Below are positions 1 through 64,000 of a DNA stretch of 64,000 bases, piece after piece. The DNA is from Candidatus Poribacteria bacterium (lineage in GTDB: Bacteria; Poribacteria; WGA-4E; WGA-3G). The notes beneath the pieces were generated by a model. That model had not been told where the DNA came from. It saw only the letters and a list, made by a program, of their open reading frames with translations, and did not search any database. The translations under genes and the position numbers were made by a program. Within the stretch, counting starts at the first letter, position 1. Every line of letters starts with the position of its first letter. Location of the stretch: the NCBI GenBank assembly GCA_022821725.1, contig JAJEDB010000078.1, positions 1-64,000 on the forward strand. The letters are read 5' to 3'.

Positions 1-174
1 AAAATCCGATACAATACTTTCTAAGTGGAGAAGCAGGGGCATTTTTGCCTTCCTTTCAAAACACGGATATGTTTATGAAAGGATACCTGCTTTTCTGCTT
101 TCCTACACCTTAATTCTTAAAATTGTCCAAACCTTAGTATCATAAGGTATAAGAGGTATAAGGAGGAGCAGACA

Positions 175-975
175 ATGAAAGTTAAATGGGTGTGGATCGG
201 TGTGGTCGTTCTATCTATTGCAGGCATGCTAACCGCTGCAAGTGAGGCTGCGTTAGACCCCAACACTACCGTAGGAATATGGAAATTTGACGAAGGTAAG
301 GGGGATACTGCAAAAGATTCTTCTGGAAACGGGCACGACGGTGTATTCACAAATAAACCGAAGTGGGTAGATGGCAAGTTTGGCAAGGCGCTTGAGTTTG
401 ACGGCACATCTTTTGTGGATATGGGCAATGACGACTCACTTCAGTTCCACGGAGACGTGACAATTGTTTTTTGGGTGAGACCCGAAAACGTAGCCGCGGG
501 TCGCCAAAACATCGTTTGCAAGTCATACGGCGGCGAAGGCTGCCTGACACAGGAACCCGATGGTCGCTTGAGTTTTTATTGGGGCGATTGTGGCGGAAAT
601 TGTCAACCTTACGTGGAGGTTACGAGACCTACCCCTGGCACGCTTGTAGATGATGAATGGATTCACGTCGCTGAGACGAGAGACGTTTCAAAACGCGAGT
701 ATAAGATGTACAAAGACGGTGAAGTTGCCGCCGAGAGTAAGTGGCTGAAATGTGGGGTTCACCCCTGCGGAGACTCCAGTCCCAGCGGTTTCAATTTGCT
801 CATCGGCTCCGGCTATGCCGGTAAATACAGAGGCATCATTGACGATGTCGCTATCTTTAAGGTGGTTCTGAGTGAAGGTGAGATTCAGAGTATCATGGAG
901 GGTGGATTGGAAAAGGCTTTTGATGTTTCCCCCGGCGACAAACTCACCACCACATGGGCATACATAAAGCAATAA
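175..975 (+). CDS. Secreted LamG-domain protein
   Basis: This 266-residue protein has an N-terminal signal peptide (about residues 1-25, hydrophobic, ending in an A-S-E-A-A region) followed by one concanavalin A-like LamG jelly roll: a GIWKFDEGKGD opening, a GKFGKALEFDG strand, and a WIHVAETRD region near residue 165. Such domains bind glycans or proteins outside the cytoplasm; the ligand cannot be told. A GGAGGAG ribosome site at 161-169 supports the ATG. Four cysteines near residues 115-145 and two near 195-200 suggest disulphides. The tail KLTTTWAYIK matches the tails of the two LamG proteins at 32.7-34.5 kb. It stands alone and is followed by a strong hairpin. Family call is sure; function is unknown. 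Confidence 0.85.
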   Translation: MKVKWVWIGVVVLSIAGMLTAASEAALDPNTTVGIWKFDEGKGDTAKDSSGNGHDGVFTNKPKWVDGKFGKALEFDGTSFVDMGNDDSLQFHGDVTIVFWVRPENVAAGRQNIVCKSYGGEGCLTQEPDGRLSFYWGDCGGNCQPYVEVTRPTPGTLVDDEWIHVAETRDVSKREYKMYKDGEVAAESKWLKCGVHPCGDSSPSGFNLLIGSGYAGKYRGIIDDVAIFKVVLSEGEIQSIMEGGLEKAFDVSPGDKLTTTWAYIKQ

Positions 976-991
976 CGAATCTATTACACCC

Positions 992-1020
992 AAAGGCAAG
1001 AACACACCGTTCTTGCCTTT
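992..1020 (+). terminator. Intrinsic terminator-like hairpin after LamG gene
   Basis: A perfect 12-bp inverted repeat (992-1003 with 1009-1020, loop ACACC) lies 17 bases after the LamG stop. The left arm begins AAAGGC and the right arm ends GCCTTT, followed by GTT rather than a long T run, so termination is likely but the U tract is short. Confidence 0.65.
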
Positions 1021-1044
1021 GTTAGGACTTACGCATGCCGCGCT

Positions 1045-1071
1045 TTTGTAGCATAGGCTGTTAGCCTGTGC
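1045..1071 (+). repeat. 27-bp dispersed repeat, copy 1
   Basis: The segment with core TAGCATAGGCTGTTAGCC recurs identically at 12098-12124. Within it, GGCTGTTAGCC forms a short stem. Both copies lie between genes. Confidence 0.75.
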
Positions 1072-1090
1072 AGGGATTGCCCGCAAATTA

Positions 1091-1128
1091 CCCCGGACCC
1101 GGTAGGTGCGGTTTCCTAACCGCACCGG
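1091..1128 (+). repeat. GGTAGGTGCGGTTT repeat, partial copy
   Basis: It shares GGTAGGTGCGGTTTC with the longer copies at 10697-10758 and 50185-50250, then ends early in CGCACCGG, which can pair back with CGGTAGGTGCGG to form a hairpin. Confidence 0.65.
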
Positions 1129-1200
1129 ATCCTTAAAAAAAGACGTGAAACCTAATAATTTCTTAAAATTGAATGGCTCTGCCCGAACAAACCCCCTATC

Positions 1201-1229
1201 TTGACTTCCAGAAGTGAATCTGCTATAAT
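1201..1229 (+). promoter_or_regulatory. Sigma-70 promoter for brnTA-like pair
   Basis: TTGACT (1201-1206), a 17-base spacer, and TATAAT (1224-1229) make a nearly perfect housekeeping promoter about 90 bases upstream of the toxin start. The 5' leader holds no obvious operator palindrome. Confidence 0.75.
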
Positions 1230-1318
1230 ATATTGTCAGCGAACCAGTCCGCTCCTATAAAACATGTAATACTAAAATTGAAAACTGGACATTCAATAGG
1301 CAGGTATAGCGAAAAAAC

Positions 1319-1612
1319 GTGGGATTGGAGTTTCAGTGGGATACTCATAAAGCCAGAGAAAATTTGAGAAAGCATAGCGTTTCCTTTCGAGAGGCAACCA
1401 CTGTTTTTTCTGATTTTTTCTCGTTGACTATTCCAGACCCACTCCACTCGCAATGGGAAGAAAGGTTGATAACAATCGGGTACTCTGAAAAACAGAGGCT
1501 TTTAGTCGTCGTTCACACAGAGAGAGGCGATGCCATTCGCATCATTTCTGCTCGGGATGCAACATCTTATGAAAGGAGAACCTATGAGTCAAGCAACATC
1601 CAAGCAACATGA
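1319..1612 (+). CDS. brnT: BrnT-family ribonuclease toxin
   Basis: This 97-residue protein matches the BrnT family: an opening of FQWDTHKARENLRKH, a FREATTVFSD segment, a R-x-I-T-I-G-Y-S strand near residue 50, and an R-I-I-S-A-R-D-A-T-x-Y-E-R ending. BrnT proteins are RelE-like RNases that halt translation and are neutralised by a BrnA antitoxin encoded just downstream. The start is GTG at 1319; no good Shine-Dalgarno site is seen, and no earlier ATG fits the family length. The antitoxin gene overlaps its last 29 bases, the usual arrangement. Length is normal for the family and nothing looks broken. Confidence 0.85.
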   Translation: MGLEFQWDTHKARENLRKHSVSFREATTVFSDFFSLTIPDPLHSQWEERLITIGYSEKQRLLVVVHTERGDAIRIISARDATSYERRTYESSNIQAT

Positions 1613-1805
1613 TCCAGATATGCTCGATGAGTATGATTTCAGTGAAGGGGTTCGAGGCAAATATGCGGAGCGATACCACGCCGGAACAAATTTGGTTCGG
1701 CTTGACGACGACGTAGCCGAAATGTTCCCAGACGCGAAATCCGTCAACGATGCCTTGAGAGCGTTAGGAAAAATCATCGCCAAGCATCAGCAAAAAACTT
1801 TATAA
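1584..1805 (+). CDS. BrnA-like antitoxin
   Basis: A 73-residue acidic protein follows and overlaps brnT. ATG 1584 is chosen because AAAGGAGA (1572-1579) stands at correct spacing; the open frame extends further upstream inside brnT without support. The C-terminal half (V-R-L-D-D-D-V-A-E-M-F-P-D-A-x-S-V-N-D-A-L-R-A-L) looks like the ribbon-helix-helix DNA-binding part of BrnA proteins, which bind the toxin and repress the shared promoter. The pair would autoregulate from the promoter at 1201-1229. Confidence 0.75.
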   Translation: MSQATSKQHDPDMLDEYDFSEGVRGKYAERYHAGTNLVRLDDDVAEMFPDAKSVNDALRALGKIIAKHQQKTL

Positions 1806-2089
1806 GCTGCGATACACCCGTTGAAGAAATCCGTAGCAAATACCTCTACTGAGGCTTGGATTTCTCAACAAACACATTTCCACACAGATGCCTCCCCTAC
1901 ACGGCTGAAGATGCCGGAACCCACAATCCCCATAATCCGCGGAATCCGTTGAATCCGCGAAAATCCGCGATTCAGACAATCTCGTAGGTTGGGTAGAGCG
2001 CAGCGAAACCCAACACATAACAGAGCCATTCAATTGTCACAAATCTCTCTTGTGGGAGGGGTTTGTAACCCCGATTTGTGCCGAAACCC
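1806..2089. other. Repeat-filled intergenic stretch
   Basis: No gene is seen. It contains an inverted copy of the GAATCGCGGATT repeat (1925-1982), a GGTTGGGTAGAGCGCAGCG segment, and GGGAGGGGTTTGTAACCCC (2049-2080), which recurs in opposite orientation at 32080-32113. Confidence 0.65.
1925..1982 (-). repeat. GAATCGCGGATT repeat, copy 1 (inverted)
   Basis: On the minus strand it reads TTGTCTGAATCGCGGATTTT and goes on with alternating CGCGGATT units. Further copies lie at 17872-17948 and 25081-25165 (plus strand) and 30958-31005 (minus strand). Confidence 0.75.
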
Positions 2090-2118
2090 TTGACATTCAC
2101 CGCATTTTCTGATAAAGT
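2090..2118 (+). promoter_or_regulatory. Promoter giving a probable leaderless peroxiredoxin mRNA
   Basis: TTGACA (2090-2095), a 17-base spacer, and TAAAGT (2113-2118) lie so close to ATG 2125 that transcription from this promoter would begin at or next to the start codon. No Shine-Dalgarno sequence is present, which fits a leaderless message. Confidence 0.5.
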
Positions 2119-2124
2119 ATCCCC

Positions 2125-2616
2125 ATGCCACGCAGAAACAAGGTTCTCAACATCGGCGATACTGCCCCATTATTCACACTCCCATCGCATCAACGCGGAG
2201 AGGTGTCGCTTGAAACGTATCAAAAAACACAACACGTCATCCTCACCTTTTTCCGAGGGACGTGGTGACCCAACAGCCGTCGCCAGTTGGCGGCAGTGCA
2301 AGAAAACGTTGAAGGCTACGCCGAGTATGCAGGCACCCCACTCGCCATTGCGGGACAGTGGCCCCGTGAACTCCGAGGCTATGCCGATAAAAACGGCATT
2401 ACGTTCCCACTACTGGTGGACAAAACACGGGACGTTATCAAAAGTTACGGAGTCTATCACTGGCTCAGTTTAGAGGCTTACAACATCGCGCGTCCGGCGA
2501 CATTCATCATTGACAAGACAGGGATGATTAGATATATGTATATCGGCTCACATCAATTCGACCTCCCAAAACAGATAGAAATCCTCGAATCCCTGAAAGA
2601 AATCGCAAAACTATAA
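2125..2616 (+). CDS. Peroxiredoxin-like (AhpC/TSA) putative selenoprotein, in-frame TGA as Sec
   Basis: Read through one TGA (2266-2268, codon 48), the frame encodes 163 residues of the AhpC/TSA thioredoxin fold: G-D-T-A-P-L-F-T-L-P near residue 11, V-I-L-T-F-F-R-G-T-W before the TGA, P-N-S-R-R-Q-L-A after it, and R-P-A-T-F-I-I-D-K-T-G-x-I-R near residue 130. In relatives the residue after G-T-W is the peroxidatic cysteine, so TGA stands exactly where Cys or Sec belongs. The protein has no cysteine at all. A GC-rich hairpin follows the TGA. Selenocysteine is therefore more likely than a chance nonsense mutation, though a pseudogene cannot be excluded. It would reduce peroxides with a thiol donor. 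Without readthrough only a 47-residue stub is made; an internal TTG at 2287 has no ribosome site. Confidence 0.75.
2266..2294 (+). promoter_or_regulatory. UGA codon with bacterial SECIS-like hairpin
   Basis: After TGA 2266-2268 comes a stem of 2279-2284 (GTCGCC) with 2289-2294 (GGCGGC), six pairs including one G-U, closed by the tetraloop AGTT (2285-2288). A G among the first two loop bases, and a loop 16 bases or more from the UGA, match the published bacterial SECIS model bound by SelB. It was folded by eye only. Confidence 0.6.
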
Positions 2617-2624
2617 AAATGATT

Positions 2625-2652
2625 TTGACTTCTCATCAAAATGTGATATAAT
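2625..2652 (+). promoter_or_regulatory. Sigma-70 promoter upstream of riboflavin operon
   Basis: TTGACT (2625-2630), a 16-base spacer and TATAAT (2647-2652) precede ribD by about 165 bases. The leader between them is a MITE-like repeat; no FMN riboswitch (RFN) consensus can be seen in it. Confidence 0.65.
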
Positions 2653-2661
2653 TTAAAAAAC

Positions 2662-2780
2662 GGACTTATGCAGCTTGCTCATTTTCGTGCGATCTTTGGT
2701 TCGTAGTAGCGCAATTCATTGCGCCTTCTTGCGCTCTGAACAATTAATTTCGTCGCAGGATACAAATTTGCGTAAGTCCT
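2662..2780 (+). repeat. MITE-like element, copy 1
   Basis: About 119 bases begin with GGACTTATGCA and end with TGCGTAAGTCC, an imperfect terminal inverted repeat, and carry GGTTCGTAGTAGCGCAAT inside. A second copy with the same ends and core lies at 53218-53342. It has no coding capacity and sits in the leader of the ribD operon. Confidence 0.55.
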
Positions 2781-2819
2781 GTTAAAAAACGGACTTTCGG
2801 GTGTAGATAGCGCATCGCC

Positions 2820-3923
2820 ATGGACGAAACACACAAAGCCTTTATGCAACGGGCACTGGATTTAGCACAGCGGGCAAAAGGACGCACGAGTCCCAACCCA
2901 CTTGTCGGCGCGGTCATTGTAAAAGAGGGAAACATTATCGGCGAAGGGTACCACCGGAAAGCAGGAACACCACACGCTGAAGTCCATGCGCTGAACGCAG
3001 CAGGCGCGGATGCCAAAGGGGCAACGCTTTACGTAAATCTTGAGCCGTGTTGCCATTGGGGACGGACACCCCCGTGCACAGAAGCACTCATCCGGGCAGG
3101 GGTTGTGCAGGTCTATATCGCAGATGTCGATCCGAATCCGAGGGTCGCTGGTAATGGCGTGCAACAACTCCAAGATGCGGGCATAGAGGTCCATGTAGGT
3201 ATCTGCAGACAGGACGCATCGGACCTAAACGAGGTCCATCGGAAATACATTCAAACCGGTAAGCCGTTTGTGATTCTCAAAACCGCTATGAGCCTCGATG
3301 GAAAGATCGCCACCGCTTCTGGAGAATCGCAATGGATTACGTCTGAGGCATCACGGCAGCGCGGACATGAGGTTCGGGATGCGGTAGATGCGATTCTCGT
3401 CGGGAGAGGCACAGTCACACGCGATAATCCCGCACTGACGACGCGGCTTCAGAACAGGGACGGACAGGACGCAACCCGAATTGTGTTAGATTCGCACGGG
3501 AGAACGCCGCCAGCGGCGCGCATCTTCAATGCCGAAAGCGAAGCCGGAGTTATCGTGGCGGTAACGCCAGAGGCACCCTCTGAAAATGTGGATGCCCTCG
3601 AAAAGGCTGGTGCCGCGGTAATCACCGTTCCAGCGGCGCACGGAGACCACGTCTGTTTCAGAAGTTTGATGGAGATATTGGGGAAACGTGAAATAACAAG
3701 CGTCCTGATAGAAGGCGGTAGCGAAGTCAATGCCTCAGCACTCGCAGCAGGTATCGTAGACAAGGTGATGTGTTTCATTGCCCCCAAACTCATCGGTGGG
3801 CAGGACGCACCCGGACCCATCGGCGGTGTGGGAATCCGCAAGTTGACCGATGCGGCGCACCTCCGACGCGTGCGTGTCACACCGATTGCTGAACACGACT
3901 TTCTAATTGAAGGGTATCTATAG
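2820..3923 (+). CDS. ribD: Bifunctional riboflavin deaminase/reductase RibD
   Basis: RibD (367 residues, normal length) carries out two steps in riboflavin synthesis: deamination of the pyrimidine intermediate and NADPH-dependent reduction of its ribosyl chain. The N-terminal CMP/dCMP-deaminase-like domain has zinc ligands H52 (in PHAEVHAL), C77 and C86 (E-P-C-C-H-W-G-R-T-P-P-C). The reductase domain from about residue 148 starts with KPFVILKTAMSLDGKIA, has I-L-V-G-R-G-T-V-x-x-D-N-P near residue 195, and LIEGGSEVNASAL near 300. It heads the rib genes; ribE follows one base after its stop. The start ATG has no clear Shine-Dalgarno sequence. Confidence 0.96.
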   Translation: MDETHKAFMQRALDLAQRAKGRTSPNPLVGAVIVKEGNIIGEGYHRKAGTPHAEVHALNAAGADAKGATLYVNLEPCCHWGRTPPCTEALIRAGVVQVYIADVDPNPRVAGNGVQQLQDAGIEVHVGICRQDASDLNEVHRKYIQTGKPFVILKTAMSLDGKIATASGESQWITSEASRQRGHEVRDAVDAILVGRGTVTRDNPALTTRLQNRDGQDATRIVLDSHGRTPPAARIFNAESEAGVIVAVTPEAPSENVDALEKAGAAVITVPAAHGDHVCFRSLMEILGKREITSVLIEGGSEVNASALAAGIVDKVMCFIAPKLIGGQDAPGPIGGVGIRKLTDAAHLRRVRVTPIAEHDFLIEGYL

Positions 3924-3924
3924 C

Positions 3925-4596
3925 ATGTTCACCGGAATCGTTGAAGAACTTGGAACGATTAAAAGCATTCAGGTTAAACCGCAAGGGGCTATCCTTGAAA
4001 TCCAAGCGACCGACGTCCTCAGTGATGCGAAAGTCGGGGACAGTCTCTCCGTTGAGGGTGCCTGTCTGACAATCCGTTTCCTCACATCCGAAACGTTTAC
4101 GCTGGATGTATCCGCGGAGACCTTGCGCCGCACGACCTTGGGGGAACGGAAGATAGGAGAGCAGGTCAATTTAGAGCGGTCCCTCCGGCTCAGTGATAGA
4201 TTAGGCGGGCATCTCGTCCTTGGGCACGTTGATGAGGTGGCGACAATTCGCTCGTGGAAAGATGAGGGGGATGCCTCTGTAATGCAGGTTACAATGAGTC
4301 ACACGACGAAACCATACATCGCATACAAAGGCTCCATCACAATCGACGGGGTCAGTCTAACTGTATCAAATCTGCTCGCAGATGCCTTTGAAGTCACGCT
4401 GATCCCACACACAAAGGACGTTACGACCTTCGGAACGAAACGCAACGGTGCCAAGGTTAACCTCGAAGTCGACATCGTCGCCCGTTATCTTGAAACGCTG
4501 TTAAAGAACACCGAGGATAAGGAGGAGTGGATTAAACAGTCCGCTTCTGAAACCCTTAATTTGAACTTTTTAGCGAAACACGGTTATATTGACTAA
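3925..4596 (+). CDS. ribE: Riboflavin synthase alpha subunit
   Basis: This 223-residue protein converts two 6,7-dimethyl-8-ribityllumazine molecules into riboflavin plus a pyrimidine. It begins with the family signature MFTGIVEELG and holds two lumazine-binding barrels; the paired motifs FTLDVSAETLRRTTLG (about residue 57) and FEVTLIPHTKDVTTFG (about residue 155) show the internal duplication, and LGGHLVLGHVDE sits near residue 95. ATG 3925 is chosen over an upstream in-frame ATG inside ribD because the family starts here and GAAGGG lies at 3909-3914. The tail after about residue 200 is slightly longer than usual. Confidence 0.96.
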   Translation: MFTGIVEELGTIKSIQVKPQGAILEIQATDVLSDAKVGDSLSVEGACLTIRFLTSETFTLDVSAETLRRTTLGERKIGEQVNLERSLRLSDRLGGHLVLGHVDEVATIRSWKDEGDASVMQVTMSHTTKPYIAYKGSITIDGVSLTVSNLLADAFEVTLIPHTKDVTTFGTKRNGAKVNLEVDIVARYLETLLKNTEDKEEWIKQSASETLNLNFLAKHGYID

Positions 4597-4746
4597 TGGT
4601 GCCGGCAACGTTTCCAAATCTTGACCATTTTCTTATATCACTTTTAAGGTGCTATAAGCCTGCCAACAACGGCGGCAGGCGGAGCTCAAGCGAAAACCGT
4701 TAAATCACAGAAAATGTCATTTAACGCTTGGCGCATAATTAAAAAA

Positions 4747-5979
4747 ATGCCAAATACATTTAATACCATTCCTGAAGCACTCGCTGCCATCCAAAATGGC
4801 GAAATGATTATCGTCGTTGATGAACCCGACCGCGAAAACGAAGGCGACCTCATCATGGCGGCAGAAAAGGTGACAGCAGAGCGGATCAATTTCATGGCGA
4901 AATACGGTCGCGGCTTGATATGCTTACCGACCTGCTCAGAACGCCTCGCTGAACTTGAACTTTACCCGATGGTGACAGCCAACACCGCGCAGATGCAAAC
5001 CGCTTTCACAGTCACGATTGACGCGAAGGAGGTGACGACCGGCATCTCCGCCCAAGAACGCGCCTATACCATCCAGAAATTCGTTGATGCTGACGCTGTC
5101 CCTTCAGATTTCGTGCGTCCCGGACACATTTTCCCCTTAGAAGCAAAACCCGGAGGGGTCCTCCGACGCGCCGGGCACACCGAAGCCACCGTCGATTTGG
5201 CGCGAATGGCAGGACTCTACCCAGCGGGTGTCCTCTGTGAGATACTCAATGAAGACGGCAGCATGGCACGCGTGCCTGAACTCATGAAGTTCGCCGCGCA
5301 ACATCAACTCAAAATCATCACGATCGCCGACCTCATCGCATACCGGCGTGAAACGGAAAGCCTGATTCGACGCGTCGCAACCGCTGAGATACCCACTGAA
5401 CACGGTGAATTTAAACTCTACGCCTATGAAAGCACGGATACAGCGGGAGAAATCGTTGAGGGGGATAAAACACACATCGCACTCACAAAAGGAGATGTGA
5501 CCGATCCTACGCCAATCTTGGTCCGTGTGCATTCGCAATGTCTCACGGGGGATGTCTTCGGCTCCCTGAGATGCGATTGCGGCGCACAGCTCGAAATCGC
5601 ACTTAAAACCATTGAGAAGGAAGGCAGAGGGGTCCTCGTCTATATGCGACAAGAGGGCAGAGGCATGGGACTCAAAGGGAAACTCAGGGCATATCAGTTA
5701 CAAGACAACCAGGGATTGGATACCGTCGAAGCCAATGAACATCTTGGATTTCCCGCAGATTTGCGAGATTACGGCATCGGTGCCCAGATATTGGCGGATT
5801 TGGGCGTTCAAAAGATGCGGCTCATGACCAACAACCCCCAAAAAGTCACAGGATTGTCAGGACACGGACTTGAAATCGTCGAGCGTATCCCACTGCAAAC
5901 CACACCGAATGCATTTAACCGCCGATATTTAGCAACAAAGCGTTCCAAACTCGGCCATCTCCTCCTACATGAGGAGTAG
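4747..5979 (+). CDS. ribBA: RibBA: DHBP synthase and GTP cyclohydrolase II
   Basis: This 410-residue bifunctional enzyme makes both riboflavin precursors. The N-terminal DHBP synthase half has [15 protein letters not shown] near residue 22 and [16 protein letters not shown] near 140; the C-terminal GTP cyclohydrolase II half has the zinc site [17 protein letters not shown] near residue 260, then [10 protein letters not shown]. The start is ATG 4747, directly after ATAATTAAAAAA, as in other genes here with A-rich leaders; an ATG at 4714 would add 11 residues not typical of the family. It lies 150 bases after ribE, with a GCCTGCC/GGCAGGC hairpin between them. Confidence 0.95.
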
Positions 5980-6055
5980 CTATCGGAAGCCATCAGCAAC
6001 GAACGACACGGAAAATTAGGGAAGCATAACCCAATTAAAAATCGCGGACGGATCC

Positions 6056-6150
6056 CCACCGTAGGGGCGAGGTTCCCTCGCCCGTCCAATCGAGAATTAA
6101 CCAAAAACCTGCGCGAAACGCGTAGGGGCGGGGTTCCCTCGCCCCTACAA
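6056..6150. repeat. Pair of GTAGGGGCGAGGTTCCCTC repeats
   Basis: Two near-identical units (about 6059-6088 and 6119-6148) lie in the 200-base gap between ribBA and ribH. Each can fold, with GGGCGAGG pairing to CCTCGCCC. They are dispersed-repeat material; no gene is seen in the gap. Confidence 0.65.
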
Positions 6151-6156
6151 AGCGCA

Positions 6157-6179
6157 GCCCAGGAGCAATAAATTAAAAA
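6157..6179 (+). promoter_or_regulatory. A-rich start-codon leader, type B (ribH)
   Basis: GCCCAGGAGCAATAAATTA and a further run of A lead directly into ATG 6180. The same leader, one base different, precedes the sensor kinase at 7454-7476. AGGAG lies about 14 bases from the ATG, too far for a normal Shine-Dalgarno site. Confidence 0.6.
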
Positions 6180-6656
6180 ATGCCAAACGTTTATGAAGGA
6201 CATCTCCTCGGTGAAGGGCTCACGTTCGGTATCGTCGTCAGCCGATTCAATAGTTTCGTCACCGAAAAACTCCTTGCCGGGGCGTTGGATGCCCTAAAAC
6301 GGCACGGTGTTGATCTGGACACTGTCGATATTTTCTGGACCCCCGGTGCCTTCGAAATTCCGGGAATCGCCAAACGTCTCGCCGAGAGCAAACGCTATGA
6401 CGCTGTTCTCTGCCTCGGTGCAGTGATCCGCGGCGCGACCCCGCATTTTGATTATGTCGCCGCCGAAAGCGCGAAGGGGATCGCCAATATATCGTCCAGT
6501 GTGAACATCCCTGTTATCTACGGGGTCATCACCACAGATACGATAGAACAAGCCCTCGAGCGCGCCGGTATCAAGGCAGGAAACAAGGGGTCCGAAGCCG
6601 CTATCGCAGGAATTGAAACCGCGAACCTTTACAAAACGATCGACAAAATCCTATAG
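6180..6656 (+). CDS. ribH: 6,7-dimethyl-8-ribityllumazine synthase
   Basis: RibH (158 residues, standard length) joins the DHBP product of RibB with the RibD product to give lumazine, the substrate of RibE; it normally forms icosahedral or pentameric shells. Seen motifs are [20 protein letters not shown] near the N terminus, [16 protein letters not shown] near residue 55, [17 protein letters not shown] near 78, and [10 protein letters not shown] near 119. It completes the ribD-ribE-ribBA-ribH set needed to make riboflavin from GTP and ribulose 5-phosphate, apart from the phosphatase step. Confidence 0.96.
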
Positions 6657-6742
6657 ATATCGCACTCCACTGGGGTGCGCAAAAGCAATTCTTTCCTCAA
6701 CCCCGTAGGGGTGGAATGTCTGTAGAGGAGGGCAGCTCAGAA

Positions 6743-6758
6743 GCCCATAGTTAAAAAT
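6743..6758 (+). promoter_or_regulatory. Start-codon leader, type C (hisH)
   Basis: GCCCATAGTTAAAAAT runs straight into ATG 6759. The identical 16 bases precede the dxr start on the minus strand (45457-45472). No Shine-Dalgarno site is present at either. Confidence 0.6.
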
Positions 6759-7379
6759 ATGATTGCGATTATAGATTACGAAGCCGGTAACCTTACGAGT
6801 GTGGCAAGAGCCTTGACACACCTCGGATATAAAAACGAAATTACAGCTGCCGCAGAAAAGATACTCACTGCAGAACGCGTGATTTTCCCCGGTGTCGGTG
6901 CCGCAAAAGCCACGATGCAAACCTTACAGAAACGCGGATTGAACCAGGTCCTCGCAGACTTCTTTCGGACCGGCAAACCTATGCTCGGTATCTGCATCGG
7001 TATCCAAATCCTCTTTGAACACAGCGAAGAAGAGGACGCCGAATGTTTAAACCTCCTACCGGGACATGTGAAGAAATATCCACCGACAGATACAGGCACA
7101 CACACCGAAACACTCAAGGTTCCACAAATCGGTTGGAACGAGGTATATCAGACGAAACCGCACGCAATCTTTGAGGGTGTTCCGAATCCCGCACACTTCT
7201 ATTTCGTCAATTCCTACTATCCTGAGCCGGCATCAGCGGATATCGTCATCGGAAAGACGAAGTATGGGCTTGAATTCTGTAGCGCGATTGCCCACGATAA
7301 TCTCATCGCAACACAGTTCCACCTCGAAAAGAGTGGGCGTGTCGGGCTAAAGATGCTTAATAACTTTCTGAAGCTTTAA
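6759..7379 (+). CDS. hisH: Imidazole glycerol phosphate synthase subunit HisH
   Basis: HisH (206 residues) is the glutaminase half of the histidine-pathway synthase; it hands ammonia to HisF. It opens with IAIIDYEAGNLTSVARAL, has an oxyanion region FPGVGAA near residue 49, the nucleophile C79 in G-I-C-I-G-I-Q, and H188 with E190 in Q-F-H-L-E-K-S-G. Two positions differ from the usual text (GICLGMQ and QFHPEKSG), but the triad residues are kept. No hisF or other his gene is nearby; it lies between the riboflavin genes and a two-component system. Confidence 0.92.
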   Translation: MIAIIDYEAGNLTSVARALTHLGYKNEITAAAEKILTAERVIFPGVGAAKATMQTLQKRGLNQVLADFFRTGKPMLGICIGIQILFEHSEEEDAECLNLLPGHVKKYPPTDTGTHTETLKVPQIGWNEVYQTKPHAIFEGVPNPAHFYFVNSYYPEPASADIVIGKTKYGLEFCSAIAHDNLIATQFHLEKSGRVGLKMLNNFLKL

Positions 7380-7453
7380 CGGTTGTTGCTGGCTAAGGTT
7401 CTGGTTTAATGTTTCATTTTTCCAGATGCCACCGCGTAACGTAGTGGAGCGGT

Positions 7454-7476
7454 GCCCAGGAGCAATAATTTAAAAA
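7454..7476 (+). promoter_or_regulatory. A-rich start-codon leader, type B (sensor kinase)
   Basis: GCCCAGGAGCAATAATTTA plus an A run abuts ATG 7477. It matches the ribH leader at 6157-6179 in all but one base, although the genes are unrelated. Confidence 0.6.
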
Positions 7477-9051
7477 ATGCTAACGTTCTTTCTCGCAGTC
7501 TTTGTACTTCTCATCAACGTCAGTGCGCACCTGTTCCAGATATCGGAGTACTATCCGGCGGTAAGCCACTGCTACTATGGCGTGATCGTTCTGTCAGTGC
7601 TTTACACGAGACCGCGCGGGCAGAACATTTTGTTCGGGATTACAACCGTAGCCAATTGGATTTACGTTTTCCGTTATCCGAGGTATAGTGAAGGTATTAT
7701 TATCATAGCACTCCTCTATCCGTTTGTCGCCTATGGGGTCATCCGTATTATTCGTCATTTGCAAACCCAGAGGCGGAGTCGGGTCGAACAGATAGAGGAA
7801 ATAAACAGCGTCAACGCGAATTTGGAGAAACAGGTCCGGGACATATCTACACTTTTTGAGGTGAGTCAATCCGCGAACACAAACCTGGATCTGGAGGGAC
7901 TTTTCGAGCGTATCATTGAAATTTTATCCAAGCGACTCGGTATCTACCGCGGGGCTTTGCATCTCTATGAAAACGGAAAAGTCGTTACTTCCACGGAAGT
8001 CGTTTTAGGACTTACACCCGCAGAGATGAAACGCGGCACTGACAATCAGATGGAAGACATCCAGAAACAGGTTCTCGCATCGGGGAAAGCGATAGGCGTT
8101 CCACAAACCCGAAGTCCGCGGAGTTCCATTAAACTCTTTGAGCCGGAACGTGTTGAATCCAAAGACGTCATCGCCTTCTGGTGCATCCCAATTATCGTGG
8201 AAGAAAACGTTATCGGGACATTGACGATCGACAAAGCCTCTGATGATTTTTCCGCAGAGGAGGATCGGCGGCTCTTGACGATTATCGCCTCCATCATCGC
8301 ACAGCGTGTCAAAATCCAACAGACAATCGATGCCCTCGTTGAATCCGAACGGATGGCGACCTTGGGACGGTTGGTCCGAACCATCGCACACGAGGTCCGA
8401 AACCCTTTAGGGAGCATCCGACTCGGCACACAACTGCTGCAACACAGCGATGTAGAGTTCGGCGCCCCTGTTGACACCTATTCTGAAGACCTCCAACTCT
8501 CACAAAATGAGATTAAGGAATACACAGGAATCATTATAAAAGAGGTGGACAGGCTGAACCGGTTCATTGAACAATTGCTCGCTTTCAGCAAACCCACGAT
8601 GGAGGTCGCGAAACACAGCGATATCCATCAACTCCTTGAGAACGGTTTAGCGATCTGCCGACCCGAGTTGGAACTCGGCGCGACGACAGTTATCACACAA
8701 TACGGCGACTGTCCAGAGGTCAAGGTCAATGAGGACGGAATCACGCAGGTGCTCCTGAATTTATTCTATAATGCTATCGAGGCAATGGACACAAACGGAA
8801 CTTTGACAATCCAGACGGAATACACGCCAGAAACGGAAATCGTGTGTGTCCGCATCCAAGATGATGGACCCGGGATTCCACCTGAAGACATACCGATGTT
8901 GTTCGATCCGTTTTATACCACTAAACAGAAAGGGACAGGCTTGGGACTTTACATCAGCCAAAAAATTCTCGCCGAACACCGAGGCGGCATTGAAGTCGAT
9001 GCGAACCTTGACGTCGGGACAGCCTTTGTTATGTCCCTTCCTGTCCATTGA
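7477..9051 (+). CDS. GAF-domain sensor histidine kinase
   Basis: This 524-residue protein has three or four hydrophobic segments in its first 90 residues, a short coiled linker, a GAF domain (about 120-280, I-S-T-L-F-E-V-S-Q-S-A-N onward), and a kinase core: H-box RTIAHEVRNPLGS with phospho-acceptor H305, N-box N-L-F-Y-N-A-I-E-A-M at 428-437, G1 D-D-G-P-G-I-P at 462-468, and GTGLGLYISQKI. The core is of the NtrB/AtoS type. The NtrC-like regulator 170 bases downstream is its likely partner. The signal sensed is unknown; GAF domains commonly bind small ligands. Confidence 0.92.
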   Translation: MLTFFLAVFVLLINVSAHLFQISEYYPAVSHCYYGVIVLSVLYTRPRGQNILFGITTVANWIYVFRYPRYSEGIIIIALLYPFVAYGVIRIIRHLQTQRRSRVEQIEEINSVNANLEKQVRDISTLFEVSQSANTNLDLEGLFERIIEILSKRLGIYRGALHLYENGKVVTSTEVVLGLTPAEMKRGTDNQMEDIQKQVLASGKAIGVPQTRSPRSSIKLFEPERVESKDVIAFWCIPIIVEENVIGTLTIDKASDDFSAEEDRRLLTIIASIIAQRVKIQQTIDALVESERMATLGRLVRTIAHEVRNPLGSIRLGTQLLQHSDVEFGAPVDTYSEDLQLSQNEIKEYTGIIIKEVDRLNRFIEQLLAFSKPTMEVAKHSDIHQLLENGLAICRPELELGATTVITQYGDCPEVKVNEDGITQVLLNLFYNAIEAMDTNGTLTIQTEYTPETEIVCVRIQDDGPGIPPEDIPMLFDPFYTTKQKGTGLGLYISQKILAEHRGGIEVDANLDVGTAFVMSLPVH

Positions 9052-9201
9052 ATTTTAATTTCTGCTTTGGAGACTGCACTTCGCTATGCTTACGCGTCGG
9101 GCACAACCGTAAGCCTGCAACAATACGCAGAAATACCCAAGCAAAAACACGCAGGCGGCTCGAACGCGGAAAACGTCAAAACTCTAATCCACACTGTTCT
9201 T

Positions 9202-9221
9202 CCGCAAGGAAAAATTAAAAA
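9202..9221 (+). promoter_or_regulatory. A-rich start-codon leader, type A (NtrC-like gene)
   Basis: CCGCAAGGAAAAATTAAAAA abuts ATG 9222. Near-identical leaders stand before eutN-like gene 1 (10787-10806), frr (46991-47010, minus) and queE (52682-52701, minus). AAGG lies about 12 bases from the ATG, longer than usual spacing. Confidence 0.65.
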
Positions 9222-10643
9222 ATGGGAAATCTTGTGCTTATCGCTGACGACGACGACAGCCTCCGACAAATACTCGCTGCCACGCTGCAGAGAGCCGGCT
9301 ATGAGACCCTCAAAGCCCGGAATGGCGCAGAAACGCTTGCCTGTATCAAGGAAGCGAATGTTGATGTCATTCTGCTCGATATTTGGTTAGGGGATGCCAA
9401 CGGAATTGAACTCATCGAGGACATTCAGGGTTACAATAACACCGCGTCTATTATTATCATCACTGCCCACGGGACAACCCAGACGGCCATCGACGCCGCA
9501 AAGCAACGCGCCTATGGATACCTCACAAAACCGATCGATCAGCGGCAATTGCTGGACCTCGTGTCGCGCGCTGCGGATGCCAGCAACCAAACGAAAAACG
9601 TCAAGACCTCCACACCCTCTGTTGATGTTGATGGGCAGGGACGGATGGTCGGTCAGAGTCCAGCAATGCAGGAGGTTTATCATAAGATTGGACGCGCCGC
9701 AGTGAGCGACGAAACCGTCCTCGTTTTAGGTGAAAGTGGAACGGGTAAAGAACTGGTCGCCCAACTCATCCATCAAAACAGTGACCGAGCCGACAATCCA
9801 TTCGTCGTCGTGGATTGCGGTGCCATGCCGTCAAGTCTCATCGAAAGTGCGCTCTTTGGACACGTCAAAGGCGCGTATACCGATGCCCATACCGCAAGGA
9901 AAGGGAAATTCCAACAGGCAGACAGCGGGACGATCTTCCTCGATGAAATCGGTGAATTGCCGATTGAAGTTCAGATGAAATTGTTGCGGGTCCTCCAAGA
10001 ACGAGAGGTTGAACCGATGGGCGGAACTGAGACCCACGCGGTAGATGTCAGAATTATCGCCGCAACCAACCGACGCCTTGAAACCGCGATTGAGCAGAAA
10101 ACTTTCAGGGAGGACCTCTATTATCGGCTCAACGTCATTCCCATTTCTCTGCCCCCGCTGCGAGAACGAAAAGAGGACATCCCGGAACTCATAGATCTGT
10201 TCATCCGTCGGTTCGTCGAAGAATACCAACTCCCCAAAATCGGCATCTCTGCGGAACTTGCGAAACTACTGACAGCGCATGAGTGGCACGGGAACGTGCG
10301 CGAATTAGAGAATGCCATCAAGCGGGCACTCGTGATGTGTTCAGGACAAATGTTATTGCCTGAGCATTTCGATCCGATACTCGAAAAATCGATCCCCACC
10401 AGTGAACTGGGAAATCTTGACACACAAATTTATAATTTGCTGCAAACGCATATTCAACACTGTATGGAATCCGAAGCACCGCCAGAGGAGCTTTATGCTG
10501 AAATCCGAGCGCTCTTTGAGAAACCGCTCTTTAAAATCGTGCTTGAGCATACCAAAGGAAATCGGAGTAAAGCGTCAGACCTCCTCGGCATTAACCGGAA
10601 TACGCTCCACACAAAACTGATTGAGTACAATCTCGTCTCATAG
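9222..10643 (+). CDS. NtrC-family sigma-54-dependent response regulator
   Basis: This 473-residue regulator has a receiver domain (phospho-acceptor D53 in I-L-L-D-I-W; acidic pocket D-D-D near residues 9-11), an AAA+ domain with Walker A G-E-S-G-T-G-K (170-176), Walker B G-T-I-F-L-D-E-I-G-E-L, and a C-terminal Fis-type helix-turn-helix (NRSKASDLLGINRNTLHTKL). The loop that contacts sigma-54 reads GAYTDA instead of GAFTGA, a variant seen in some family members. With the kinase upstream it would switch on sigma-54 promoters; the targets are not identified. Confidence 0.93.
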   Translation: MGNLVLIADDDDSLRQILAATLQRAGYETLKARNGAETLACIKEANVDVILLDIWLGDANGIELIEDIQGYNNTASIIIITAHGTTQTAIDAAKQRAYGYLTKPIDQRQLLDLVSRAADASNQTKNVKTSTPSVDVDGQGRMVGQSPAMQEVYHKIGRAAVSDETVLVLGESGTGKELVAQLIHQNSDRADNPFVVVDCGAMPSSLIESALFGHVKGAYTDAHTARKGKFQQADSGTIFLDEIGELPIEVQMKLLRVLQEREVEPMGGTETHAVDVRIIAATNRRLETAIEQKTFREDLYYRLNVIPISLPPLRERKEDIPELIDLFIRRFVEEYQLPKIGISAELAKLLTAHEWHGNVRELENAIKRALVMCSGQMLLPEHFDPILEKSIPTSELGNLDTQIYNLLQTHIQHCMESEAPPEELYAEIRALFEKPLFKIVLEHTKGNRSKASDLLGINRNTLHTKLIEYNLVS

Positions 10644-10667
10644 TTTCGTTAACTCGTTTCACCGAAC

Positions 10668-10691
10668 CGCAAGGTAAGCTTAAAAATAGGC
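10668..10691 (+). repeat. Degenerate type A leader copy
   Basis: CCGCAAGGTAAGCTTAAAAA is followed by ATA where functional copies have ATG. It lies just after the NtrC-like gene with no gene attached, so the leader behaves like a dispersed repeat. Confidence 0.55.
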
Positions 10692-10696
10692 ATTTA

Positions 10697-10758
10697 CCCC
10701 GGCCCGGTAGGTGCGGTTTCTAACCAGGGTTCCCACCCGTTACTGGGAAGGGACACCG
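10697..10758 (+). repeat. GGTAGGTGCGGTTT repeat, long copy 1
   Basis: About 60 bases running from CCCGGTAGGTGCGG through ACCCGTTACTGGGAAGGG recur almost unchanged at 50185-50250. Only the first third is present at 1091-1128. Confidence 0.75.
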
Positions 10759-10786
10759 ATTCAAAGTTCAAACCCACGTTGTTTAA

Positions 10787-10806
10787 CCGCAAGGTAAAAT
10801 TAAAAA
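10787..10806 (+). promoter_or_regulatory. A-rich start-codon leader, type A (EutN-like gene 1)
   Basis: CCGCAAGGTAAAATTAAAAA abuts ATG 10807, two bases different from the leader at 9202-9221. Confidence 0.65.
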
Positions 10807-11109
10807 ATGGATTTAGGAAAAGTAATTGGGACCATTGTTGCAACGCGAAAAGATCCGAGTTTAGGAGGCTCACGTCTCCTCATCGTGCAACCCTTAGACG
10901 AGAAACACACCCCCATTTCCGAACCGCTCGTTGCCGTGGACACACTACACGACGCAGGCGTCGGCGAAACCGTCTACTATGTCACCGGCGGCGATGCCGT
11001 AAGTGTTGTCCCCGGTAAACGGATGCCAGTCGATGTCGCCATCGTTGGCCTCGTCGATTCTATTTCGCTGGTCGACACACAGAACAGCAGTGAAAAGTCT
11101 GAAGGATAA
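10807..11109 (+). CDS. EutN/CcmL-family pentamer protein 1
   Basis: This 100-residue protein matches the EutN/CcmL family: it opens with M-D-L-G-K-V-I-G-T-I-V-A-T-R-K, has LLIVQPLD near residue 25, VAVDTLHDAGVGETVYYVTG near 45-65, and the closing I-V-G-L-V-D-S-I strand. Family members form pentamers that cap the vertices of bacterial microcompartments. No hexameric shell gene (BMC domain) or cargo enzyme is present in this window, so a compartment role is not shown. A second EutN-like gene follows 73 bases later. Confidence 0.88.
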   Translation: MDLGKVIGTIVATRKDPSLGGSRLLIVQPLDEKHTPISEPLVAVDTLHDAGVGETVYYVTGGDAVSVVPGKRMPVDVAIVGLVDSISLVDTQNSSEKSEG

Positions 11110-11182
11110 ACATCAGATTTATCATGAGTGGGATACGTCTCATCATGGTAAATCACAGAAATCACGGTGATCCTAATAAAAA

Positions 11183-11470
11183 ATGTATATAGCCAAAGTA
11201 ATCGGAAAAGTCGTTTCTATCGTTAAACATCCTGCATACGAAAATCGCACACTGCTGCTCATCCAACCCTTGAGCGTCAGATCCGAACTCGTTCGCACGC
11301 CCACCATTGCTGTTGACTACGTCGGTGCTGGCGAAGGCGACACAGTGATAGTCGGCGCAGGGCCCGGTGTCGCACAAGAGGTATTCGGCATTGAAGACGC
11401 ACCTATCCGGGAACTCGTCATGGGGATTGTCGACCGGGTCGATATAACCCTTCAGGAGGAATCAACATGA
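11183..11470 (+). CDS. EutN/CcmL-family pentamer protein 2
   Basis: A 95-residue paralogue of the preceding gene: M-Y-I-A-K-V-I-G-K-V-V-S-I-V-K-H, then LLLIQPL, IAVDYVGAGEGDTVIVGAGP, and L-V-M-G-I-V-D-R-V-D-I. It ends in the ATGA overlap with the lipoprotein gene, which implies coupled translation. Its start follows TCCTAATAAAAA without a Shine-Dalgarno sequence. A pair of distinct EutN-like proteins could build mixed or separate pentamers; whether they serve a shell elsewhere in the genome is unknown. Confidence 0.88.
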   Translation: MYIAKVIGKVVSIVKHPAYENRTLLLIQPLSVRSELVRTPTIAVDYVGAGEGDTVIVGAGPGVAQEVFGIEDAPIRELVMGIVDRVDITLQEEST

Positions 11471-12060
11471 GACGCATAACTCTAACCATCTGCTGTCTTG
11501 TAGTCAGCTGTTTACACCTCAATGCGTGTCGGGTTGCGCAGGTGTTATCCACACAATACAGCGAAAATATAGCGAGTGCCGCCTACGGCACCGAAGCGAA
11601 CCACCCCGGGATGAACGATGGAAATCTGGAAACTTTGGCAACACTCCCGGCGCGCAATGAACGGAATTTCATCATCAGATTCGCCGAAGTCCATCCGGTC
11701 CGAAAAATCATTATTCACAACAGTAACCTCTTCCGATTCGAGATGGACTACCTGAACCCCGAAACCGGTGAATGGGAGACGTTTCATACAGTCATCCAGC
11801 GACGCAATATCGGCGACGAACGGGCGCAACCCCAATTCGTCTTTGATAGATTGAACTTCCAGACGAAGATGATTCGCGTCGCCGTTACCCGAACTGTTGA
11901 TGATGTCATCGTGAATAAAATAGTAGCCGAACCGGGGGACAAAATTGTTGACCGTCGGACGACCCTCGTGGGTCAATATTATCCACACTATCGCGTCATG
12001 CAACCCGCAATCGCCCAAATTCGAGAGATTGAGGTCTATCACCTCGCTCAGAACAAGTAA
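11467..12060 (+). CDS. Lipoprotein with galactose-binding-like (discoidin-like) fold
   Basis: This 197-residue protein has a signal peptide with lipobox L-N-A-C (lipidated Cys near residue 21), so it should be membrane anchored. The body (S-A-A-Y-G-T-E-A-N-H-P-G-M-N-D-G-N-L-E-T, then N-F-I-I-R-F-A-E-V-H-P-V-R-K-I-I-I and a closing I-R-E-I-E-V-Y strand) resembles F5/8 type C discoidin domains, which bind sugars or surfaces. Its ATG overlaps the stop of EutN-like gene 2 by four bases, and GGAGGA (11455-11460) lies just upstream. Why a surface lipoprotein is coupled to two EutN-like genes is unclear. Confidence 0.7.
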   Translation: MRRITLTICCLVVSCLHLNACRVAQVLSTQYSENIASAAYGTEANHPGMNDGNLETLATLPARNERNFIIRFAEVHPVRKIIIHNSNLFRFEMDYLNPETGEWETFHTVIQRRNIGDERAQPQFVFDRLNFQTKMIRVAVTRTVDDVIVNKIVAEPGDKIVDRRTTLVGQYYPHYRVMQPAIAQIREIEVYHLAQNK

Positions 12061-12375
12061 GTGCTGATATAGTAAATCGTAAAAATACGTGGATATCTTT
12101 GTAGCATAGGCTGTTAGCCTGTGCCAGTGTGAATGTCCGTTAGCAGCATTCACACTGTTTGAGAATGTCCAAGTAATTCTAAAATCTATTATAGATATCG
12201 GTTCGGGGTGCTACGCACCCCTTTCGGCAGTCGGTTTTCGGTCAAGAGGCCTTCGTTTAAAGAGGGTTCCTTGTAACCGAAAACCGTTAACCGATAACTG
12301 AAAACTATTTTAAAGAAAAACGAAACGACTTACAACAAACAAAATAAAAAGATTCATCTCATCACGGATCTGATA
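12061..12375. other. Intergenic stretch with repeats
   Basis: No gene is seen. It holds the second copy of the 27-base repeat (12098-12124), the hairpin GGGGTGC-TAC-GCACCCC (12205-12221), and a GAAAACCGTTAACCGATAACTG segment near 12283-12305 of a repeat family also found at 39116, 42519, 46373 and 47746. Confidence 0.65.
12098..12124 (+). repeat. 27-bp dispersed repeat, copy 2
   Basis: Identical to 1045-1071, with core TAGCATAGGCTGTTAGCC. Confidence 0.75.
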
Positions 12376-15300
12376 ATGCCAACTCACTCCATAATCCTGC
12401 GCTTGCCTGTGTGTAAACGGTTAGCACTACTATTCATAGCACTCTTCCTCTGTTTGAATCCCTTTCCCCTGCTCACCCCGAACTCAGACCTGCATTTTTT
12501 GGGGAGTGCAGCTGCAGCACCCATTTCCTTAAGAAACCAAAGCCCCCGTGCGCCAACACGTAACAGCGCAAAGACCCGAAGAGAGATTGAATTAGTCAGC
12601 AGTACCACGCAAGGGGTAACCGTCCAACTCATCATCCCCAAATCCGATTTCCTTTTCGAGAACAACAGTGTTGGAACCGAATCGATCGATCAATTAGGTA
12701 GCACTTTACAGGTCGCTAATGTTGCAGGTCCAACCCTTTCTTTTCCGGGATGTAACTTCACTACCGAATTCGGGACGCTGCGTCTCCCGATGCAATCTAC
12801 GCTGATGAGCGTCCCACCCAATGCCGATTTCCAATTGCGGGTGATTGATAAGGATTTCAGCACACGTAAGATAGAAGCAATCGCGCTTACGCCAAGCGAA
12901 CAAAAGGATAGTTTCTTCCCGGCGCGTCTCGCAGAAACCAGAGAAGCGGGATGGATCCGAGAGAACCGCGTCCTCCCGATCCAATTGAATCCTGTTCAGT
13001 ACAATCCGATCCGCCGTGAAGTAAGGTTCTATCACCGACTCGTGGTAGAAGTGCGCTTTATAGGGGGTGGGGAACCCAGTCCTTACGGCACGTCCGCACA
13101 ATCCAGTGTGTTATCGCCTACACCCATCGGTTTACATACCGAATCCACGGCTTATGACGCATTTTTCGCTGATATGCTTGTTAACCCACAGAGTGCTGTG
13201 AAATGGCGTTCTCCCCGCATGTCGTCTGATAAACGAGTTCCTGCGGCACCGAGCGTTCCATTCACAGGACCCCGTTATAGGATCGGTGTCACCGACGCCG
13301 GCATGTACACCATTACGGCACGGGATCTCGCAGCTGCGGGCGCGAATTTAGAGACCATAGTTCCAAGGACATTGACACTAACAAATAAAGGAAAACAGAT
13401 ACCGATTTTCGTTCGTGGCGAAGACGACAGAAGGTTCGACCCAGCAGACGAAATCATCTTCTATGCGGAACGCCAACACGGAGAAAAGAGTTATATCGAT
13501 CCCTATTCCGACGAGAATATCTATTGGCTTTCTTGGGGGGCGGGACCCGGGATCCGAATGGCAACGAAGACTTCGCTCCCAAAATCAAATAACGCGCAAA
13601 CTTACCGGTGGTTTCTCACACGCGCCCATATCGAGAGGGACCTACACTTCAGGCGTTTCCGGAATGTAAACCTCGCAGCAAACCAGACATATACGGAATT
13701 TAGTCAAGGGTTATTACAACGTCAGTTTACTCTGACAGAACTGCCCCCGCTTCCAGATGACAGTTGGTTTTGGTCTCAACTCGCCGCGCCTACCTTAAAA
13801 ACATTCAACTTCCAGTTGCCCGGTGTCTCTGAGACGGCGCTGCCGACAACCGTCCGAATCAGTCTCTATGGGAGATCCAACACCCCACACCTCTGCACGG
13901 TTTGGCTAAACGATAAATTTGAATTTGGGGATGCCCGCTGGGATGGTGAAACCGAATACCAAATTCAGAATCAGAATATCCCGCAGTCGTTTCTGAATAA
14001 CGGACGGAACGCGATTCGAATTACAAACCCCGGTACCCCTGAAGCGCCTATCGATATTATCCTGTTCAATTGGCTTCAAATCGACTACTGGCGAGATTTT
14101 AAAGCCAAAGCGGATGTGCTACCCTTTGCCATTACCCCATTCCGGGACGAAACGGGTGCTGTAAATTCAGGTTTCGAGGTCGAATTAATGAACTTTTCCA
14201 CGCCAGACATCGAAATTTACGGCATTGACGGCACGCGTTATATAGGTGTATCCGCGTTTGTCGATGAGGATATCCCTGGAACTTACAGGGTCTTTTTCCG
14301 ATCGACACAGATTCGTCCGAAGGATGCCAACGATCCTACGATCCAATACATTGCACTGACCCCGAACCAGTTCCAAAAACCGAAAATCTCGGTAGATACC
14401 GCATCCGATCTGCGCAGCACGCACAACGCCGCAGACTATATTATCATTACACACAACCACTTTATTCAGGACGTTCAGCCACTTGTCGACTATCGCGCCC
14501 AACAAGGACTCCGCACCAAAGTTGTTGATGTCCAAGACATCTATGATGAGTTTAACCACGGCATTCTCAACCCCAACGCTATCCGTGAATTCCTCGATTA
14601 CGCCTATCACAATTGGCAGCCCCCTGCCCCGACGTATGTCTTTCTCATAGGCGATACAAATATCGACATCAAAAATAAACCGAATTTCGTCCCGACGATG
14701 CAGGTGCAAATCCCAGGCTACGGCTCCAGTGGGTCCGACCATCAATTCGTTACATTTCGAGGGGAAGATAGTTTTCCAGACATGTTTATCGGTAGAATCC
14801 CCGCGAATAACCGCGTCGATCTCCGCATATTCATCGAACGCACCATCAACTATGAAACTGCCGCTGCAGTCGGTTCTTGGCACAAACGGCTCCTCATGCT
14901 CGCAGGTTCAGATTTCAGATTCCACTGGCAAACCAGTCAACTCATCACCCACAATCAACTGAATAGCAAATATGAAACCCAACGTATCTATGCCCCGCAT
15001 ACAGGTGAAACGACTTTAACTGACGACGTTGCCCTTACCCCTATCGGTAGACGGGTTATCGACGGCTTTAATGACGGTGCCAGTATAGTGAACTATATTG
15101 GCCACGGTGGTGGGGGTAGATGGGCATCAAGTCGGATGCTCGACTTTGCCGATCCCGAACAGAATTTAACCAATATTTCACAACTCCCGTTTGTCATCAG
15201 TATGACCTGCTACACAGGGGCGTTTGAGGGGAATAAAAACAGTCTCGCTGAAGAACTCCTGCGTTCGGAAAACGGGGGCGCCATCGCCGTCATTGCCGCA

Positions 15301-17553
15301 ACCAGCATCGGATTGTTGGATGGCGACTTTATACTGAACGCCGAAATATTTGACGTTATCTTCAACAAGCAGATACGCAATTTCGGTGCCATCCTCGGAC
15401 AGGCAAAAACCCAGTTCCTCATCAATGCCCCCAGGTTCCTTGATCTCGCCGAAGTCTTTACGCTTTTCGGGGATCCAGCGGCACACTTGAAAATACCGAG
15501 CAATCGGATACAGGTCACCGCAGACATGCGTCCACAGCACGGACAAAACGCCTCTCAAGGTGATACGTTTCTCTCCGTTTCAGGCACGCTATCGGATCGG
15601 AACTTTAATGGAGATGCCGAAATTATTGTTGTTCCGACAACGGAAACCGCCCTTTCAAAAGATATAAAACTGAAACCCGAAATCGTTTCTATCACCAATG
15701 GGCAGGTCAACACAGAAATACGAGTCCCCGCTGACCCCGATTTTGATGAAGGGGCTGTCCAGATTTACGCATGGAGCACAGACGAAGAGGCTTTGGGATA
15801 TGCAACCTACAGGATCTTAGATCGGTACGCCAAGAACGTCCGCCTCACACCTTTTCCGGTCGACTTAAATCAACCCACGCACCTTTACGTAGAAGTCGTC
15901 GACGAAAATGCTATTGATCAAATAGTGCTTTATTGGAGTTTGGATGGTCACGAATTCTTTACAATCCCCGTGGTGCCGCATAAGGGCGCAACCTATAGGA
16001 GTCAGCGCCCTATCCCGGGATATTCTACCCAGGAAATTATCGATTATTACGCCGAGATCAAAGTTAAAAGTGGACGCACATTTCAAACCGAACTTATCAC
16101 CTACGATGTAGGATATGAGGAAATTGACATTGACCTCCTCCTGTTGGATCAAACCCTTACATGGGATACAACACCTCCCTTTACGCTCTCAGTCCAAATC
16201 CGAAACGCAGAGAACCAAACCGTTCAAAACGTCCCTGTCCAGTTCTTTGTCCAAGCGTTGAAGGATAACACCGATACAAACGTCGGCGTTGCATCGATAC
16301 TCACCACGCTCCGAGACGCTACGCCGATCGGGGATCTCCAAATACTTCCCGAAGTTCTACCGGGGAGTCAAGTCGTCGTCAGCGTTCCGTGGCAACCGCC
16401 ACCCGGTGAATACCTCGTTACGGTTTACGTAGATCCACCATCTGCTGAACTCCCAAAAGGGAGTATCATTGAAAAACGGGAGAGGAATAACTGGGCATCG
16501 AAACGGTTCTCGGGCAATCGTATCATTCTGACACCCGAAGTGCTCGATCAACCGATCCAGAGTCCAGATGGTATCTTTCGGATCGCTGTTCCGTCCGGCA
16601 GTGTGAAAACAGGTGCCGTTCTGACGTATAGCGAAGAAGCACTGACCATTACCAACCAACCCGACATCACAGCGGAAACACCTTCAACATCCGCACGCGC
16701 CTATCAATTTGATGTGGAGGCATCGGGGTCGGAAACCGATGCTGATCTGACAGTAACCGCCACTTTCCAAAAAGAAGGCTTTCCGACAAATGGGGGCGAT
16801 GCGCATATCTATAGACGCGACATTGACAACGGGAATTGGATTCGTGTCGGCGAGGAAACCACGAGTGAAGACACTATTTCTGCAGCGGTTAAACTGCCGG
16901 GGACGTTTGCGTTGCTTTCCCACAATGACGCACGTCCGCCCGCACTTGAGTTGACCTTCGACCACCAAGGTTTCGTCGATGGCGACTATATCTCCGATAC
17001 ACCAACCATCTCAGCACGCATTGAGGACGCAAACGGGATCGATTCACGTCCGGAGAATATCCTCTTCACCAAAAACGGTGAAAACGTGCCACAAGATGAA
17101 TATGTGATTGCGGCATCACCTACGAACAACAATCTACTCCTGATTACCTACACTCCTGTCTTGGAACCCGGTGAATACCGTATCCGATTGCAAGCACAGG
17201 ACGCAAACGGCAATATCTCAAACACGGAGCGCACTGCGACTGTCGCCGGGGAGTTTGAGATCAAAAATATCGCCAACTTCCCGAATCCGTTTGTGCCGGG
17301 AAGCGGCACCCACTTTGCTTATTACCTCACCGAAAGTGCAGACGAGGTCAGCCTAAAAATCTACACGATTACGGGTCGCCGTATCATCGCCATTGACACA
17401 CTGGATGCCTCCGTCTCCTTCAACGAATACCATTATGACGGCTACGACGATGATGGCGAACCGCTTGCGAACGGGGTCTATCTCTACAAATTCACCGCCC
17501 GCAAAGGCGATGTCCGCAAACAAAAAGTCGGAAAAATCGCCATACGAAAGTAA
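12376..17553 (+). CDS. C25 (gingipain/PorU-like) cysteine peptidase, secreted
   Basis: This 1725-residue protein has a long signal peptide (residues 1-50), an N-terminal beta region, a segment typical of PorU-like proteins (Y-R-I-G-V-T-D-A-G-M-Y-T-I near 300, D-P-A-D-E-I-I-F-Y-A-E near 357), and a C25 caspase-like domain (about 690-1045) starting D-Y-I-I-I-T-H. The catalytic pair is H910 in N-Y-I-G-H-G-G and C945 in S-M-T-C-Y-T-G-A-F. Long beta-rich regions follow, then an FlgD-like C-terminal domain (F-P-N-P-F-V-P-G near 1635, Y-H-Y-D-G-Y-D-D-D-G-E-P-L-A-N-G-V-Y-L-Y). It probably acts outside the cell as a peptidase or sorting transpeptidase; no other type IX secretion gene is visible. The start lacks a clear ribosome site. 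Confidence 0.85.
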   Translation: MPTHSIILRLPVCKRLALLFIALFLCLNPFPLLTPNSDLHFLGSAAAAPISLRNQSPRAPTRNSAKTRREIELVSSTTQGVTVQLIIPKSDFLFENNSVGTESIDQLGSTLQVANVAGPTLSFPGCNFTTEFGTLRLPMQSTLMSVPPNADFQLRVIDKDFSTRKIEAIALTPSEQKDSFFPARLAETREAGWIRENRVLPIQLNPVQYNPIRREVRFYHRLVVEVRFIGGGEPSPYGTSAQSSVLSPTPIGLHTESTAYDAFFADMLVNPQSAVKWRSPRMSSDKRVPAAPSVPFTGPRYRIGVTDAGMYTITARDLAAAGANLETIVPRTLTLTNKGKQIPIFVRGEDDRRFDPADEIIFYAERQHGEKSYIDPYSDENIYWLSWGAGPGIRMATKTSLPKSNNAQTYRWFLTRAHIERDLHFRRFRNVNLAANQTYTEFSQGLLQRQFTLTELPPLPDDSWFWSQLAAPTLKTFNFQLPGVSETALPTTVRISLYGRSNTPHLCTVWLNDKFEFGDARWDGETEYQIQNQNIPQSFLNNGRNAIRITNPGTPEAPIDIILFNWLQIDYWRDFKAKADVLPFAITPFRDETGAVNSGFEVELMNFSTPDIEIYGIDGTRYIGVSAFVDEDIPGTYRVFFRSTQIRPKDANDPTIQYIALTPNQFQKPKISVDTASDLRSTHNAADYIIITHNHFIQDVQPLVDYRAQQGLRTKVVDVQDIYDEFNHGILNPNAIREFLDYAYHNWQPPAPTYVFLIGDTNIDIKNKPNFVPTMQVQIPGYGSSGSDHQFVTFRGEDSFPDMFIGRIPANNRVDLRIFIERTINYETAAAVGSWHKRLLMLAGSDFRFHWQTSQLITHNQLNSKYETQRIYAPHTGETTLTDDVALTPIGRRVIDGFNDGASIVNYIGHGGGGRWASSRMLDFADPEQNLTNISQLPFVISMTCYTGAFEGNKNSLAEELLRSENGGAIAVIAATSIGLLDGDFILNAEIFDVIFNKQIRNFGAILGQAKTQFLINAPRFLDLAEVFTLFGDPAAHLKIPSNRIQVTADMRPQHGQNASQGDTFLSVSGTLSDRNFNGDAEIIVVPTTETALSKDIKLKPEIVSITNGQVNTEIRVPADPDFDEGAVQIYAWSTDEEALGYATYRILDRYAKNVRLTPFPVDLNQPTHLYVEVVDENAIDQIVLYWSLDGHEFFTIPVVPHKGATYRSQRPIPGYSTQEIIDYYAEIKVKSGRTFQTELITYDVGYEEIDIDLLLLDQTLTWDTTPPFTLSVQIRNAENQTVQNVPVQFFVQALKDNTDTNVGVASILTTLRDATPIGDLQILPEVLPGSQVVVSVPWQPPPGEYLVTVYVDPPSAELPKGSIIEKRERNNWASKRFSGNRIILTPEVLDQPIQSPDGIFRIAVPSGSVKTGAVLTYSEEALTITNQPDITAETPSTSARAYQFDVEASGSETDADLTVTATFQKEGFPTNGGDAHIYRRDIDNGNWIRVGEETTSEDTISAAVKLPGTFALLSHNDARPPALELTFDHQGFVDGDYISDTPTISARIEDANGIDSRPENILFTKNGENVPQDEYVIAASPTNNNLLLITYTPVLEPGEYRIRLQAQDANGNISNTERTATVAGEFEIKNIANFPNPFVPGSGTHFAYYLTESADEVSLKIYTITGRRIIAIDTLDASVSFNEYHYDGYDDDGEPLANGVYLYKFTARKGDVRKQKVGKIAIRK

Positions 17554-17801
17554 TTTTCTAATTTTCCTTGCGGTTAAACGACCCGGGATTGAGATTTGAC
17601 GTGCCTTCCTTAAGAGTCGCCTTCCACTACGTTTCAGGCTTGGTTTTTGGGATAAATCGGGTAGAAAAGACAAACATTAACTGTATTGATTTTCAGATGC
17701 GCGGAGAACCTCGATTATCCTTTCAAACGGCTTATCCGGAAACAGGTTCAGCAGTTGTTTCGCAATGACCCTACGCGATCCCCTATGATTCGCAAGTTCG
17801 G

Positions 17802-17830
17802 TTGATATTGCTCATTGGATGTGGTATGAT
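17802..17830 (+). promoter_or_regulatory. Promoter for helicase-methyltransferase operon
   Basis: TTGATA (17802-17807), a 17-base spacer and TATGAT (17825-17830) match sigma-70 elements. The resulting leader to ATG 18033 would be about 195 bases and contain the repeat at 17872-17948. Confidence 0.5.
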
Positions 17831-17871
17831 TACCCTCAGATAACTTGCATTGTGGCAGCAATCACGTAATA

Positions 17872-17948
17872 GATTGTCTGAATCGCGGATTTTCGCGGAT
17901 TACGCAGATTAACGCGGATTACGCTCCAGCGGAGCGGTATGTCTATAG
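17872..17948 (+). repeat. GAATCGCGGATT repeat, copy 2
   Basis: Starts ATTGTCTGAATCGCGG, then CGCGGATTACGC units, and ends in CTCCAGCGGAGCGGTATG plus TCTATAG. It marks the left edge of the helicase-to-TPR gene block. Confidence 0.75.
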
Positions 17949-17970
17949 AAAACAGGGACCTCAACCTCTT

Positions 17971-17993
17971 GCACTCCAGCGGAGTGCTATGTC
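17971..17993 (+). repeat. CACTCCAGCGGAGTG hairpin repeat
   Basis: CACTCC and GGAGTG pair around AGC, followed by CTATGTCT. Relatives occur at 6663, 25139, 25189, 50342 and 50393, always with TATGTCTA or a similar tail. Confidence 0.65.
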
Positions 17994-18032
17994 TTACGCA
18001 AATCGTATTTCTTACTCTTGCCCGGATTAACT

Positions 18033-21000
18033 ATGTCAAATCTTAAATCCAGCATCCGAGACAATCATAAGAGGGGAAGCGTTGGCGACTTCCTGAAGTC
18101 GAAAATAGAAGAAGGTTCCTCTCTCTCAATTGTCTCCGCCTACTTCACGATCCACGCCTTTCAAGCACTCAAAGAATCGCTCACAGGAATCAAAGAGCTC
18201 CGGTTTCTGTATGGTGAACCTCGCTTTATAAAAAGCCTCAACTCCGAAAATGCCGACAAGAAAGCCTTCAAAATTGAGGGTGAAGCCGAAGGCTTGAAAT
18301 TCGAGGATCGGTTAAAACAGAATTGGATTGCCAAAGAGTGCGCCGCATGGATTCGAGAAAAAGTGGAAATCCGATCCATTCAAAAATCTAATCTGATGCA
18401 TGCGAAAATGTATCACATCGCTAAGAATGGTGTAGAAGAGGCCATTGTCGGAAGTTCTAATTTCACTGTGCGCGGTCTCGGCATGAGTGCGACAGACAAT
18501 AACATTGAACTGAATCTTGAAGTAGACAGCAACCGAGACCGCAGTGATGTGAAGTCGTGGTTTGATGATATCTGGGAGGACAAAGAACTCGTCGAGGATG
18601 TCAAAGACGAGGTGCTGTTATATCTTGAGCAACTCTATCAGAACAACACCCCGGAATTTATCTACTATAAAACGTTGTATCACATCTTTGAACGATTTTT
18701 AGGCGAACAGGAAAAGAGTGGACTGCTCGCTGAGGATGTGCAACTCGTTGATACGGTTATCTGGAATACTCTATTCGAGTTTCAGAAGGACGCGGTAAAG
18801 GGAGCGATAAACAAAATCCGGCAACACAACGGATGTATCATTGCGGATAGTGTCGGTTTAGGCAAAACCTTTGAGGCACTGGCGATAATCAAATACTTTG
18901 AACTCCTGAATAACAGAGTCCTCGTGCTATGTCCCAAGAAATTGCGAGACAACTGGACGGTTTATCGCGCAGAGAATAACAGCGAACTGAATCTGTTCCT
19001 CAAAGATCGGTTCGCATACACAGTCCTCTCCCATACCGATCTGAGTCGTGATGGTGGAAAGTCAGGCGATATTAACCTCGAAACCATCAATTGGAGCAAC
19101 TACGATTTGGTGGTCATTGATGAATCACATAATTTCCGAAACAATACGCCGGGTAAGAAAGATGAGGACGGCAATTTGATCCGCAAGAGTCGTTACCAAC
19201 GGCTAATGGAGGATATTATCCAGAGCGGCATCAAAACCAAAGTCCTGTTGCTCTCTGCTACACCAGTGAACAATAATCTGAAGGATCTCCGTAATCAAAT
19301 TTATTTCCTCACCGAAGGTCAAGACGACGCTTTCCTAAAATCGCTCGGCATTGATAGCCTACAAAGGACCCTTGCAGATGCACAACGCACTTTTACCGAC
19401 TGGTCAAAACAGCAGAACAACCGCCAAACACGAGACTTATTGGAACGCCTCAGCTCCGCCTTTTTCAAACTCCTTGATGAATTGACCATTGCCCGTTCCC
19501 GAAAACACATTGAGCAGTACTATCCAGACTCACTTAAAGAACTCGGTGGATTCCCAGAACGCAACAAGCCGATTTCCGTCTATATCAAGGACATTGACCT
19601 GCAAGGGCGGTTCATGTCTTACGACGAACTCAACGAAGAAATCTCCGAATATCAACTCTCCCTGTTCAACCCTTCAAAATATGTGCTGCCCGAATACGTC
19701 TCCCAATATGAGGAGGGGCGGGTTGGTCAATTTACACAAAGTGATCGTGAACACTATCTGATCGGGATGATGAAGGTGAACTTTCTCAAACGCTTGGAAA
19801 GTTCCGTTCACGCCTTTGGGATTACATTGGAACGGACGATTGAGAAAATTGACCGATTAAAAAAACGGATTAAACGGTTTCAAGAATTCCGCGCCGAAAA
19901 TCCTGATATGGACATAGAAGAGGTCGATATTGAAGCACTTGAGGATGAAGATCTGCAAGAGGCGATGCAAGTCGGTAAAAAGTTAATCTTCAAAATGGCA
20001 CACCTTGATACTGAAAGGTGGTTGAAGGATTTGGAACATGACCGCGAGCAACTGGAGCTGCCGCACCTCTATGCTAAGGATGTTACCGATGATCGCGATG
20101 CCAAACTCGCCAAACTCAAACAACTCATCGCTGAAAAGGTTAAACGACCTACAAAAAATAAAGAAGGGAAACCGAATCGAAAAGTTCTGGTATTCACCGC
20201 TTTTGCGGATACAGCCAAATACCTCTACGATGGCTTGGAACAATGGGCAACTGAAGAACTCGGTATCCACATCGGAATGGTATCGGGAGGGACAAGCGGT
20301 AATAAGACCACCTTCGGCAGGACTGAATTCAGCAATATCTTAACGAATTTTTCGCCGAAATCCAAAAAACGGCACCTGATGAAAACTACCATGCCCCAGG
20401 ATGCGGAGATAGACCTGCTCATCGGCACGGATTGTATATCGGAAGGGCAAAACCTGCAGGACTGTGATTACCTCATTAACTACGACATTCACTGGAACCC
20501 AGTCCGTATCATCCAACGGTTTGGACGGATTGACCGCATCGGTAACAACAATGACAGCGTCCAGCTCGTCAACTTCTGGCCCACACCCGACCTCAACCGC
20601 TATATCAAGCTGAAAAATCGGGTTGAAGCACGAATGGCACTCGTAGATATCGCCGCAACGCAGGGAGATAATCTGTTAGAACCCGAAGGAATTCAGGAAC
20701 TCCTTGAGGATGACCTCAAATACCGCGATCAGCAGCTCCTGAAACTAAAAGACGAAGTCTTAGACTTGGAAGATTTCAATGAGAGCGTCGCCCTCAATGA
20801 ATTCACGCTTGACGATTTCCGTATCGACTTGATGAACTATATTGAGAGCAATCGGAAAACGCTTGAGGACGCGCCTTTCGGACTCTATGCCGTTGTTCCA
20901 CCGGATCCGAAGTATCAGATGATTACCAAAGGGGTTATCTTCTGTCTCCGACAAAAAGGCGACTCCACGGGCAATGAAAAAATAAATCCGTTGCAGCCCT

Positions 21001-21332
21001 ATTTCCTCGTCTACATCCGCGAGGATGGCGAGGTGCGGTTTACTTTTACACAACCTAAACAGATCCTTGAGATGTACCGTCTGTTGTGTGCAGATGTGAA
21101 AAAGCCGTATGACGACCTATGCACTTTGTTTGACCAGCAGACTGCCAACGGCACGGATATGACCCAGTATAACGACCTGCTTCAGAGAGCAGTTAAGTCT
21201 CTCAGCCGCACCTATCAGAAACGAGCCGTCGGTAACCTTATATCCGGTCGTGGAGGGAAACTGGTTAAACAACAGAAGCAGATCCGCAATATAACCGATT
21301 TTGAACTCATTACATGGTTGGTGATTCAATGA
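18033..21332 (+). CDS. PLD-domain SNF2-type helicase (defence-like)
   Basis: This 1099-residue protein has an N-terminal phospholipase D-like domain (about 1-190; H123 and K125 in M-H-A-K-M-Y-H, then G-S-S-N-F-T) and an SNF2/HepA helicase core: Walker A G-L-G-K-T (275-279), D-E-S-H (363-366), LLLSATPVNN, F-T-A-F-A-D-T near 730, and Q-R-F-G-R-I-D-R-I-G (828-837). ATG 18033 is chosen over a TTG five codons upstream. The stop overlaps the methyltransferase ATG by four bases, so the two are co-translated. PLD-SNF2 proteins coupled to Eco57I-type methylases recall DISARM DrmD/DrmMI and other restriction-like systems, but drmA, drmB and drmC are absent. It likely tracks on or cleaves foreign DNA; that role is inference. 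Confidence 0.85.
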   Translation: MSNLKSSIRDNHKRGSVGDFLKSKIEEGSSLSIVSAYFTIHAFQALKESLTGIKELRFLYGEPRFIKSLNSENADKKAFKIEGEAEGLKFEDRLKQNWIAKECAAWIREKVEIRSIQKSNLMHAKMYHIAKNGVEEAIVGSSNFTVRGLGMSATDNNIELNLEVDSNRDRSDVKSWFDDIWEDKELVEDVKDEVLLYLEQLYQNNTPEFIYYKTLYHIFERFLGEQEKSGLLAEDVQLVDTVIWNTLFEFQKDAVKGAINKIRQHNGCIIADSVGLGKTFEALAIIKYFELLNNRVLVLCPKKLRDNWTVYRAENNSELNLFLKDRFAYTVLSHTDLSRDGGKSGDINLETINWSNYDLVVIDESHNFRNNTPGKKDEDGNLIRKSRYQRLMEDIIQSGIKTKVLLLSATPVNNNLKDLRNQIYFLTEGQDDAFLKSLGIDSLQRTLADAQRTFTDWSKQQNNRQTRDLLERLSSAFFKLLDELTIARSRKHIEQYYPDSLKELGGFPERNKPISVYIKDIDLQGRFMSYDELNEEISEYQLSLFNPSKYVLPEYVSQYEEGRVGQFTQSDREHYLIGMMKVNFLKRLESSVHAFGITLERTIEKIDRLKKRIKRFQEFRAENPDMDIEEVDIEALEDEDLQEAMQVGKKLIFKMAHLDTERWLKDLEHDREQLELPHLYAKDVTDDRDAKLAKLKQLIAEKVKRPTKNKEGKPNRKVLVFTAFADTAKYLYDGLEQWATEELGIHIGMVSGGTSGNKTTFGRTEFSNILTNFSPKSKKRHLMKTTMPQDAEIDLLIGTDCISEGQNLQDCDYLINYDIHWNPVRIIQRFGRIDRIGNNNDSVQLVNFWPTPDLNRYIKLKNRVEARMALVDIAATQGDNLLEPEGIQELLEDDLKYRDQQLLKLKDEVLDLEDFNESVALNEFTLDDFRIDLMNYIESNRKTLEDAPFGLYAVVPPDPKYQMITKGVIFCLRQKGDSTGNEKINPLQPYFLVYIREDGEVRFTFTQPKQILEMYRLLCADVKKPYDDLCTLFDQQTANGTDMTQYNDLLQRAVKSLSRTYQKRAVGNLISGRGGKLVKQQKQIRNITDFELITWLVIQ

Positions 21333-24300
21333 ACGAACGACGGGAAAGAAAAAATATTGAGCAAGCACTGAAAGGTTTCCAAGACGGCGCGCTGGTAATA
21401 AATGCCCAAAACTTACTGAATACGCTCGGCTACGAGAGCGAACTAACGGTAGATTTTGAATCCAGTCTCGCCGAGGACTTTATTTCATACTTTGACCAGT
21501 TTGGAAAGCTGAACAGCGAACGGGCAATGGTAGACGAATGGGAGTCAATTGATTTTCTGTTCCAGCTGACGGAAGAAGAAATCTCCGGAACAGGTGAAAC
21601 GCGAATCGTTTTTAAAAACCGTCAGTTTGACGACACCATTATGGAGTCCTATGTTTTCTTCGCTGTGAAACTAAAGGAGAGTCATTATACACGCACGCAG
21701 TTGTCAACCATTACTCGCGAAATTAACAAGCCGATGCCGATGCCGGCGATGATAATCTTCCAGCACGGTGAGACTGTGAGTCTTGCTGTCATTGACCGCC
21801 GTCTACACAAGCAAGATAGAGCGAAAGACGTTCTTGAAAAGGTGACGCTGATTAAAGATATCGATTCCCACGATCCGCACCCCGCTCATATTCAAATTCT
21901 GTTTGACCTGTCGCGCAATGAGTTATTTAGAGTTCACGGCTTCAGCAACTTTGTTGAACTGCATCGTGCCTGGGCAAAAACACTTGATATCCAGGAGCTG
22001 AACAAACGATTCTATCGTGAACTCTCCAATTGGTACTTTTGGGCAATGGACAGTGTGACATTCCCAGAGGATGCAGGCGAAGATATAGAGGTCCGCAACG
22101 CCACCAGTGTAATCCGTCTGATTACGCGGTTAATATTCGTCTGGTTCATCAAGGAAAAGAAATTAGTCCCTGACATCTTCTTCAATCCGAGAAAGATAGA
22201 GAAAATCCTTATTAGCACCGATCCACAGAAAAGCACCTACTACAAAGCTATCCTCCAAAACCTTTTCTTCGCGACCCTCAATCAGGAGATGAACACCCCT
22301 GAGAAACCCGATAACCGTAAATTTCGCGGTAAGGGACGGCAGCACTACAATATCACGTCACTCTATCGCTATGAAGCGTATTTTGCGAATCCGAACGAGA
22401 CTCTCAAACAGTTTGAGAAGATCCCTTTCTTGAATGGTGGACTGTTCGAGTGTCTGGATAAAGAGGACAAGGACCAGCCGAAAAAGATTCTACGGATTGA
22501 CGGCTTTTCCGATCGTGAGGATAATCAGTTATCGGTTCCCAATTTCCTGTTCTTTTCCGAGGAAAAGGATGTTGACCTCAACAGCGTCTACGATACAAAA
22601 GGCAGGCGATATAAGGTCCGTGGACTCATTGACATCCTCCGCCGCTACAAGTTCACGGTTACTGAGAATACACCCATTGAAGAGGAAGTCGCACTTGACC
22701 CAGAGTTGCTCGGAAAGGTTTTTGAAAACCTGCTCGCGGCATACAACCCCGAAACAGGTGCGACCGCTCGGAAGCAGACCGGCTCCTTCTACACACCGCG
22801 CGAAATCGTCAACTACATGGTTGATGAATCTCTCATTGCCTACGTCCAAAATTCCCTCTTCTGTAGGAGCGAGCTCCAGCTCGCGACTCTTGAAACTGAC
22901 ACAACCGAAACCAAACTCCGCCACCTCCTCGCCTACAACGACGAACCCCATCAATTCACCGATGCCGAAACCCAGCAGCTCATCAACGCCATTGACACCC
23001 TCAAAATCCTGGACCCTGCCTGTGGATCGGGAGCGTTCCCGATGGGCATCCTCCATAAACTCGTTTTCATTCTCGGAAAACTTGACCCGCGCAACGACCA
23101 GTGGCGGCAACGGCAGATTGATAGGGTCGAAACGCTCATTGAGAGGGCAGATGAAATTGAAGACAGCACGGTTCGGCGAAACACTGTCCGCGACCTTGAA
23201 CGGGAAATTGACAACATCAACGAAGCATTTACACGGAATGAACTCGACTACGGCAGGAAGCTCTACCTCATAGAGAACTGTATCTACGGTGTGGACATCC
23301 AACCGATTGCCGTCCAGATCGCCAAACTCCGCTTCTTCATTTCGCTCGTCGTAGACCAAAGAATTGACGATACCCAAGAGAACAGAGGCGTGCGTCCATT
23401 GCCCAATTTAGAAACCAAGTTTGTCGCAGGAAACACACTCATCGGTGTGGAGAAACCGACCCAGTTGTTAATGCGGAACCCGGAAATTGACCGTAAGGAA
23501 AGGGAATTGGGCGGGGTCCGAAGGAAGCATTTCACCGCCCGCACCCCAAAAACCAAAGAGAAATACCGCAGCCTTGATAAACAGATCCGTGCCGACATCA
23601 GCCAATTGCTCAAGAGCGACGGTTTCCCCAGCGAAACGACTGAGAAAATCGCCAACTGGGATCCATACAACCAGAATGGAGTTGCCGACTTCTTTGATGC
23701 CGAGTGGATGTTCGGTATCACGGAGGGGTTCGATGTGGTAATTGGCAATCCGCCTTACGTTCGTCAAGAGAAGATTAAAGCACTCAAACCCGCTTTCAAA
23801 AAACACTACGCCTGTTACACCGGGGCCGCAGACCTCTACGTCTATTTCTATGAGCGCGGGCTTCAACTGCTGAATGAAACAGGTATCCATACGTTTATCT
23901 GTTCCAACAGTTGGCTGGATGTCAATTACGGTGCGCCGCTACAGAAGTATGTATTGGACAACACCACGGGTGCCGTTATCTGTCACAGTGAAGCGGAACG
24001 TGAGTTTGAAAGTGCTGACATCAACACCATCGTGAGTATTCTCCAAAATGGGACTCCCAATACGGATTCTCGTGCTTGTTTTCTCACCTTCAAGACCTAC
24101 ATTGGCGACCCAAATTTAGAAAACCGTCGTGAAAGAACACGCACCTACACCGAATTAGCACAAGCAGGCACCCGCGAGAACAGATATGCGGGAGACAAAT
24201 GGGGCGGGAAGTATCTACGCGCCCCTGACATCTATTGGACGATTTTAGAGAAAGGAAAAGATAAGCTGGTGCGTTTGGGGGACATCGCGGAGGTGAGACG

Positions 24301-25081
24301 AGGCTTCACAACGGGTGCCAATGAGTTCTTCTATCTTGACGCGGAACGGATCCAAGCATGGGACATTGCAGATGAATTTCTGAAGCCTGTCATCAAGAGC
24401 CCGCGAGAATGCAAAAGCATCCGTGTGGATCCGAGTCAGTTGCAGTTCAAGTTATTCATGTGCCATGCCGACAAGGCAGCCTTGACAGGGACTACGGCGT
24501 TGGAATATATTGAATGGGGTGAATCTCAAGGGTATCATCAGAGACCGAGTTGCCGGGGACGCACGCGCTGGTGGGATTTGGGAAAACAACCACCCTTTGA
24601 TTGGCTAATCCTAAGATTCCGGGATAAAAGGAATTGGACTCCGGTTAACGAAACTCAGTCTTTATTAGCTGGTGATGTTGTTTTTACCGCGACTCTTCAT
24701 AACGGAGACACAATCCAATCTGCAAATGCAGTTGCAAATTCCACTTTGGCGGTTCTTGTTTCTGAAATATATGGGAGAGTTAATTTAGGAGACGGATTAC
24801 TCACAACCTATGGACCCGACATTCTGAGTTTTGACTTCATCTCACCTGACTGGATTGATGCCCAGGGTGGTAAGAGTTTAAGCCAAGTCTTTGAACCGAT
24901 GAAGCGGCGACCTGTTTTGTCAATTTTTGATGAAATCCATCAACCCGATCGTCGCGCCCTTGACACAATCATCTTCGATGCCCTTGACCTTACACAAGGT
25001 GAGCGGGACGGTGTGTATGAAGCGGTGGTGAATCTGGTAGAATCTCGGCTGCGGAAGGCGAGGAGTTTGAGGGCGAAGTAA
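21329..25081 (+). CDS. Eco57I-type adenine-specific DNA methyltransferase
   Basis: This 1250-residue protein resembles large type IIG/PglX-like N6-adenine methylases. It has T-G-S-F-Y-T-P-R-E-I-V-N-Y-M near residue 485, SAM motif I D-P-A-C-G-S-G-A-F (562-570), catalytic N-P-P-Y (807-810), and a C-terminal TaqI-like target-recognition region (P-D-I-Y-W-T-I near 970, L-G-D-I-A-E-V-R-R-G near 987). The 480-residue N-terminal part shows no obvious nuclease motif. ATG 21329 overlaps the helicase stop. It would mark host DNA so that the partner helicase spares it. A palindromic dispersed repeat is embedded in frame at 22863-22886. Confidence 0.88.
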   Translation: MNERRERKNIEQALKGFQDGALVINAQNLLNTLGYESELTVDFESSLAEDFISYFDQFGKLNSERAMVDEWESIDFLFQLTEEEISGTGETRIVFKNRQFDDTIMESYVFFAVKLKESHYTRTQLSTITREINKPMPMPAMIIFQHGETVSLAVIDRRLHKQDRAKDVLEKVTLIKDIDSHDPHPAHIQILFDLSRNELFRVHGFSNFVELHRAWAKTLDIQELNKRFYRELSNWYFWAMDSVTFPEDAGEDIEVRNATSVIRLITRLIFVWFIKEKKLVPDIFFNPRKIEKILISTDPQKSTYYKAILQNLFFATLNQEMNTPEKPDNRKFRGKGRQHYNITSLYRYEAYFANPNETLKQFEKIPFLNGGLFECLDKEDKDQPKKILRIDGFSDREDNQLSVPNFLFFSEEKDVDLNSVYDTKGRRYKVRGLIDILRRYKFTVTENTPIEEEVALDPELLGKVFENLLAAYNPETGATARKQTGSFYTPREIVNYMVDESLIAYVQNSLFCRSELQLATLETDTTETKLRHLLAYNDEPHQFTDAETQQLINAIDTLKILDPACGSGAFPMGILHKLVFILGKLDPRNDQWRQRQIDRVETLIERADEIEDSTVRRNTVRDLEREIDNINEAFTRNELDYGRKLYLIENCIYGVDIQPIAVQIAKLRFFISLVVDQRIDDTQENRGVRPLPNLETKFVAGNTLIGVEKPTQLLMRNPEIDRKERELGGVRRKHFTARTPKTKEKYRSLDKQIRADISQLLKSDGFPSETTEKIANWDPYNQNGVADFFDAEWMFGITEGFDVVIGNPPYVRQEKIKALKPAFKKHYACYTGAADLYVYFYERGLQLLNETGIHTFICSNSWLDVNYGAPLQKYVLDNTTGAVICHSEAEREFESADINTIVSILQNGTPNTDSRACFLTFKTYIGDPNLENRRERTRTYTELAQAGTRENRYAGDKWGGKYLRAPDIYWTILEKGKDKLVRLGDIAEVRRGFTTGANEFFYLDAERIQAWDIADEFLKPVIKSPRECKSIRVDPSQLQFKLFMCHADKAALTGTTALEYIEWGESQGYHQRPSCRGRTRWWDLGKQPPFDWLILRFRDKRNWTPVNETQSLLAGDVVFTATLHNGDTIQSANAVANSTLAVLVSEIYGRVNLGDGLLTTYGPDILSFDFISPDWIDAQGGKSLSQVFEPMKRRPVLSIFDEIHQPDRRALDTIIFDALDLTQGERDGVYEAVVNLVESRLRKARSLRAK
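22863..22886 (+). repeat. Palindromic repeat inside methyltransferase gene
   Basis: GCGAGCT-CC-AGCTCGC (22869-22884), preceded by TGTAGGA, is translated in frame as F-C-R-S-E-L-Q-L-A-T. Its hairpin form resembles the intergenic repeats of this genome, and it lies between motif regions, in a variable linker. Confidence 0.6.
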
Positions 25082-25165
25082 ATTGTCTGAATCGCGGATT
25101 ATCACGGATTACACAAATTACACAGATTTCGCGGATTACGCTCCAGCGGAGCGGTATGTCTATAG
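25081..25165 (+). repeat. GAATCGCGGATT repeat, copy 3
   Basis: Same layout as 17872-17948, ending in CTCCAGCGGAGCGGTATG and TCTATAG. It begins at the last base of the methyltransferase gene and separates it from the FRG-TPR genes. Confidence 0.75.
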
Positions 25166-25188
25166 TACGCGGAACGTTTCTAATCTTC

Positions 25189-25211
25189 CGCTCCAGCGGA
25201 GCGGTATGTGC
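25189..25211 (+). repeat. CCGCTCCAGCGGAGCGG hairpin repeat
   Basis: A second CCGCTCC/GGAGCGG hairpin follows within 25 bases of the one ending the preceding repeat. Confidence 0.6.
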
Positions 25212-25246
25212 GGTATGAAATAGATCGGGTATCAACTGAAATTCGG

Positions 25247-25276
25247 TTGAAATCTGTTCATTTTGCATGTTATCCT
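25247..25276 (+). promoter_or_regulatory. Possible promoter of FRG/TPR cassette
   Basis: TTGAAA (25247-25252), 18-base spacer, TATCCT (25271-25276), 27 bases upstream of ATG 25303. Only moderate match to consensus. Confidence 0.35.
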
Positions 25277-25302
25277 TAAACAATCCGAATTGTGGAAGAG
25301 AA

Positions 25303-26781
25303 ATGAGCATACAAAAAACCGAACTAAACAGAATTTTAGAGATAATCGGCAAGATAGCGAAAATATCTGCCGATGGCAATTATATATACCGCGGAGAACC
25401 GGAATGCTATCCGAAGGTCTCCTCAAACCTCTACCGTGAACTTGAAAAGATTAGACTGTTATACTCTGATGCGATTATGGCTGGTATAGAAGCTGCTCAA
25501 AAAGAAGAACTGAAGAATGCGAAAAAGTACACCAAAGAAACTGGAGAATTTGAAATTCTAACTGAAATCCAGCACTTCGGTGGCAAAACCAATCTGATAG
25601 ATTTTACCACTGACTACCGCATCGCCCTTTTCTTCACCTGTGACCGTTTCCCTTTTGAAGATGGCAGGATTATCTTGCAAGACAAAACCGGGGCGATAAA
25701 AGACTGGATTAGAGAACCTCAGAACCCTGATCCAGAGAGTCGCGTCTGGATACAGAAGAGCATATTTATTATACCGCCCGAGGGTTTCATTGAACCAGAC
25801 ATAGAAATCCTTATTCCACAAGTTCTCAAACAGCCACTGTTAAGGTACCTTGAAAAAGAATTCGATATCTCCAGCGAAAAAATCTATCCCGACCTTCACG
25901 GTTTTGTTAGTAACCAGGATATGCGCTTCAGTGCTTACATGGACTTTTTTAAAGGTTTTGCGTATCTAAAGGGTGGGATTAAAACAAAGAATCCTGAGGA
26001 AGGAGACGAAAACTTTCAAAAGGCGGTTAATCATTTTACCGAGACAATAAAATTAATGCCGGAATTTACCGATGTCTATCGTGTTCGTGGCTTTGCTTAT
26101 TTCCACGAAGGCGAGGTTGAAAAAGCTATCACAGACTATAATAAGGCAATAGAGTTCAAACCCGATGATGCCCAAGCCTATTGCAATCGTGGCAACGTTT
26201 ACTTCCATAAGGGCGAGGTTGAAAAAGCTATCACAGACTATAACAAGGCAATAGAGTTCAAACCCGATGATGCCCAAGCCTATTGCAATCGTGGCTTGGT
26301 TTATTTTCACAAAGGCGAGGTTGAAAAAGCTATCACAGACTATAACAAGGCAATAGAGTTCAAACCCGATGATGCCCAAGCCTATAACAATCGCGGCAAC
26401 GTTTACTACCGTAAAGGTGAGATTGACCTTGCCATCAAAGACTATAACACAGCCATAAAACTGAATCCCAATGGCGCAAACACTTATAACAATCGCGGCA
26501 ATGTTTACAAAAATAAACGCGAGTTTGACCTTGCCATCAAAGACTATAACACAGCCATAAAACTCAAATCCGATTATGATGTGGCCTACAATAATCGTGG
26601 GGAGACGTGGTTATGTATAGGTGAATGGGAGAAAGCAAAAGCAGACCTGACGACTGCTAAGAAAATGGGCATTGATATTGTCACCATGTTTCATAGCACT
26701 AACAGAAGTGTTGCAGCCTTTGAGCAAAAACACGGTGTCCAGTTGCCACCAGATATCACAGCCCTATTAACGCCTCCATAA
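25303..26781 (+). CDS. FRG-domain protein with TPR tail
   Basis: This 492-residue protein joins an N-terminal FRG domain (Y-R-G at 29-31; Q-H-F-G-G-K-T-N-L-I-D-F-T at 90-102; I-A-L-F-F-T-C) to about six TPR repeats (about 235-440) and a C-terminal module ending S-V-A-A-F-E-Q-K-H-G-V-Q-L-P and ALLTP. FRG domains are named for the F/Y-R-G motif; their activity is not known to me, and they are frequent near defence genes. ATG 25303 is chosen for GGAAGAG at 25293-25299; an ATG at 25267 is possible. Three TPR units are near-identical at DNA level. TPRs usually bind protein partners. Confidence 0.85.
   Translation: MSIQKTELNRILEIIGKIAKISADGNYIYRGEPECYPKVSSNLYRELEKIRLLYSDAIMAGIEAAQKEELKNAKKYTKETGEFEILTEIQHFGGKTNLIDFTTDYRIALFFTCDRFPFEDGRIILQDKTGAIKDWIREPQNPDPESRVWIQKSIFIIPPEGFIEPDIEILIPQVLKQPLLRYLEKEFDISSEKIYPDLHGFVSNQDMRFSAYMDFFKGFAYLKGGIKTKNPEEGDENFQKAVNHFTETIKLMPEFTDVYRVRGFAYFHEGEVEKAITDYNKAIEFKPDDAQAYCNRGNVYFHKGEVEKAITDYNKAIEFKPDDAQAYCNRGLVYFHKGEVEKAITDYNKAIEFKPDDAQAYNNRGNVYYRKGEIDLAIKDYNTAIKLNPNGANTYNNRGNVYKNKREFDLAIKDYNTAIKLKSDYDVAYNNRGETWLCIGEWEKAKADLTTAKKMGIDIVTMFHSTNRSVAAFEQKHGVQLPPDITALLTPP
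26110..26415 (+). repeat. Three near-identical 102-bp tandem repeats in FRG-TPR gene
   Basis: Units at 26110-26211, 26212-26313 and 26314-26415 each encode one 34-residue TPR starting G-E-V-E-K-A-I-T-D-Y-N-K-A-I. The first 85 or so bases of each are almost identical, which points to recent unit duplication and possible copy-number variation. Confidence 0.85.
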
Positions 26782-26789
26782 GTTTAAAT

Positions 26790-27563
26790 ATGAATTCACC
26801 AATTGAGATTACTGATTTAGAAGACTACATCGGTTACATACGCAATATTGCAACAGCAGAGAAAAGTCATCTCTATCGGGGGCAAGAAGATGCCGAATGG
26901 CAAGTGACGAGCAGTGCGTTCCGACGCTTGGAAGAAAAATATAGGGCATCTCCCCATTCGTTTTCTTATGTGTATTTGGACTATCTTTCAAAAATTATCT
27001 ATGAGGTCAAACTCAATTATCCCTCTACATACAGAAACCTGTTTCCGTTGGAATGTCTGGCGCATTTACAACATAACGGTGTTGCTACCGGTCTCATCGA
27101 TTTCACCTTCAATCCGCTTATCGCTCTTTGGTTTGCCTGTGGATATCAAAAGGAAGGAATAGATGGTAAAGTGATTGTTCTGGAAAATGATCGGGACATA
27201 ATTGAACAGATAGAAACGCCAGAGAAACTTGAACGCGGCTTAGAGACATTTTTCCCTGTTAATAATGCCGAATGGCACCTTTGGTCACCTGCATTGGACA
27301 GCCAATTCGTTGACACGCAACGTATGACTCGGCAACATTCGGTGTTTCTGTTCGGCTTGCCCGAAGTGGGAGACGAGATGATTGCCAGCGAAATTGTAAT
27401 TCCTTATGTCCACAAAAGACAATTAAGGGTAGAATTAGCAAAAGTTGGCATCTCGGAACAAACCCTATTTGCCGATCTGCTCGGCTTTTTTGACAGAAAC
27501 ACACCCCAGCACGTTTATGATTCTCTTTTAAGTGAACCTAACACTGAGGGAAATCTACCATGA
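26790..27563 (+). CDS. Stand-alone FRG-domain protein
   Basis: This 257-residue protein is mostly one FRG domain: L-Y-R-G at 28-31, L-Q-H-N-G-V-A-T-G-L-I-D-F-T (93-106), I-A-L-W-F-A-C-G, and a later R-M-T-R-Q-H-S-V-F-L-F-G segment near 178. It starts eight bases after the FRG-TPR gene, without a clear Shine-Dalgarno sequence, and its stop overlaps the start of the next TPR gene (ATGA). FRG plus a separate TPR protein therefore mirrors, as two genes, the fused protein upstream. Confidence 0.82.
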   Translation: MNSPIEITDLEDYIGYIRNIATAEKSHLYRGQEDAEWQVTSSAFRRLEEKYRASPHSFSYVYLDYLSKIIYEVKLNYPSTYRNLFPLECLAHLQHNGVATGLIDFTFNPLIALWFACGYQKEGIDGKVIVLENDRDIIEQIETPEKLERGLETFFPVNNAEWHLWSPALDSQFVDTQRMTRQHSVFLFGLPEVGDEMIASEIVIPYVHKRQLRVELAKVGISEQTLFADLLGFFDRNTPQHVYDSLLSEPNTEGNLP

Positions 27564-28918
27564 AAGACCGTTTACTAAGAGGTGAGGAAAATCTCTACCT
27601 TGACTATATGATGCGCGGCAGCGTTAGATTGGCAAAAGGGTTCTACGATCCAGCAATTCACGACTTCAACGAGGCTCTTAAACTGAAGCCTGATCTTTTG
27701 GATGCTTATCATATTCGAGGGGTCGCTTATCGAAAGAAAGGCGAAGTCGACAAAGCCATTGAGGACTTTGACACGACAATAGACCGCAAGCCTGATTTTG
27801 CCGAAGCCTATTACAATCGTGGGGTCGCTTACGCTCATAAGGCACAGATCGAAAAGGCTATGGCGGACTATAACACCTCAATAGATCTCAAACCCTCGCT
27901 CTCTCTCGCTTATTACCAACGCGGCATCGTTTACCACGATAGAGGCGAAGTAGATAAAGCCATTGAAGACTATAGCACTGCCATTAAACACCGCTATAAT
28001 TTCGTAGAAGCCTATAACAGACGAGGCCTCGCGCATCGTGATAAAGGTGAGTTTAATCAGGCAATTAAAGACTTTAGCAAGGCAATAGAGCACGGTCCTA
28101 AACTGGCTGAGGCATATCACAATCGTGGTGAAACCCATGCTGTTAAAGGCGACTACGACTTTGCTATTGATGACTATAATCAAGCGATAAGCCGCAAATC
28201 TGATTTCGCTGAAGCCTACTACAGCCGGGGGCAGGCTTACTTTAGGCAGAACGATTTTGACACTGCTATTCAAGATTTCCAAGAGGTAATACGTCTGAAA
28301 CCAGAGTTCACTGATCCCTATATGGCCCTCGGCACCGTGTATGAAGTCAGAGGCGAACATTCCGAGGCTCTTGAAAACTACACCAAAGTCATAGAACTGA
28401 AGCCGGGCGATGCCAGTGTCTATACAAACCGTGGTCACGCTTATTGCAGACAGGGGAACCTTGAACTCGCCATTAAAGATTACAACAAAGCCCTTGAATT
28501 GGATCCAAGTCATGGCGGAGCGTATGTAGGACTCGGCAGTGCTTTTAGCGAAAAAGGCGACCTGGAGCGTGCCATTCAATACTACAATAAAGCTATTGAA
28601 TTAGAACCCAATCATCCTGTGGCCTACTACAACCGCGGCAGCACTTACAATAAAAAGGGTGAGGCAGATAAAGCGATTGCCGACTATACTAAAGTCATAG
28701 CATTGCAACCCTTGATTAAGGAGGCACATTACGTTTTAGCGGAAGTTTACATGCAAGTCGAAAATTGGTCAGAAGCCAAATTAAATTTGATGCTTGCCAG
28801 AACCCTCGGCGTGGAGATTACCGGTTTATTTAATAAAAAATACGGAAGCGTTGCAAACTTTGAGCAAGGAACAGGTATCCAGTTGCCGACAGACATCGGC
28901 TCCCTACTAACACCGTAG
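27560..28918 (+). CDS. TPR protein coupled to FRG gene
   Basis: This 452-residue protein consists of about eleven 34-residue TPRs (pattern A-Y-x-N-R-G-x-A-Y-x-x-K-G-E-x-D-K-A-I-x-D-Y) followed by the same C-terminal module as the neighbours: W-S-E-A-K-L-N-L-M-L-A-R, then S-V-A-N-F-E-Q-G-T-G-I-Q-L-P-T-D-I and LLTP. No signal peptide is seen, so it is probably cytoplasmic. Translation is coupled to the FRG gene through the four-base overlap, which suggests the two products act together. Confidence 0.85.
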   Translation: MKDRLLRGEENLYLDYMMRGSVRLAKGFYDPAIHDFNEALKLKPDLLDAYHIRGVAYRKKGEVDKAIEDFDTTIDRKPDFAEAYYNRGVAYAHKAQIEKAMADYNTSIDLKPSLSLAYYQRGIVYHDRGEVDKAIEDYSTAIKHRYNFVEAYNRRGLAHRDKGEFNQAIKDFSKAIEHGPKLAEAYHNRGETHAVKGDYDFAIDDYNQAISRKSDFAEAYYSRGQAYFRQNDFDTAIQDFQEVIRLKPEFTDPYMALGTVYEVRGEHSEALENYTKVIELKPGDASVYTNRGHAYCRQGNLELAIKDYNKALELDPSHGGAYVGLGSAFSEKGDLERAIQYYNKAIELEPNHPVAYYNRGSTYNKKGEADKAIADYTKVIALQPLIKEAHYVLAEVYMQVENWSEAKLNLMLARTLGVEITGLFNKKYGSVANFEQGTGIQLPTDIGSLLTP

Positions 28919-29035
28919 TTAACTCACAAACCGACTATAAACATATCGCTTTGGTGGAGAAGAAGATCGGAAAACCGAATAATAACAGGATGGAGACCAT
29001 TTTGACTACGGCACATGTGCATCTTGGAGAAAAAC

Positions 29036-30280
29036 ATGAGAAAAAAACACAGTCAAAAACCTGCTGAGGTGTATTACAAGCACAGGTTCACTCAAAGGAA
29101 AAAAGCGGATTATGAGCGTGCTATTGTAGACTTTACCAAAGCGATAGAACACAATCCAGAGGATGTTTTTGCCTATACCAATCGCGGCGTAGCCTACTAC
29201 AACAAAGGTAGATTTCACCGAGTTATTGATGACTTTAGCACGGTGATAAATCTCAAACCTGACGATCCATTCGCCTATTTGGGACGCGGGATGGCTTACC
29301 GTAACCTGTTGGTTTTTGAGAAAGCCATCCAAGACTTTAGCACGGCGATAAGCCTCAAACCTGATGCGGCTGCCAATGCCTATACCGAGCGCGGTGTAAC
29401 CTACCACAACAAGGGGGACATAGACAAGGCGATTGAAGACTATAACACTGCGATAGCGGTGGATCCAAAGTTCCCAAAGGCTTATATGGAACGTGGGCAG
29501 GCTTACTCGGATAAAGGCGAGATAGATAAGGCGATTGCGGATTACGACAAAGCCATAGACCTTAATCCAGAGTTTGCTGAGCCTTATACCTGCCGCGGCT
29601 CCATCTACATGGAACAAGGCGAGATAGACAAGGCGATTGAAGATCATAGGAAAGCAATAGAATTGAATCCAGAATTTGCCGAAGCATATCTCAATCGGGG
29701 GCAGACTTACTACGCCAAGAACGCATTGGACAAAGCGATTGCGGATTATGACAAGGCGATACAACTCAATCCAAAACTTGTGGAGGCATACACGCATCGG
29801 GGCAACGCGTATCGTGCCACAGACGAGTTAGACAGCGCAATTGCAAATTATACGAAGGCATTAAAACTCAGACCAAAAGTTGCCGAATCTTATTACACAA
29901 GGGGTGAAGCGTGGTTGCTTGCGAAAGGGTGGGAAGCAGCAAAGATCGACCTGACAGCTGCAGTTCTACAAGACGTAGATGTTGCCGCTGCGTTTCACGA
30001 TACCTATGAGAGCATTGCTGCCTTTGAACAAAAAATAGGAGTTTGTTTGCCAAAAGAGATTATAGCGTTATTGACCCCACGGAGCGGGTCTCCGTTTGAA
30101 ATTGAGAGAGACGCGCGGATAGCCTTAGGGATGAAGTATTACGGAAATGGTGAACTCAGCAGTGGACTTGCCTCGAAACTCGCAGGGGTCCCACGCGAAG
30201 AATTCTGGCGTCTGATGGGGGATTATGGGCTCTCTCCTTTATATGTTGATGAGGAGGAGCTTATCAATAGCGGATTTTAA
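29036..30280 (+). CDS. TPR protein with C-terminal UPF0175-like domain
   Basis: This 414-residue protein has about eight TPRs (residues 15-285), the shared module (W-E-A-A-K-I-D-L-T-A-A then S-I-A-A-F-E-Q-K-I-G-V-C-L-P and ALLTP), and an added tail of about 54 residues (I-A-L-G-M-K-Y-Y, then L-A-S-K-L-A-G-V-P-R-E-E-F-W-R-L-M). That tail resembles UPF0175 proteins, small helix-turn-helix-like partners usually found beside PIN toxins. ATG 29036 is chosen for TTGGAGA at 29023-29029. It follows the TPR gene by 117 bases. The fusion hints at a toxin-antitoxin-like or DNA-binding role; this is inference. Confidence 0.8.
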   Translation: MRKKHSQKPAEVYYKHRFTQRKKADYERAIVDFTKAIEHNPEDVFAYTNRGVAYYNKGRFHRVIDDFSTVINLKPDDPFAYLGRGMAYRNLLVFEKAIQDFSTAISLKPDAAANAYTERGVTYHNKGDIDKAIEDYNTAIAVDPKFPKAYMERGQAYSDKGEIDKAIADYDKAIDLNPEFAEPYTCRGSIYMEQGEIDKAIEDHRKAIELNPEFAEAYLNRGQTYYAKNALDKAIADYDKAIQLNPKLVEAYTHRGNAYRATDELDSAIANYTKALKLRPKVAESYYTRGEAWLLAKGWEAAKIDLTAAVLQDVDVAAAFHDTYESIAAFEQKIGVCLPKEIIALLTPRSGSPFEIERDARIALGMKYYGNGELSSGLASKLAGVPREEFWRLMGDYGLSPLYVDEEELINSGF

Positions 30281-30415
30281 GGATGCCAGTACACCCAGTT
30301 GTTAGCAATATCAGAATACTCAAGAACTTGAGGCAATACCAATAAAACATGCGAATCAGTATCTCAAGAATTCCGGACGATGCCCTTGTGATTCGAGGCG
30401 GTAAAAACCAAACAA

Positions 30416-30676
30416 ATGAACAAACCAAAAGTTTTCGCAGACTTCCACAATGCAGATGCAAAAGGAAGGGTGCGGTTGAATTGCGCTGGTACGGAGGCGG
30501 ATATCAAACGTCAAAACATCGTGCTGCAGGATGGGCAACTCCTTATTATCTACAGCGAAGAGTTGGAGGCTGCGGGCGTTGTTCACTACTCCGAAGAAGA
30601 AAGGTTGTGGACAGCCGTGATTGATTGGAGTGCTATTCAAGAAGTAGAACCTGTTATCTCTGATGCCAGAACATAA
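30416..30676 (+). CDS. Small hypothetical protein
   Basis: An 86-residue acidic protein (M-N-K-P-K-V-F-A-D-F-H-N-A-D, then I-V-L-Q-D-G-Q-L-L-I-I-Y-S-E-E-L-E-A-A-G-V-V and W-T-A-V-I-D-W). Its stop overlaps the next gene's start by 14 bases, which supports a real two-gene unit. No family is recognised. No clear ribosome site is seen. A short frame overlapping it (from 30349) may be the remnant of another gene. Confidence 0.55.
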   Translation: MNKPKVFADFHNADAKGRVRLNCAGTEADIKRQNIVLQDGQLLIIYSEELEAAGVVHYSEEERLWTAVIDWSAIQEVEPVISDART

Positions 30677-30968
30677 GATTGAGAACACACAATTTCAGTG
30701 CACCACAATTCTCGATTCTGTCTATGAGGAACCCTACGCCGCACATCTCGAAAAAGAATCTGTCGGATGGCGTGGATGGATTCCGCAGCTTCCTGAAGTC
30801 GAATGCACGGCAGAAACGAAAAAAGAACTTCTGAACGCGCTTGCAATCAGACTCCGTGAAGTACTTCAGGCACGTGAGGACGCTTGGGATAAACAGTTGG
30901 AAGCAGACATAGAAGCGGGAAAATTGGAACATCTACAAGAGGACGCTCGCCGCGCAAAATCCGCGTAA
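30663..30968 (+). CDS. HicB-like small protein
   Basis: This 101-residue protein has a YAAHLEKESVGWRGWIPQLP core followed by a helical K-E-L-L-N-A-L-A-I-R-L-R-E-V segment, resembling the HicB antitoxin fold (partial RNase H-like). No HicA-like toxin (a small double-stranded-RNA-binding protein) is adjacent; the preceding 86-residue gene could be the partner but does not look like HicA. A repeat overlaps its last codons. Confidence 0.5.
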   Translation: MPEHKIENTQFQCTTILDSVYEEPYAAHLEKESVGWRGWIPQLPEVECTAETKKELLNALAIRLREVLQAREDAWDKQLEADIEAGKLEHLQEDARRAKSA

Positions 30969-31005
30969 TCCGTATAATCCGTGAAAATCCGCGATTCAGA
31001 CAACT
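30958..31005 (-). repeat. GAATCGCGGATT repeat, copy 4 (inverted)
   Basis: The minus strand reads TTGTCTGAATCGCGGATTTT. It closes the right edge of the helicase-to-HicB gene block, inverted relative to the copy at its left edge (17872-17948). Confidence 0.75.
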
Positions 31006-31981
31006 ACCCCCGTCCAAACACCAAAACATCATAATCCTGTCCGCTATACGTGAATTGGTCTTTGAACCGACCTTCACAGGTAAAGCCTGCGGCTTCCAAA
31101 ATCTCCGCCTTCCTCTCAGCACCGCTGTCCACATAACACTGAACCTTCACATCAGGAAACATGACCGCCGAAAGCAACGCAGGAACAACGTCTGCGAAAT
31201 TCGGATGAAAGAAGAGATCCAACACAGCAGTCGCCGGTCGCCAGCGTGAATCACGACTGAGAGTTGCCCACCCGACAATCGCACCACCTGAAGAAATTAA
31301 CAATTTCGCATCAGCGTAGGTGTCCTCGGTCTCCAAATCGTGTTTGAAACTGAGAAACCCGCCTTCCAGGTTCGTGGGACCGTAAACCGCCCACTTCAGA
31401 CTTCGGAGTGTGTCCCATCCAACAATACCCGATAACGCCGTGACTTTCGGCCAATCGTGCCATTCCACGGACTTTGGCACCGCAGGTGCAGGCGCGAAGT
31501 AGCGTTCCTCAAAATCTTCATGCACATGATACTTCATAAAACCGGATTCTGGAAATACACTCGCAAATCCGAAACTGTGATAGATATAATACGGATGACT
31601 GTTGTAACCCGTGCCCAAATAGAGAGCCTTGCCTGACCGTTGTCGGAAATCCTCCATCTGATACGCCATCACGCCTTTTGCTGCCCCCTTCCTACGCTGT
31701 TTCGGGAGCGTAAAAACGTGCCCTAAAATACCGACCCCTTCATACTCGACCGTCATGATGTTGGTAATCACAGCGCCGTCAAGTTTACCGACATAGAAAC
31801 GGGTTTCTAAGGCATCAAGCACTTCTGTAACACACCGTTCAATATGCCACTTATAGTTCCCCGGTTTATGTCCAAGGAATTGCTTTATCTCTTCGGCATG
31901 GGGCGTGTCGGGAGCGGTAACCACACCGACCTCCATCCGTTCCCCTGTTTTCAGTAATACGTCTCCGAATTTATTGTACAT
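31004..31981 (-). CDS. GNAT-family acetyltransferase-like protein
   Basis: This 325-residue protein has an N-terminal GNAT domain (about 10-170) with V-E-Y-E-G-V-G-I-L-G-H-V-F-T-L-P and the acetyl-CoA loop K-Q-R-R-K-G-A-A-K-G-V-M, then Y-Y-I-Y-H-S-F-G-F. A second, weaker half (from about 185) may be another acetyltransferase-like domain, so it could be a tandem GNAT. ATG 31981 fits AGAGG five bases upstream; a GTG two codons earlier is possible. The substrate is unknown. Confidence 0.72.
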   Translation of the reverse strand: MYNKFGDVLLKTGERMEVGVVTAPDTPHAEEIKQFLGHKPGNYKWHIERCVTEVLDALETRFYVGKLDGAVITNIMTVEYEGVGILGHVFTLPKQRRKGAAKGVMAYQMEDFRQRSGKALYLGTGYNSHPYYIYHSFGFASVFPESGFMKYHVHEDFEERYFAPAPAVPKSVEWHDWPKVTALSGIVGWDTLRSLKWAVYGPTNLEGGFLSFKHDLETEDTYADAKLLISSGGAIVGWATLSRDSRWRPATAVLDLFFHPNFADVVPALLSAVMFPDVKVQCYVDSGAERKAEILEAAGFTCEGRFKDQFTYSGQDYDVLVFGRG

Positions 31982-32016
31982 AACCACCTCTATGAGAGTA
32001 ATCTCAGGAAATAAAA

Positions 32017-32045
32017 TTGCACTACACTGAAAAATATGGTATACT
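32017..32045 (+). promoter_or_regulatory. Promoter of ndk
   Basis: TTGCAC (32017-32022), a 17-base spacer, TATACT (32040-32045), about 90 bases before the ndk start. Leader contains the repeat at 32080-32113. Confidence 0.6.
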
Positions 32046-32079
32046 TAAAATCGCTTGATGTCAAGCCTGAATACTCACA

Positions 32080-32113
32080 AGCATCGGGGTTAGAAACCCC
32101 TCCCACAAAGAGC
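32080..32113 (-). repeat. GGGAGGGGTTT repeat (inverted copy)
   Basis: TCGGGGTTAGAAACCCCTCC is the reverse complement-type copy of the segment at 2049-2080. GGGGTT and AACCCC form a short stem. Confidence 0.55.
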
Positions 32114-32133
32114 AATGTTAAAATGGAGGGACT

Positions 32134-32598
32134 ATGGAGACAGAACAGACACTGGTTCTCATCAAACCGGACGGTGTTCAACGGGGGCTTATCGGTGAAG
32201 TGATTGCCCGTTATGAACACAAAGGACTCAAAATCGTTGGAATGAAATTGTTGCAGCTCCCGCGCGACACAGCAGAGAAACTCTATGCTGTCCATCAGGG
32301 CAAGTCTTTTTACAATGTACTTATCGAATTCATGACTTCAGCCCCTATTGTTGCCTTAGCGATTGAAGGGCGCGACGCAATAGAATTGGTGCGCATCCTT
32401 AACGGGGAAACCGACCCAAAGAAATCGCAACCTGGAAGTATCCGAGGCGATTTCTCAATCAATATCACGCATAACGTCGTGCACGCATCCGACTCCCCAA
32501 GGAGTGCTGAGCGTGAATTAGATATCGTGTTTGCACCCGATGAACGCTACAAATATCACCGAATAGATGAAGAGATCCTGCATCCTTCGGTATCGTAG
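32134..32598 (+). CDS. ndk: Nucleoside diphosphate kinase
   Basis: NDK (154 residues; usual 140-150) transfers the gamma phosphate of ATP to other nucleoside diphosphates through a phosphohistidine. Seen are TLVLIKPDGVQRGLIGEV at the N terminus, R-G-D-F-S near residue 109, and the active-site N-V-V-H-A-S-D-S-P-R-S-A-E-R-E near 117-131, whose His is the phospho-acceptor. GGAGGGA lies upstream of the ATG. It stands alone with its own promoter. Confidence 0.96.
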   Translation: METEQTLVLIKPDGVQRGLIGEVIARYEHKGLKIVGMKLLQLPRDTAEKLYAVHQGKSFYNVLIEFMTSAPIVALAIEGRDAIELVRILNGETDPKKSQPGSIRGDFSINITHNVVHASDSPRSAERELDIVFAPDERYKYHRIDEEILHPSVS

Positions 32599-32638
32599 CC
32601 TACACCGACCAGATACGTTTTACGAAATCAGGTTTTTG

Positions 32639-32667
32639 TTGCAATTTCGTGTTATATACGTTATTAT
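32639..32667 (+). promoter_or_regulatory. Promoter of LamG paralogue 1
   Basis: TTGCAA (32639-32644), 17-base spacer, TATTAT (32662-32667). The second paralogue has the same TTGCAA element with 17-base spacing at 33632-33660. Confidence 0.55.
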
Positions 32668-32749
32668 AATTAAAAGTATACGAACGAATTTCAATCCCAC
32701 AGCCGTGCGTTTCAAGCGCACGCTCGGTAAACATAAGAAGGAAATAACT

Positions 32750-33517
32750 ATGAAAAAAGTATTATTAACCCTCGGTGTGGTATGTTTCAGCCTTATGGCT
32801 GTTCATATGAGCACCGCTGAGATCGACTTCGATACTGCCGTCGGTATCTGGTTGTTCGATGAAGGCAAAGGCGGGGTCGCTAAAGACACATCCGGTGAAG
32901 GAAACGACGGCGAAGTCGTCAAAGCCCCGTGGGTGGATGGTAAATTCGGCAAAGCCCTCGATTTTGATGGAAAATCCGGCTGTGTCAAAACGGGCGCGAA
33001 ACTTCTTGAGGCGCTCGAAGAATTCACGATTCTCTGCTGGATACAAAGCACAGACGATCCCCCCGCTCGGACGGGACTCGTCGGACAGAACAACGCACCT
33101 GAGTTCGGCTTTATTACGACGAATGAGCTGAGCCTCTGGACCCCCTCGGCTGGCTTGACGAATAATCCGTGGAAACACAAACACGGTGATGGTGAATGGC
33201 ATCACGTCGGGTGTGTCGCTACGCAAGATTACGTCCATACTTATATCGATGGTGAATACGTCGAGCAGAAGGGAAAGTGGGCGAATCACGGCGCGGCTCC
33301 CTTTGACGTTAACATCGGTGGATGCGGGGTCTGGGATCCAGGCGGAAACTTTTTCCCAGGGCTCATGGACGAAGTCATGATTTTCCACTCAGCGTTGGAA
33401 CAAGAAGATATCCAAGAATTAATGGACAAAGGTTATGTAAATTATTTGGCTGTTGATCCGGAAGGCAAACTCGGGACAACCTGGGGAAATATAAAATCAA
33501 CCCATCATATCAAGTAA
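32750..33517 (+). CDS. Secreted LamG-domain protein, tandem paralogue 1
   Basis: This 255-residue protein has a signal peptide (M-K-K-V-L-L-T-L-G-V-V-C-F-S to about S-T-A-E), then one LamG domain beginning V-G-I-W-L-F-D-E-G-K-G with G-L-V-G-Q-N-N-A-P-E-F-G near residue 105 and W-H-H-V-G-C-V-A near 150. The tail K-L-G-T-T-W-G-N-I-K matches the other LamG proteins here. AAGAAGGAAATA precedes ATG 32750; upstream in-frame codons overlap ndk and are not used. It is a duplicate of the next gene and probably binds glycans at the surface. Confidence 0.87.
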   Translation: MKKVLLTLGVVCFSLMAVHMSTAEIDFDTAVGIWLFDEGKGGVAKDTSGEGNDGEVVKAPWVDGKFGKALDFDGKSGCVKTGAKLLEALEEFTILCWIQSTDDPPARTGLVGQNNAPEFGFITTNELSLWTPSAGLTNNPWKHKHGDGEWHHVGCVATQDYVHTYIDGEYVEQKGKWANHGAAPFDVNIGGCGVWDPGGNFFPGLMDEVMIFHSALEQEDIQELMDKGYVNYLAVDPEGKLGTTWGNIKSTHHIK

Positions 33518-33541
33518 TAATCACATCCTTTTCTAACACTT

Positions 33542-33577
33542 ATAGCGGCGCGTGGTGGGAAATCCACGCGCCGCTAT
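33542..33577 (+). terminator. Strong hairpin after LamG paralogue 1
   Basis: A perfect 14-bp stem (33542-33555 with 33564-33577, arms with AGCGGCGCGTGG and its complement) closes a TGGGAAAT loop. No T run follows, so it may be a repeat or a bidirectional stop. Confidence 0.5.
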
Positions 33578-33631
33578 GAGCCCTCCAATCTACGAACTGA
33601 ACCCTTACGACACCCACCTCCGCATTTTCTC

Positions 33632-33660
33632 TTGCAACTTTATACCGTATAGGTTATCAT
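33632..33660 (+). promoter_or_regulatory. Promoter of LamG paralogue 2
   Basis: TTGCAA (33632-33637), 17-base spacer, TATCAT (33655-33660), 82 bases before the start. Confidence 0.55.
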
Positions 33661-33741
33661 AATTGTAACTTCAGAGTGAATTTCAACAGTGTAGATGTGC
33701 ATTTCAAGCACGCTCACGCTAAATATTGGGAGGAAGTAACG

Positions 33742-34512
33742 ATGAAAAAGGTGTTATTAACCCTCGGCGCGGTGTGTTTCAGCCTCATTGCTGTTCAGAT
33801 GAGCACCGCCGAAATCGACCTCGAAACAGCGGTCGGTATCTGGTTATTCGATGAAGGTAAAGGCGGGAAGGCTATGGACCTCTCTGCTGCAGGAAACGAC
33901 GCAGACTTAGAGAAATCCCCTGAATGGGTGGAGGGTAAGTTCGGCACGGCACTTAAATTTGACGGAAAAGCCAGCTGCGTCAAAACGGGGCAGAAACTCC
34001 TTGATAACCTCGAAGAGTTCACCATTATCACTTGGGTGCAGACCGGTGATGTTAACGCCAACCGAACGGGACTCGTCGGTCAAAACGACGCTCCTGAATT
34101 CGGGTTCATCAACCCAAACTCTGTTAATCTCTGGACCCCTACCGCTGGTGGGACCCAGAAGCCTTGGGAATACAAACACGATGACGGGAAATGGCATCAC
34201 GTCGGCTGTGTCGCTACGACGGAATACGTCCATACCTATATCGACGGTGAATATGTGGAAAAGAAAGGTGGCTGGGCGAATCATGGCACATCTGCCTTTA
34301 ACGTCAATATCGGTGGATGCGGGGTTTGGGATCCAAACGGCAACTTCTTCCCGGGTGCAATGGACGAAGTCGCTATTTTCCACTCAGCACTGGAACAAGA
34401 AGATATTCAGGTGTTGATGGAGGGATTTCAGACATACTTGGCAGTTGATCCCGCAGGTAAACTCGGTACAACCTGGGGGCATATTAAAGCAACGCATCAT
34501 TTCAGGCAATAG
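33742..34512 (+). CDS. Secreted LamG-domain protein, tandem paralogue 2
   Basis: This 256-residue protein is about two-thirds identical by eye to the preceding gene: same signal peptide, same LamG opening (V-G-I-W-L-F-D-E-G-K-G-G), G-L-V-G-Q-N-D-A-P-E-F-G, GGCGVWDPNGNFFPG, and the tail K-L-G-T-T-W-G-H-I-K. GGGAGGAAG before ATG 33742 settles the start. It has its own promoter, so the pair are separate transcription units created by tandem duplication. Confidence 0.87.
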   Translation: MKKVLLTLGAVCFSLIAVQMSTAEIDLETAVGIWLFDEGKGGKAMDLSAAGNDADLEKSPEWVEGKFGTALKFDGKASCVKTGQKLLDNLEEFTIITWVQTGDVNANRTGLVGQNDAPEFGFINPNSVNLWTPTAGGTQKPWEYKHDDGKWHHVGCVATTEYVHTYIDGEYVEKKGGWANHGTSAFNVNIGGCGVWDPNGNFFPGAMDEVAIFHSALEQEDIQVLMEGFQTYLAVDPAGKLGTTWGHIKATHHFRQ

Positions 34513-34622
34513 CCTCTCATTTTCGTCAACGCTCGTAGACGTGCTGGGGCTCGTAGATTCCCCAGTGCGTCTATGGGTAACCTTTCCGTTGGCATCCCCA
34601 CGCTTCGCACATACCGGTACCC

Positions 34623-36212
34623 CTACTTCAATTCATGCAGTTCCCTGAGTTTGTCTAACGCCACCTTATTTCTCGGTTCTAATTCTAAAACCCGTTCAAA
34701 AATACCAATCGCCTCTGGAATGTTGCCAAGTTCCTGATAAGCAACACCCAGGGCACCATAAGCGCGAACGTGCCTCGCCTCAATTGCGATAACCTTTCTA
34801 AACAGTGAGACGGCTTCGAGATAAGCCTCCTTCATCAGCGCGATTAAGCCGAGTCTATAAAGGGCTTGGACATCCCTTGCGTCGTATGTGATGACCTGTT
34901 TGTAGTACGGCTCGGCGGCTGTATAACGCCGTTGTTTCCAGTAGATACCGGCAAGGTCGCGATGCACAGACAGTTGAGATGGCACGAGTTCAAGTGCCGC
35001 CTGATAGTGCCGAATCGCCTCTCCAGGCTGCCCTGTGTTCTCATACACCGTCGCAAGATTCGCGTGGACGTTTGAAAAAAAAGTGTCGTAATCCGAAGGA
35101 TTCAGCCGTCCGTGAGATTCACCATCTGTTTTATTCTTTTTAAACTGAAGTGCCATTCGGCAGGCACGGATCGCTGCACCGGTCTGTCCGGTTTCATAAT
35201 GGAGCTGTCCCATATAGTTATAAGCCTGCGCTTTCAAGTAGGCTATCTCGTCGGTACTTCTCTCCTTCTGAACCTCTATATCCGTGTCGAGTAGCGACAG
35301 GAGGTGTTCTAATGCTGCTAAGGCTTCGGAGTGCCGTGACGCATAGAGGAGTGAAACGCCATAGTCGAACCAGACCTTTATATCCTTCTGTGCGTCTGAG
35401 ATAAGCGTCTCAAATTCAGCGACCGCTTTTCGGTAATTGCCTTCCGACATATAACGTCTACCGCGTTCCGCATATAGGGGAGCAGTGACACCCGCTTTAA
35501 GCACGTCCCACCATAGCGGATCTATCAACTCACCGTATTGACTCGGGTTCCGGGCTGCCTGTGCGTGCTGTTTCGCCGTTTGAGTATCTCCCAGTGCAAT
35601 GGTGACCTGTGCCATGAGCGCGTGCGCTTCGCTTTGCCCTGGATTCAAGTGGAGTGCCTTCTCTAAATGCGTTCGAGCGAGTTCCAATTGCTGTTTTGCG
35701 AGTGCGATTTCTCCAAGCCAGAGTTCAGAGAATGGGTTGTTGGGTTGGAGACGTTTTGCGTGTTCTAAATGTTGTTGTGCTTCATCGAATCTCCCCAAAA
35801 TACGGAGCGCGGAAGCGAGATAGAGATGCGCAGGGGCAGATGTTGAATCTAAGGTAAGCGCACGGGTGAGGTGTTTCACAGCCGCCTCGGGTTGACGCTG
35901 TTTCGTCAAACGTCCGAGCAAGTAGAGCCATTTGAATTCGTTGGGCGCGAGCCTATTTGCTTGGCGATAACACGGTATCGCTGGAACCTCCCACCCGTGG
36001 CTGAGGTAGACATGCCCGAGGTGTCCCCATACCTCTGCAGTATTGGGAGACTTCCGAACCGCTTTTTGAGCATTTTCAATCGCTTCTATCAGCGGTTTTT
36101 CCTCAACCAAGTCAAGATCCGCAGGTTCAGGAACATCAAGGTCGCTTCCCACAAATACTGAGATATTGATTAGCAGGAAAAGGGCAATGATATAAGAGGA
36201 CAATTTTTTCAA
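34623..36212 (-). CDS. Exported TPR protein
   Basis: This 529-residue protein has an N-terminal hydrophobic segment (residues 5-22), which makes it membrane anchored or exported, and about eleven TPR repeats (for example A-E-V-W-G-H-L-G-H-V-Y-L-S-H-G near 58 and V-R-A-Y-G-A-L-G-V-A-Y-Q-E-L-G near 480). It does not share the C-terminal module of the TPR proteins at 25-30 kb. Its start overlaps the end of the FG-GAP/UnbV gene upstream by four bases, so the two are coupled. Pairs of UnbV and TPR proteins are common in marine bacteria; the role is unknown. Confidence 0.85.
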   Translation of the reverse strand: MKKLSSYIIALFLLINISVFVGSDLDVPEPADLDLVEEKPLIEAIENAQKAVRKSPNTAEVWGHLGHVYLSHGWEVPAIPCYRQANRLAPNEFKWLYLLGRLTKQRQPEAAVKHLTRALTLDSTSAPAHLYLASALRILGRFDEAQQHLEHAKRLQPNNPFSELWLGEIALAKQQLELARTHLEKALHLNPGQSEAHALMAQVTIALGDTQTAKQHAQAARNPSQYGELIDPLWWDVLKAGVTAPLYAERGRRYMSEGNYRKAVAEFETLISDAQKDIKVWFDYGVSLLYASRHSEALAALEHLLSLLDTDIEVQKERSTDEIAYLKAQAYNYMGQLHYETGQTGAAIRACRMALQFKKNKTDGESHGRLNPSDYDTFFSNVHANLATVYENTGQPGEAIRHYQAALELVPSQLSVHRDLAGIYWKQRRYTAAEPYYKQVITYDARDVQALYRLGLIALMKEAYLEAVSLFRKVIAIEARHVRAYGALGVAYQELGNIPEAIGIFERVLELEPRNKVALDKLRELHELK

Positions 36213-37909
36213 AAGGATACCCCCTTTCCTTGATAAACCACCACACGCCGATTGATGCCCGCGCCGGGAAACCTTTCACGGCTTCCATCTTGCCAGTGGA
36301 CCTCAATGGTCTGAATCGCATCGATCTCTCCTAACCCGAAATGCACGCTCGGTTCACTGCTGCTCAGATAGCTCGTCCCCGAGAGCACGTATCCCGTCAA
36401 TACGCGTGAGGGGGTCCGGAGCGTTACGTGCGCCCCAAGGGCATCGCGATTCTGGGTGATTGCACGCACGGAAAGATAGTGATGTTGTGGGGGTGGGGCA
36501 TCGTTTCGGAAAAAGCGGAGTCGATTGTCAAGACCACTCACTACCATATCGATATCGCCATCTTTATCAATATCGCCGAAAGCCATTCCGCGACTGACTT
36601 CAATCCGTCTCGTGAAATCAGGCGCGCGTGAACTCACATCGGTGAAAGAGTGTTTTTGCGTGGGGGTTTTCTCTCCGCCTATAGGCGTTGTCTGAGAATT
36701 TTGGAAAAGAAGGTTCGGTTCAGCGTAGAAGTCCCAGAATTCACCCGTGTTTGCCCCCTCAAGGACAGGACCGCGCTTCACCCGACCGTTGACGACTGCG
36801 ATGTCCAGATCGGCATCATTGTCGAAGTCCACGAAACCGCACCCAAATCCTGTAAAGGGTAGATCCCGCCCGGCGAATCCCGCCATCTCCGTCATATCAA
36901 CGAATACAGAGAAGGTAGAAGTCGTATAAAATGTATTTGTTTCACCCGACAAGTGTGTTAGGAACAGGTCGGGACGCGTATCACCGTTGACATCCCCGAC
37001 GGCGATACCCATGCTCCCTTCGGGTTGACCGTAAGCGTTGAATGCCAGACCGTGCAATATGGCTTCCTCAGTAAAAGTGCCGTCCTTCTGGTTCACCCAG
37101 AGCTGGTTGGCTTCGCCGTCGTTGGCGACATAAAAATCCGCCCAACCATCGCCTGTCAGATCGAGGCACACAACACCGAGCCCTCTGCCGGACATCGCGG
37201 CGATTCCTGTCTGTTCCGATACATCTGTAAATGTGCCGTCGCCATTGTTTCGGAACAACCGATCCGCGGCGGGTTCAAAGACCTGTGGATTGCAGTAATC
37301 CGGGGCACCATGTTTTCCGCGACAGACCGCCTCTGGATCGAACTGAACGTAGTTGGTGACATAGAGATCGAGATGCCCATCCCTGTCATAATCGCCAAAG
37401 GTCGCAGATGTTCCCCACGCATCGTTTGAGAGGCCCACTTCCTGTAAAGCAAACGTCCCATCGCCGTTGTTACGGTAGAAGACATCAGCGCCGTAGTTCG
37501 TTACATAGACATCCTTATCCCCATCATTGTCCACATCACCGATTGCGACCCCCTGTCCATAGCCTTCATGTCCGATACCGGTGGTTTCCGTAACGTCAAC
37601 AAACGTGCCATCGCGCTGTTGTCGAAAAAGTCGATTCGCCGCGGGAGTATCCTCTTCCCCAGGGGGTGGAAATCGGATGTGTAGGACATCGAGCGCGCCA
37701 TCGTTATCGTAATCAAACAGCGCAACCCCACTCCCGATGACTTCCGGTAGGGCGTAAGTCCCTGCCTGCCAAGGAGTTTCTGCCTGTGTGAAACCGAGTG
37801 CAGCGGTCACTTCTGTAAAAAAGGGTTTCTCCGTCTCCGCTTGTGCCGTCCATAAACAGAGTGTGATGAGGGTGAGTGTTATAACGTATGGCTTCGTAAA
37901 CATAGCCAC
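36209..37909 (-). CDS. Secreted FG-GAP/VCBS repeat protein with ASPIC/UnbV domain
   Basis: This 566-residue protein has a signal peptide (to about residue 24), about seven FG-GAP-type repeats with calcium-loop text such as F-D-Y-D-N-D-G-A-L-D-V-L, G-D-V-D-N-D-G-D-K-D-V-Y-V and G-D-I-D-K-D-G-D-I-D-M-V-V, and a C-terminal ASPIC/UnbV domain (G-A-H-V-T-L, then V-H-F-G-L-G and I-E-V-H-W-Q-D-G-S). It resembles CRTAC1-like proteins and should form a calcium-binding propeller outside the cell. GTG 37909 is chosen because GGAG lies six bases upstream; ATG 37903 is possible. Confidence 0.88.
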   Translation of the reverse strand: MAMFTKPYVITLTLITLCLWTAQAETEKPFFTEVTAALGFTQAETPWQAGTYALPEVIGSGVALFDYDNDGALDVLHIRFPPPGEEDTPAANRLFRQQRDGTFVDVTETTGIGHEGYGQGVAIGDVDNDGDKDVYVTNYGADVFYRNNGDGTFALQEVGLSNDAWGTSATFGDYDRDGHLDLYVTNYVQFDPEAVCRGKHGAPDYCNPQVFEPAADRLFRNNGDGTFTDVSEQTGIAAMSGRGLGVVCLDLTGDGWADFYVANDGEANQLWVNQKDGTFTEEAILHGLAFNAYGQPEGSMGIAVGDVNGDTRPDLFLTHLSGETNTFYTTSTFSVFVDMTEMAGFAGRDLPFTGFGCGFVDFDNDADLDIAVVNGRVKRGPVLEGANTGEFWDFYAEPNLLFQNSQTTPIGGEKTPTQKHSFTDVSSRAPDFTRRIEVSRGMAFGDIDKDGDIDMVVSGLDNRLRFFRNDAPPPQHHYLSVRAITQNRDALGAHVTLRTPSRVLTGYVLSGTSYLSSSEPSVHFGLGEIDAIQTIEVHWQDGSRERFPGAGINRRVVVYQGKGVSF

Positions 37910-37928
37910 TACAAACTCCGTTATCTAT

Positions 37929-38056
37929 CCGCAAGGTAAAAGTGCGTTCATCCTGAATAATCAAGATCAGCAGCTTGCAACATCGGCGCAAGCGACTCGA
38001 ACACGAGAGACGTCAAGTTACAAACGCCATTATCTATCCGCAAGGTAAAATTAAAA
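37929..38056 (+). repeat. Two orphan type A leader copies
   Basis: TATCCGCAAGGTAAAA occurs near 37926-37941 and again near 38035-38050, each soon followed by TGCGTTCATC. The second continues TTAAAA into an ATG (38057) that opens only a seven-codon frame ending TAA at 38080. No recognised plus-strand gene starts here. Confidence 0.6.
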
Positions 38057-38062
38057 ATGCGT

Positions 38063-39016
38063 TCATCGGGAACCGCGTAACAACTTCTGGTACTCCGCAT
38101 GAGCATTCTGTGCATCGTCCTCACCATCAAGAACACGGCGCAGGCATTGGACAAAGCCTATCGGTTCATCTTCACCGAAGATGGTGCGTCCGAAGAGGAT
38201 CGCGCGTCCACCGTTGCTGGTAACATGATGCGCAAGCGCAAACGTACTCCGTGCATTTTGACGGGGACCCCCCAAGGCACCGATCACCAAGGTCGTGTCG
38301 AACTGGCACAATTCGCGCCAGACATCCGGGGTCGTATATGCGGTTTTAATAAAGCGCGGGCGTTGGTGTTTTCGGAGGTAACTCATCGTGCGGACAATAG
38401 AATCCGCGACATACATACCCCGTTTCTCCTCATCCATCCCCGGCATTTTTACATTCGGTAAGAATACCTCTAAAAGGTGATCGAAACCCTCAATTTCACC
38501 CACAACGTGTGCGAACTGCACATACGCTTGTAACATGCGTTCATCAGCAATCGGATCGTTGTTGAGCGTAATGGAATACAACCCAAGGTTGACCCGACAT
38601 TCAAGTGCCGGACCGATGAGCGCTTCGCAATAGCGTTGCATGTCCTCTGGAAACACCGTCTGAAACGGCATCGACAGTCGCGAAGTATAGACACCAAACC
38701 TCGGATTCCAGATAGCCGTCTCTGAGTTCATCCGGACGATTGGCGTAATCGGTGTATCTTCAAAGAGGTTTTCTTCAAGGGCGAGGGTTTCTGCATCCGC
38801 CGGGGTCATGAGAAGCCCGTCTAATTTGCCATCTGTAACGAGGTCGCGCTGCAGTTGCAAAAATTCTGCGTGCGTTCGGTAGTGCGGTTTCGGATGTTGC
38901 ACTTGTCCAAGCCCTTTAATCCCAGCCGATGCGAGCGGATCCGCCGCAAACACCAGAATCGGGCTACGAGCAAGTAAGTCAGTATCAGCAAGTTTATCAA
39001 ATATCCGGTTACCCAT
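38063..39016 (-). CDS. Class I aldolase-like TIM-barrel protein
   Basis: This 317-residue protein resembles DeoC/LacD-type class I aldolases: I-L-V-F-A-A-D-P-L-A-S near residue 20, L-D-G-L-L-M-T-P-A-D-A-E near 65, F-L-P-N-V near 185, a possible Schiff-base lysine in R-F-I-K-T-A-Y-T-T near 224, and V-I-G-A-L-G-G-P-R near 247. It probably cleaves or makes a sugar phosphate, but the substrate cannot be read. Its ATG follows ACATTAAAA, an A-rich leader like others here. It is the last gene of the long minus-strand block. Confidence 0.7.
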   Translation of the reverse strand: MGNRIFDKLADTDLLARSPILVFAADPLASAGIKGLGQVQHPKPHYRTHAEFLQLQRDLVTDGKLDGLLMTPADAETLALEENLFEDTPITPIVRMNSETAIWNPRFGVYTSRLSMPFQTVFPEDMQRYCEALIGPALECRVNLGLYSITLNNDPIADERMLQAYVQFAHVVGEIEGFDHLLEVFLPNVKMPGMDEEKRGMYVADSIVRTMSYLRKHQRPRFIKTAYTTPDVWRELCQFDTTLVIGALGGPRQNARSTFALAHHVTSNGGRAILFGRTIFGEDEPIGFVQCLRRVLDGEDDAQNAHAEYQKLLRGSR

Positions 39017-39115
39017 TTTTAATGTATGGCCTCCTGGGAGGAATGGTTGTCAGAGCGTTCGCTACGCTCACTGTCGGTGATTGGGTATCGGTGACAAGAG
39101 GGATCTGTTAAATGA

Positions 39116-39170
39116 TAACCCTCTTAACTGAAAACCGATGGCTGAAAGCCTGCGTCAGCAGGCGAACCGA
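39116..39170. repeat. AACTGAAAACCGAT repeat
   Basis: The stretch TTAACTGAAAACCGATGGCT and the following GAAAGCCTGCGTCAGCAGGC (a short hairpin) belong to the same repeat group as 12283, 42519, 46373 and 47746. Confidence 0.5.
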
Positions 39171-39174
39171 TACC

Positions 39175-41751
39175 CTAAAGGATACTCGTGGGATCGATGT
39201 CAATCACGAATTCAATAGCATTCGATTTAATAGCGACGGGCGGCTCGTCGATTAAGTGTTTAAGGAGTTGACTGATGCTTTCAACGGAGTTGCTTCGAAG
39301 TAAAAAATGCCACCGAAATTTCCCTTCGATTTTCGAGAGGGGGGCTGGCGCGGGTCCGAGAATTTCCACTTCGGACGCGCCAACATCGCCTTCTCTCTCA
39401 TCTGTCTGAGCGGTAGATGCTTGGTCTGTCAACCATGTCTGAAGTTGCGCCTCGACAGCGTGCGCAGCCTCTTCAATCTGTTTTTCGTCCTTGCCGCGGA
39501 GCAGAAGTGTCCCGACATGTGAGAAAGGTGGATACTGTAAAGCACCGCGGGCTTCCACCTCCTGCGCGTAGAAACCGAGGTAGTCGTGCTTTTGTGCCGC
39601 GGAAATACAGTAGTGTTCAGGCATATAGGTTTGAATGATGACCTTCCCTTCAAGTTCGGCGCGTCCGGAACGTCCAGCGACCTGTGTCAACAGGCTGAAC
39701 GTCTGCTCACTCGCTCGAAAGTCGGGGAGATTCAAGCTGGTATCCGCGGCGATGACCCCGACAAGTGTTACATTCGGGAAGTCTAACCCCTTTGACACCA
39801 TCTGTGTACCTATGAGGATATCGATCTGCTGCTGCTCGAATGTTTCCAAAATCTGCTGATGCGCGTTTTTCCGTGCCGTTGAATCGGCATCAAACCGTTT
39901 CACACGTGCCGCTGGGAACGCTTTCTGCACCTCTTGCTCAACAGCCTCTGTCCCCAACCCAAAATAGCGAATGGCAGGGCTTCCACACTGTGGGCAGCTC
40001 GGATGCGTCGGACGCTTATTGCCACAATGGTGACAAACGAGACGTTTCGTCTCAAAGTGAAAGGTCAATGAGATAGAGCAATTCTCACACCGTTCAACAT
40101 AACCACACGTCCGGCAGAAAACATAAGTGGAATGCCCACGCCTGTTGAGAAACAGGATAATTTGCTCTTGCCTTTCCAATCGTTCTTCAATCGAATGTCG
40201 GAGGATATCTGAAAAGATAGTCCTGTTGCCCTTTTTCAGTTCAGTCCGCATATCAGCGATGTGGACATCAGGCATTTTTCTATTGAGAACACGGTCCGGC
40301 AGGCTAAGGAGCCGATACCGCCCATTTTTCGCACGGTGAAAACTCTCAAGGGACGGGGTTGCACTCCCGAGGATGACAGGACAGTTCGCGAGTTCACCCC
40401 GCTTCTGCGCCACATCTCGTGCGTGGTAACGCGGGACGATATCCGACTTATAGGACTCCGAATGTTCTTCGTCTATAATCAGCATACCCAGTTCTTTCAC
40501 GGGGGCAAAGACAGCAGAACGCGGTCCAATCACAATGTCGGCGTCTCCGTTTCGGATACGATGCCACTGATCATAGCGTTCCCCATCACTCAACCGACTG
40601 TGGAGCAGGGCTACCCGTTCCCCGAATCGCCCAACAAATCGAGAGGCAGCCTGCGGTGTGAGCGATATTTCTGGGACCAATACGATGACGGATTTCCCGT
40701 TGCCAAGGACTTCTGTCATCGCTTGCATGTAGACCTCGGTCTTCCCGCTTCCGGTTACACCGTGGAGCAGAAAGGTGGGCGCGCCTTCAACAGCAGGAAT
40801 GGATGACGCCTCCATCCTCTGTGGGACAAGTATATTTTGAAGTTCCGTGAACGCTATGGATTGGGCAGAATTCAGGTGAAGGGGCTGTGTCGTGGCGATC
40901 GGTTCAGAACTCAAAGGATTACGAACGGCTTGTGCACGTGTAATGTGAAGAAAGCCACGTCTTTCAAGCGTGCGGAGCAGAGAGATACTGGAATTCACGC
41001 GTTTGGTTAGATCGGCTGTTGCCAATGGGGCACCTGCATCAAGCAGGTGTCGCAGTATCTCGGCATGCTTCGCAGCGGCAACGTGCCGACGGTTGCTCGG
41101 TCGCGATCCGTCAGGATTCTCGGAACCGGCTGCCTCCCCCTTGAGTCGATCAATTTCTGCTTCAATATCAGCCGGGGGTAAAGCTAAAGTTGCTACGGAG
41201 GTTAACTGCGTGTTGGCTTTCGGCTTGTGCGTCACATCAAGGCTGACGATCCCCTTTTCTTGTAGCACGGTGATCTTCGGACGGAGGTTTTGGTAACTAA
41301 TACCCATACGTCTGACAAGTTGATTTAGAGACAGCTGACCTTCTGCTTCCAGAAGTGCGACGAGTTGCTTTTGCACCTTTCCCCGGGGTGTGGGTGCGTC
41401 CGGTAAGAGGTGCACCTTCTGTTCTTTCTGGGTTCGCACCGCAGCTGGCACGGCGCAAAAGAGCGCGAGTCCCCACGAGCAGACATAATATTCCGCCATC
41501 CATTTGGTAAGTGTAAGCAGTTCAGTGGAGAAGGTCGGGGTTTTCTCAAGACAGGTGGAAATATTCTTGATGATGCCGGGCGCGAGATCGGTTTCATTGA
41601 GGCGTTCAACGACAACGCCTTCTTGACGTGTCCCTCGGAAAGGTGCTAACACACGAGTGCCGGGCTGTAAAACCGCATCCATTTGCGGCGGTACACCGTA
41701 GGTGAAGACTTGATCGACCGATAGCGGAAAAGCAATGTTCGCGTAACGCAT
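39175..41751 (-). CDS. priA: Primosomal helicase PriA
   Basis: PriA (858 residues) restarts replication at stalled forks by unwinding DNA and loading the replicative helicase. It shows the N-terminal 3'BD (I-A-F-P-L-S-V-D-Q-V-F-T-Y), Walker A G-V-T-G-S-G-K-T-E-V-Y near residue 330, D-E-E-H near 430, eight zinc cysteines in C-R-T-C-G-Y-V-E-R-C-E-N-C and C-H-H-C-G with C-P-Q-C-G, and V-A-G-R-S-G-R-A near 690. A winged-helix-like insertion near 130-280 makes it longer than the E. coli protein (732). Next to an UDG gene, it forms a small DNA-repair group. Confidence 0.95.
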   Translation of the reverse strand: MRYANIAFPLSVDQVFTYGVPPQMDAVLQPGTRVLAPFRGTRQEGVVVERLNETDLAPGIIKNISTCLEKTPTFSTELLTLTKWMAEYYVCSWGLALFCAVPAAVRTQKEQKVHLLPDAPTPRGKVQKQLVALLEAEGQLSLNQLVRRMGISYQNLRPKITVLQEKGIVSLDVTHKPKANTQLTSVATLALPPADIEAEIDRLKGEAAGSENPDGSRPSNRRHVAAAKHAEILRHLLDAGAPLATADLTKRVNSSISLLRTLERRGFLHITRAQAVRNPLSSEPIATTQPLHLNSAQSIAFTELQNILVPQRMEASSIPAVEGAPTFLLHGVTGSGKTEVYMQAMTEVLGNGKSVIVLVPEISLTPQAASRFVGRFGERVALLHSRLSDGERYDQWHRIRNGDADIVIGPRSAVFAPVKELGMLIIDEEHSESYKSDIVPRYHARDVAQKRGELANCPVILGSATPSLESFHRAKNGRYRLLSLPDRVLNRKMPDVHIADMRTELKKGNRTIFSDILRHSIEERLERQEQIILFLNRRGHSTYVFCRTCGYVERCENCSISLTFHFETKRLVCHHCGNKRPTHPSCPQCGSPAIRYFGLGTEAVEQEVQKAFPAARVKRFDADSTARKNAHQQILETFEQQQIDILIGTQMVSKGLDFPNVTLVGVIAADTSLNLPDFRASEQTFSLLTQVAGRSGRAELEGKVIIQTYMPEHYCISAAQKHDYLGFYAQEVEARGALQYPPFSHVGTLLLRGKDEKQIEEAAHAVEAQLQTWLTDQASTAQTDEREGDVGASEVEILGPAPAPLSKIEGKFRWHFLLRSNSVESISQLLKHLIDEPPVAIKSNAIEFVIDIDPTSIL

Positions 41752-41791
41752 AGTTTTTTATAGCCATCAGTTGACGACGGACACTCTGTTC

Positions 41792-42511
41792 TTATCCCTC
41801 TGCTAAAAAAGCAAGCACCTTTTTGACATCTTCCCATACGTCGGCTTTACCCTTCGGGTTTCTGAGCAGGTATGCCGGGTGATACGTCGGCATGATGACT
41901 GGCGGTTGCCTATGTGGAAGGACGCGGAGTCCCGGCACATTACACGGATGGAACTCCCCCCGAAGTCTTGTAATACCGGTTTTGGTACCCAGCAACATCT
42001 GTGCCGCAAAACTTCCGAGTGCCATAATCACCTTCGGTTGAATGAGTTCTATCTGACGCACTAAATAGGGACTACAGGTTTCGACCTCATCGGGGGCAGG
42101 ATTCCTGTTACCCGGGGGACGACACTTAAGCACATTCGCGATATAGACATCCTCGCGCTTAAGTTGCATACCATCCTCAATAATGCGCGTCAACAACTGA
42201 CCGGCTCTACCGACAAAGGGTTCTCCCTGTTGATCTTCATCAGCACCGGGGGCTTCACCGATGAACATAAGGTCGGCTTCCGGGTTTCCAACACCAAAAA
42301 CGACACTGTGCCGGGTCTCGTGCAACCCACATTTGGTGCAACCTGCGGCATCAGCCGCCAGCGTCGGGAGATCGAGGTTCGCATAGGGGGATTCCCGCTC
42401 TGGCTCGTTTATTTCTGATTCTATAAAACCGAGTTGAAGTTGTTCTTCCACGTATTCCCTCACACTTGCAATAAGTTCTACATATTCTTTTCTGAGGTTA
42501 TTGCTATCCAT
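41792..42511 (-). CDS. Family 4 uracil-DNA glycosylase
   Basis: This 239-residue enzyme removes uracil from DNA and carries a 4Fe-4S cluster. Seen are C-T-K-C-G-L-H near residue 57 and C-R-P-P-G-N-R-N-P with V-E-T-C-S-P-Y, the four cluster cysteines; M-F-I-G-E-A-P-G-A-D-E-D-Q-Q-G near 83; and the C-terminal H-P-A-Y-L-L-R-N. The first 45 residues, acidic and helical, are extra to the core. ATG 42511 follows CTTAAAAAC. PriA lies 40 bases downstream. Confidence 0.92.
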   Translation of the reverse strand: MDSNNLRKEYVELIASVREYVEEQLQLGFIESEINEPERESPYANLDLPTLAADAAGCTKCGLHETRHSVVFGVGNPEADLMFIGEAPGADEDQQGEPFVGRAGQLLTRIIEDGMQLKREDVYIANVLKCRPPGNRNPAPDEVETCSPYLVRQIELIQPKVIMALGSFAAQMLLGTKTGITRLRGEFHPCNVPGLRVLPHRQPPVIMPTYHPAYLLRNPKGKADVWEDVKKVLAFLAEG

Positions 42512-42518
42512 GTTTTTA

Positions 42519-42553
42519 AGAGTTGTCAGTTATCAGTTGTCAACTGAAAACTA
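42519..42553. repeat. TCAGTTATCAGTTG repeat
   Basis: GTTGTCAGTTATCAGTTGTC and its continuation AACTGAAAAC form an inverted pair in the UDG-rseP gap. Confidence 0.5.
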
Positions 42554-44242
42554 ATTACGCAGGTCGTCAATCAGGGATATACCATCGAACCAAGTAATGT
42601 ACAGGAAGAGTGCAATCAGGAGAACAATACAAACCTGTTGAACAATCTCTTGTGCTCTCCGAGGCATAGGTCTGCCACGAATCTTCTCGACAGTGAAAAA
42701 CAGCAACTGCCCCCCGTCAGCAATCGGAATCGGCAATAGATTGACGATGCAAAGATTGATACTAATAAAGCCGATAAAAAAGAGCGCACTACTCAACCCC
42801 ACCCGGTCAAACATACGACTTGTGGCGTTCGCGATACCGATGGGCCCCGAGAGATGCTTCGGTGATACCTCCCCACCTACCAGCTGTTGCAAGGTTCTGC
42901 CGACAGTTGTGAAGGTCAACCAAGTCGCCTCAACGCCTTTCCCGAGGCTTGTAAAAACGTCATAATCCGGCAACGGTGCCGTTTTTGCCGCGAATTCCAT
43001 GCCACTGAGGGAGGTCTGCCACGCCAACCCGAAGAGAGCCCCATCGGGATTCGTCTCTGGATTTTGTATCTCCGTGGCAAGCGTTACCTTTTCCATGTTC
43101 CCGTTTCGCATCAATCCGACTTCGATGGATTCACTGGTTGCCATTGCCTTAAGTTCTGAATAGAGCGTTGCATTGTTGACTAACGCTCCATTAAGCGTCG
43201 CAAGTACGTCTCCATCTTGGATCCCAGCATTTTGGGCAATGCTATCCTCTTGGATACTCGCTTTCACACGCCAACGGACCGGCACTTCGATCGTGAGCGA
43301 CGCATCATCCCGTCGGATACCGAGTGTCAATGCTTCTGGATTTTCGTTAATACTTTGATAAAGCGCCTGATATTTCCCATTACGCCAGTCTTCGGAGGCG
43401 TGCCAGACACCATATCCAAAATAAGGAACGTTGTGGAGTTTCTGACCGTTGATGCTCTCAATCTGGTCGCCGACTTGGATCCCGGCTGCTGCCGCAGGAC
43501 TTCCTTCTTCGACATGACTGATGATCGTTTCCAATCTACTGCTCACTCGAATCACCCCAATATCGCCTCTGACACTCGGCTCCGCATCGGGGATAACAGA
43601 AAGGTGCTTCCGTTCACCATCCCGTTCTACGACGATATCCAGTGGCCTATTTGCACTGGTGAAAATCCGTGTTTGGAACATCGCCCAGTGGCTAATCGGG
43701 TCCCCATTGACAGAAATAATGGTATCGCCGGGCATGAGTCCACCGATCGCACCGGGACCATCGTCGGCGACCCAGCCGAGTTGAATCACCTCTTTTTCAC
43801 CGAGAGGTAAGCCGGTTAATCCACCGATCAACCGGGCGGAATCCGTGTTGATCCCGGTAGCAAACACGAGCCAGTATACCAACACACCAAACAACAGATT
43901 AACTGCGGGACCCGCCGCGACGACGAAGGCGCGATTGCCGATCGAGGCACTCGCGAATTCACCCTCCGCGCCGGTTTGTTCGGTTGGACTCTCCCCTTCC
44001 ATCTGAACGTAGCCACCAAATGGCAAGAGCGAGATTCTATAGTCTGTTTCATCCCGCTGAAATCCGATGAGTTTCGGACCGAAGCCGAGCGAGAAGGTGT
44101 TTACCTTAATACCACACCGTTTCGCGGCATAAAAATGACCGAGTTCATGAATGAAAATAATGAACCCGAGCGGAATAATCGCGAGAAATGCCGTTTTTAT
44201 GTAGGGAATTATGGAGCCAATCAGGTCAATCAAGAATTCCAT
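42551..44242 (-). CDS. rseP: Site-2 protease RseP with three PDZ domains
   Basis: This 563-residue intramembrane zinc protease cuts anti-sigma factors or similar membrane substrates. The zinc motif H-E-L-G-H lies near residue 33 (I-F-I-H-E-L-G-H-F-Y-A-A-K), and the second active-site motif reads N-L-L-P-I-P-I-A-D-G-G near 506 (LDG is usual; the Asp is kept). Between them are three PDZ-like units (G-L-M-P-G-D-T-I-I near 165; A-A-G-I-Q-V-G-D-Q-I near 255; N-A-G-I-Q-D-G-D-V-L near 350), one more than the two of E. coli RseP, which explains the length. It follows dxr in the usual order. Confidence 0.93.
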   Translation of the reverse strand: MEFLIDLIGSIIPYIKTAFLAIIPLGFIIFIHELGHFYAAKRCGIKVNTFSLGFGPKLIGFQRDETDYRISLLPFGGYVQMEGESPTEQTGAEGEFASASIGNRAFVVAAGPAVNLLFGVLVYWLVFATGINTDSARLIGGLTGLPLGEKEVIQLGWVADDGPGAIGGLMPGDTIISVNGDPISHWAMFQTRIFTSANRPLDIVVERDGERKHLSVIPDAEPSVRGDIGVIRVSSRLETIISHVEEGSPAAAAGIQVGDQIESINGQKLHNVPYFGYGVWHASEDWRNGKYQALYQSINENPEALTLGIRRDDASLTIEVPVRWRVKASIQEDSIAQNAGIQDGDVLATLNGALVNNATLYSELKAMATSESIEVGLMRNGNMEKVTLATEIQNPETNPDGALFGLAWQTSLSGMEFAAKTAPLPDYDVFTSLGKGVEATWLTFTTVGRTLQQLVGGEVSPKHLSGPIGIANATSRMFDRVGLSSALFFIGFISINLCIVNLLPIPIADGGQLLFFTVEKIRGRPMPRRAQEIVQQVCIVLLIALFLYITWFDGISLIDDLRN

Positions 44243-44268
44243 AGTGTTTATTACCTCGTGATGCGTTT

Positions 44269-45456
44269 TTAGTAACTCGCTTGTGACATAATTTTTTTAT
44301 TTTTTATTATTGAACGTGCTGTTGTTTTTGCCCACCGGTCAACCTCAAGAATATCCGAAAGTGTTGGATCAGCGATCACCGCATGTGCATCCATCACACG
44401 CGCAAGGATCGCAGGAATATCCATAAATCTGATGCGTGTCTCCAGAAAAGCCGCCACGACCACCTCATCTGCGCTACTGAGCACTACAGGGAGTGTGCCA
44501 CCGACTTCCGCAGCGCTATACGCCAGCGAGAGGCATGGAAATTTCTCAAAGTCAACCGGTTCAAAGTGTAGCGTGCGGGCTTCCATTAAATCCAAACGTG
44601 GCACGGGTGCCGAAAGCCTGCGCGGATAGGTTAAAGCGTATTGGATCATAATACGCATATCTGTGGGTCCCAGTTGTGCGAGCGTGGAACCGTCTGTCCA
44701 TTCCACCATGGAGTGGACAATACTCTCTGGATGGATGACGACATCAATCTTCGAGAGTTCCATGTCAAACAACCATTTCGCTTCAATGACTTCCAACCCT
44801 TTGTTCATCATCGTCGCGGAGTCGATTGTGATTTTCTGTCCCATCTTCCAATTCGGGTGCCGGAGTGCTTGCTGCGGCGTGACGGAATAGAGGGCTTCTT
44901 TGGGCACTTCTCGGAAGGGACCGCCTGACGCGGTAATCAGGAGTCGGTGGATATCTGGTTGTTGGTCGCGTGCCCCCTCTAAGCATTGGAAGATGGCACT
45001 CATTTCACCATCTATCGGTATTAAGTTAACACCGTTCTTTTTGACAGCTGCCTTAACAAGGGGTCCCGCCATCACCATTACCTCTTTATTGACAAAGGCG
45101 ATGTCCTTACCGGCGTTAATCGCTGCCAAAGTCGGCAACAAACCCGCCGTTCCGCCCATCCCGTCCAAAACTTGGGATGCCTGTGGCATTGTCGCGACGG
45201 CTTGAAGTCCCTCAGTGCCGGCGAGGACTTGTGTGCAGTTGATATCTCGGATCCGTTCACTGAGTTGTGCCGCTGCTGCTGGTTCATTTAAAGCCACCAA
45301 TGCCGGACGATACCGTCGAATCTGTTGTTCAAGGGTATCAACATCTCGGTTCGCTGCGAGACCGACTACCTTAAATTCGTCAGCATGCGTTTCGACAACG
45401 CTGAGGGTGTTCTTCCCAATAGAGCCCGTGCTACCAAGTATGGCGATGTGTTTCAT
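44269..45456 (-). CDS. dxr: 1-deoxy-D-xylulose 5-phosphate reductoisomerase
   Basis: DXR (395 residues) makes 2-C-methylerythritol 4-phosphate, the committed step of the MEP isoprenoid pathway, using NADPH and a divalent metal. Seen are I-A-I-L-G-S-T-G-S-I-G-K-N-T at the N terminus, F-V-N-K-E near 124, I-D-G-E-M-S-A near 148 (Asp and Glu metal ligands), T-A-S-G-G-P-F-R near 177, and W-K-M-G-Q-K-I-T-I-D-S-A-T-M-M-N-K-G-L-E near 203-222. Its leader is identical to that of hisH. It sits between cdsA and rseP as in many bacteria. Confidence 0.96.
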   Translation of the reverse strand: MKHIAILGSTGSIGKNTLSVVETHADEFKVVGLAANRDVDTLEQQIRRYRPALVALNEPAAAAQLSERIRDINCTQVLAGTEGLQAVATMPQASQVLDGMGGTAGLLPTLAAINAGKDIAFVNKEVMVMAGPLVKAAVKKNGVNLIPIDGEMSAIFQCLEGARDQQPDIHRLLITASGGPFREVPKEALYSVTPQQALRHPNWKMGQKITIDSATMMNKGLEVIEAKWLFDMELSKIDVVIHPESIVHSMVEWTDGSTLAQLGPTDMRIMIQYALTYPRRLSAPVPRLDLMEARTLHFEPVDFEKFPCLSLAYSAAEVGGTLPVVLSSADEVVVAAFLETRIRFMDIPAILARVMDAHAVIADPTLSDILEVDRWAKTTARSIIKNKKIMSQASY

Positions 45457-45472
45457 ATTTTTAACTATGGGC
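45457..45472 (-). promoter_or_regulatory. Start-codon leader, type C (dxr)
   Basis: On the minus strand GCCCATAGTTAAAAAT abuts the dxr ATG. The same 16 bases abut the hisH ATG at 6743-6758. Confidence 0.6.
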
Positions 45473-45482
45473 CCCTAAACAT

Positions 45483-46316
45483 TTATCCTAAATGCCCTGT
45501 CAATGCAAGATAGTAGTAAAGCACAGGTGTACTAAAAATGAGGCTATCGCATCTATCAATGAATCCGCCATGTCCCGGAATAACCTGTCCGGAATCCTTA
45601 ACACCAGCGGTTCGCTTCATCAGCGAGGCACTGAGATCTCCAAGTTGACCCAAAACACTCAGGAGGAGTCCAATAAAGACAGCGTGTCCCCAAGAGAGGG
45701 TCCCTTTCAGAAGGATGGCATTCAGTAGGAAACTCGTTAAGGTACCGACCACCAATCCGCCAATCGTTCCTTCAATCGTTTTTCGTGGACTGACGGGCGT
45801 GCCGAGTTTGTGTTTACCGAACGCTCTGCCAACGAGATACGCACCGGTGTCACTACACCAAATGATGCCAGCCAATAGGAAGATCAGTTGTCTACCGATC
45901 GGTTCCGCATTTCGGAGTAAGATGAGATGGTAGCCTAATGCCCAACCGATGGTTAAAATGCCGGTGAGTTTCAATGTAACCGCAAGCAATTCACCCGCGA
46001 CCTTCGCCCTAAAAATACTTTCTGCGAAAATATAAATGAATACGAAGGTAAAGTAACTGAAAATAACCGTTGAGGCAGCGGTCGTCTGTGTAAGTTCAGG
46101 CAAAAAATACGCGAACAAACAGAACACACCTGACAAGAGTGCAGGCATCACCGGATTCAATTTTTCCGTGAAGTGCTGTGCCAAACGACAGTACTCAACT
46201 TGCATCATCACCACGGCGACAGATACAAGTATCAGGTAGAGCCAATCCCCCTGATAAACAATTAGGAGGACTAACGGTGCTAACACAGCCACACTCAAGG
46301 CTCGCCGCCAAAACAT
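45483..46316 (-). CDS. cdsA: Phosphatidate cytidylyltransferase
   Basis: CdsA (277 residues) makes CDP-diacylglycerol for phospholipid synthesis in the inner membrane. About seven hydrophobic segments are visible, and the signature near the C terminus reads K-R-T-A-G-V-K-D-S-G-Q-V-I-P-G-H-G-G-F-I, then D-R-C-D-S. It lies between frr and dxr; uppS, which often stands here, is absent. Confidence 0.94.
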   Translation of the reverse strand: MFWRRALSVAVLAPLVLLIVYQGDWLYLILVSVAVVMMQVEYCRLAQHFTEKLNPVMPALLSGVFCLFAYFLPELTQTTAASTVIFSYFTFVFIYIFAESIFRAKVAGELLAVTLKLTGILTIGWALGYHLILLRNAEPIGRQLIFLLAGIIWCSDTGAYLVGRAFGKHKLGTPVSPRKTIEGTIGGLVVGTLTSFLLNAILLKGTLSWGHAVFIGLLLSVLGQLGDLSASLMKRTAGVKDSGQVIPGHGGFIDRCDSLIFSTPVLYYYLALTGHLG

Positions 46317-46405
46317 ATTTTTTTGTCGTTAACAGTCTTCAGGAAACAGTTCGGTAAAGTTCAACGAAACCTCTTAACTGACAACTGATAACTGACAATC
46401 CTTCC

Positions 46406-46990
46406 TCAAGTTTCTAATAATTCGGACTCTTTCGCCTCCGTCAAGTCGTTAATCTGGTCGATGTACGTATCCGTCAGCTGCTGAACCGGATCAGCACTCG
46501 CTTTCCCGCGCTTCCTATCGCCGCCTCGGCCTCTGCTTTTACCGCCGCCACTGGTATCCCCGTCGGCTTTTTTAACGGCATCGTTGGCATCGCGTCGGAT
46601 ATTCCGAATTGCTACCTTCCCCTCTTCGGCGAGTTTACGGACGACCTTCGTGAGTTCGGTCCTACGCTCCAATGTGAGTTCGGGGATGTGGATGCGGATA
46701 ACGTTCCCGTCATTGCTCGTCGAGAGTCCCAAATCTGAGTGGGCGATGGCTTTCTCAATCTCTGTAATTAGCGTTTTGTCCCAAGGTTGAATGACAAGCA
46801 GCCGCGGTTCAGGCGTTGTAATCGTGCCGACTTGACTCAATGGACTTTTGCTACCGTAATACGTAACGCTCACCTGATCCAAGAGTGCCGGTGTTGCTCG
46901 CCCTGTCTGTACATGCGACAATTTCGTCGCTGTTGCTTCGACTGTTTTCTTCATCCGGGACTCCGCCTGTTGAAGAATCTGCTGTTGCAT
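46406..46990 (-). CDS. frr: Ribosome recycling factor with basic insertion
   Basis: RRF (194 residues; usual about 185) splits post-termination ribosomes together with EF-G. Typical text includes V-Q-T-G-R-A-T-P-A-L-L-D near residue 28, P-E-L-T-L-E-R-R-T-E-L near 103, and V-A-I-R-N-I-R-R-D-A near 125. After the N-D-A-V-K-K-A-D helix comes a glycine/arginine/lysine-rich stretch (about 141-165, G-G-G-K-S-R-G-R-G-G-D-R-K-R-G-K) not normal for the family. The start is preceded by a type A leader. Confidence 0.94.
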   Translation of the reverse strand: MQQQILQQAESRMKKTVEATATKLSHVQTGRATPALLDQVSVTYYGSKSPLSQVGTITTPEPRLLVIQPWDKTLITEIEKAIAHSDLGLSTSNDGNVIRIHIPELTLERRTELTKVVRKLAEEGKVAIRNIRRDANDAVKKADGDTSGGGKSRGRGGDRKRGKASADPVQQLTDTYIDQINDLTEAKESELLET

Positions 46991-47010
46991 TTTTTAATTA
47001 TTCCTTGCGG
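46991..47010 (-). promoter_or_regulatory. A-rich start-codon leader, type A (frr)
   Basis: On the minus strand CCGCAAGGAATAATTAAAAA abuts the frr ATG, matching the leaders at 9202 and 10787. Confidence 0.65.
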
Positions 47011-47123
47011 TTCGGTCAGGTGGGTCTTGGGTTTAAAGGTTAATCTCCGTAGACCCGCCTTCCGCTTCGCTTACAGGCTACAGTTCTGGTTGACATCAAG
47101 ACTGTAGGGTTACAGTTTTCTGT

Positions 47124-47717
47124 TCACTGTCCAAGTACGTAGAGCACAAAACGTTTGACGACAATGTTCTCACCCAATTGGGCTATTGTGTCCTTTACAA
47201 GACTCTCAATGGTTTTGTCCGAATCTCGGATATAAGGCTGCTGTAAAAGACAGGTCTCCGTATAGTATTTAGAGATTCGCCCTTCAACAATCCGTTCAGC
47301 GATGTGGGCAGGTTTCCCCTCTTGCTCGGCTTGTGCTTTCAGAATTGCTTTTTCTGCTTCAAGATCTTTGGCAGGAACATCTTCCGGTTTAACATATTTC
47401 GGTTTCGCGGCTGCGACCTGCATCGCGATCTCTTTCGCCAAATTTTGGAACTGCTCTGTTCGGGCAACGAAATCGGTTTCGCAATTGAGTTCGACCAAGG
47501 TGCCGACACGGCTACCGGGATGGATATAAGAAACAATCAATCCTTCTTCTGTCGCTCTACCGCCTTTGAGTTCGGACGCTTTCAGTCCCTGCTCCCGTAA
47601 TTTCTGAATCGCTTCGTCAATATTTCCGTTCGTTTCTGTTAGCGCCTTTTTGCAGTCCATAATCCCTGCCCCCGTGCGCGAACGGAGGTCGCTAACAAGC
47701 TTTGCTGTAATTGCCAT
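47124..47717 (-). CDS. tsf: Elongation factor Ts, short form
   Basis: EF-Ts (197 residues) recycles GDP from EF-Tu. It has the UBA-like N terminus with V-S-D-L-R-S-R-T-G-A-G-I-M-D-C-K-K-A-L, then L-N-C-E-T-D-F-V-A-R-T near residue 78 and a C-terminal Y-Y-T-E-T-C-L-L-Q-Q-P-Y. It is the short class (about 200 residues, one core subdomain) rather than the 280-residue E. coli form. GGAGGA stands before ATG. pyrH, which usually follows tsf, is not here. Confidence 0.96.
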   Translation of the reverse strand: MAITAKLVSDLRSRTGAGIMDCKKALTETNGNIDEAIQKLREQGLKASELKGGRATEEGLIVSYIHPGSRVGTLVELNCETDFVARTEQFQNLAKEIAMQVAAAKPKYVKPEDVPAKDLEAEKAILKAQAEQEGKPAHIAERIVEGRISKYYTETCLLQQPYIRDSDKTIESLVKDTIAQLGENIVVKRFVLYVLGQ

Positions 47718-47745
47718 GTATCCTCCTTAATTATAGGTTTCAGTT

Positions 47746-47828
47746 AACAGCTTTCAGTTAACAGTTAAGGAGGGATTTGGTTTAACAAATCCACCTCTTA
47801 ACTGGAAACCGAAGACTGATAACTGATT
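47746..47828. repeat. TTTCAGTTAACAG repeat cluster
   Basis: The rpsB-tsf gap holds several copies of TTCAGTTAACAG and the inverted form CTGATAACTG, the same group as 12283, 39116, 42519 and 46373. Confidence 0.5.
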
Positions 47829-47834
47829 GCTAAT

Positions 47835-48740
47835 TTATTGAGACTGTCGCCGCGGGGCTCTCCCTCTCCGCCGTTGACGCGGTGCACGTGTCTGACGCTG
47901 TTCCCCATCGCCAATCGCCTCTGGCTCTGCGGACAGTTGGGCTTCTTCGAGGATCGCGACACTTTCTTCCTCGTGCTTTTCCACCGCAAGTATCGCATCT
48001 ACTTGCGCCACAGCTGCTTCGGGCTGTTCTGCTTCCGCCGCGACCTCTGCACCTTCTAACGCATCTCCCTTGCCATTAACGACCGCATCGGCTAAGACAG
48101 AGCAGATGAGACGAATCGAGCGGATGGCGTCATCGTTGCCCGGAACCGGCAAATCAATCGGATCAGGGTCACAATTGGTATCAACGATAGCGATGATCGG
48201 GATGCCGAGTTTGTTTGCCTCTGCGATCGCTGTATGCTCTTTCCGTGTATCCGTAACAACCACGGCGTCAGGGAGCTTTTTCATCTCTCTGACACCACTC
48301 AGGTTGCTGTCGAGCTTGCCTTTCTCACGGCGCAACCGCATGACCTCTTTTTTCGGCCTCTGATCAAAAACGCCACTCGTTTCATCAGCATCCAGTTGAT
48401 CCAACCTGTTGACACTCCGACGGATGGTTTGGAAATTCGTCAGCATACCACCGAGCCATCGATGATTGACGTGGTACATCCCACATCGAACGGCTTCGCT
48501 TCGCACGGCTTCTTGGGATTGGCGTTTCGTGCCGACAAATAATACCCCTCCACCTTTCGCGGCGATCTCTTCAACGAAATGCGCGGCGGTTTCGAGCATC
48601 CGTAACGTCTTTTGCAAGTCAATAATATAAATCCCGTTTCGTTCGGCGAAGATGTACTCTGCCATCTTCGGATTCCAACGACGGGTTTGATGTCCGAAGT
48701 GAACTCCACATTCAAGGAGCTCTTTCATTGTAACTGCCAA
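47835..48740 (-). CDS. rpsB: Ribosomal protein S2 with C-terminal extension
   Basis: S2 (301 residues; usual 240-260) belongs to the 30S subunit. The core has [27 protein letters not shown] near residue 64, and P-D-A-V-V-V-T-D near 158. TTG at 48740 is the start: AGGAGG lies six bases before it, and the A-V-T-M-K opening matches homologues, whereas the ATG four codons later is too far from the ribosome site. About 60 residues rich in Glu/Ala, then Arg, extend the C terminus. rpsB heads the minus-strand block. Confidence 0.96.
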
Positions 48741-49008
48741 AAAAACCTCCTAAGTTTGCGGGGATCTGCCGTCCCCACTGGGTTTTCGCGTCCACCTCTT
48801 TCATGTCTGCATCAGACTCTCAACACGAGAGAACCCGCTGTGCAAATCGAGAGGTGTGTCGTATCCAGTATTGTGTGTGTAACTCCCGATGAACGTTTTT
48901 CATCAGAATTGATGCAAATATTTTACCACAGAAACAATTGAATTTCAAGTTTTTATAACACGCCTCTTACCGGATGTCAAGAAAATTGTAGATTCAGGAC
49001 GGGTTCTG

Positions 49009-49017
49009 TGATATAAA
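49009..49017 (+). promoter_or_regulatory. Extended -10 element before kinase-like gene
   Basis: TG-A-TATAAA (49009-49017) looks like an extended -10 site 19 bases before GTG 49036; no good -35 is at 17 bases. Confidence 0.35.
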
Positions 49018-49035
49018 AGGTCAGGAGGCACACAG

Positions 49036-50088
49036 GTGAACCATCTGATTGATCAGATCGCAACGCATTTCAAAACAGAGGTAGCGGCTCTGAAACTTGA
49101 ACCGATTCAGCACGGCAGTCAGCGAAAACACAATGTCTGTCGTTTAAAAATCGGTTCCGTGAACTACCTACTCAAACAGCACGACATCACCACCCCCGTC
49201 GTTGAAGCAGGCTATACCCCTCGTGAGATTGAATCCACTGTCCTGTCCGTATTACACCGCAATGGGTGTCGTGTTCCGCAAATTGTTTGGAAATTGGAAG
49301 CCTCACATGCCCTGTTGTTGGAATGGTGTGGCGACTTGACACTGGATGCCATGGCACAAAGCCGACCCTTGTCTGCTCTCACCTCCATTTTGCGGACTGC
49401 ACTTACGGAGCTCTGTCGGGTTGAAACCGTTTTCGCAGAAAACATGGAACTTCTTACCCCCTACGCCTTCCGCTTTGATCTGAACGTTACCCTGCAACGT
49501 TTACTTGAACAAGGCAGAAAAACCCTCGGTTATCTTTGTGGTGCCATGCCCTCATCACAAACGGCACATCTTGATGCCCTGTGGACGGCGCTTTCCAACC
49601 GACTCCAAACGGCGCCACCGACTTTTGATAGCCTCGACTACCAGAGTCGAAACATCGTGATTTCCGATGACATCCCTTTTTTCATTGACTTTTCGAGTGT
49701 TGGCTGGGATTGGCAGGAACGGCGGTTGGTCCAATTTTTCAATAGTATCGGGGCAAACCAAGAAGGGACAAACTTCGTCTCGTTGTTAAATCGGGAGTTG
49801 GTCGAGGCTTATGCAGTGTGGGTTGCCGCACATCGTGAAACCTGTTCACCTGCGGAGATAGCGGCGCGTGTTGACAGTCATCATCTCCTCTTTTATCTAT
49901 CCGTAATCCATCGAATTTTGTGTGCCGTTGCGCAGCCTGAAGCCCCCGAAAGCAAAACACTTTTCAAGGCGTGGGGTGATCTCAAGGCGAGATACCAAAG
50001 CGCGCTGCGGCAGGTGATTCATACGGGGCTGAGCGACGGGGTTTACACAACTCAAATTCGAGAGATGATTGCCAATCGAAGTTCGTGA
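49036..50088 (+). CDS. Aminoglycoside phosphotransferase/CotS-fold kinase-like protein
   Basis: This 350-residue protein has the APH-type kinase layout: an N-lobe with Y-L-L-K-Q-H (ATP-binding Lys) near residue 47, a hinge A-L-L-L-E-W near 93, a catalytic-loop equivalent L-D-Y-Q-S-R-N-I near 203 (H-G-D-x-H-x-x-N is usual; the Asp and Asn are kept), and F-F-I-D-F near 217. It probably phosphorylates a small molecule. GTG 49036 is chosen for AGGAGG at 49023-49028. Nothing ties it to drug resistance. Confidence 0.72.
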   Translation: MNHLIDQIATHFKTEVAALKLEPIQHGSQRKHNVCRLKIGSVNYLLKQHDITTPVVEAGYTPREIESTVLSVLHRNGCRVPQIVWKLEASHALLLEWCGDLTLDAMAQSRPLSALTSILRTALTELCRVETVFAENMELLTPYAFRFDLNVTLQRLLEQGRKTLGYLCGAMPSSQTAHLDALWTALSNRLQTAPPTFDSLDYQSRNIVISDDIPFFIDFSSVGWDWQERRLVQFFNSIGANQEGTNFVSLLNRELVEAYAVWVAAHRETCSPAEIAARVDSHHLLFYLSVIHRILCAVAQPEAPESKTLFKAWGDLKARYQSALRQVIHTGLSDGVYTTQIREMIANRSS

Positions 50089-50458
50089 GCGGTCAGTCAT
50101 CAGCGGCCGGCGATTGGGGACGAAGTAAGGGGGGAATCAGCGGAACTTTATAGTGAATCCAAAAAATAAATGGACATTCGCCGCGCCCCCGGTAGGTGCG
50201 GTTTCCCAACCAGGGTTCCCACCCGTTACTGGGAAGGGACACCGGTGCGGAGTGCGCAATTAATTCTAAACTTTATTATAATAACCCAAGTTGCTACTAA
50301 CGCACTTTGCACGTTTGAAAAATTCTTTTCAGCATCTTTCTTCACCCCAGAGGGGTGATATGTCTATAGAAAGCGGTGTATTCAAACCCTCGCACTCCAG
50401 CGGAGTGCTATGTCTATGGTAGGTGGCAACTTGCGTTATAATAGGATAAGTTTGAACA
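50089..50458. other. Intergenic stretch filled with repeats
   Basis: No gene is seen. It contains the long GGTAGGTGCGGTTT repeat (50185-50250) and two hairpin repeats, ACCCCAGAGGGGTGATATG (50342-50366) and CACTCCAGCGGAGTGC (50393-50419). Confidence 0.65.
50185..50250 (+). repeat. GGTAGGTGCGGTTT repeat, long copy 2
   Basis: Near-identical to 10697-10758 from CCCGGTAGGTGCGG through ACTGGGAAGGGACACCG. Confidence 0.75.
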
Positions 50459-50860
50459 TCACTCCTTAATTGTATCCTTAAGAATTGTGCTCTCAAGTTC
50501 AATAAGAAACGCTTGTATTTCAGGGGTTGATGGTTTGGTCGTATGAAACGCTGTCTGATACGATTTCAGCACTCTGTAAAGGGATGTGAGATGGACTTTC
50601 CGTTTCTGGGTTGCCTCGCGCACGTTTGCAAAGACTGCGATTACCTGATCTTCTGAGATACCATCAGGACGATTTTTCGACTTAAGATGGTTTTCTACAC
50701 CGTTTAGCGCGCGTCCTGCCATCCAATAGCGGGCACCTTCAGACCCACCGACGCGGCGATAAACGATGCCACCTGCGATTAAACTGACCGCCACAACTGC
50801 TAACACGAAAGTCAGGACTCTTCTATAACAGCCGCCTATTTTTTTGTTTGTGCTCGCCAT
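50459..50860 (-). CDS. Small membrane-anchored hypothetical protein
   Basis: This 133-residue protein has one transmembrane segment (about residues 13-31) and a basic, helical outer or periplasmic part (V-E-N-H-L-K-S-K-N-R-P-D-G-I-S-E-D-Q-V). No family is recognised. It starts six bases after the amidohydrolase gene, so the two are probably co-transcribed. Confidence 0.6.
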   Translation of the reverse strand: MASTNKKIGGCYRRVLTFVLAVVAVSLIAGGIVYRRVGGSEGARYWMAGRALNGVENHLKSKNRPDGISEDQVIAVFANVREATQKRKVHLTSLYRVLKSYQTAFHTTKPSTPEIQAFLIELESTILKDTIKE

Positions 50861-50866
50861 ATCGGT

Positions 50867-51994
50867 TTAAATTTTTCCTTCACGTATCGTTAATGCCGCT
50901 TTCAATTTTTTGTTCCCGATAAACTTGTTGCCGTGTGTATCGAAGAATTCAAATTCACCGTCCAGTACTTCAAAGACTGCGACATCCGCGAGGGTCCCAA
51001 CTTTCAGATGACCGAGTTGCGCCTCACGGTGGATGGCTTTTGCGGCACTGAAGGTTGCCTTCTCAATCACTTCTTCCAGTGAGAGTCCCAAATGCATCAA
51101 CTTCGACAGGACGGTCGGTAAATCGTAGACGGGACCGTTGATGTTCCCTGTATGAAGATCGGTGCTGATAACGTCAGAGATGAACCCCTGTTCCATGGCG
51201 CGTTGTGCAACCTCATAATGGAAACTGCCCGCCCCGTGTCCGACATCAAAGATAATCCCGTCCTCGCGCGCCTTCCAGGCTTCAGGGATCACGCGCCCCT
51301 TCTCATCAACAATATTATCACCGTTGCCTTGGAAACAGTGGGTAATCACATCGCCTGGGCGGAGTAATCGCAGAATATCAGGCAGCGGCACCCCTGCACC
51401 GATATGACACATGACGGGCGTTTCTGCCCGTTCGGCGGCTTCAATGGCAAGTTTCAGCGGTTCAACCCCGTTGTCGCCAACCTGCATTTTTCCCTGACGC
51501 ACCTTGACCCCCACTGTCATATCACGATGCGCTTGTAAGGTCTCCGCAACGCGACCCGGATTGGCGTAAGCCATATCGTGCATTTCACCGACAGGCCCAT
51601 AGACAAGCCCAATGCCGGAGATGTGGATATAGGTGAGGATGTTCGTCTGCGCCGGTTCGGCGATGAATTCACGGAAACCGGGAAACGTCACCCAACTTGG
51701 GCTGCCAGCATCGACAACGGTGGTGGTGCCGGCTGTTGGGCAAACCGCGTCGGCTCTGATGCCCCATGTCGTTACACCGTGATAGACATGCGTGTGGATA
51801 TCCACGAGTCCCGGTGTCACGAATTTATCCTTAACATTGATGGTTTGCGTCGCTGCGCCTTCCGGAATGTCCTGTTCAATCGCAGCGATGACACCGCCCG
51901 TAATTGCGACATCTCGCCTTGCATTCAGATGCTGGGCGGCGTCAATGACAATGCCACCTTTTAGTAGAATGTCGTAATTCATTTCCGTACCCAT
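50867..51994 (-). CDS. Amidohydrolase-superfamily metalloenzyme
   Basis: This 375-residue protein has an amidohydrolase barrel: V-T-P-G-L-V-D-I-H-T-H-V-Y near residue 58 (two metal His), a possible lysine ligand in V-G-V-K-V-R-Q near 161, M-C-H-I-G near 197, I-T-H-C-F-Q-G near 217, and a metal Asp in S-T-D-L-H near 280. It resembles the COG3964 (EF_0837-like) group, predicted amidohydrolases or deacetylases, not true dihydroorotases. ATG 51994 lies seven bases after the queE stop; a second ATG at 51982 is an alternative start. Confidence 0.83.
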   Translation of the reverse strand: MGTEMNYDILLKGGIVIDAAQHLNARRDVAITGGVIAAIEQDIPEGAATQTINVKDKFVTPGLVDIHTHVYHGVTTWGIRADAVCPTAGTTTVVDAGSPSWVTFPGFREFIAEPAQTNILTYIHISGIGLVYGPVGEMHDMAYANPGRVAETLQAHRDMTVGVKVRQGKMQVGDNGVEPLKLAIEAAERAETPVMCHIGAGVPLPDILRLLRPGDVITHCFQGNGDNIVDEKGRVIPEAWKAREDGIIFDVGHGAGSFHYEVAQRAMEQGFISDVISTDLHTGNINGPVYDLPTVLSKLMHLGLSLEEVIEKATFSAAKAIHREAQLGHLKVGTLADVAVFEVLDGEFEFFDTHGNKFIGNKKLKAALTIREGKI

Positions 51995-52000
51995 TACTGC

Positions 52001-52681
52001 TTAGACGCCACGTGTGTCTCCCCATATATCTACGTGCACGCGAGGGGAATAGCGATAGCCGTTCTCTTTACAGAGATCCACCAACCATTCCTGTTTCTGT
52101 CGTAGCACGGCAGGTGTTGTCCCTTGCGGCATCAAGAGGATAGTCTCAGCGGGAATATCGACCTCTGTCTGTAAGGCTTGGATCTCCGCTAAATCTTCAG
52201 GGGTGTCCACGACAAATTTCACTTGGCATGGATATTGATCCAAAAACTTTCGGATAACGTCGAGACGGATGCGTCCACGTTCGTGACGTTTGAAAAACCG
52301 GTTGTCTGTTGGCGGATTAGAGTTACGCAACTTAGGACTCATGGAAATAAGATGTGCGGAAACTGCTGCAAAAAGCGTGGCGTTCGTTTCAATGGTGATG
52401 TGATGCCCACGTTTATCCAGTTCACAACAGAGTTCCATCAACTCCCTCGCCTGAATAAACGGCTCTCCACCGGTAATAACGACGTGCTTACAGCCGTATT
52501 GCGAGATGGCAGCAACGCTTTCAGCGACAGAGATGTTCCGATCTTCAGGCTTCCAAGATGTGTAAGGTGTATCACACCAAACACATCTCAGATTACAATA
52601 ACTCGTTCGGAAGAAAACGGAGGGGACACCGATAAGTTGTCCTTCTCCCTGAATGGTATGGAAGAGTTCGCTAAATTTCAT
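52001..52681 (-). CDS. queE: 7-carboxy-7-deazaguanine synthase QueE
   Basis: QueE (226 residues) is a radical SAM enzyme making CDG, a precursor of queuosine and other 7-deazapurines. It has F-H-T-I-Q-G-E-G near the N terminus, the cluster motif C-N-L-R-C-V-W-C (C-x3-C-x2-C) near residue 29-36, V-I-T-G-G-E-P near 68, and E-T-N-A-T near 98. No other queuosine gene is nearby. Its ATG follows a type A leader. Confidence 0.94.
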   Translation of the reverse strand: MKFSELFHTIQGEGQLIGVPSVFFRTSYCNLRCVWCDTPYTSWKPEDRNISVAESVAAISQYGCKHVVITGGEPFIQARELMELCCELDKRGHHITIETNATLFAAVSAHLISMSPKLRNSNPPTDNRFFKRHERGRIRLDVIRKFLDQYPCQVKFVVDTPEDLAEIQALQTEVDIPAETILLMPQGTTPAVLRQKQEWLVDLCKENGYRYSPRVHVDIWGDTRGV

Positions 52682-52701
52682 TTTTTAAATTTACCTTGCG
52701 G
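52682..52701 (-). promoter_or_regulatory. A-rich start-codon leader, type A (queE)
   Basis: On the minus strand CCGCAAGGTAAATTTAAAAA abuts the queE ATG; one base pair differs from the leader at 10787-10806. Confidence 0.65.
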
Positions 52702-52821
52702 ATAGGTATCCTGGTTCCGGATTTAGCGGTTTTCGTGTTCGAGTCGTTCTCCATTTCATTCCGAACTGGGTTTTCTAACTTTCAAATTGTAGTGGTGCGA
52801 GGTAGCGATTTCCGCGAACGA

Positions 52822-53193
52822 TTAAGCCTCAATGAGTTCAATTTGAACGTTGTCGGGTCCTTTGAAAAACGCCATCATGAGTCCATTGGGTTTCAAATCT
52901 TCAAGTTCTGCGCCCTTCGCTTGAAGCTGCGCGACCTCAGCGTCCAGGTCTTCTACGGTAAAAGCGAGTTGATAAACACCCCAACGTGGATTCCCGCTGG
53001 TGTCCTCGACTTCCATATCTCCGAACTTCGGTGAGAGGAAGATCCCTGCGCTACCAATTTCCATCCGGACGATGGGTAACCCGCGGACCTCTACCCTTTC
53101 CGTGACCTTTCCATCAAACATCTCTTCATAATAACGAACTGCACCCTCTAAATCTTCACAACGAAGATGAACGTGGTGAAATGTAACTGCCAT
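52822..53193 (-). CDS. VOC (glyoxalase/dioxygenase-fold) protein
   Basis: This 123-residue protein has the vicinal-oxygen-chelate fold: F-H-H-V-H-L-R-C-E-D-L near the start, A-V-R-Y-Y-E-E-M-F, Y-Q-L-A-F-T-V-E-D-L near 75, and a closing D-N-V-Q-I-E-L-I-E. Putative metal ligands (His near the N terminus and Glu near residue 120) are present. The substrate is unknown. It is expressed away from the STAS gene. Confidence 0.85.
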   Translation of the reverse strand: MAVTFHHVHLRCEDLEGAVRYYEEMFDGKVTERVEVRGLPIVRMEIGSAGIFLSPKFGDMEVEDTSGNPRWGVYQLAFTVEDLDAEVAQLQAKGAELEDLKPNGLMMAFFKGPDNVQIELIEA

Positions 53194-53217
53194 TGTTAAA
53201 ATTTCCTTTCTTTATAA

Positions 53218-53342
53218 GACTTACGCAGTTTCCCCGTTTTCGCGCGGTCTTCGGTTCGTAGTAGCACAATGGCGCAAGTCGCGTGTGGACTTGCGGGACA
53301 ATGCGCGTTCTTGGGGAATATCTCGTCAATTTTGCATAAGCC
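53218..53342 (+). repeat. MITE-like element, copy 2
   Basis: It begins GACTTACGCAG, carries GGTTCGTAGTAGCACAAT, and ends TTTGCATAAGCC, the same ends and core as 2662-2780. The body between them differs more. Confidence 0.55.
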
Positions 53343-53569
53343 TTGCTTGGAACAAACGCGTCTGTCACGCGCCAATTAAAATGTGGTATTCGGAAATTAT
53401 CACACAACCTCTGGATTGTGTCAAATTATTTTTTAGTTCTGCACTCTCTTAAAAAGGTTGAAGAATTATCCGTAAGATGGATTATTTATAAAAAAAATAA
53501 AAAAAAACTAACTTTTCTCAAGGAAATGCGTCTAAAGTAACGAACACGTCAATAGAACATTCAAAATTG

Positions 53570-53598
53570 TTGTTTAAAAAGTAAAAAAATAATATACA
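53570..53598 (+). promoter_or_regulatory. Possible promoter of STAS gene
   Basis: TTGTTT (53570-53575), 17-base spacer, TATACA (53593-53598) in an A-rich context. GGAGAAAATA leads into ATG 53631. Confidence 0.45.
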
Positions 53599-53630
53599 CT
53601 TTCAATGTTTTCCTAAAAAAGGAGAAAATA

Positions 53631-53972
53631 ATGTCAACGCAAATTCGCCAACAAGGCAGCGTAGCGATTTTAGAACCCAGTGGAAAATTGGTAGGAACCT
53701 CCGCATTAGAATTACGAGAGGTAATCGCCCCGCAAATAGAGACTTACGACGAGCCACGTATCCTCATCAACTTCGAGAACGTCAATATGATCGACAGTTC
53801 AGGACTCGGTGCCCTCATGGAGGCACGTGCGATCGCAACCCGAAAGAACGGGCGCATTGGTGTTATCCATGTCGGCAAACATATCAAAAACTTGGTCGTT
53901 CTGAGCCGTCTCGTGAGTATGTTTGAACATTACGACGATGAAGACGCAGCGGTTTTAGGACTATCCGCATAG
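53631..53972 (+). CDS. STAS-domain anti-sigma factor antagonist
   Basis: This 113-residue protein is a single STAS domain of the SpoIIAA/RsbV type, which frees a sigma factor by binding its anti-sigma kinase when unphosphorylated. The phosphorylation loop reads N-M-I-D-S-S-G-L-G (residues 52-60; S56 or S57 accepts phosphate). AAAGGAGA before the ATG is a strong ribosome site. No anti-sigma kinase or phosphatase gene lies nearby, so its partner is elsewhere. A good terminator follows. Confidence 0.9.
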   Translation: MSTQIRQQGSVAILEPSGKLVGTSALELREVIAPQIETYDEPRILINFENVNMIDSSGLGALMEARAIATRKNGRIGVIHVGKHIKNLVVLSRLVSMFEHYDDEDAAVLGLSA

Positions 53973-53994
53973 AACGCAGCGTTCAACGTATCTC

Positions 53995-54023
53995 AAAAGG
54001 GACTGGTTTTACCGGTCCCTTTT
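53995..54023 (+). terminator. Intrinsic terminator of STAS gene
   Basis: AAAAGGGACTGG (53995-54006) pairs with CCGGTCCCTTTT (54012-54023) around TTTTA, with one G-U pair, and is followed by TTCTTG; the T tract continues the right arm. Confidence 0.8.
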
Positions 54024-54042
54024 TTCTTGAAGGTGCCACAAC

Positions 54043-56313
54043 ATGTCGCTGGAAAAGTGGACAACGCTCCAAACTGAACATATCCAATACCTTTCCGAAA
54101 CCCTTGCGAAACGGGAACTCGCTGCGGTCGGGCAACTGGAACCGATCGCGGATTTTGAGGAACTCTTCACGTTTGACGAAGCACACCCGACACCGACCGA
54201 ATTCACGCCAGAATACCCTGCGTGGCGGTTGGAATCTGTCGCCGCACGGGTCATAGAGGCGGTCGCGATTGCAGCCCACGAACCGCTTACGGAGCTGGGA
54301 TACCGCGAACTCGCACGTATCCTGTCAGGGCACGCTGAATATCTCTATACCTATCCAGACGGTGAACCGCGTCCGAGACTCGAAGCAGGCAGCGCCTTGG
54401 CATTGGCGGGGAGCGTCTGTGCGTCGCTTCCGCAATCGGCACTCTGGCGACTTGCCGGATTTGGAAGGATTTCGGGGGTGTTGGCGGAGGTCGCACCTGC
54501 ACCGACGGATTCGCATCTCACCCGACCGATTGATGTTGCCTTCTCGCTGGCGAACGAGCGGAACCTTCCGATCTTGGCAGCCGCGGTGAACGCCTATAAT
54601 ACCGTTCTTAAACGCAACTTCACGCCGCAGCGTCAATACAATTTTCCCTTCAGCGATAGCGACTTTTTTGAGGCTCTGAATTTGGATTTTCCGGGGATGG
54701 AAGCCGTGAAAGCCGCCATTTTTGGCGAAACTTGTGAGCCAAAACTTGCTGTTAGCAGTGGCGAAACTTGTGAGCCAAAACTTGCTGTTAAAAGTGGCGA
54801 AACTTGTGAGCCAAAACCTGTTGTTAGAAGTGCGGACGATGTAGCCGCAGCCAAATCCGCATACACCGTCTTTCGGAGAGAATTTTTAGATGCACAGATT
54901 GAACAAAAATCAATCCCACTGACAGACAGCTCCGATACCTATACGACTGCGAAAACCTACCTCGAATGCCTGCTCCGGTTGTCCATCCATCCGACACCCG
55001 CTATCACAGCGACGACAGAGATCGGTATTGCGGCACACCTCTTTCCCGAATTCCCTGGAAGTGAACAACTGCGTCTCCTCGCGCTGCGTCGCTATAAATG
55101 GATAATGGAGACGTTTTTTCATTCAGATGGCTTTCACAAGGATCGGACACTCCGTTCCCACGTTGAGGCGATTGCGGATGCTGTCAGATTCCTATCTGTT
55201 GGAGAAGAACCCGTGACGTCTGCCTGCTCCCTCGCAGAGATACAGACATCGCTGGAAAGACAAGTCGAAGCGTGTATGCGTCTGCGTCAACCCGATAACG
55301 CGTTTCCACCGCTCGGCCCGCTTCCTGCGCCGAACTTCGATGCCGCTGAACTCTGCACGATTGTCGATAAGGACTTCCGACGTGAGGGTTTTCCATCCAC
55401 TAATACCCCCTCACACGCCCTTCCTGAGACGGGTTGCTATGTCATGCGGGACAGTTGGGAACCCGAGGCACAATACCTATTTTTCGATGCACATCCATCT
55501 GAAAAACCGAGCCACACCGACACATCAATTTTCGTGTTGCACGCCCATGGCCGACACCTGACAACGGGTTCCGTTGGTGTGCTTGAGACCACCCACTCGG
55601 AGCCTGATGCACTTAACACACGATGGATAACGACACCCGCATTCGATTTCGTTGAAAAATGGGATCTTTTGACAGCAGCTCTCGGCAACGTGCAAACCGT
55701 GCCAAAAACGGCTGAGGCGCATCACAAACGCGCTATTTTCTATCTTAAAGGTGAATACTTCGTCCTGCACGATCTCGTTCTCGGTGCGGGTGCGTACACA
55801 TTGGAGCAGGTATTTCGTCTCGATCGAAAGGTTGCCCCTTATATCGTTTCCGAAGCAGGGAACATACGGACGCAGGAACCGCATCGTAGCAATCTGTTCA
55901 TCGGTGCGGTAGGGACACCCGATCTTTCGGTAACATCGAGCGGGAACAGTATTACGTATCGGAAGCATCGGGAATCGCCAATGGCAGTGAACACAGTGCT
56001 GGTGCCGATGAAGCCTGAAGTGGAAGTGCGTCCGACGCTTTCCGCTATTGAGGTGCTTACCGATCCTGATGTTTTAGGGACAGGTTTCACCCTCCGGTTA
56101 CCCAACGCGACGGATACGTTCCTCATCTCTGATGATGGCTTGGCGGAGATGTCTACCCCAGATATTCGGTGTGTCGGTGAATTTCTCTTCTTACGGCGCG
56201 ACACCTCCGGTGCAGCCGTTCAATTCGTGATGCTGAATGGGCGATTTCTGCAGGTGGATGGGAGGGTCCTTGCCGATTTTGACAAAGCCTGCGAGAGTTA
56301 TGTACGGATGTAA
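54043..56313 (+). CDS. Heparinase II/III-like polysaccharide lyase-type protein
   Basis: This 756-residue protein has an alpha-helical first half and a beta-sandwich second half of the heparinase II/III type: G-C-Y-V-M-R-D-S-W near residue 464, S-H-T-D-T-S-I-F-V-L-H-A-H-G-R-H-L near 490 (catalytic-region His), and F-Y-L-K-G-E-Y-F-V-L-H-D near 565. Family members cleave acidic polysaccharides by elimination. No signal peptide is seen, so it may be cytoplasmic. Three 12-residue repeats are inserted at 228-263. The start is only 20 bases after the STAS terminator. Confidence 0.75.
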   Translation: MSLEKWTTLQTEHIQYLSETLAKRELAAVGQLEPIADFEELFTFDEAHPTPTEFTPEYPAWRLESVAARVIEAVAIAAHEPLTELGYRELARILSGHAEYLYTYPDGEPRPRLEAGSALALAGSVCASLPQSALWRLAGFGRISGVLAEVAPAPTDSHLTRPIDVAFSLANERNLPILAAAVNAYNTVLKRNFTPQRQYNFPFSDSDFFEALNLDFPGMEAVKAAIFGETCEPKLAVSSGETCEPKLAVKSGETCEPKPVVRSADDVAAAKSAYTVFRREFLDAQIEQKSIPLTDSSDTYTTAKTYLECLLRLSIHPTPAITATTEIGIAAHLFPEFPGSEQLRLLALRRYKWIMETFFHSDGFHKDRTLRSHVEAIADAVRFLSVGEEPVTSACSLAEIQTSLERQVEACMRLRQPDNAFPPLGPLPAPNFDAAELCTIVDKDFRREGFPSTNTPSHALPETGCYVMRDSWEPEAQYLFFDAHPSEKPSHTDTSIFVLHAHGRHLTTGSVGVLETTHSEPDALNTRWITTPAFDFVEKWDLLTAALGNVQTVPKTAEAHHKRAIFYLKGEYFVLHDLVLGAGAYTLEQVFRLDRKVAPYIVSEAGNIRTQEPHRSNLFIGAVGTPDLSVTSSGNSITYRKHRESPMAVNTVLVPMKPEVEVRPTLSAIEVLTDPDVLGTGFTLRLPNATDTFLISDDGLAEMSTPDIRCVGEFLFLRRDTSGAAVQFVMLNGRFLQVDGRVLADFDKACESYVRM
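54724..54831 (+). repeat. Three tandem 36-bp repeats in heparinase-like gene
   Basis: Units 54724-54759, 54760-54795 and 54796-54831 share GGCGAAACTTGTGAGCCAAA and encode G-E-T-C-E-P-K-L-A-V-S-S and two variants. They keep the frame. Confidence 0.9.
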
Positions 56314-56371
56314 GGACTTATTGTCAGAATCAGAGTTTATAGGATTATAGCGTTTTTATGCCTGATCGTTG

Positions 56372-57535
56372 TCAATGTGTGAGGAGATACGATGTTGTCA
56401 GATGTTGGGGCTCAATTGGATATTCGCGAGGCAAATAAATTTCAACAGGGATACCGATTCCATCAAGGGACTTGCATATCAACGGGGCGACATCTGTCCA
56501 GTTTAAACCTCCGTTTGCACAGCCTAATGCAGCCATTGCTAGTGACTGGACCTCCTCTTTTTCAGAGTTTTTTTGTAGCCATTTCAAACCGGCCTCAATG
56601 TCTTCTATACGTGATTTTGCGCGCCAATCGCGCTTTGTTGCAAAAAGCAAAAACCACTTCATTGGATTTTTGACACTCATGTTGTGTGGTTTAATATCCA
56701 TCAACTCATCTGTGACCGATACCTCCCGTTTATAGATATAAGGACGGGCAGATGTGACTTTCTTTGAGCGACATGCATTCTCATATTCCACATAAACATC
56801 TGGAAATTGTTCTTTAGCACGCAATGCCAATCCCTTTCCCATAACCCCTTTAAGGTTGACTGTAACTGTTAATGTCTGTAGGTTAGAGAAAAATATATCG
56901 CCTCCGTCAATAAGCGAAATGTTCTGACCGATTTCAGTTCGTTTATGGGGTTGGAAGAACATATCAGGTTCAGAGTTAACCACAATTTTAGGATTGTTAA
57001 CAATTTTCTGTACATCATTTTGGATCATATCGTCAGCAACGTAAACTGAATGGATGTATGCCGGTTTGACGTAATTGGGGATCAAACATTCTGCCATCAT
57101 TTTACGCTTTGACCCATCAGAATTATTCCACCAGTCGTTCTGAATGATTGATTGTTGTTTCTTAAGAATTTTCAACCCCTTAGACAAACAGTAAAATTGT
57201 GTAATTTCATTGGCAGCATCCCCATCGGTGATGACAATATCCTGCTCATCCAATACTTTTTTATTAATACCAACAACAGCAAGATCCTTTAAGTCTGTTT
57301 GATGAATAGTGCGAAACATCATGGCATTGCGGGGTTGGAAGTATAAGTTGGCATAAATCCAGAGGCTTTTTCCATCTGTAGTTTTGGAGTTCCGTTGTTC
57401 AATGCCCTTGCCCTCATAAATAGAAGTAGGCCGTAGACCTTCTCCTTCGACTCTGTCAGAGGAAAATATTCCACTCTCAAGGATGGAAGGCAAGTTGTCT
57501 TTATGTGTAATGTAGTAGAGACTTTCTATTTTCAT
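56372..57535 (-). CDS. DarT-DarG fusion: DNA ADP-ribosyltransferase plus macrodomain
   Basis: This 387-residue protein joins toxin and antitoxin. Residues 1-200 match DarT (DUF4433): Y-Y-I-T-H-K-D-N-L-P-S-I-L near 7-19, Y-F-Q-P-R-N-A-M near 65, and M-A-E-C-L-I-P with the probable catalytic E149. Residues 210-375 match the DarG macrodomain: V-N-L-K-G-V-M-G-K-G-L-A-L near 226-238, F-A-T-K-R-D-W-R near 298, I-E-A-G-L near 312, and A-A-L-G-C-A-N-G-G-L-N-W near 332. DarT modifies thymidine in single-stranded DNA; DarG removes the mark. These are normally separate genes. GAGGAAG precedes the ATG. The C-terminal transcription-control domain of some DarG proteins is absent. Confidence 0.88.
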   Translation of the reverse strand: MKIESLYYITHKDNLPSILESGIFSSDRVEGEGLRPTSIYEGKGIEQRNSKTTDGKSLWIYANLYFQPRNAMMFRTIHQTDLKDLAVVGINKKVLDEQDIVITDGDAANEITQFYCLSKGLKILKKQQSIIQNDWWNNSDGSKRKMMAECLIPNYVKPAYIHSVYVADDMIQNDVQKIVNNPKIVVNSEPDMFFQPHKRTEIGQNISLIDGGDIFFSNLQTLTVTVNLKGVMGKGLALRAKEQFPDVYVEYENACRSKKVTSARPYIYKREVSVTDELMDIKPHNMSVKNPMKWFLLFATKRDWRAKSRIEDIEAGLKWLQKNSEKEEVQSLAMAALGCANGGLNWTDVAPLICKSLDGIGIPVEIYLPREYPIEPQHLTTSYLLTH

Positions 57536-57650
57536 GGTCTTCCTCTTTGCAATGATAATTTTGCTTTATTGAGTTAGGCGGTGATTATCTATCTTTGTTA
57601 ACGCTCTGCTTCTATGCTGGTTGCAGATGTGTAGTAAAGTTCAAACAAAT

Positions 57651-58304
57651 TTAATCTTTAGGGAATGGTGTGAATATGTTACTACCTCTATCGGTTGCAA
57701 CAACAAGTTTCTGAATATTGGTGGACGATAGGTTACCTCTCAGTGAGTTAGCAACGCTCTGATCAGGAACGATAAATCGTTGGATATGTTCAGGATTAAC
57801 TTGGTTAGGCACTAAACATTCCGCCATTAACTGACGCTTAATTTCATCGGAGTTGTACCACGAAATCCATGAATCGGACTTGAGCATCTTCTGTCGTGCC
57901 TGAAGAATTTCCAGTCCTTCAGACCGGGGATAAATTCGAGTTAGTTCATCGGCAGCAAGACCATCTGTGATGAAAATTTCTTGTTCTTGCAATACAGTGT
58001 TGGCAACACCTAAAACGGCGATATTCCGTCTCGTCCTATGGTTGTCTGAATACTCCGGATTAACAAGACCATCCAGCATGGCATTGCGAGGCTGAAAAAA
58101 TAAATTCACATAGTGCCAGAGACTTTTATTCGCGGATGTATATTTGCGCCGCCGTTTATTGATGATGTCTACATTATAAATTGGCGTGTACGGAACGCCC
58201 ATTTCTCTAATCCTAGCATGAGAGAGAATTCCTCGTGAGAGAATAGAAGGCAAGTTGTCTATATGCGTAATATAGTAGAGTGCTCTTATATTTGGCTCTT
58301 GCAC
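57651..58304 (-). CDS. Stand-alone DarT-like DNA ADP-ribosyltransferase
   Basis: This 217-residue protein is a DarT (DUF4433) domain on its own: Y-Y-I-T-H-I-D-N-L-P-S-I-L-S-R-G near 10-25, F-F-Q-P-R-N-A-M near 69-76, and M-A-E-C-L-V-P with probable catalytic E162. It is clearly homologous to the N-terminal half of the next gene. GTG 58304 is chosen for AGGA six bases upstream. As a free toxin it would need a macrodomain antitoxin, which the fusion protein 115 bases downstream could supply. Confidence 0.85.
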   Translation of the reverse strand: MQEPNIRALYYITHIDNLPSILSRGILSHARIREMGVPYTPIYNVDIINKRRRKYTSANKSLWHYVNLFFQPRNAMLDGLVNPEYSDNHRTRRNIAVLGVANTVLQEQEIFITDGLAADELTRIYPRSEGLEILQARQKMLKSDSWISWYNSDEIKRQLMAECLVPNQVNPEHIQRFIVPDQSVANSLRGNLSSTNIQKLVVATDRGSNIFTPFPKD

Positions 58305-58326
58305 AATTGTTCCTGTTTGTTAATAA

Positions 58327-59088
58327 CTAATCCTCAATGATTTCTAACGCTTGCATTCGCTCAAGGGCAAAGACGCGGGTATCCTGTCGTAACTCACAGA
58401 ATCCCTCTACACATAATGTTTCACCGGATGCCCGGCTGTTTGGGATATTCAGAAACCGCTCTGGTGCTACCACGCGCGTCCTCCATCTTTTGGCACGCGG
58501 CTTTTTATACTCGAACTGAATCCGTTGCGCGTTGTCAATCGCCGATTGGATGTCCGCGAATTGCTCCGCGAATTCCGATTGTGCCGGTTTTAGCGTAACA
58601 GTGCCAAAGATATCGGCTTCTCGGTACGTCCCCCTGTAACACTCCGCACAGGTCAATGTGAGATTATCCAACGCGTTCGTCCCGCCTTCAAAGACCGGGA
58701 TATCGTGCACTAAATAGACATCCTGTTCCTCACCGCAATATGAACAGATCGAACCGTTTTCCTTGATAACCCTCCGTTGCCGTTCATCCCAATCCGGAGG
58801 CCAACACGGCAAATAGTCATAGAGTCCGGTTAGAATGGAATTTACCTTCACGAGTTTCGCACGTAAATCTTCGCCCTCCGCCGCAGGGAGGTTTTCTTGG
58901 TCTACACCCTCATTTGGTACAAAGAGCGACAAAATGAGTTGTGACTTCTGTTTTTGCAGAGCAGTTTCAATCTCATGTTTCCGCATTTGCAACAGGATGA
59001 TACACGAATAATGAAGGAAGTCCCCGTTAGAAAGGGCTATATCGTATTCATAATCGGTCTCTATCTTACATACGGTACAATAAGGCAT
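58327..59088 (-). CDS. HNH nuclease-WYL domain protein
   Basis: This 253-residue protein begins with a C-x2-C pair (C4, C7), has an HNH-type zinc nuclease domain (C115, C118, H128, G-G-T-N-A-L-D-N-L near 135-143, C147, C150), and ends in a WYL-like sensor domain (about 181-253; R-I-Q-F-E-Y-K-K and L-C-V-E-G-F-C-E-L-R near 228). WYL domains often sense nucleic acid ligands in defence regulators. ATG 59088 is chosen because CGAGGAG lies just upstream; the frame opens earlier but without support. The DarT gene starts 22 bases after its stop, so it may control or assist that pair. Confidence 0.75.
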   Translation of the reverse strand: MPYCTVCKIETDYEYDIALSNGDFLHYSCIILLQMRKHEIETALQKQKSQLILSLFVPNEGVDQENLPAAEGEDLRAKLVKVNSILTGLYDYLPCWPPDWDERQRRVIKENGSICSYCGEEQDVYLVHDIPVFEGGTNALDNLTLTCAECYRGTYREADIFGTVTLKPAQSEFAEQFADIQSAIDNAQRIQFEYKKPRAKRWRTRVVAPERFLNIPNSRASGETLCVEGFCELRQDTRVFALERMQALEIIED

Positions 59089-59501
59089 TTCAGACTCCTC
59101 GAACGTCAAGTACTCTGGAGACGTTCCTCTGAAGGTCGTTCCTGTAGAACAGGAATTACATAACTCCGGGGATACCGTCAAACTCGCCTATGATGAGGAT
59201 CACGCGTTGGGTGCCAAGAAAGCTGGAGAAGCGTCTAAAGAATCTTCCCATTGAGAGATGATCGGTTATCTCTGCGTTCTCCGGAAATTCTGTTGTAAAA
59301 GCGCACCATGCCTTAAGAATACCACGTAGAGAGTCGATTGTCAAGCGGTTTTTGCCTACCATCCAGGGTCATTCAATTGTAGGTTTTGCGTGTCATATTT
59401 TCACAGGTGTTAATACTTTCAGATAAGCAGAAGTCGCGTGACTTTTCACGCGACTTCTGCTATACTTCACCCTAAAAATTACCACACTTTTGAGGTGAAT
59501 C
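59089..59501. other. Intergenic stretch with perfect hairpin
   Basis: No gene is supported. The only marked structure is the 16-bp inverted repeat at 59426-59461; the left end of the insertion-sequence remnant probably lies between about 59390 and 59420, but no terminal repeat can be fixed. Confidence 0.5.
59426..59461. repeat. Perfect 16-bp inverted repeat
   Basis: AGCAGAAGTCGCGTGA (59426-59441) and its exact complement (59446-59461) flank CTTT. It sits 40 bases before the transposase start and could be a subterminal hairpin of the element that limits read-through into the transposase gene, or a terminator. Confidence 0.8.
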
Positions 59502-59870
59502 ATGACAAAACTATCATCTTGCCACTTACTTGATATGTTAGCAGAAGTGCCAGACCCACGCAAGAAAAAAGGATGCCGCCACCCGTTAGTCGCTATGCTC
59601 GCACTCACAGTCGTTGGACTCCTGTGTGGACAACGCAGTTATACAGCGATTGCCAAATGGGCACGCCTCCACCCAGACCTGCGAACTGCCTTGGGGTTTA
59701 CTGCCAAACAAATCCCGGCTGCCTCAATGTTTTATTATCTTTTTCGGCGACTTGACGTCACCGCCGTAGAAAAAACGCTCACGCACTCGACGACACAGAC
59801 CCTCGAGAAGATGGGAACTTTCACGTCTCGCTTGACGGGCGTTGCGATCGATGGCAAGACCTTGTCTGCT
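59502..59870 (+). pseudogene. ISAs1-family transposase, 5' fragment
   Basis: About 120 residues of an ISAs1-type (DDE_Tnp_1-associated) transposase: L-L-D-M-L-A-E-V-P-D-P-R-K-K-K-G-C-R-H-P, then L-L-C-G-Q-R-S-Y-T-A-I-A-K-W and V-A-I-D-G-K-T-L, the first catalytic Asp. Full family members are about 370 residues. After D-G-K-T-L the frame runs antisense into the ECF sigma gene, so the 3' two-thirds is lost. GAGGTG precedes the ATG. It cannot be active. Confidence 0.85.
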
Positions 59871-60445
59871 TTTAGGAGGTCTTTCAACTGCTTGCGTGCA
59901 TTGCGCAGATGTGTCTTGATTGTCCCTTCAGAACGATTCAAACGGCTTGCGATCGCTTTGATGGGCATCTCATGGTGGTAGTAGAGGCAGAACACGCGAC
60001 GACGCATCGGGGAGAGGTCTCTGATCGCGGTGTAGAGTTGCTGGCGGAGTTCGGCACGCAGAATGTCGGTCGATGGACACGCATGGGTGGCAGTGATACG
60101 CTCCTCGTCTATCTCATGCAACGGCTCGGTGTCGTCGGTTCTCTTGCGGAAGTGGTCACTGCACACGTTTTCAGCAATGCGGTAAAGCCACGAGTAAAAC
60201 GCTGAACCACAGCGGAACGTGTTGATGCCACGAAATGCCTTTAACCAGACCTCTTGTGTCAAGTCTTTGGCAACTTCAGAGTCTTTGATGCGTCGGGTGA
60301 TCTGACGCAACAGGCGAGGCTGGTATTTACGCACAAGCGGGCTAAACGCTTCGGTCTCTCCCTGTTGGGTGCGTTTGATGAGGTCTAAATCACAACAGTC
60401 GGGGGGATTGCTCAAGGTCTTTAGGGGACTGAAAGGACGCGACAC
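59735..60445 (-). CDS. ECF-type sigma-70 factor with IS-derived C terminus
   Basis: This 236-residue sigma factor has region 2 (L-V-R-K-Y-Q-P-R-L-L, D-L-T-Q-E-V-W-L-K-A-F-R near 66, F-Y-S-W-L-Y-R-I-A near 85) and region 4 (L-S-P-M-R-R-R-V-F-C-L near 143, I-A-S-R-L-N-R-S-E-G-T-I-K-T-H near 163). The last 45 residues, after L-K-D-L-L-K, are read from the antisense strand of the transposase fragment, so the native tail is replaced. Region 4 looks complete, so it may still work. It follows the Cys/His-repeat gene by 26 bases and may control that operon; no anti-sigma gene is seen. Confidence 0.85.
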   Translation of the reverse strand: MSRPFSPLKTLSNPPDCCDLDLIKRTQQGETEAFSPLVRKYQPRLLRQITRRIKDSEVAKDLTQEVWLKAFRGINTFRCGSAFYSWLYRIAENVCSDHFRKRTDDTEPLHEIDEERITATHACPSTDILRAELRQQLYTAIRDLSPMRRRVFCLYYHHEMPIKAIASRLNRSEGTIKTHLRNARKQLKDLLKADKVLPSIATPVKRDVKVPIFSRVCVVECVSVFSTAVTSSRRKR

Positions 60446-60471
60446 ACCGCCACGCCCTTTCGATTCGGTGT

Positions 60472-62742
60472 CTAATGCCGCCGGTGTGCCGAGACGGCTT
60501 GGGGGTTACACGTGTAATACTTGTGTCCCTTGCCACACGTCGTGGCGTGTGAGGTCGCACCATTACAATTCGTCCACGAATGCGCCGGACAATTCACGCC
60601 CGCTTTCTTATGCCATTTGTGTGCCGAGACAGCAGACAGGTTACACGTATAGTAGGAATGACCGGCTTTACACGTCGTGGCGTGCGAACTCGTCCCACCG
60701 CAATTCGTCCAACTATTTGCCGGGCAGACAACCTTGGGTTTGGGTTTCGGCTTGGGTTTCGGCGGCGGTGCCGTATGACCCGAATGTGAACTCACTGCCT
60801 GCGGATTGCACGTGTAATACGAATGACCCGCTGGACAGGTGGTTGCATGTGACGAGGTGCCTCCACAGTTCGTCCAACTATTCGCAGGACACACCACTTT
60901 CGGCTTCGGCTTCGGCTTGGGCTTCGGCGGCGGTGGCGGTGGTGGTGGATCCTCATCATCGTCGTCATCATCGTCATTGTTGTTATTGTTGTTGTTATTG
61001 GGGGGGAGCGTCGTCGTCGTTGTCGTCGCCTTATGCCCCTTGTGGGATTTCACCGCTTCAGCATTACAACTGTAATAACTGTGACCCGCTGGGCACGTCG
61101 TGGCATGTGACACCGTCCCTTTACAATTCGTCCAACTGTTCGCCGGGCAGACGATCGGTTTATGACCCGAATGCGCACTCACGGCAGACGCAGAACACGT
61201 ATAGTACGTATGACCCTGACCGCATTGGGTGGCATGTGACACCGTCCCACCGCAATTCGTCCAACTATTGGCGGGACACACCACTTTCTTCGTCTCCTTC
61301 GGCGGATCCGTCGTCGTCGTATGAGACGCATGTGCCGAAACTGCCGTCGCATTACACGACCAATACGTATGTCCCGCACCACACGTCGTTCGGTGTTCAT
61401 AGGCATCTGAACCCGACACCACACGATTATACGTACACTTGCCGGCTCCACGATTGTTGTTGGCACACTTGACAACCACAGGATCCGGCTTCGGATCCGG
61501 ATCCGAACCATAGGCGTGCGTGTGCGGTGTGCAGGCATAATATGAACCATAAGAACACGATTTGCCATTCTGCGTCGGACACGTGATTTTACGATGCGAA
61601 TGTGCCGAACTCGACCCAGGATCATAGGTATGTCCACACGCCTGCAACGTCGCCTTCGGGGTCACTGGATCGGGTTTCGGGGGCGCACCGACATACGCAT
61701 GTTCATGCGGAGAGCAGGCATAATACGTGCCATAAGAACACGAACGACCCTGACCATCTCGCGGACAATACAACAAACCGTGCGCCTTGTTCGCAGCAGC
61801 CGTCGACACATACATGTGACCACACGGACCTCGACGCTCCCCAGGCTTTTGATCCGGAGACACACGCTCATCGGGATAGATGTAATTCGCACATCCCTTG
61901 CCGTCATGATCCCCACGATAACAGTAGTAGTCCGAATGACCACACCCGGAGAAATACACTCGGAAATGATCTCCCGGTGTCCCCGCATCATGACCACACG
62001 GAAGCTTCGCTGAGGAACTACTACCCGTATACGCATGTTCATGCGGACTGCAGGCATAAAACGTCTCATACCCACACTTGCGATTCTGATCGTCTACAGG
62101 ACAGGCATAACTCACCGTGTGAATTGAGGAAGCGTCACAGGGGCGACCGAAATGCTGACCACAGAGGAGTTTTTGAAATGTATGAGCACTTTTCGCGCTA
62201 CCTGACGGTATTCGGCACACAGGGTACGTATGCCCCGAAGTACCGCAGTCAAAAGCGATTTGCTTGTGTTTGTCAGGCTTCCAATCGTTGGGTAAGCACT
62301 CAAAAGACGAGTGAAGTCAGCAGTTATAGGACTTTGGATCGTGTAGAGATGCTTGATATTTGGGATAAGTGTGACCGCACTTACCTTTGATTTCTGGTTG
62401 ATTCTCTATACACTCTTCTAATTTTTTCTCAATGTCCAACAAATCCTTATGGGCTTTGCGAGCAGCTTTGTCTAAATCAGATAGTTTCTCTGTCTCGGTA
62501 GGAAGTTCACGCACTAATTTTGCCAACTCTTTTGAATCCGTTGACACTGAAATGCGCAGCTTCATTTTCCACACCTTATAGTTTTGATCATCAAACGCCT
62601 TTTTTGCGTTTTGATAGCCAATCTCAGCTGCGCTTAAATCTGTTTCTAAGGACCAGCAAGCACTCAGATCCAGCGCATAAAAGGAAAAAGAAAACATCCC
62701 CACCAAGATAATTAAACTCACAAACCTCAAAACTCTTTTCAT
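60472..62742 (-). CDS. Secreted Cys/His-repeat protein split by in-frame TGA
   Basis: The frame runs for 756 codons with one TGA at 62317-62319 (codon 142). Before it come a signal peptide (to about residue 25), a helical region, and C-G-H-T-Y-P; after it the same style continues without a new ribosome site. Three units of C-G-H-x-Y with Y-Y-A-C-S-P-H-E-H-A-Y follow, then one divergent and five good repeats with C-P-A-N-S-W-T-N-C, spaced C-x7-C-x5-H-x3-C-x3-H-x4-C-x7-H-x2-H. Runs of Asn, Asp, Pro and Lys-Pro separate some units. The repeats could bind zinc or other metals outside the cytoplasm. The TGA may be selenocysteine, a nonsense mutation or a leaky stop. Start ATG 62742 fits AGGAG nine bases upstream. 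Confidence 0.65.
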
Positions 62743-62757
62743 GAGACACAACTCCTG

Positions 62758-63393
62758 TTACTTCTTTTCAGGCGGTGCTGGTAAGACTGGTCTTGCTTGA
62801 AAGATAGTATCTTCCTTTTTCGACGAAGTTTCATATCTTTCCATATATGCGTTTAACTGTTTGAGGATTTCTCTTTTTTCCGCATCACTGAGATGCTTTA
62901 TATAATCATAAGACCCATCCTCTGCAGGCGGAAGAATGTGCCCCGCTTCTTCTATGACTTGCAGTCTTTCGGCATATGCTTTTTCAAAATTTTCCCGCCA
63001 CGCCTTGCGGTCCTTGAGATACTGTTCTTTGCGTTTCTGATACAGTATGTCCTGTTTTTCAGCCTCGCTGTTTGTCTGTGTCTCCGCGTTTGCGTTTTGC
63101 ATATCGGCAGCCCTAATAACAGGTTCAATGACCTGTTTGGTTGATGGAGGCTCTACGGGGGCGTGCGTTTCCGCGTGCCACACGTTGCCGTGCCAATGTC
63201 CGCTCTCAGCAGTTTCCCCCGGAGGCGGTGGTTTCGAGATAGTGAGCTTCTCTCCATCAACAGGGGCAGCGGTAACAGGGTTGATAATCTTCACAGGCTC
63301 TTGGCTGGCGATGTGTTGTCCCAAAAATGTACTACCTATGGCGAAACCTATCAATAACATAACAATCGGGATCCAAAACTTCTTCGCTAACAT
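62758..63393 (-). CDS. Membrane-anchored hypothetical protein with His-rich motif
   Basis: This 211-residue protein has one N-terminal transmembrane segment (about residues 7-25), a proline-rich stretch, a G-H-W-H-G-N-V-W-H-A-E-T-H motif near residues 66-78 that could bind metal, and a long charged helical region (E-K-Q-D-I-L-Y-Q-K-R-K-E-Q-Y-L). No family is recognised. It ends 15 bases before the Cys/His-repeat gene, which suggests one operon of envelope proteins. Confidence 0.6.
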   Translation of the reverse strand: MLAKKFWIPIVMLLIGFAIGSTFLGQHIASQEPVKIINPVTAAPVDGEKLTISKPPPPGETAESGHWHGNVWHAETHAPVEPPSTKQVIEPVIRAADMQNANAETQTNSEAEKQDILYQKRKEQYLKDRKAWRENFEKAYAERLQVIEEAGHILPPAEDGSYDYIKHLSDAEKREILKQLNAYMERYETSSKKEDTIFQARPVLPAPPEKK

Positions 63394-63439
63394 CGAAAAA
63401 CTCCTTTATCTGTCTATAAACGCCCATCCGGACGCTTTT

Positions 63440-63577
63440 TTAATGAAATCTAAAAATGAGCCAAAGCAGTAGCACAACAACAAAGAGAAAAATGAGTGCC
63501 CGAAGAGACACTCTAAAACAACCCCGAGGGGTCATCAGTTCAGGATCAAAATCATACTTATTCGGCGGCATCATCAT
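63440..63577 (-). CDS. 45-residue single-span membrane protein
   Basis: A short frame begins with three ATG codons and P-P-N-K-Y-D-F-D-P-E-L, then has a strongly hydrophobic span (A-L-I-F-L-F-V-V-V-L-L-L-W-L-I-F) to its end. It lies between two operon members in the same orientation; AAAGGG abuts the first ATG, so a later ATG may be the true start. No family is recognised. Confidence 0.5.
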   Translation of the reverse strand: MMMPPNKYDFDPELMTPRGCFRVSLRALIFLFVVVLLLWLIFRFH

Positions 63578-63598
63578 CCCTTTCGGCTTGACTCCTTT

Positions 63599-63806
63599 TT
63601 ACTTGAGAAATACGAATTCGGGCAGGCGTAAGACAACCGGGGGATTCCCATGAGGGTCGAGCGTGACATGCTTGCCTTGAGGTCGTTGATCCAGATAAAT
63701 AGAACGTGTTGTTCGAGGTTGAGCGCGTCCATGTCCCTGAAAACACCGATGGGGTCAGCAGAAAAAGGGACACAAAGAGTATCGAAACACAAATTCTGGG
63801 TTTCAT
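63599..63806 (-). pseudogene. Small secreted protein with apparent frameshift
   Basis: The first frame gives a clean signal peptide (M-K-P-R-I-C-V-S-I-L-F-V-S-L-F-L-L-T-P-S-V-F). Dropping one T from the TTTT run near 63740-63745 moves into a frame reading Q-G-H-G-R-A-Q-P, then Y-L-D-Q-R-P-Q-G-K-H-V-T-L-D-P-H-G and ending P-E-F-V-F-L-K at TAA 63601-63599. Either the gene is broken or a base was miscalled. Its ATG overlaps the stop of the upstream gene. Confidence 0.5.
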
Positions 63807-64000
63807 CGGTGATCTCCTAACTTGTAAGCCCCTGTCGTATAGGGATTGATGTTATAATTCCACCCCTGAAGTGCCTCTAACTCCTCATCGGTGATTTCAT
63901 CGAGGTTGATGTGGATCACTTCAGCGTTTGGGGCGCCGTTGCCAGGACCCGATGTGTGTGTAGATGTTGAAGACGTGAAGCCATCCTCTTTATCGGTGTA
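63803..64000 (-). CDS. C-terminal part of a gene running off the window
   Basis: The last 65 residues of a protein are visible (V-I-H-I-N-L-D-E-I-T-D-E-E-L-E-A-L, then P-Y-T-T-G-A-Y-K-L-G). Its TGA overlaps the next ATG by four bases, so it belongs to the same operon. The family cannot be told. Confidence 0.55.
   Translation of the reverse strand, partial: YTDKEDGFTSSTSTHTSGPGNGAPNAEVIHINLDEITDEELEALQGWNYNINPYTTGAYKLGDHR

Follow-up and report, generated by a model that had tools for sequence, protein, structure and literature searches.

Gene, frame and surroundings at 2125-2616

The DNA analysed here, referred to as the window, is a stretch of 64,000 nucleotides on contig C59 of a 4.97 Mb Candidatus Poribacteria genome, for which metagenome assemblies of Candidatus Poribacteria are the closest relatives. 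Positions 2125-2616 of its forward strand were assigned to a gene for a selenocysteine-containing peroxiredoxin-like protein of 163 amino acids, on the basis of a translation with TGA read as selenocysteine (Sec, U), a match to PF00578, conservation in the phylum and pN/pS values. An earlier note on this DNA had described a frame interrupted only by the TGA at 2266-2268 (forward strand), and the translation returned this codon as the sole interruption; it corresponds to residue 48, a predicted Sec, with the retention of the TGA in relatives and the sel genes of the genome as evidence. The read-through protein matched the Pfam family AhpC-TSA (PF00578; 5.7e-27, 94.6 bits), with Redoxin also matched, and the motif surrounding the predicted Sec in the PF00578 fold is FFRG-T-W-U48-P-N-S51-R-R-Q-L. 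The whole translation of the window protein contains no Cys. The absence of any other Cys, claimed by the note, is thus correct for the window protein and for 21 of its 38 relatives and incorrect for the remaining 17, which carry Cys156 near the C-terminus. Automatic annotation would miss this gene or cut it at residue 47.

Alignment of the upstream regions led to the prediction of a -35 box, TTGACA, at 2090-2095 and a -10 box, TAAAGT, at 2113-2118, both on the forward strand. In 33 of 39 loci the same boxes recur with identical spacing to the ATG, a TTGACA-N17-TANAAT-like promoter ending 6 nt ahead of the start codon; about 0.0013 such occurrences would be expected by chance per random site in the window. 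The boxes are shifted by one base in two further loci and were not found in L046 and L049. Since the -10 box is only 6 nt away from the ATG, the gene may well be expressed from a leaderless mRNA. Directly downstream, ribD follows the gene in nearly all loci with downstream sequence at hand. Just upstream, two overlapping small ORFs occupy positions 1319-1805 of the window, and the second of them occurs near the gene in just four other loci. These ORFs may resemble a BrnT/BrnA-type toxin-antitoxin pair.

Position of Sec48 and relation to known families

The earlier note had placed the TGA exactly at the peroxidatic Cys of peroxiredoxins, and this assignment had to be corrected. In phmmer alignments to Bcp and AhpE, Ser51 stands opposite their peroxidatic Cys and Sec48 opposite the residue three positions ahead of it; the same placement was obtained in an alignment with the TxxU, UxxC and Cys peroxiredoxins of the same genome. 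Sec48 thus matches the T/S of TxxC, which is the N-terminal Cys position of CxxC, and aligns with the U of the UPFC and UGDC proteins encoded by the same genome. The peroxidatic motif PxxxT/SxxC is absent, with R44 in place of the Pro and Ser51 at the peroxidatic place, while Pro124 aligns at the cis-Pro position, which holds the catalytic Arg of peroxiredoxins, with Arg123 adjacent to it. In peroxiredoxins, which are of the TxxC type, the second position carries the nucleophile and an Arg occupies the cis-Pro position, whereas in monothiol glutaredoxins and in glutathione peroxidases it is the first position that is kept, the second being Ser or Thr (PMC2757866). Because the UxxS motif and Pro124 at the cis-Pro position match the second of these patterns, the protein is classified from its sequence as a peroxiredoxin-like UxxS protein and not as a canonical TxxU peroxiredoxin.

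The note's observation that Ser replaces the second Cys of C-P-x-C extends to all 39 sequences, in which Ser51 is invariant and encoded exclusively by AGC or AGT. The invariant residues further include those of GQW and HW, whose conservation is suggestive; with regard to the Sec-Gln-Trp-Asn catalytic tetrad of glutathione peroxidase, Q78, W79, W113 and N120 were observed to be invariant. An AlphaFold2 model of moderate quality (pLDDT 75.5) was matched by Foldseek to Bcp, AhpE and ResA, and VIA-align against peroxiredoxins returned Z values of about 16-17; a shared predicted fold does not prove a shared function.

These alignments and fold matches bear on what the enzyme might do. A thiol or selenol oxidoreductase of the UxxS type, devoid of peroxide reduction and acting like the monothiol glutaredoxins, for example in deglutathionylation or in the reduction of small-molecule or protein disulfides, would agree with CxxS being the monothiol glutaredoxin type (PMC2757866), with a Pro retained at the cis-Pro position as in thioredoxin-type enzymes and with the distant ResA matches; the nearest predicted folds, however, are those of peroxidases, and we regard this activity as unlikely, although it is the strongest competitor. 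A canonical 1-Sec peroxiredoxin with Sec48 as the peroxidatic residue appears more improbable still: Bcp and AhpE peroxiredoxins are indeed the best matches in both sequence and fold, but Ser51 holds the peroxidatic place three residues further on, and the protein has neither the PxxxT/SxxC motif nor, with Pro124, the catalytic Arg in its place. The probable reading is that codon 48 is decoded as Sec in a UxxS selenoprotein of the AhpC/TSA type, which would exert selenolate chemistry with resolution by an external thiol.

The selenoproteins of PF00578 on record have the motifs TxxU, UxxC/UxxU and UGC, and the UxxS form has been assigned to pfam13911/cd02970 (PMC13188914, PMC9312934); the note had pointed to Sec-containing peroxiredoxins in other bacteria, and within PF00578 Sec forms are published with UxxC and with TxxU. 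One close likeness is to the Prx-like thiol:disulfide oxidoreductase selenoproteins, listed under PF00578 with UxxC/UxxU (PMC13188914, Table 1), which share the Pfam family and the Sec position with the window protein but have C or U at +3, where all 39 window-type sequences have Ser. The UxxS motif itself is common to the AhpC/TSA-type selenoprotein from an Olavius algarvensis symbiont (pfam13911/cd02970; PMC9312934, PMC13188914). Compared by family profile and description, the two differ, as the window protein scored 12.3 bits against PF13911 (AhpC-TSA_2), for which the cut-off is 27, and gave a clear PF00578 match instead. The Sec peroxiredoxins (TxxU, PF00578; PrxU, NF040737) have the fold family in common with the window protein, whereas its Sec lies three residues N-terminal and PxxxTxxU is lacking; the NF040737 score was 25 bits against a cut-off of 270. 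Glutathione peroxidase (UxxT) likewise has Sec first in CxxC, a hydroxyl residue at +3 and no resolving Cys in the motif, a likeness in motif layout only, and the Pfam search gave no match of the window protein to GSHPx (PF00255) at E values up to 10.

The combination of PF00578 with UxxS is absent from the families listed in a 2026 review (PMC13188914). Under the domain-plus-motif convention of that review it would represent an additional subfamily, set apart from the published UxxS form by profile score and description. In the literature searched, no paper combines Poribacteria with selenoproteins. Relatives outside the phylum, collected by a short-pattern search and mostly from Nitrospinae, are only about 27% identical, and none of them has a Sec aligned with codon 48.

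Conservation, Sec machinery and the downstream hairpin

The phylum scan detected the protein in 66 of 84 genomes, one in-frame TGA being present in 65 of the 66 and none in the last. Since orthologues across the phylum share this same TGA, its conservation is far beyond chance. The homologue comparison at codon 48 proposed in the note returned Sec or Cys; among the 38 Poribacterial relatives fetched, the codon is TGA in 37 and TGT (Cys) in one. Comparison with the window sequence gave pN/pS values of 0.15-0.41 before the TGA and 0.08-0.30 after it, below 0.5 on both sides, and purifying selection is therefore evident in the coding sequence either side of the codon.

The orthologue with TGT, L046, was placed in the tree as sister to the TGA gene L049 with a support of 100/99. 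Because it is nested in this way, a recent change from Sec to Cys would be the simplest reading. The genome harbouring L046 (G025) retains tRNA-Sec and also the double-TGA peroxiredoxin described below (G065). At L046:3142-3183 the Cys orthologue retains the entire six-pair hairpin sequence, possibly as a fossil SECIS.

The sel genes, whose search in the genome the note had suggested, were all found: selA (contig C104), selB (C57), selD and the gene for tRNA-Sec (selC). The tRNA-Sec has the anticodon UCA and adjoins selB on C57; selD (L011, G000:C59:72492-73415, forward strand) lies on the window's contig, past the end of the window. An in-frame TGA within the motif KCAGUASK makes the product of selD a predicted selenoprotein as well. 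tRNA-Sec was detected in 32 of 37 relatives' genomes, with no match in the other five, for which assembly completeness is not given. An enrichment of SelA and SelB in bins of sponge symbionts has been described (PMC5649159).

The hairpin described in the note at 2279-2294 (forward strand) was confirmed; its loop AGTT occupies 2285-2288, and the structure coincides with the predicted fold, of -12.0 kcal/mol. Its stem (2279-2284 and 2289-2294, GTCGCC and GGCGGC) is made up of five Watson-Crick pairs and one G.U pair; the fold, the bSECIS model and synonymous constraint are the evidence for a putative bacterial SECIS element. The published bSECIS constraints are a spacing of 16-37 nt, a loop of 3-9 nt, a G in the first two loop positions and a minimum free energy of -7.5 or lower (PMC13188914), and the window hairpin agrees with all of them. 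Its loop begins 16 nt past the UGA and G is the second loop base, which bears out the placement and the early G pointed out in the note. Of the 39 orthologues only 15 pass the strict model, which counts against the element.

Taken alone, the hairpin is weak to modest evidence, because 92 of 400 synonymous shuffles (23%), all encoding the same peptide, pass the bSECIS model too; its energy was reached by only 5 of 200 such shuffles. Of all six-codon stretches in the 39 sequences, codons 51-56 showed the least synonymous diversity, with an observed/expected ratio of 0.41. Within this stretch, CAG54 is present in all 39 sequences and TTG55 in 38 of them; the loop and its closing pair lie in these two codons. 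Among orthologues the stem is variable, often with a mismatch next to the loop, and its covariation in the orthologue alignment did not exceed that of shuffles. The synonymous minimum, the varying stem and the absence of a covariation signal mean that the predicted SECIS element has its support in sequence constraint more than in a stem that is strictly kept. The Rfam gathering scan of the window gave no match. A clearer element occurs in paralogues of the phylum; one example, GCAGCTC-GGC-GAGCTGC, begins 14 nt downstream of the UGA.

Two explanations that dispense with Sec can be dismissed as next to impossible: a pseudogene or sequencing error would have nothing in its favour except the stop itself and conflicts with the same TGA in independent genomes, the coding constraint downstream and the sel genes, and a genome-wide code change giving UGA another amino acid conflicts with the 9 of 41 long ORFs of the window for which TGA is an ordinary stop, with the full Sec pathway and with Cys as the sole alternative residue. 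The decoding machinery, conservation and selection are three independent lines of evidence and they agree; hence 2125-2616 is, by all sequence tests, a real selenoprotein gene, and its assignment in the note to the AhpC/TSA (peroxiredoxin-like) superfamily stands with the PF00578 match.

Further TGA-containing proteins were observed in the phylum. A predicted exported Bcp-type peroxiredoxin with two tandem domains (G000:C5:30419-31330, reverse strand; loci L070, L071 and L112) has two in-frame TGAs, one for each peroxidatic position (TGGU and GRGU); about 60 of the 84 genomes of the phylum have it, with both TGAs in nearly all full-length copies. Two Prx-like proteins, at G000:C91:1607-1978 (L072) and G000:C143:9255-9623 (L073), have the TGA in UxxC (UPFC and UGDC) and strong downstream hairpins of the form GCAACTC-GGN-GAGTTGC. 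Among the nearest paralogues of PF00578 from deeper Poribacteria lineages (L126-L155), the majority carry a TGA, mostly in FYRGxWUPxC-like motifs, and one cluster on contig C12 of G076 contains three of them. In the FYRGxWUPxC paralogues the TGA is at the same place as codon 48, with strong hairpins downstream. Judged from these sequences, Sec peroxiredoxin-like proteins seem to be numerous in the phylum.

Proposed mechanism and significance

In the mechanism that we propose, SelB and tRNA-Sec would decode the UGA at 2266-2268 as Sec, aided by the hairpin immediately downstream. In the predicted thioredoxin-like AhpC/TSA fold, Sec48 would be located at the N-terminus of the active-site helix, and its selenolate would reduce a hydroperoxide, or an oxidised thiol, with formation of a selenenic acid. 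As Ser51 cannot resolve this intermediate and no resolving Cys is nearby, an external thiol would do so by way of a selenenyl-sulfide, the route taken by glutathione peroxidase (UxxT) and the monothiol glutaredoxins (CxxS); Cys156 might be an alternative resolver in the orthologues that have one. By analogy with these enzymes, the protein is most likely a monoselenol oxidoreductase of hydroperoxides or thiols that depends on an external thiol for its resolution.

In the deep tree of paralogues the UPNS clade is on a long branch, and support for where it stands with respect to the UxxC groups is weak. The motif, and the AGC/AGT codons of Ser51, one step from TGC/TGT, suggest that UPNS may descend from UxxC; these codons could also be held by the hairpin region. 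We tentatively propose, as a broader picture that may well need revision, a Poribacteria-specific UxxS subfamily of PF00578 derived from UxxC by loss of the resolving Cys, an independent single-selenium peroxidase resembling glutathione peroxidase, expressed from a leaderless mRNA in a phylum with an unusual abundance of Sec peroxiredoxin-like proteins.

The protein represents a new variation within an established kind of enzyme, not a kind of its own. As a monoselenol variant of a UxxC enzyme, it would be useful for asking how Sec is resolved in the absence of a partner Cys, and the natural replacement of TGA by TGT for asking why Sec is retained elsewhere. For the biology of the organism, the finding would mean that an uncultured phylum of sponge symbionts relies on selenium for its redox enzymes.

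What the first reader, a model, noticed from the sequence alone, without database searches (positions are those of the whole stretch)
25303..30280. FRG/TPR cassette: fused form, split form and a third TPR gene
An FRG-TPR fusion is followed by a separate FRG gene coupled by ATGA to a TPR gene, then another TPR gene. All three TPR proteins end in the same module (W-x2-A-K-x-D-L..., then S-V-A-x-F-E-Q-x-x-G-x-x-L-P and LLTP). The same two parts occurring both fused and split in tandem strongly implies that FRG and TPR-module work together. Placed next to a methylase-helicase pair, this may be an undescribed defence or stress system.
Basis: partly seen in the sequence, partly recalled or inferred. 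Interest (0 to 1): 0.8.

Follow-up and report, generated by a model that had tools for sequence, protein, structure and literature searches.

The report
Swappable-toxin TPR cassette of sponge bacteria
A bacterial symbiont of sponges carries a toxin-like enzyme (FRG) tied to a repeat protein with a distinctive tail, and in related genomes the same repeat-and-tail part is joined to several different toxin-like enzymes, often beside DNA-methylating genes, which suggests a mix-and-match defence family.

Summary
P0001 is an FRG-TPR fusion; P0002/P0003 are the same parts split and ATGA-coupled; P0004 is a third TPR protein. All three TPR proteins carry one C-terminal module (~69 aa) that Pfam matches only over its TPR-like half; in P0004 a UPF0175 tail follows it. 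In eight near-complete relatives 27 of 40 FRG domains have the module downstream on the same strand (0.16 expected at random). The fused/split state changes at least three times on an FRG tree. The module is wider than FRG: of 127 module proteins (loci mostly chosen by the module) 31 are FRG-fused, 18 TIR-fused, 33 carry UPF0175 (24 followed by a PIN gene), 12 carry a methylase-type specificity tail, and 7 precede Fic. 17 of 49 FRG/TIR fusions directly follow a P0005-like methylase; a Latescibacterota locus runs helicase-methylase-TIR-TPR-module with 4-base overlaps. FRG models as an ADP-ribosyltransferase fold. Best reading: the TPR-module restrains interchangeable toxin domains and releases them on infection, often as a second line beside a methylase system. 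Activity, trigger and phage protection are untested.

The parts
18033..21332 (+). P0006: PLD + SNF2 helicase (ORF listed from TTG 18018; ATG at 18033)
   Evidence: Pfam PLDc_2, SNF2-rel_dom, Helicase_C; PADLOC C3a139 'HKD+Snf2' 424.7 bits over residues 37-1103
21329..25081 (+). P0005: Eco57I-type adenine methylase, ATGA-coupled to P0006 if it starts at 21329 (ORF listed from 21314)
   Evidence: Pfam Eco57I 133.9 bits; PADLOC REase_MTase_IIG 247.8 bits; junction sequence
25303..26781 (+). P0001: FRG-TPR-module fusion
   Evidence: model pLDDT 89.0, pTM 0.64
25378..25644 (+). FRG domain of P0001
   Evidence: PF08867, residues 26-114
26572..26778 (+). C-terminal module of P0001
   Evidence: A1 profile, E 3.6e-40
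26790..27563 (+). P0002: separate FRG protein, ART-like fold in model
   Evidence: PF08867 59.3 bits; model pLDDT 85.8, pTM 0.84; fold comparison
27560..28918 (+). P0003: TPR-module protein, start overlaps the stop of P0002 (ATGA)
   Evidence: 11 TPRs
28715..28915 (+). C-terminal module of P0003
   Evidence: E 3.0e-37
29015..30280 (+). P0004: TPR-module-UPF0175 protein; the PIN partner usual in relatives is not found here
29876..30082 (+). module of P0004 (internal, not terminal)
   Evidence: E 2.7e-38
30089..30262 (+). UPF0175 antitoxin-like tail of P0004
   Evidence: PF03683 48.3 bits, cut-off 27.9, residues 359-416
17865..17998 (.). dispersed repeat copy upstream of the helicase gene
   Evidence: the repeat finder D2/D3; 42 exact copies of its 19-mer core in the genome
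25074..25215 (.). second repeat copy, between methylase and FRG cassette
30953..31003 (.). inverted partial copy of the same repeat, beyond the cassette
   Evidence: inverted repeats I1/I2

Best explanation
The cassette is a set of toxin/effector units governed by one shared regulatory part. The TPR array plus its C-terminal module ('TPR-module') binds and holds in check a catalytic toxin domain, either fused in cis (P0001) or encoded next door and translationally coupled (P0002/P0003). On infection, probably by phage, or on loss of its partner system, the TPR part changes state and the FRG enzyme, an ADP-ribosyltransferase-fold protein, consumes NAD+ or ADP-ribosylates a target and stops the cell. 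P0004 belongs to the branch that pairs with PIN toxins through UPF0175, here without its PIN gene. The upstream PLD-SNF2 helicase and Eco57I-type methylase form a restriction/modification-like first line, and the FRG units are its abortive second line. Shown: domain make-up, coupling, recurrence, toxin-domain swapping, methylase linkage. Inferred: inhibition by the TPR-module, NAD+ use, the trigger, defence.
For: Of 23 separate FRG genes in the fetched loci (some duplicates) 20 are directly followed by a module gene on the same strand, 13 of them overlapping by 4-62 bases. FRG has the module downstream in 27 of 40 cases in eight near-complete genomes (random 0.16); P0005-like methylases have it in 9 of 25 loci (random 0.157). 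Swapping among 127 module proteins: FRG 31, TIR 18, UPF0175 33 (24 followed by a PIN/DUF3368 gene), 7 bare forms followed by Fic, methylase-type specificity tail 12 (11 followed by an ATPase gene); 113 of 127 are joined or adjacent to such a partner. Second phylum: of 15 stretches fetched (14 with a module ORF) 9 have FRG or TIR fused or adjacent, one of them helicase-methylase-TIR-TPR-module with 4-base overlaps. FRG model: all 50 listed PDB rows are ADP-ribosyltransferase-fold proteins, best Z 7.8. Frg is called an ART-superfamily member and possible NADase in PMC9503650 (passages read).
Against: No activity, toxicity or protection is shown. FRG has invariant R30, T100, Q182 and K209, but I saw no residue-level alignment to a classical catalytic glutamate, so NAD+ use is not assured. 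Best fold Z is 7.8, under the tool's caution line of 8, and no Foldseek match reached E 0.001. 32 of 49 FRG/TIR fusions (one of them at a contig edge) do not directly follow a P0005-like methylase, and 16 of 25 P0005-like loci have no module within 8 kb downstream. 13 of 40 FRG domains and 23 of 34 TIR domains lack the module downstream. Loci in the 127-protein census were mostly gathered by the module. P0004 lacks its PIN partner.
Confidence: 0.58

Rival explanations
1. Plain toxin-antitoxin modules: the TPR-module protein is a promiscuous antitoxin (as Panacea is) that neutralises FRG, PIN or Fic and serves stability of the genomic region, with no infection sensing and no functional tie to the methylase.
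For: Order and overlap are typical of toxin-antitoxin pairs; UPF0175 is a putative antitoxin of PIN/DUF3368 toxins (PMC6929052, passages) and 24 of 33 module-UPF0175 genes precede such a PIN gene; 7 of 39 bare module genes precede Fic genes.
Against: Long and variable TPR arrays (2 to 34 repeats) are larger than an antitoxin needs; cis-fused FRG and TIR forms; repeated methylase linkage.
Confidence: 0.25
2. Eukaryote-like TPR proteins that act on the sponge host.
For: Poribacteria are sponge symbionts, and TPR proteins of sponge symbionts are discussed as host-interaction factors (recalled; search listings only).
Against: The module is joined to FRG, TIR, UPF0175 and a methylase-type specificity domain and lies beside methylase, PIN, Fic and ATPase genes, a make-up that points to intracellular conflict. 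Secretion signals were not tested.
Confidence: 0.07
3. The TPR-module units are scaffold or specificity subunits of the methylase system itself, with FRG/TIR as accessories.
For: 12 module proteins carry a tail homologous to the C-terminus of neighbouring methylases; 17 of 49 fusions directly follow a P0005-like methylase.
Against: In none of the 5 loci holding both is the local methylase the closest match to that tail (ranks 2, 3, 5, 18, 22); most units stand without a P0005-like methylase.
Confidence: 0.1

Closest known systems
FRG domain family (PF08867; PADLOC PDC-S15)
   Same: P0001 and P0002 belong to it by score; PDC-S15 is called an uncharacterised phage defence candidate in PMC12482510 (passages)
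   Different: Here FRG is under a TPR array with a conserved C-terminal module. The 'FRG domain' search listed 8 papers; I read passages of one of them
Effector-associated domains (EADs) of NTP-dependent conflict systems (PMC7159879, passages)
   Same: A small helical non-enzymatic domain on many different effectors, in tandem genes and many copies per genome
   Different: No core NTPase component is shared by these loci as far as seen; copies in one locus are not clearly more alike (0.517 v 0.498, p 0.087), which is described for EADs
Panacea hyperpromiscuous antitoxin (PMC10440598, passages)
   Same: One regulatory domain paired with several unrelated toxin families
   Different: A different domain (TPR-like hairpin plus short helices), also fused in cis to TIR or FRG and to a methylase-type specificity tail; neutralisation untested
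UPF0175 (COG2886)-PIN/DUF3368 toxin-antitoxin pair (PMC6929052, passages)
   Same: P0004 and 32 other module proteins carry a UPF0175-like tail; a PIN/DUF3368 gene follows in 24 of these 33
   Different: The antitoxin tail sits on a TPR-module protein, and P0004 lacks the PIN gene
DISARM, BREX and type IIG methylase systems
   Same: P0005 and P0006 match DrmD, PglX and type IIG profiles in part
   Different: Curated cut-offs for DrmD and PglX are not reached

Membership tests
FRG (PF08867) | score above the Pfam cut-off (25 bits) | tested here: met
   P0001 44.3, P0002 59.3 bits
ADP-ribosyltransferase (ART) superfamily | ART fold | tested here: met
   model pLDDT 85.8; all 50 listed rows are ART-fold proteins, best Z 7.8, rmsd 3.0 over 110 residues. 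Moderate score: Foldseek best E 0.012
ADP-ribosyltransferase (ART) superfamily | catalytic triad with the classical glutamate | tested here: inconclusive
   R30 and Q182 in 51 of 51 rows, S184 in 47 of 51; no residue-level alignment to an ART was seen
ADP-ribosyltransferase (ART) superfamily | uses NAD+ | not testable with these tools
   needs an assay
Effector-associated domain (EAD) | copies in one operon closer to each other than to others | tested here: not met
   39 same-locus pairs 0.517 v 5739 other pairs 0.498, permutation p 0.087
Hyperpromiscuous antitoxin (works like Panacea) | same domain paired with unrelated toxin families | tested here: met
   FRG, TIR, PIN and Fic partners
Hyperpromiscuous antitoxin (works like Panacea) | neutralises the toxins | not testable with these tools
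   needs co-expression
UPF0175-PIN toxin-antitoxin | UPF0175 domain | tested here: met
   P0004 48.3 bits, cut-off 27.9
UPF0175-PIN toxin-antitoxin | PIN toxin gene adjacent | tested here: not met
   no PIN found in 29901-32500 by tblastn with four relatives; present after 24 of 33 related genes
DISARM | DrmD curated cut-off (610 bits) | tested here: not met
   P0006 157.6 bits
BREX | PglX curated cut-off (500 bits, BREX-1) | tested here: not met
   P0005 69.5 bits
Type IIG-like methylase | Eco57I methylase domain | tested here: met
   133.9 bits, cut-off 25.3; nuclease activity not tested

The most novel reading that the evidence does not exclude
The TPR-module is a new immune chassis: one sensor/inhibitor part that has captured at least four unrelated killing domains (FRG, TIR, PIN, Fic) and, in some forms, a methylase-type DNA specificity domain plus an ATPase partner, so that a cell could turn recognition of unprotected DNA, or failure of its methylase system, directly into NAD+ loss instead of DNA cutting.
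Probability: 0.3. Interest if true: 0.88.

Novelty: new variant of a known kind. Interest (0 to 1): 0.72.

Why it matters
It would give a searchable regulatory module that predicts new toxin and defence genes in uncultured sponge symbionts, offer FRG (so far a defence candidate of unknown activity) a natural partner to study it with, and allow a clean test of whether NAD+-consuming effectors act as a second line behind methylase systems. The split pair P0002/P0003 is small enough to test in E. coli at once.

Tried and rejected
Cognate specificity tails: I expected the methylase-type tail on module proteins to resemble the methylase next door most. In the 5 loci with both, the local methylase ranked 2, 3, 5, 18 and 22. 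Rejected.

Same-locus modules more alike, as for EADs: not supported (p 0.087).

Recent duplication of the fused into the split form: rejected (29% FRG identity, deep clades).

Hypervariable TPR arrays: the best adjacent TPR units of P0001 are 93% identical in DNA; 13 of 117 module proteins reach 85% or more against 0 of 13 control TPR proteins. The control set is small; suggestive only.

SUKH-like module: one of 108 module sequences matched SMI1_KNR4 at E 0.0098; too weak to use. The PDB profile search found essentially TPR proteins, over the first half of the module.

Phages: the A1 pattern scan of viral contigs gave 37 stretches, none confirmed. tblastn of P0003 in phage records gave 14 records, all under 60% identity; in the 5 rows seen identity was 24.5-31.3%, which I take to be generic TPR matches. 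FRG alone is found on 221 plasmid records; 12 rows were seen and their neighbourhoods were not examined.

Papers: searches listed no paper that by title or abstract start describes FRG with TPR or this module; this covers the held open-licence library only, and I read passages of five papers. One search (six terms) returned nothing.
Full report
What is there. The window lies in a 4.97 Mb genome of 151 contigs. Of the 30 named records that carry the module in the genome collection, most are Candidatus Poribacteria; two are Latescibacterota/Latescibacteria and one Dehalococcoidia. From 18033 to 30280 the large genes lie on the + strand: P0006 (PLD-SNF2 helicase), P0005 (Eco57I-type methylase), P0001 (FRG-TPR-module), P0002 (FRG), P0003 (TPR-module) and P0004 (TPR-module-UPF0175). 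P0006/P0005 overlap by ATGA if P0005 starts at 21329, and P0002/P0003 overlap by ATGA.

The module. The C-terminal 69 residues share 20 invariant columns in the three window proteins. A 108-sequence alignment keeps Y6, R9, W19, A22, D25, L26, A29, F40, F50, E51, P59 and L66 in 90% or more. Pfam matches its first half as TPR in about half of the members and nothing consistent beyond; solved structures match essentially as TPR over the first half. In the P0001 model (pLDDT 89.0, pTM 0.64) it is a TPR-like helix pair followed by three short helices, all well predicted. The module occurs in 66 of 117 genomes searched from the own genome outwards, 7 of 54 genera, in 12 of 64 genomes of the phylum of the Latescibacterota match and in 1 of 197 genomes drawn from the class of the Dehalococcoidia match. 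The own genome has 11 full copies among 26 matches at E up to 1.

Is FRG tied to it? I used 8 genomes chosen for having few contigs (all 8 were known to hold the module; FRG had not been looked at): 40 FRG domains, 61 module hits, 34 TIR domains. A module lies within 5.5 kb downstream on the same strand for 27 of 40 FRG and 11 of 34 TIR domains; random placement of FRG gives 0.16 on average and at most 2 in 500 trials. 31 of 61 modules have FRG upstream, 12 TIR, 41 either, 20 neither. In the fetched loci, of 23 separate FRG genes listed (some loci are duplicates), 20 are followed at once by a module gene; the other 3 carry TPRs in the same protein but no module. On a tree of 55 FRG domains (34 fused, 18 separate, 3 without module left out of the count) the fused/separate state needs 5 changes, and well-supported branches force at least 3. 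P0001 and P0002 sit in two deep clades split with full support.

What else the module is joined to. In 91 long loci, mostly gathered because they hold the module, 127 different module proteins were found. By profiles made here: FRG-fused 31, TIR-fused 18, UPF0175 tail 33, methylase-type specificity tail 12 (8 of these also FRG, TIR or HNH), HNH 1, DUF2971 1, none of these 39. In the 10 examples scanned, Pfam gives TIR, DUF2971, TaqI_C and a weak HNH_5 match (20.0 bits, under its 27.5 cut-off), and DUF3368 or PIN, Fic and SMC-like ATPase in neighbouring genes. 24 of 33 UPF0175 forms are followed by a PIN/DUF3368 gene, 11 of 12 specificity-tail forms by an ATPase gene, 19 of 39 bare forms are preceded by an FRG gene and 7 of 39 are followed by a Fic gene; 113 of 127 are joined or adjacent to one of these. 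P0004 belongs to the UPF0175 branch, but no PIN gene is found beside it.

Methylase linkage. 17 of 49 FRG- or TIR-fused proteins directly follow a P0005-like methylase (10 of 31 FRG, 7 of 18 TIR; 1 of 49 is at a contig edge). In the 8 near-complete genomes 9 of 25 P0005-like loci have a module within 8 kb downstream, against 0.157 at random. Of 25 other upstream same-strand neighbours I scanned 10: two TIR, two HSDR_N, one AAA_21/DUF4435, one transposase-like, two FGE-sulfatase, one thiamine enzyme, one without match. So the tie is frequent, not obligatory.

Second phylum. Of 15 fetched stretches one (L168) gave no module ORF. Of the 14 others 9 have FRG or TIR fused or adjacent: L163, L165, L167, L174 and L176 TIR; L164, L166, L173 and L177 FRG; the other 5 are bare. 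L163 runs helicase-methylase-TIR-TPR-module with overlaps of 4 bases. L173 and L177 follow a type ISP and an N6/N4 methylase; L169 follows a protein with three AAA matches. One further listed match of that phylum was not refetched because it lies in L083, which has a separate FRG gene.

FRG. The P0002 model (pLDDT 85.8, pTM 0.84) has its best matches among ADP-ribosyltransferase-fold proteins: best Foldseek E 0.012 with none under 0.001, best Z 7.8, all 50 listed rows of that fold. Invariant residues include R30, G31, T100, I103, F105, G126, R178, Q182, K209 and D229. The passages read call Frg an ART-superfamily member that might be a NADase (PMC9503650). The step 'consumes NAD+' is therefore inference.

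Mechanism. The simplest account of fused, split and swapped forms is that the TPR-module part controls a catalytic toxin domain. Inhibition until a trigger is the usual logic of such pairs (established for toxin-antitoxin systems; here inferred). The trigger could be phage proteins sensed by the TPR array or loss of the neighbouring methylase system; nothing here decides between them. The lack of cognate specificity tails speaks against a strict one-to-one tie to the neighbouring methylase.

Verdict. It works like a promiscuous antitoxin or an effector-associated domain, but it is not shown to be either.

Noticed in passing
17865-17998, 25074-25215, 30953-31003: Copies of one dispersed repeat sit before the helicase gene, between methylase and FRG cassette, and (inverted, partial) beyond the cassette; its 19-mer core has 42 exact copies in the genome, so cassette shuffling by recombination is possible but unproven.
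   Followed up: partly
26015-26524: The TPR units of P0001 repeat every 102 bases; the best adjacent pair is 93% identical in DNA, a sign of recent unit duplication.
   Followed up: partly
30416-30676 and 30663-30968: Two small overlapping ORFs after P0004 without a Pfam match above cut-off; the second looks HicB-like to the eye (recalled, untested).
   Followed up: no
L064:11239-12663, L144:10941-12386, L087:6552-7994: SMC/RecF-like ATPase genes directly follow module proteins with a methylase-type specificity tail (11 of 12): a possible separate two-gene system.
   Followed up: partly
L169:5910-8798: A protein with three AAA ATPase matches is followed by a short TPR-module gene in Latescibacterota.
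   Followed up: no
L112:1-19901: One locus holds methylase, FRG-module, TIR-module-specificity tail, ATPase and two UPF0175/PIN module units in a row, the densest array seen.
   Followed up: no

Follow-up and report, generated by a model that had tools for sequence, protein, structure and literature searches.

Known DarTG systems and the window fusion

The locus analysed here is most closely related to the DarTG systems. In DarTG2 (Thermus, EPEC, M. tuberculosis), two genes encode a DarT with a catalytic Glu and an antitoxin macrodomain with a catalytic Lys (PMC5179494), and the C-terminal domain of DarG occludes DarT. DarTG2 systems are further characterised by ADP-ribosylation of ssDNA at thymidine, by a toxicity that the antitoxin neutralises, and by phage defence. 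In DarTG1 the DarT toxin is likewise undone by an ADP-ribose hydrolase (PMC11543638), but here the antitoxin is a NADAR and no macrodomain is present. Both parts are found in a single chain in PDB entry 7omu ('Thermosipho africanus DarTG in complex with ADP-ribose', released 2021). No mention of this Thermosipho fusion was found in the papers searched.

The window is a stretch of 64,000 nucleotides from a Candidatus Poribacteria bacterium (contig JAJEDB010000078.1), a sponge-associated type of bacterium. It encodes a DarT domain followed by a DarG-type macrodomain in one chain, with a free DarT paralogue upstream. The first-pass annotation had presented such a fusion as new, on the ground that known DarTG systems use separate genes. 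This did not hold: because the 7omu fusion has been solved and solo fusions are common in the Poribacteria phylum and in Chloroflexota, DarTG is not always a two-gene system, and the DarT-macrodomain fusion is already known. The window fusion aligns to 7omu from residues 4-385 to 24-404 (phmmer, E 6.8e-110); the order and length of the domains are the same and the two chains are collinear over 4-385. Thermosipho africanus DarTG also has the R/W/Y/M/N pocket of the solo fusions. It differs in that the window has a free DarT upstream (T. africanus was compared as a protein alone) and in that the fused pocket of the window carries N106D, with further changes in the sister pairs.

The catalytic Glu and Lys are shared with DarTG2. 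In contrast to DarTG2, however, toxin and antitoxin form one chain instead of two genes, the additional free DarT constitutes a second toxin gene, and the chain ends after the macrodomain, without the DarG domain that occludes DarT. The NCBIfam model of DarG aligns to the fusion only at 5-154 of 338, and both NCBIfam equivalog cut-offs are missed (scores 89 and 94 vs. 150; 145 vs. 250). For NADAR, no Pfam match was found in the window proteins.

The new element emerges from comparing relatives: the pairing recurs, and the alterations of the two toxin copies lie in different regions of the enzyme. The reading favoured here, and thought somewhat probable, is that of a DarTG2-like module with two writers and one eraser, in the relatives of which the fused toxin is drifting towards the DNA-docking part of an antitoxin.

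Gene organization

ORF calling gave the same coordinates for the three genes as the first-pass annotation (Table 1). The single chain with DarT and DarG-type macrodomain was equally borne out: Pfam places DarT at residues 7-194 (8.5e-39) and Macro at residues 226-352 (2.3e-5), and PADLOC matches residues 211-376 to DarG (5e-45). The reading frame passes from one domain to the other without a stop codon, and over 30 relatives have it intact. The free DarT, said to be a paralogue in the same orientation, is real (Pfam DarT, 9e-41), and the third gene of that orientation does contain HNH (1.6e-4) and WYL (1e-10) domains. Its likely start is the ATG; a longer TTG ORF runs into the remnant of the AAA-ATPase gene.

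Table 1. Features of the locus and its flanks (positions in the window)
Feature	Position	Strand	Remarks
HNH-WYL protein	58327..59088	minus	253 aa from ATG at 59088; syntenic neighbour, judged outside the module
Free DarT paralogue	57651..58304	minus	217 aa, GTG start, E162; Leu at the base-locking position
DarT-macrodomain (DarTG) fusion	56372..57535	minus	387 aa, ATG start; aligns with PDB 7omu over the full length
DarT (ssDNA ADP-ribosyltransferase) domain of the fusion	56921..57535	minus	residues 1-205; R48 W59 Y65 M72 D106 E149
DarG-type macrodomain of the fusion	56372..56920	minus	residues 206-387; K301; without the DarG C-terminal DarT-binding domain
Gap between free DarT and fusion	57536..57650	minus	115 nt; 113-135 nt in most relatives
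AAA_35 ATPase gene remnant, upstream, internally deleted	59109..59293	minus	
Heparinase-like gene	54043..56313	plus	bounds the slot on the other side; flank conserved within the genus

The catalytic residues had been described as kept, and the alignments agree. Glu and Arg are present in both DarTs (E149, codon 57089-57091, and R48 in the fusion; E162, codon 57819-57821, and an Arg in the free DarT), and the macrodomain Lys (K301, codon 56633-56635) is the equivalent of DarG K80. Structure prediction of the free DarT (pLDDT 78), which had been proposed as a check, matched 7omu, 7omv and 7yk3. The model of the fusion is of moderate quality (pLDDT 64; Foldseek best match 7omu, E 1e-33); the conclusions below are based on sequence and none leans on this model alone. 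Intergenic searches for promoter and terminator consensus gave uninformative matches.

Elsewhere in the window, positions 60472-62220 hold a 582-aa Cys/His-rich repetitive frame with poly-Asn, poly-Asp and poly-Pro stretches, located beside a sigma factor gene.

Occurrence of the fusion and of the free DarT + fusion pair

DarT was found in 42 of the 85 genomes of the window's phylum, and the strong matches are for the most part fusions. The 400 genomes from the phylum of the Chloroflexi locus L006 contain 12 full-length fusions (that of L006 included) and a broken one. All 12 full-length Chloroflexota fusions are the sole match in their genome, as is the fusion of Latescibacterota. The paired arrangement was not seen outside the Poribacteria phylum, although most genomes are drafts, in which absences can reflect gaps. 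In phages there is one distant full-length match (27%), the others among the matches listed being macrodomain-only, and on plasmids DarT and macrodomain are separate adjoining genes.

About 10 genomes of the Poribacteria phylum carry a free DarT directly upstream of the fusion, so that for this pair the proposed conservation of the neighbourhood is confirmed. The free DarTs of the pairs in G000, G061, G075, G058, G050, G039, G038, G044 and G023 form one clade (100/99), and G013 has an independent free DarT + fusion pair. Pairing has arisen at least twice. In the genomes searched, every intact DarT of the free clade has a fusion adjoining it; the earlier suggestion that the fusion acts as antidote to the free toxin is plausible in this respect.

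Alternatively, the fusion could be self-contained like the Thermosipho africanus unit, with the free DarT as a passenger (a duplicate, a gene of unrelated function or one in decay). In favour of this, solo fusions are common and suffice by themselves, and some free DarTs are broken (extra copies in G058, and those of G034 and G046). However, R48, W59, M72 and E149 are retained in 9/9 free DarTs, which are under purifying selection (dN/dS about 0.18, a rough value as dS is near 1). The pair is moreover maintained in different genera and families, and where a free copy is present, the fused one has changed. A passenger is considered unlikely.

At L045:6553-8137 (G058), the fusion is preceded by a run of DarT genes or remnants, of which one or more are broken. 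This arrangement points to repeated gain and decay of free toxins.

Active-site residues of fused and free DarTs

PMC9967889 provided the roles of R51, Y71, M78, H119 and E160 of Thermus DarT and places H65 in the catalytic site. The Thermus sites were mapped onto the window by alignment (Table 1). The pocket signature R/W/Y/M/N/E used for comparison is the pattern found in the solo fusions here and has no published definition. Of the 32 solo fusions, which come from several phyla, all but L116 (N to G) retain R48, W59, Y65, M72, N106 and E149. The paired fusions, in contrast, depart from the signature in all 12 cases with data, which include two pair-clade members with an incomplete partner (free DarT truncated in G034 and beyond the contig end in G051). 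Fisher's test of paired vs. solo fusions gives 6e-10, uncorrected for the ancestry that the sequences share; at least two origins is the safe statement.

The changes are spread over the pocket. W59 is Leu in 11 of the 12 paired fusions, Y65 and M72 vary, and several have D, S or K in place of N106. E149 has become Gly in G061 and is retained in 10/11 sister copies. In the G013 pair the fused copy contains W59L and N106D, and the pocket of the free copy is intact. The least changed paired copy is that of the window, with 5/6 signature residues (W59 included) and N106D as the only departure. A loss of R48 in paired fusions was also considered and rejected: it reflects an alignment shift beside an insertion, with Arg at or next to the position in 10/10.

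The ARTT loop is the loop before the catalytic Glu and contacts DNA in DarT. Its D140, S142, K143 and R144 are invariant across the paired fusions and varied in the free DarTs, where the loop has a 3-aa insert. The free DarTs further have F fixed at position 65, and Ile (Leu in the window) at position 106, which corresponds to the base-locking H119. The macrodomain residues, K301 included, are kept in all paired fusions and all Poribacteria solo fusions. The complementary pattern of fused and free copies was noticed after the fact in sequences that share ancestry; in a small post-hoc test the fused half was significant (p = 0.002) and the free half was not (p = 0.24).

Taken further, these residues would allow the fused DarT to be a pseudo-toxin already, which docks the macrodomain on DNA and makes the fusion a pure antitoxin, the window included. 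The pocket of the sister pairs is indeed degenerate (W59 to L in 10/10, Y65 and M72 variable, E149G in G061) with an intact ARTT loop, and the same W59L and N106D are seen in the independent G013 pair. The window copy, however, has changed at N106 alone, and nearly all sister copies still possess E149. A finished pseudo-toxin is rated as improbable, more so than a passenger.

The chromosomal slot and the HNH-WYL gene

In the genus, the locus consists of Type ISP restriction-modification, AAA_35 ATPase and HNH-WYL genes, a slot, and then heparinase-like, STAS, glyoxalase-like, QueE-like and amidohydrolase-like genes (the last four named from sequence inspection, with no family search). The slot is occupied by free DarT and fusion in G000, G061 and G075, and also in G058, where HNH-WYL is missing. 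A solo fusion is found in G048, and more solo fusions lie at the heparinase site without HNH-WYL. The macrodomain alone occurs in G049, G071, G077 and G082, and in G076 next to an HNH-WYL remnant. Remnants are left in G053, G050, G062 and G059, and no DarT trace is found in the slot of G067, G079, G081, G083 and G084. A single site therewith offers a natural series of toxin with fusion, fusion alone, antidote domain alone, remnants and empty slot, which shows the gain of a DNA ADP-ribosylation toxin-antitoxin, its split between copies and its loss.

The first-pass annotation had combined HNH-WYL, DarT and fusion in a three-gene defence module. In such a module, WYL could be the sensor or regulator. 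The genes are on the same strand with tight spacing in G000, G061 and G075, and HNH-WYL adjoins the solo fusion of G048. Yet the same HNH-WYL locus exists without DarT in many genomes, and there are pairs elsewhere and many fusions without HNH-WYL. A co-occurrence search in the genus yielded no association (6/15 DarT-positive vs. 12/23 DarT-negative genomes, Fisher p = 0.52). The three-gene module is largely refuted and seems highly improbable. HNH-WYL, mostly single-copy in the family at 60-84% identity, is judged from this distribution to be resident at a conserved locus and not a member of the module. Of the earlier interpretation, the fusion, the paralogue and the pair remain, and the novelty of the fusion and the membership of HNH-WYL are lost.

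Macrodomain-only alleles

An intact macrodomain gene stands alone at the site in five genomes. No DarT match was found in the genomes G049, G071, G076 and G077, and the only DarT-like match of G082 is a distant domain in a WD40 protein. Four of the genes (G076 left out) form one clade (98/90) that branches within the genus's solo fusions, beside G048, whose solo fusion fills the same slot. Their pairwise dN/dS is 0.05-0.11, compared to 0.04-0.13 for the fused macrodomains, all rough values given a dS near 1. Because of the single nested clade and the low dN/dS, a single deletion probably removed the toxin domain, and purifying selection has maintained the eraser. The selection evidence indicates that a macrodomain is useful to a cell without a toxin of its own.

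This retention fits several earlier findings. Cells can be rescued from DarT by the DarG macrodomain on its own, an effect that is lost with K80A (PMC5179494). SCO6735 from Streptomyces coelicolor provides a precedent for a stand-alone macrodomain, since it reverses thymidine ADP-ribosylation and protects from DarT (PMC9411070). It is, however, a different member of the macrodomain family with another catalytic residue, and did not originate from a fusion in the same place. It has also been argued that hydrolases lacking a coupled transferase are directed against attackers from outside (PMC9503650).

Domain phylogeny of the window fusion

The fused DarT domains of the pairs form their own clade (100/100), that of the window excepted. 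The latter clusters with solo fusions from a different genus (97/93), and the macrodomain of the window lies in the pair clade. Placing the window macrodomain with those solo fusions is rejected (p 2e-11), while in the AU test the fused DarT is compatible with the pair clade (p-AU 0.405). A natural domain exchange is possible on these trees. Diagnostic residues suggest that the window fusion is a recombinant, but at this p-AU the alternative is not rejected, and the fusion is treated as a candidate and not as a proven recombinant. An assembly chimera of two strains, with a solo-type DarT domain and a pair-type macrodomain, is the least credible explanation of all and scarcely to be expected: the diagnostic residues do shift from mostly solo-type to pair-type near residue 205 and the two domain trees do differ, but there is no near-identical parental copy (best 62%, DarT domain), the AU test permits the pair clade, the frame is intact, and a natural exchange of domains is just as possible.

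Proposed mechanism

The data show the gene anatomy, the conservation of the pair, the patterns of residues and the retention of a lone macrodomain under selection; from these we infer the following enzymatic activities, antidote relation, change in specificity and defence role for the module of two writers and one eraser. The free DarT would attach ADP-ribose from NAD+ to ssDNA bases. The fusion, encoded second in an operon-like order after a gap of about 115 nt, would contribute another DarT domain and a macrodomain that removes the ADP-ribose and so serves as antidote for both DarTs. This antidote action should be mainly enzymatic, as the DarG part that occludes DarT is absent. The free DarT probably reads another sequence or base, since its DNA-reading loop and base-locking residue have changed with the catalytic residues kept. 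In the sister pairs the fused DarT is probably drifting into a specialised antitoxin, because the invariant pocket is lost and the DNA-reading loop is kept. The fused DarT of the window, judged by its residues, is probably still active. By analogy, the most likely biological role is phage defence, as described for DarTG (LeRoux et al. 2022, as cited in PMC9503650).

Several points count against this module. The fused DarT of the window does not look clearly degenerate, and its placement in the tree is ambiguous. Most paired fusions have E149 and an Arg near R48 and thus may be active. The Leu or Ile at the H119 position of the free DarTs could mean a weaker rather than a different activity. 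Finally, the module is located at fixed chromosomal sites and not on evident mobile islands.

A more general scheme is offered tentatively, and is on the whole rather doubtful. Here, a fused toxin-antitoxin would become a dedicated antitoxin once a free copy of the toxin appears: catalysis would be lost and the DNA-reading loop would steer the eraser, while the free toxin would gain a new base or sequence preference. This would have occurred at least twice, and the eraser alone would be retained once both toxins are lost. If the reading of the residues is true, a toxin domain has been turned into part of an antitoxin, and the choice of base or sequence by DarT becomes testable with the free DarTs (Ile or Leu at the H119 position, new ARTT loop).

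Other DarT architectures

Further DarT-containing chains were encountered during the searches. At L126:1839-2885, an SSB domain and a DarT domain are joined in one 348-aa protein, a ssDNA-directed toxin on a ssDNA-binding carrier. The 748-aa chain at L074:3739-5985 comprises a macrodomain, a DarT and a DarT1-associated NADAR antitoxin domain, so that a single writer is combined with the two kinds of eraser known. In several genomes of the phylum, a DarT-like domain is found at the C-terminal end of WD40 beta-propeller proteins (L074:7324-9144, L076:3589-5478, L119:2261-4813, L120:1682-4270, L121:2155-4383 and L123:589-2436). A 965-aa frame at L073:4825-7722 has two DarT matches followed by all sigma-70 factor regions, and is either a true fusion or a frame run-on. 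In the 501-aa protein at L077:3838-5343, the DarT domain is situated behind a CT398-like coiled-coil domain.
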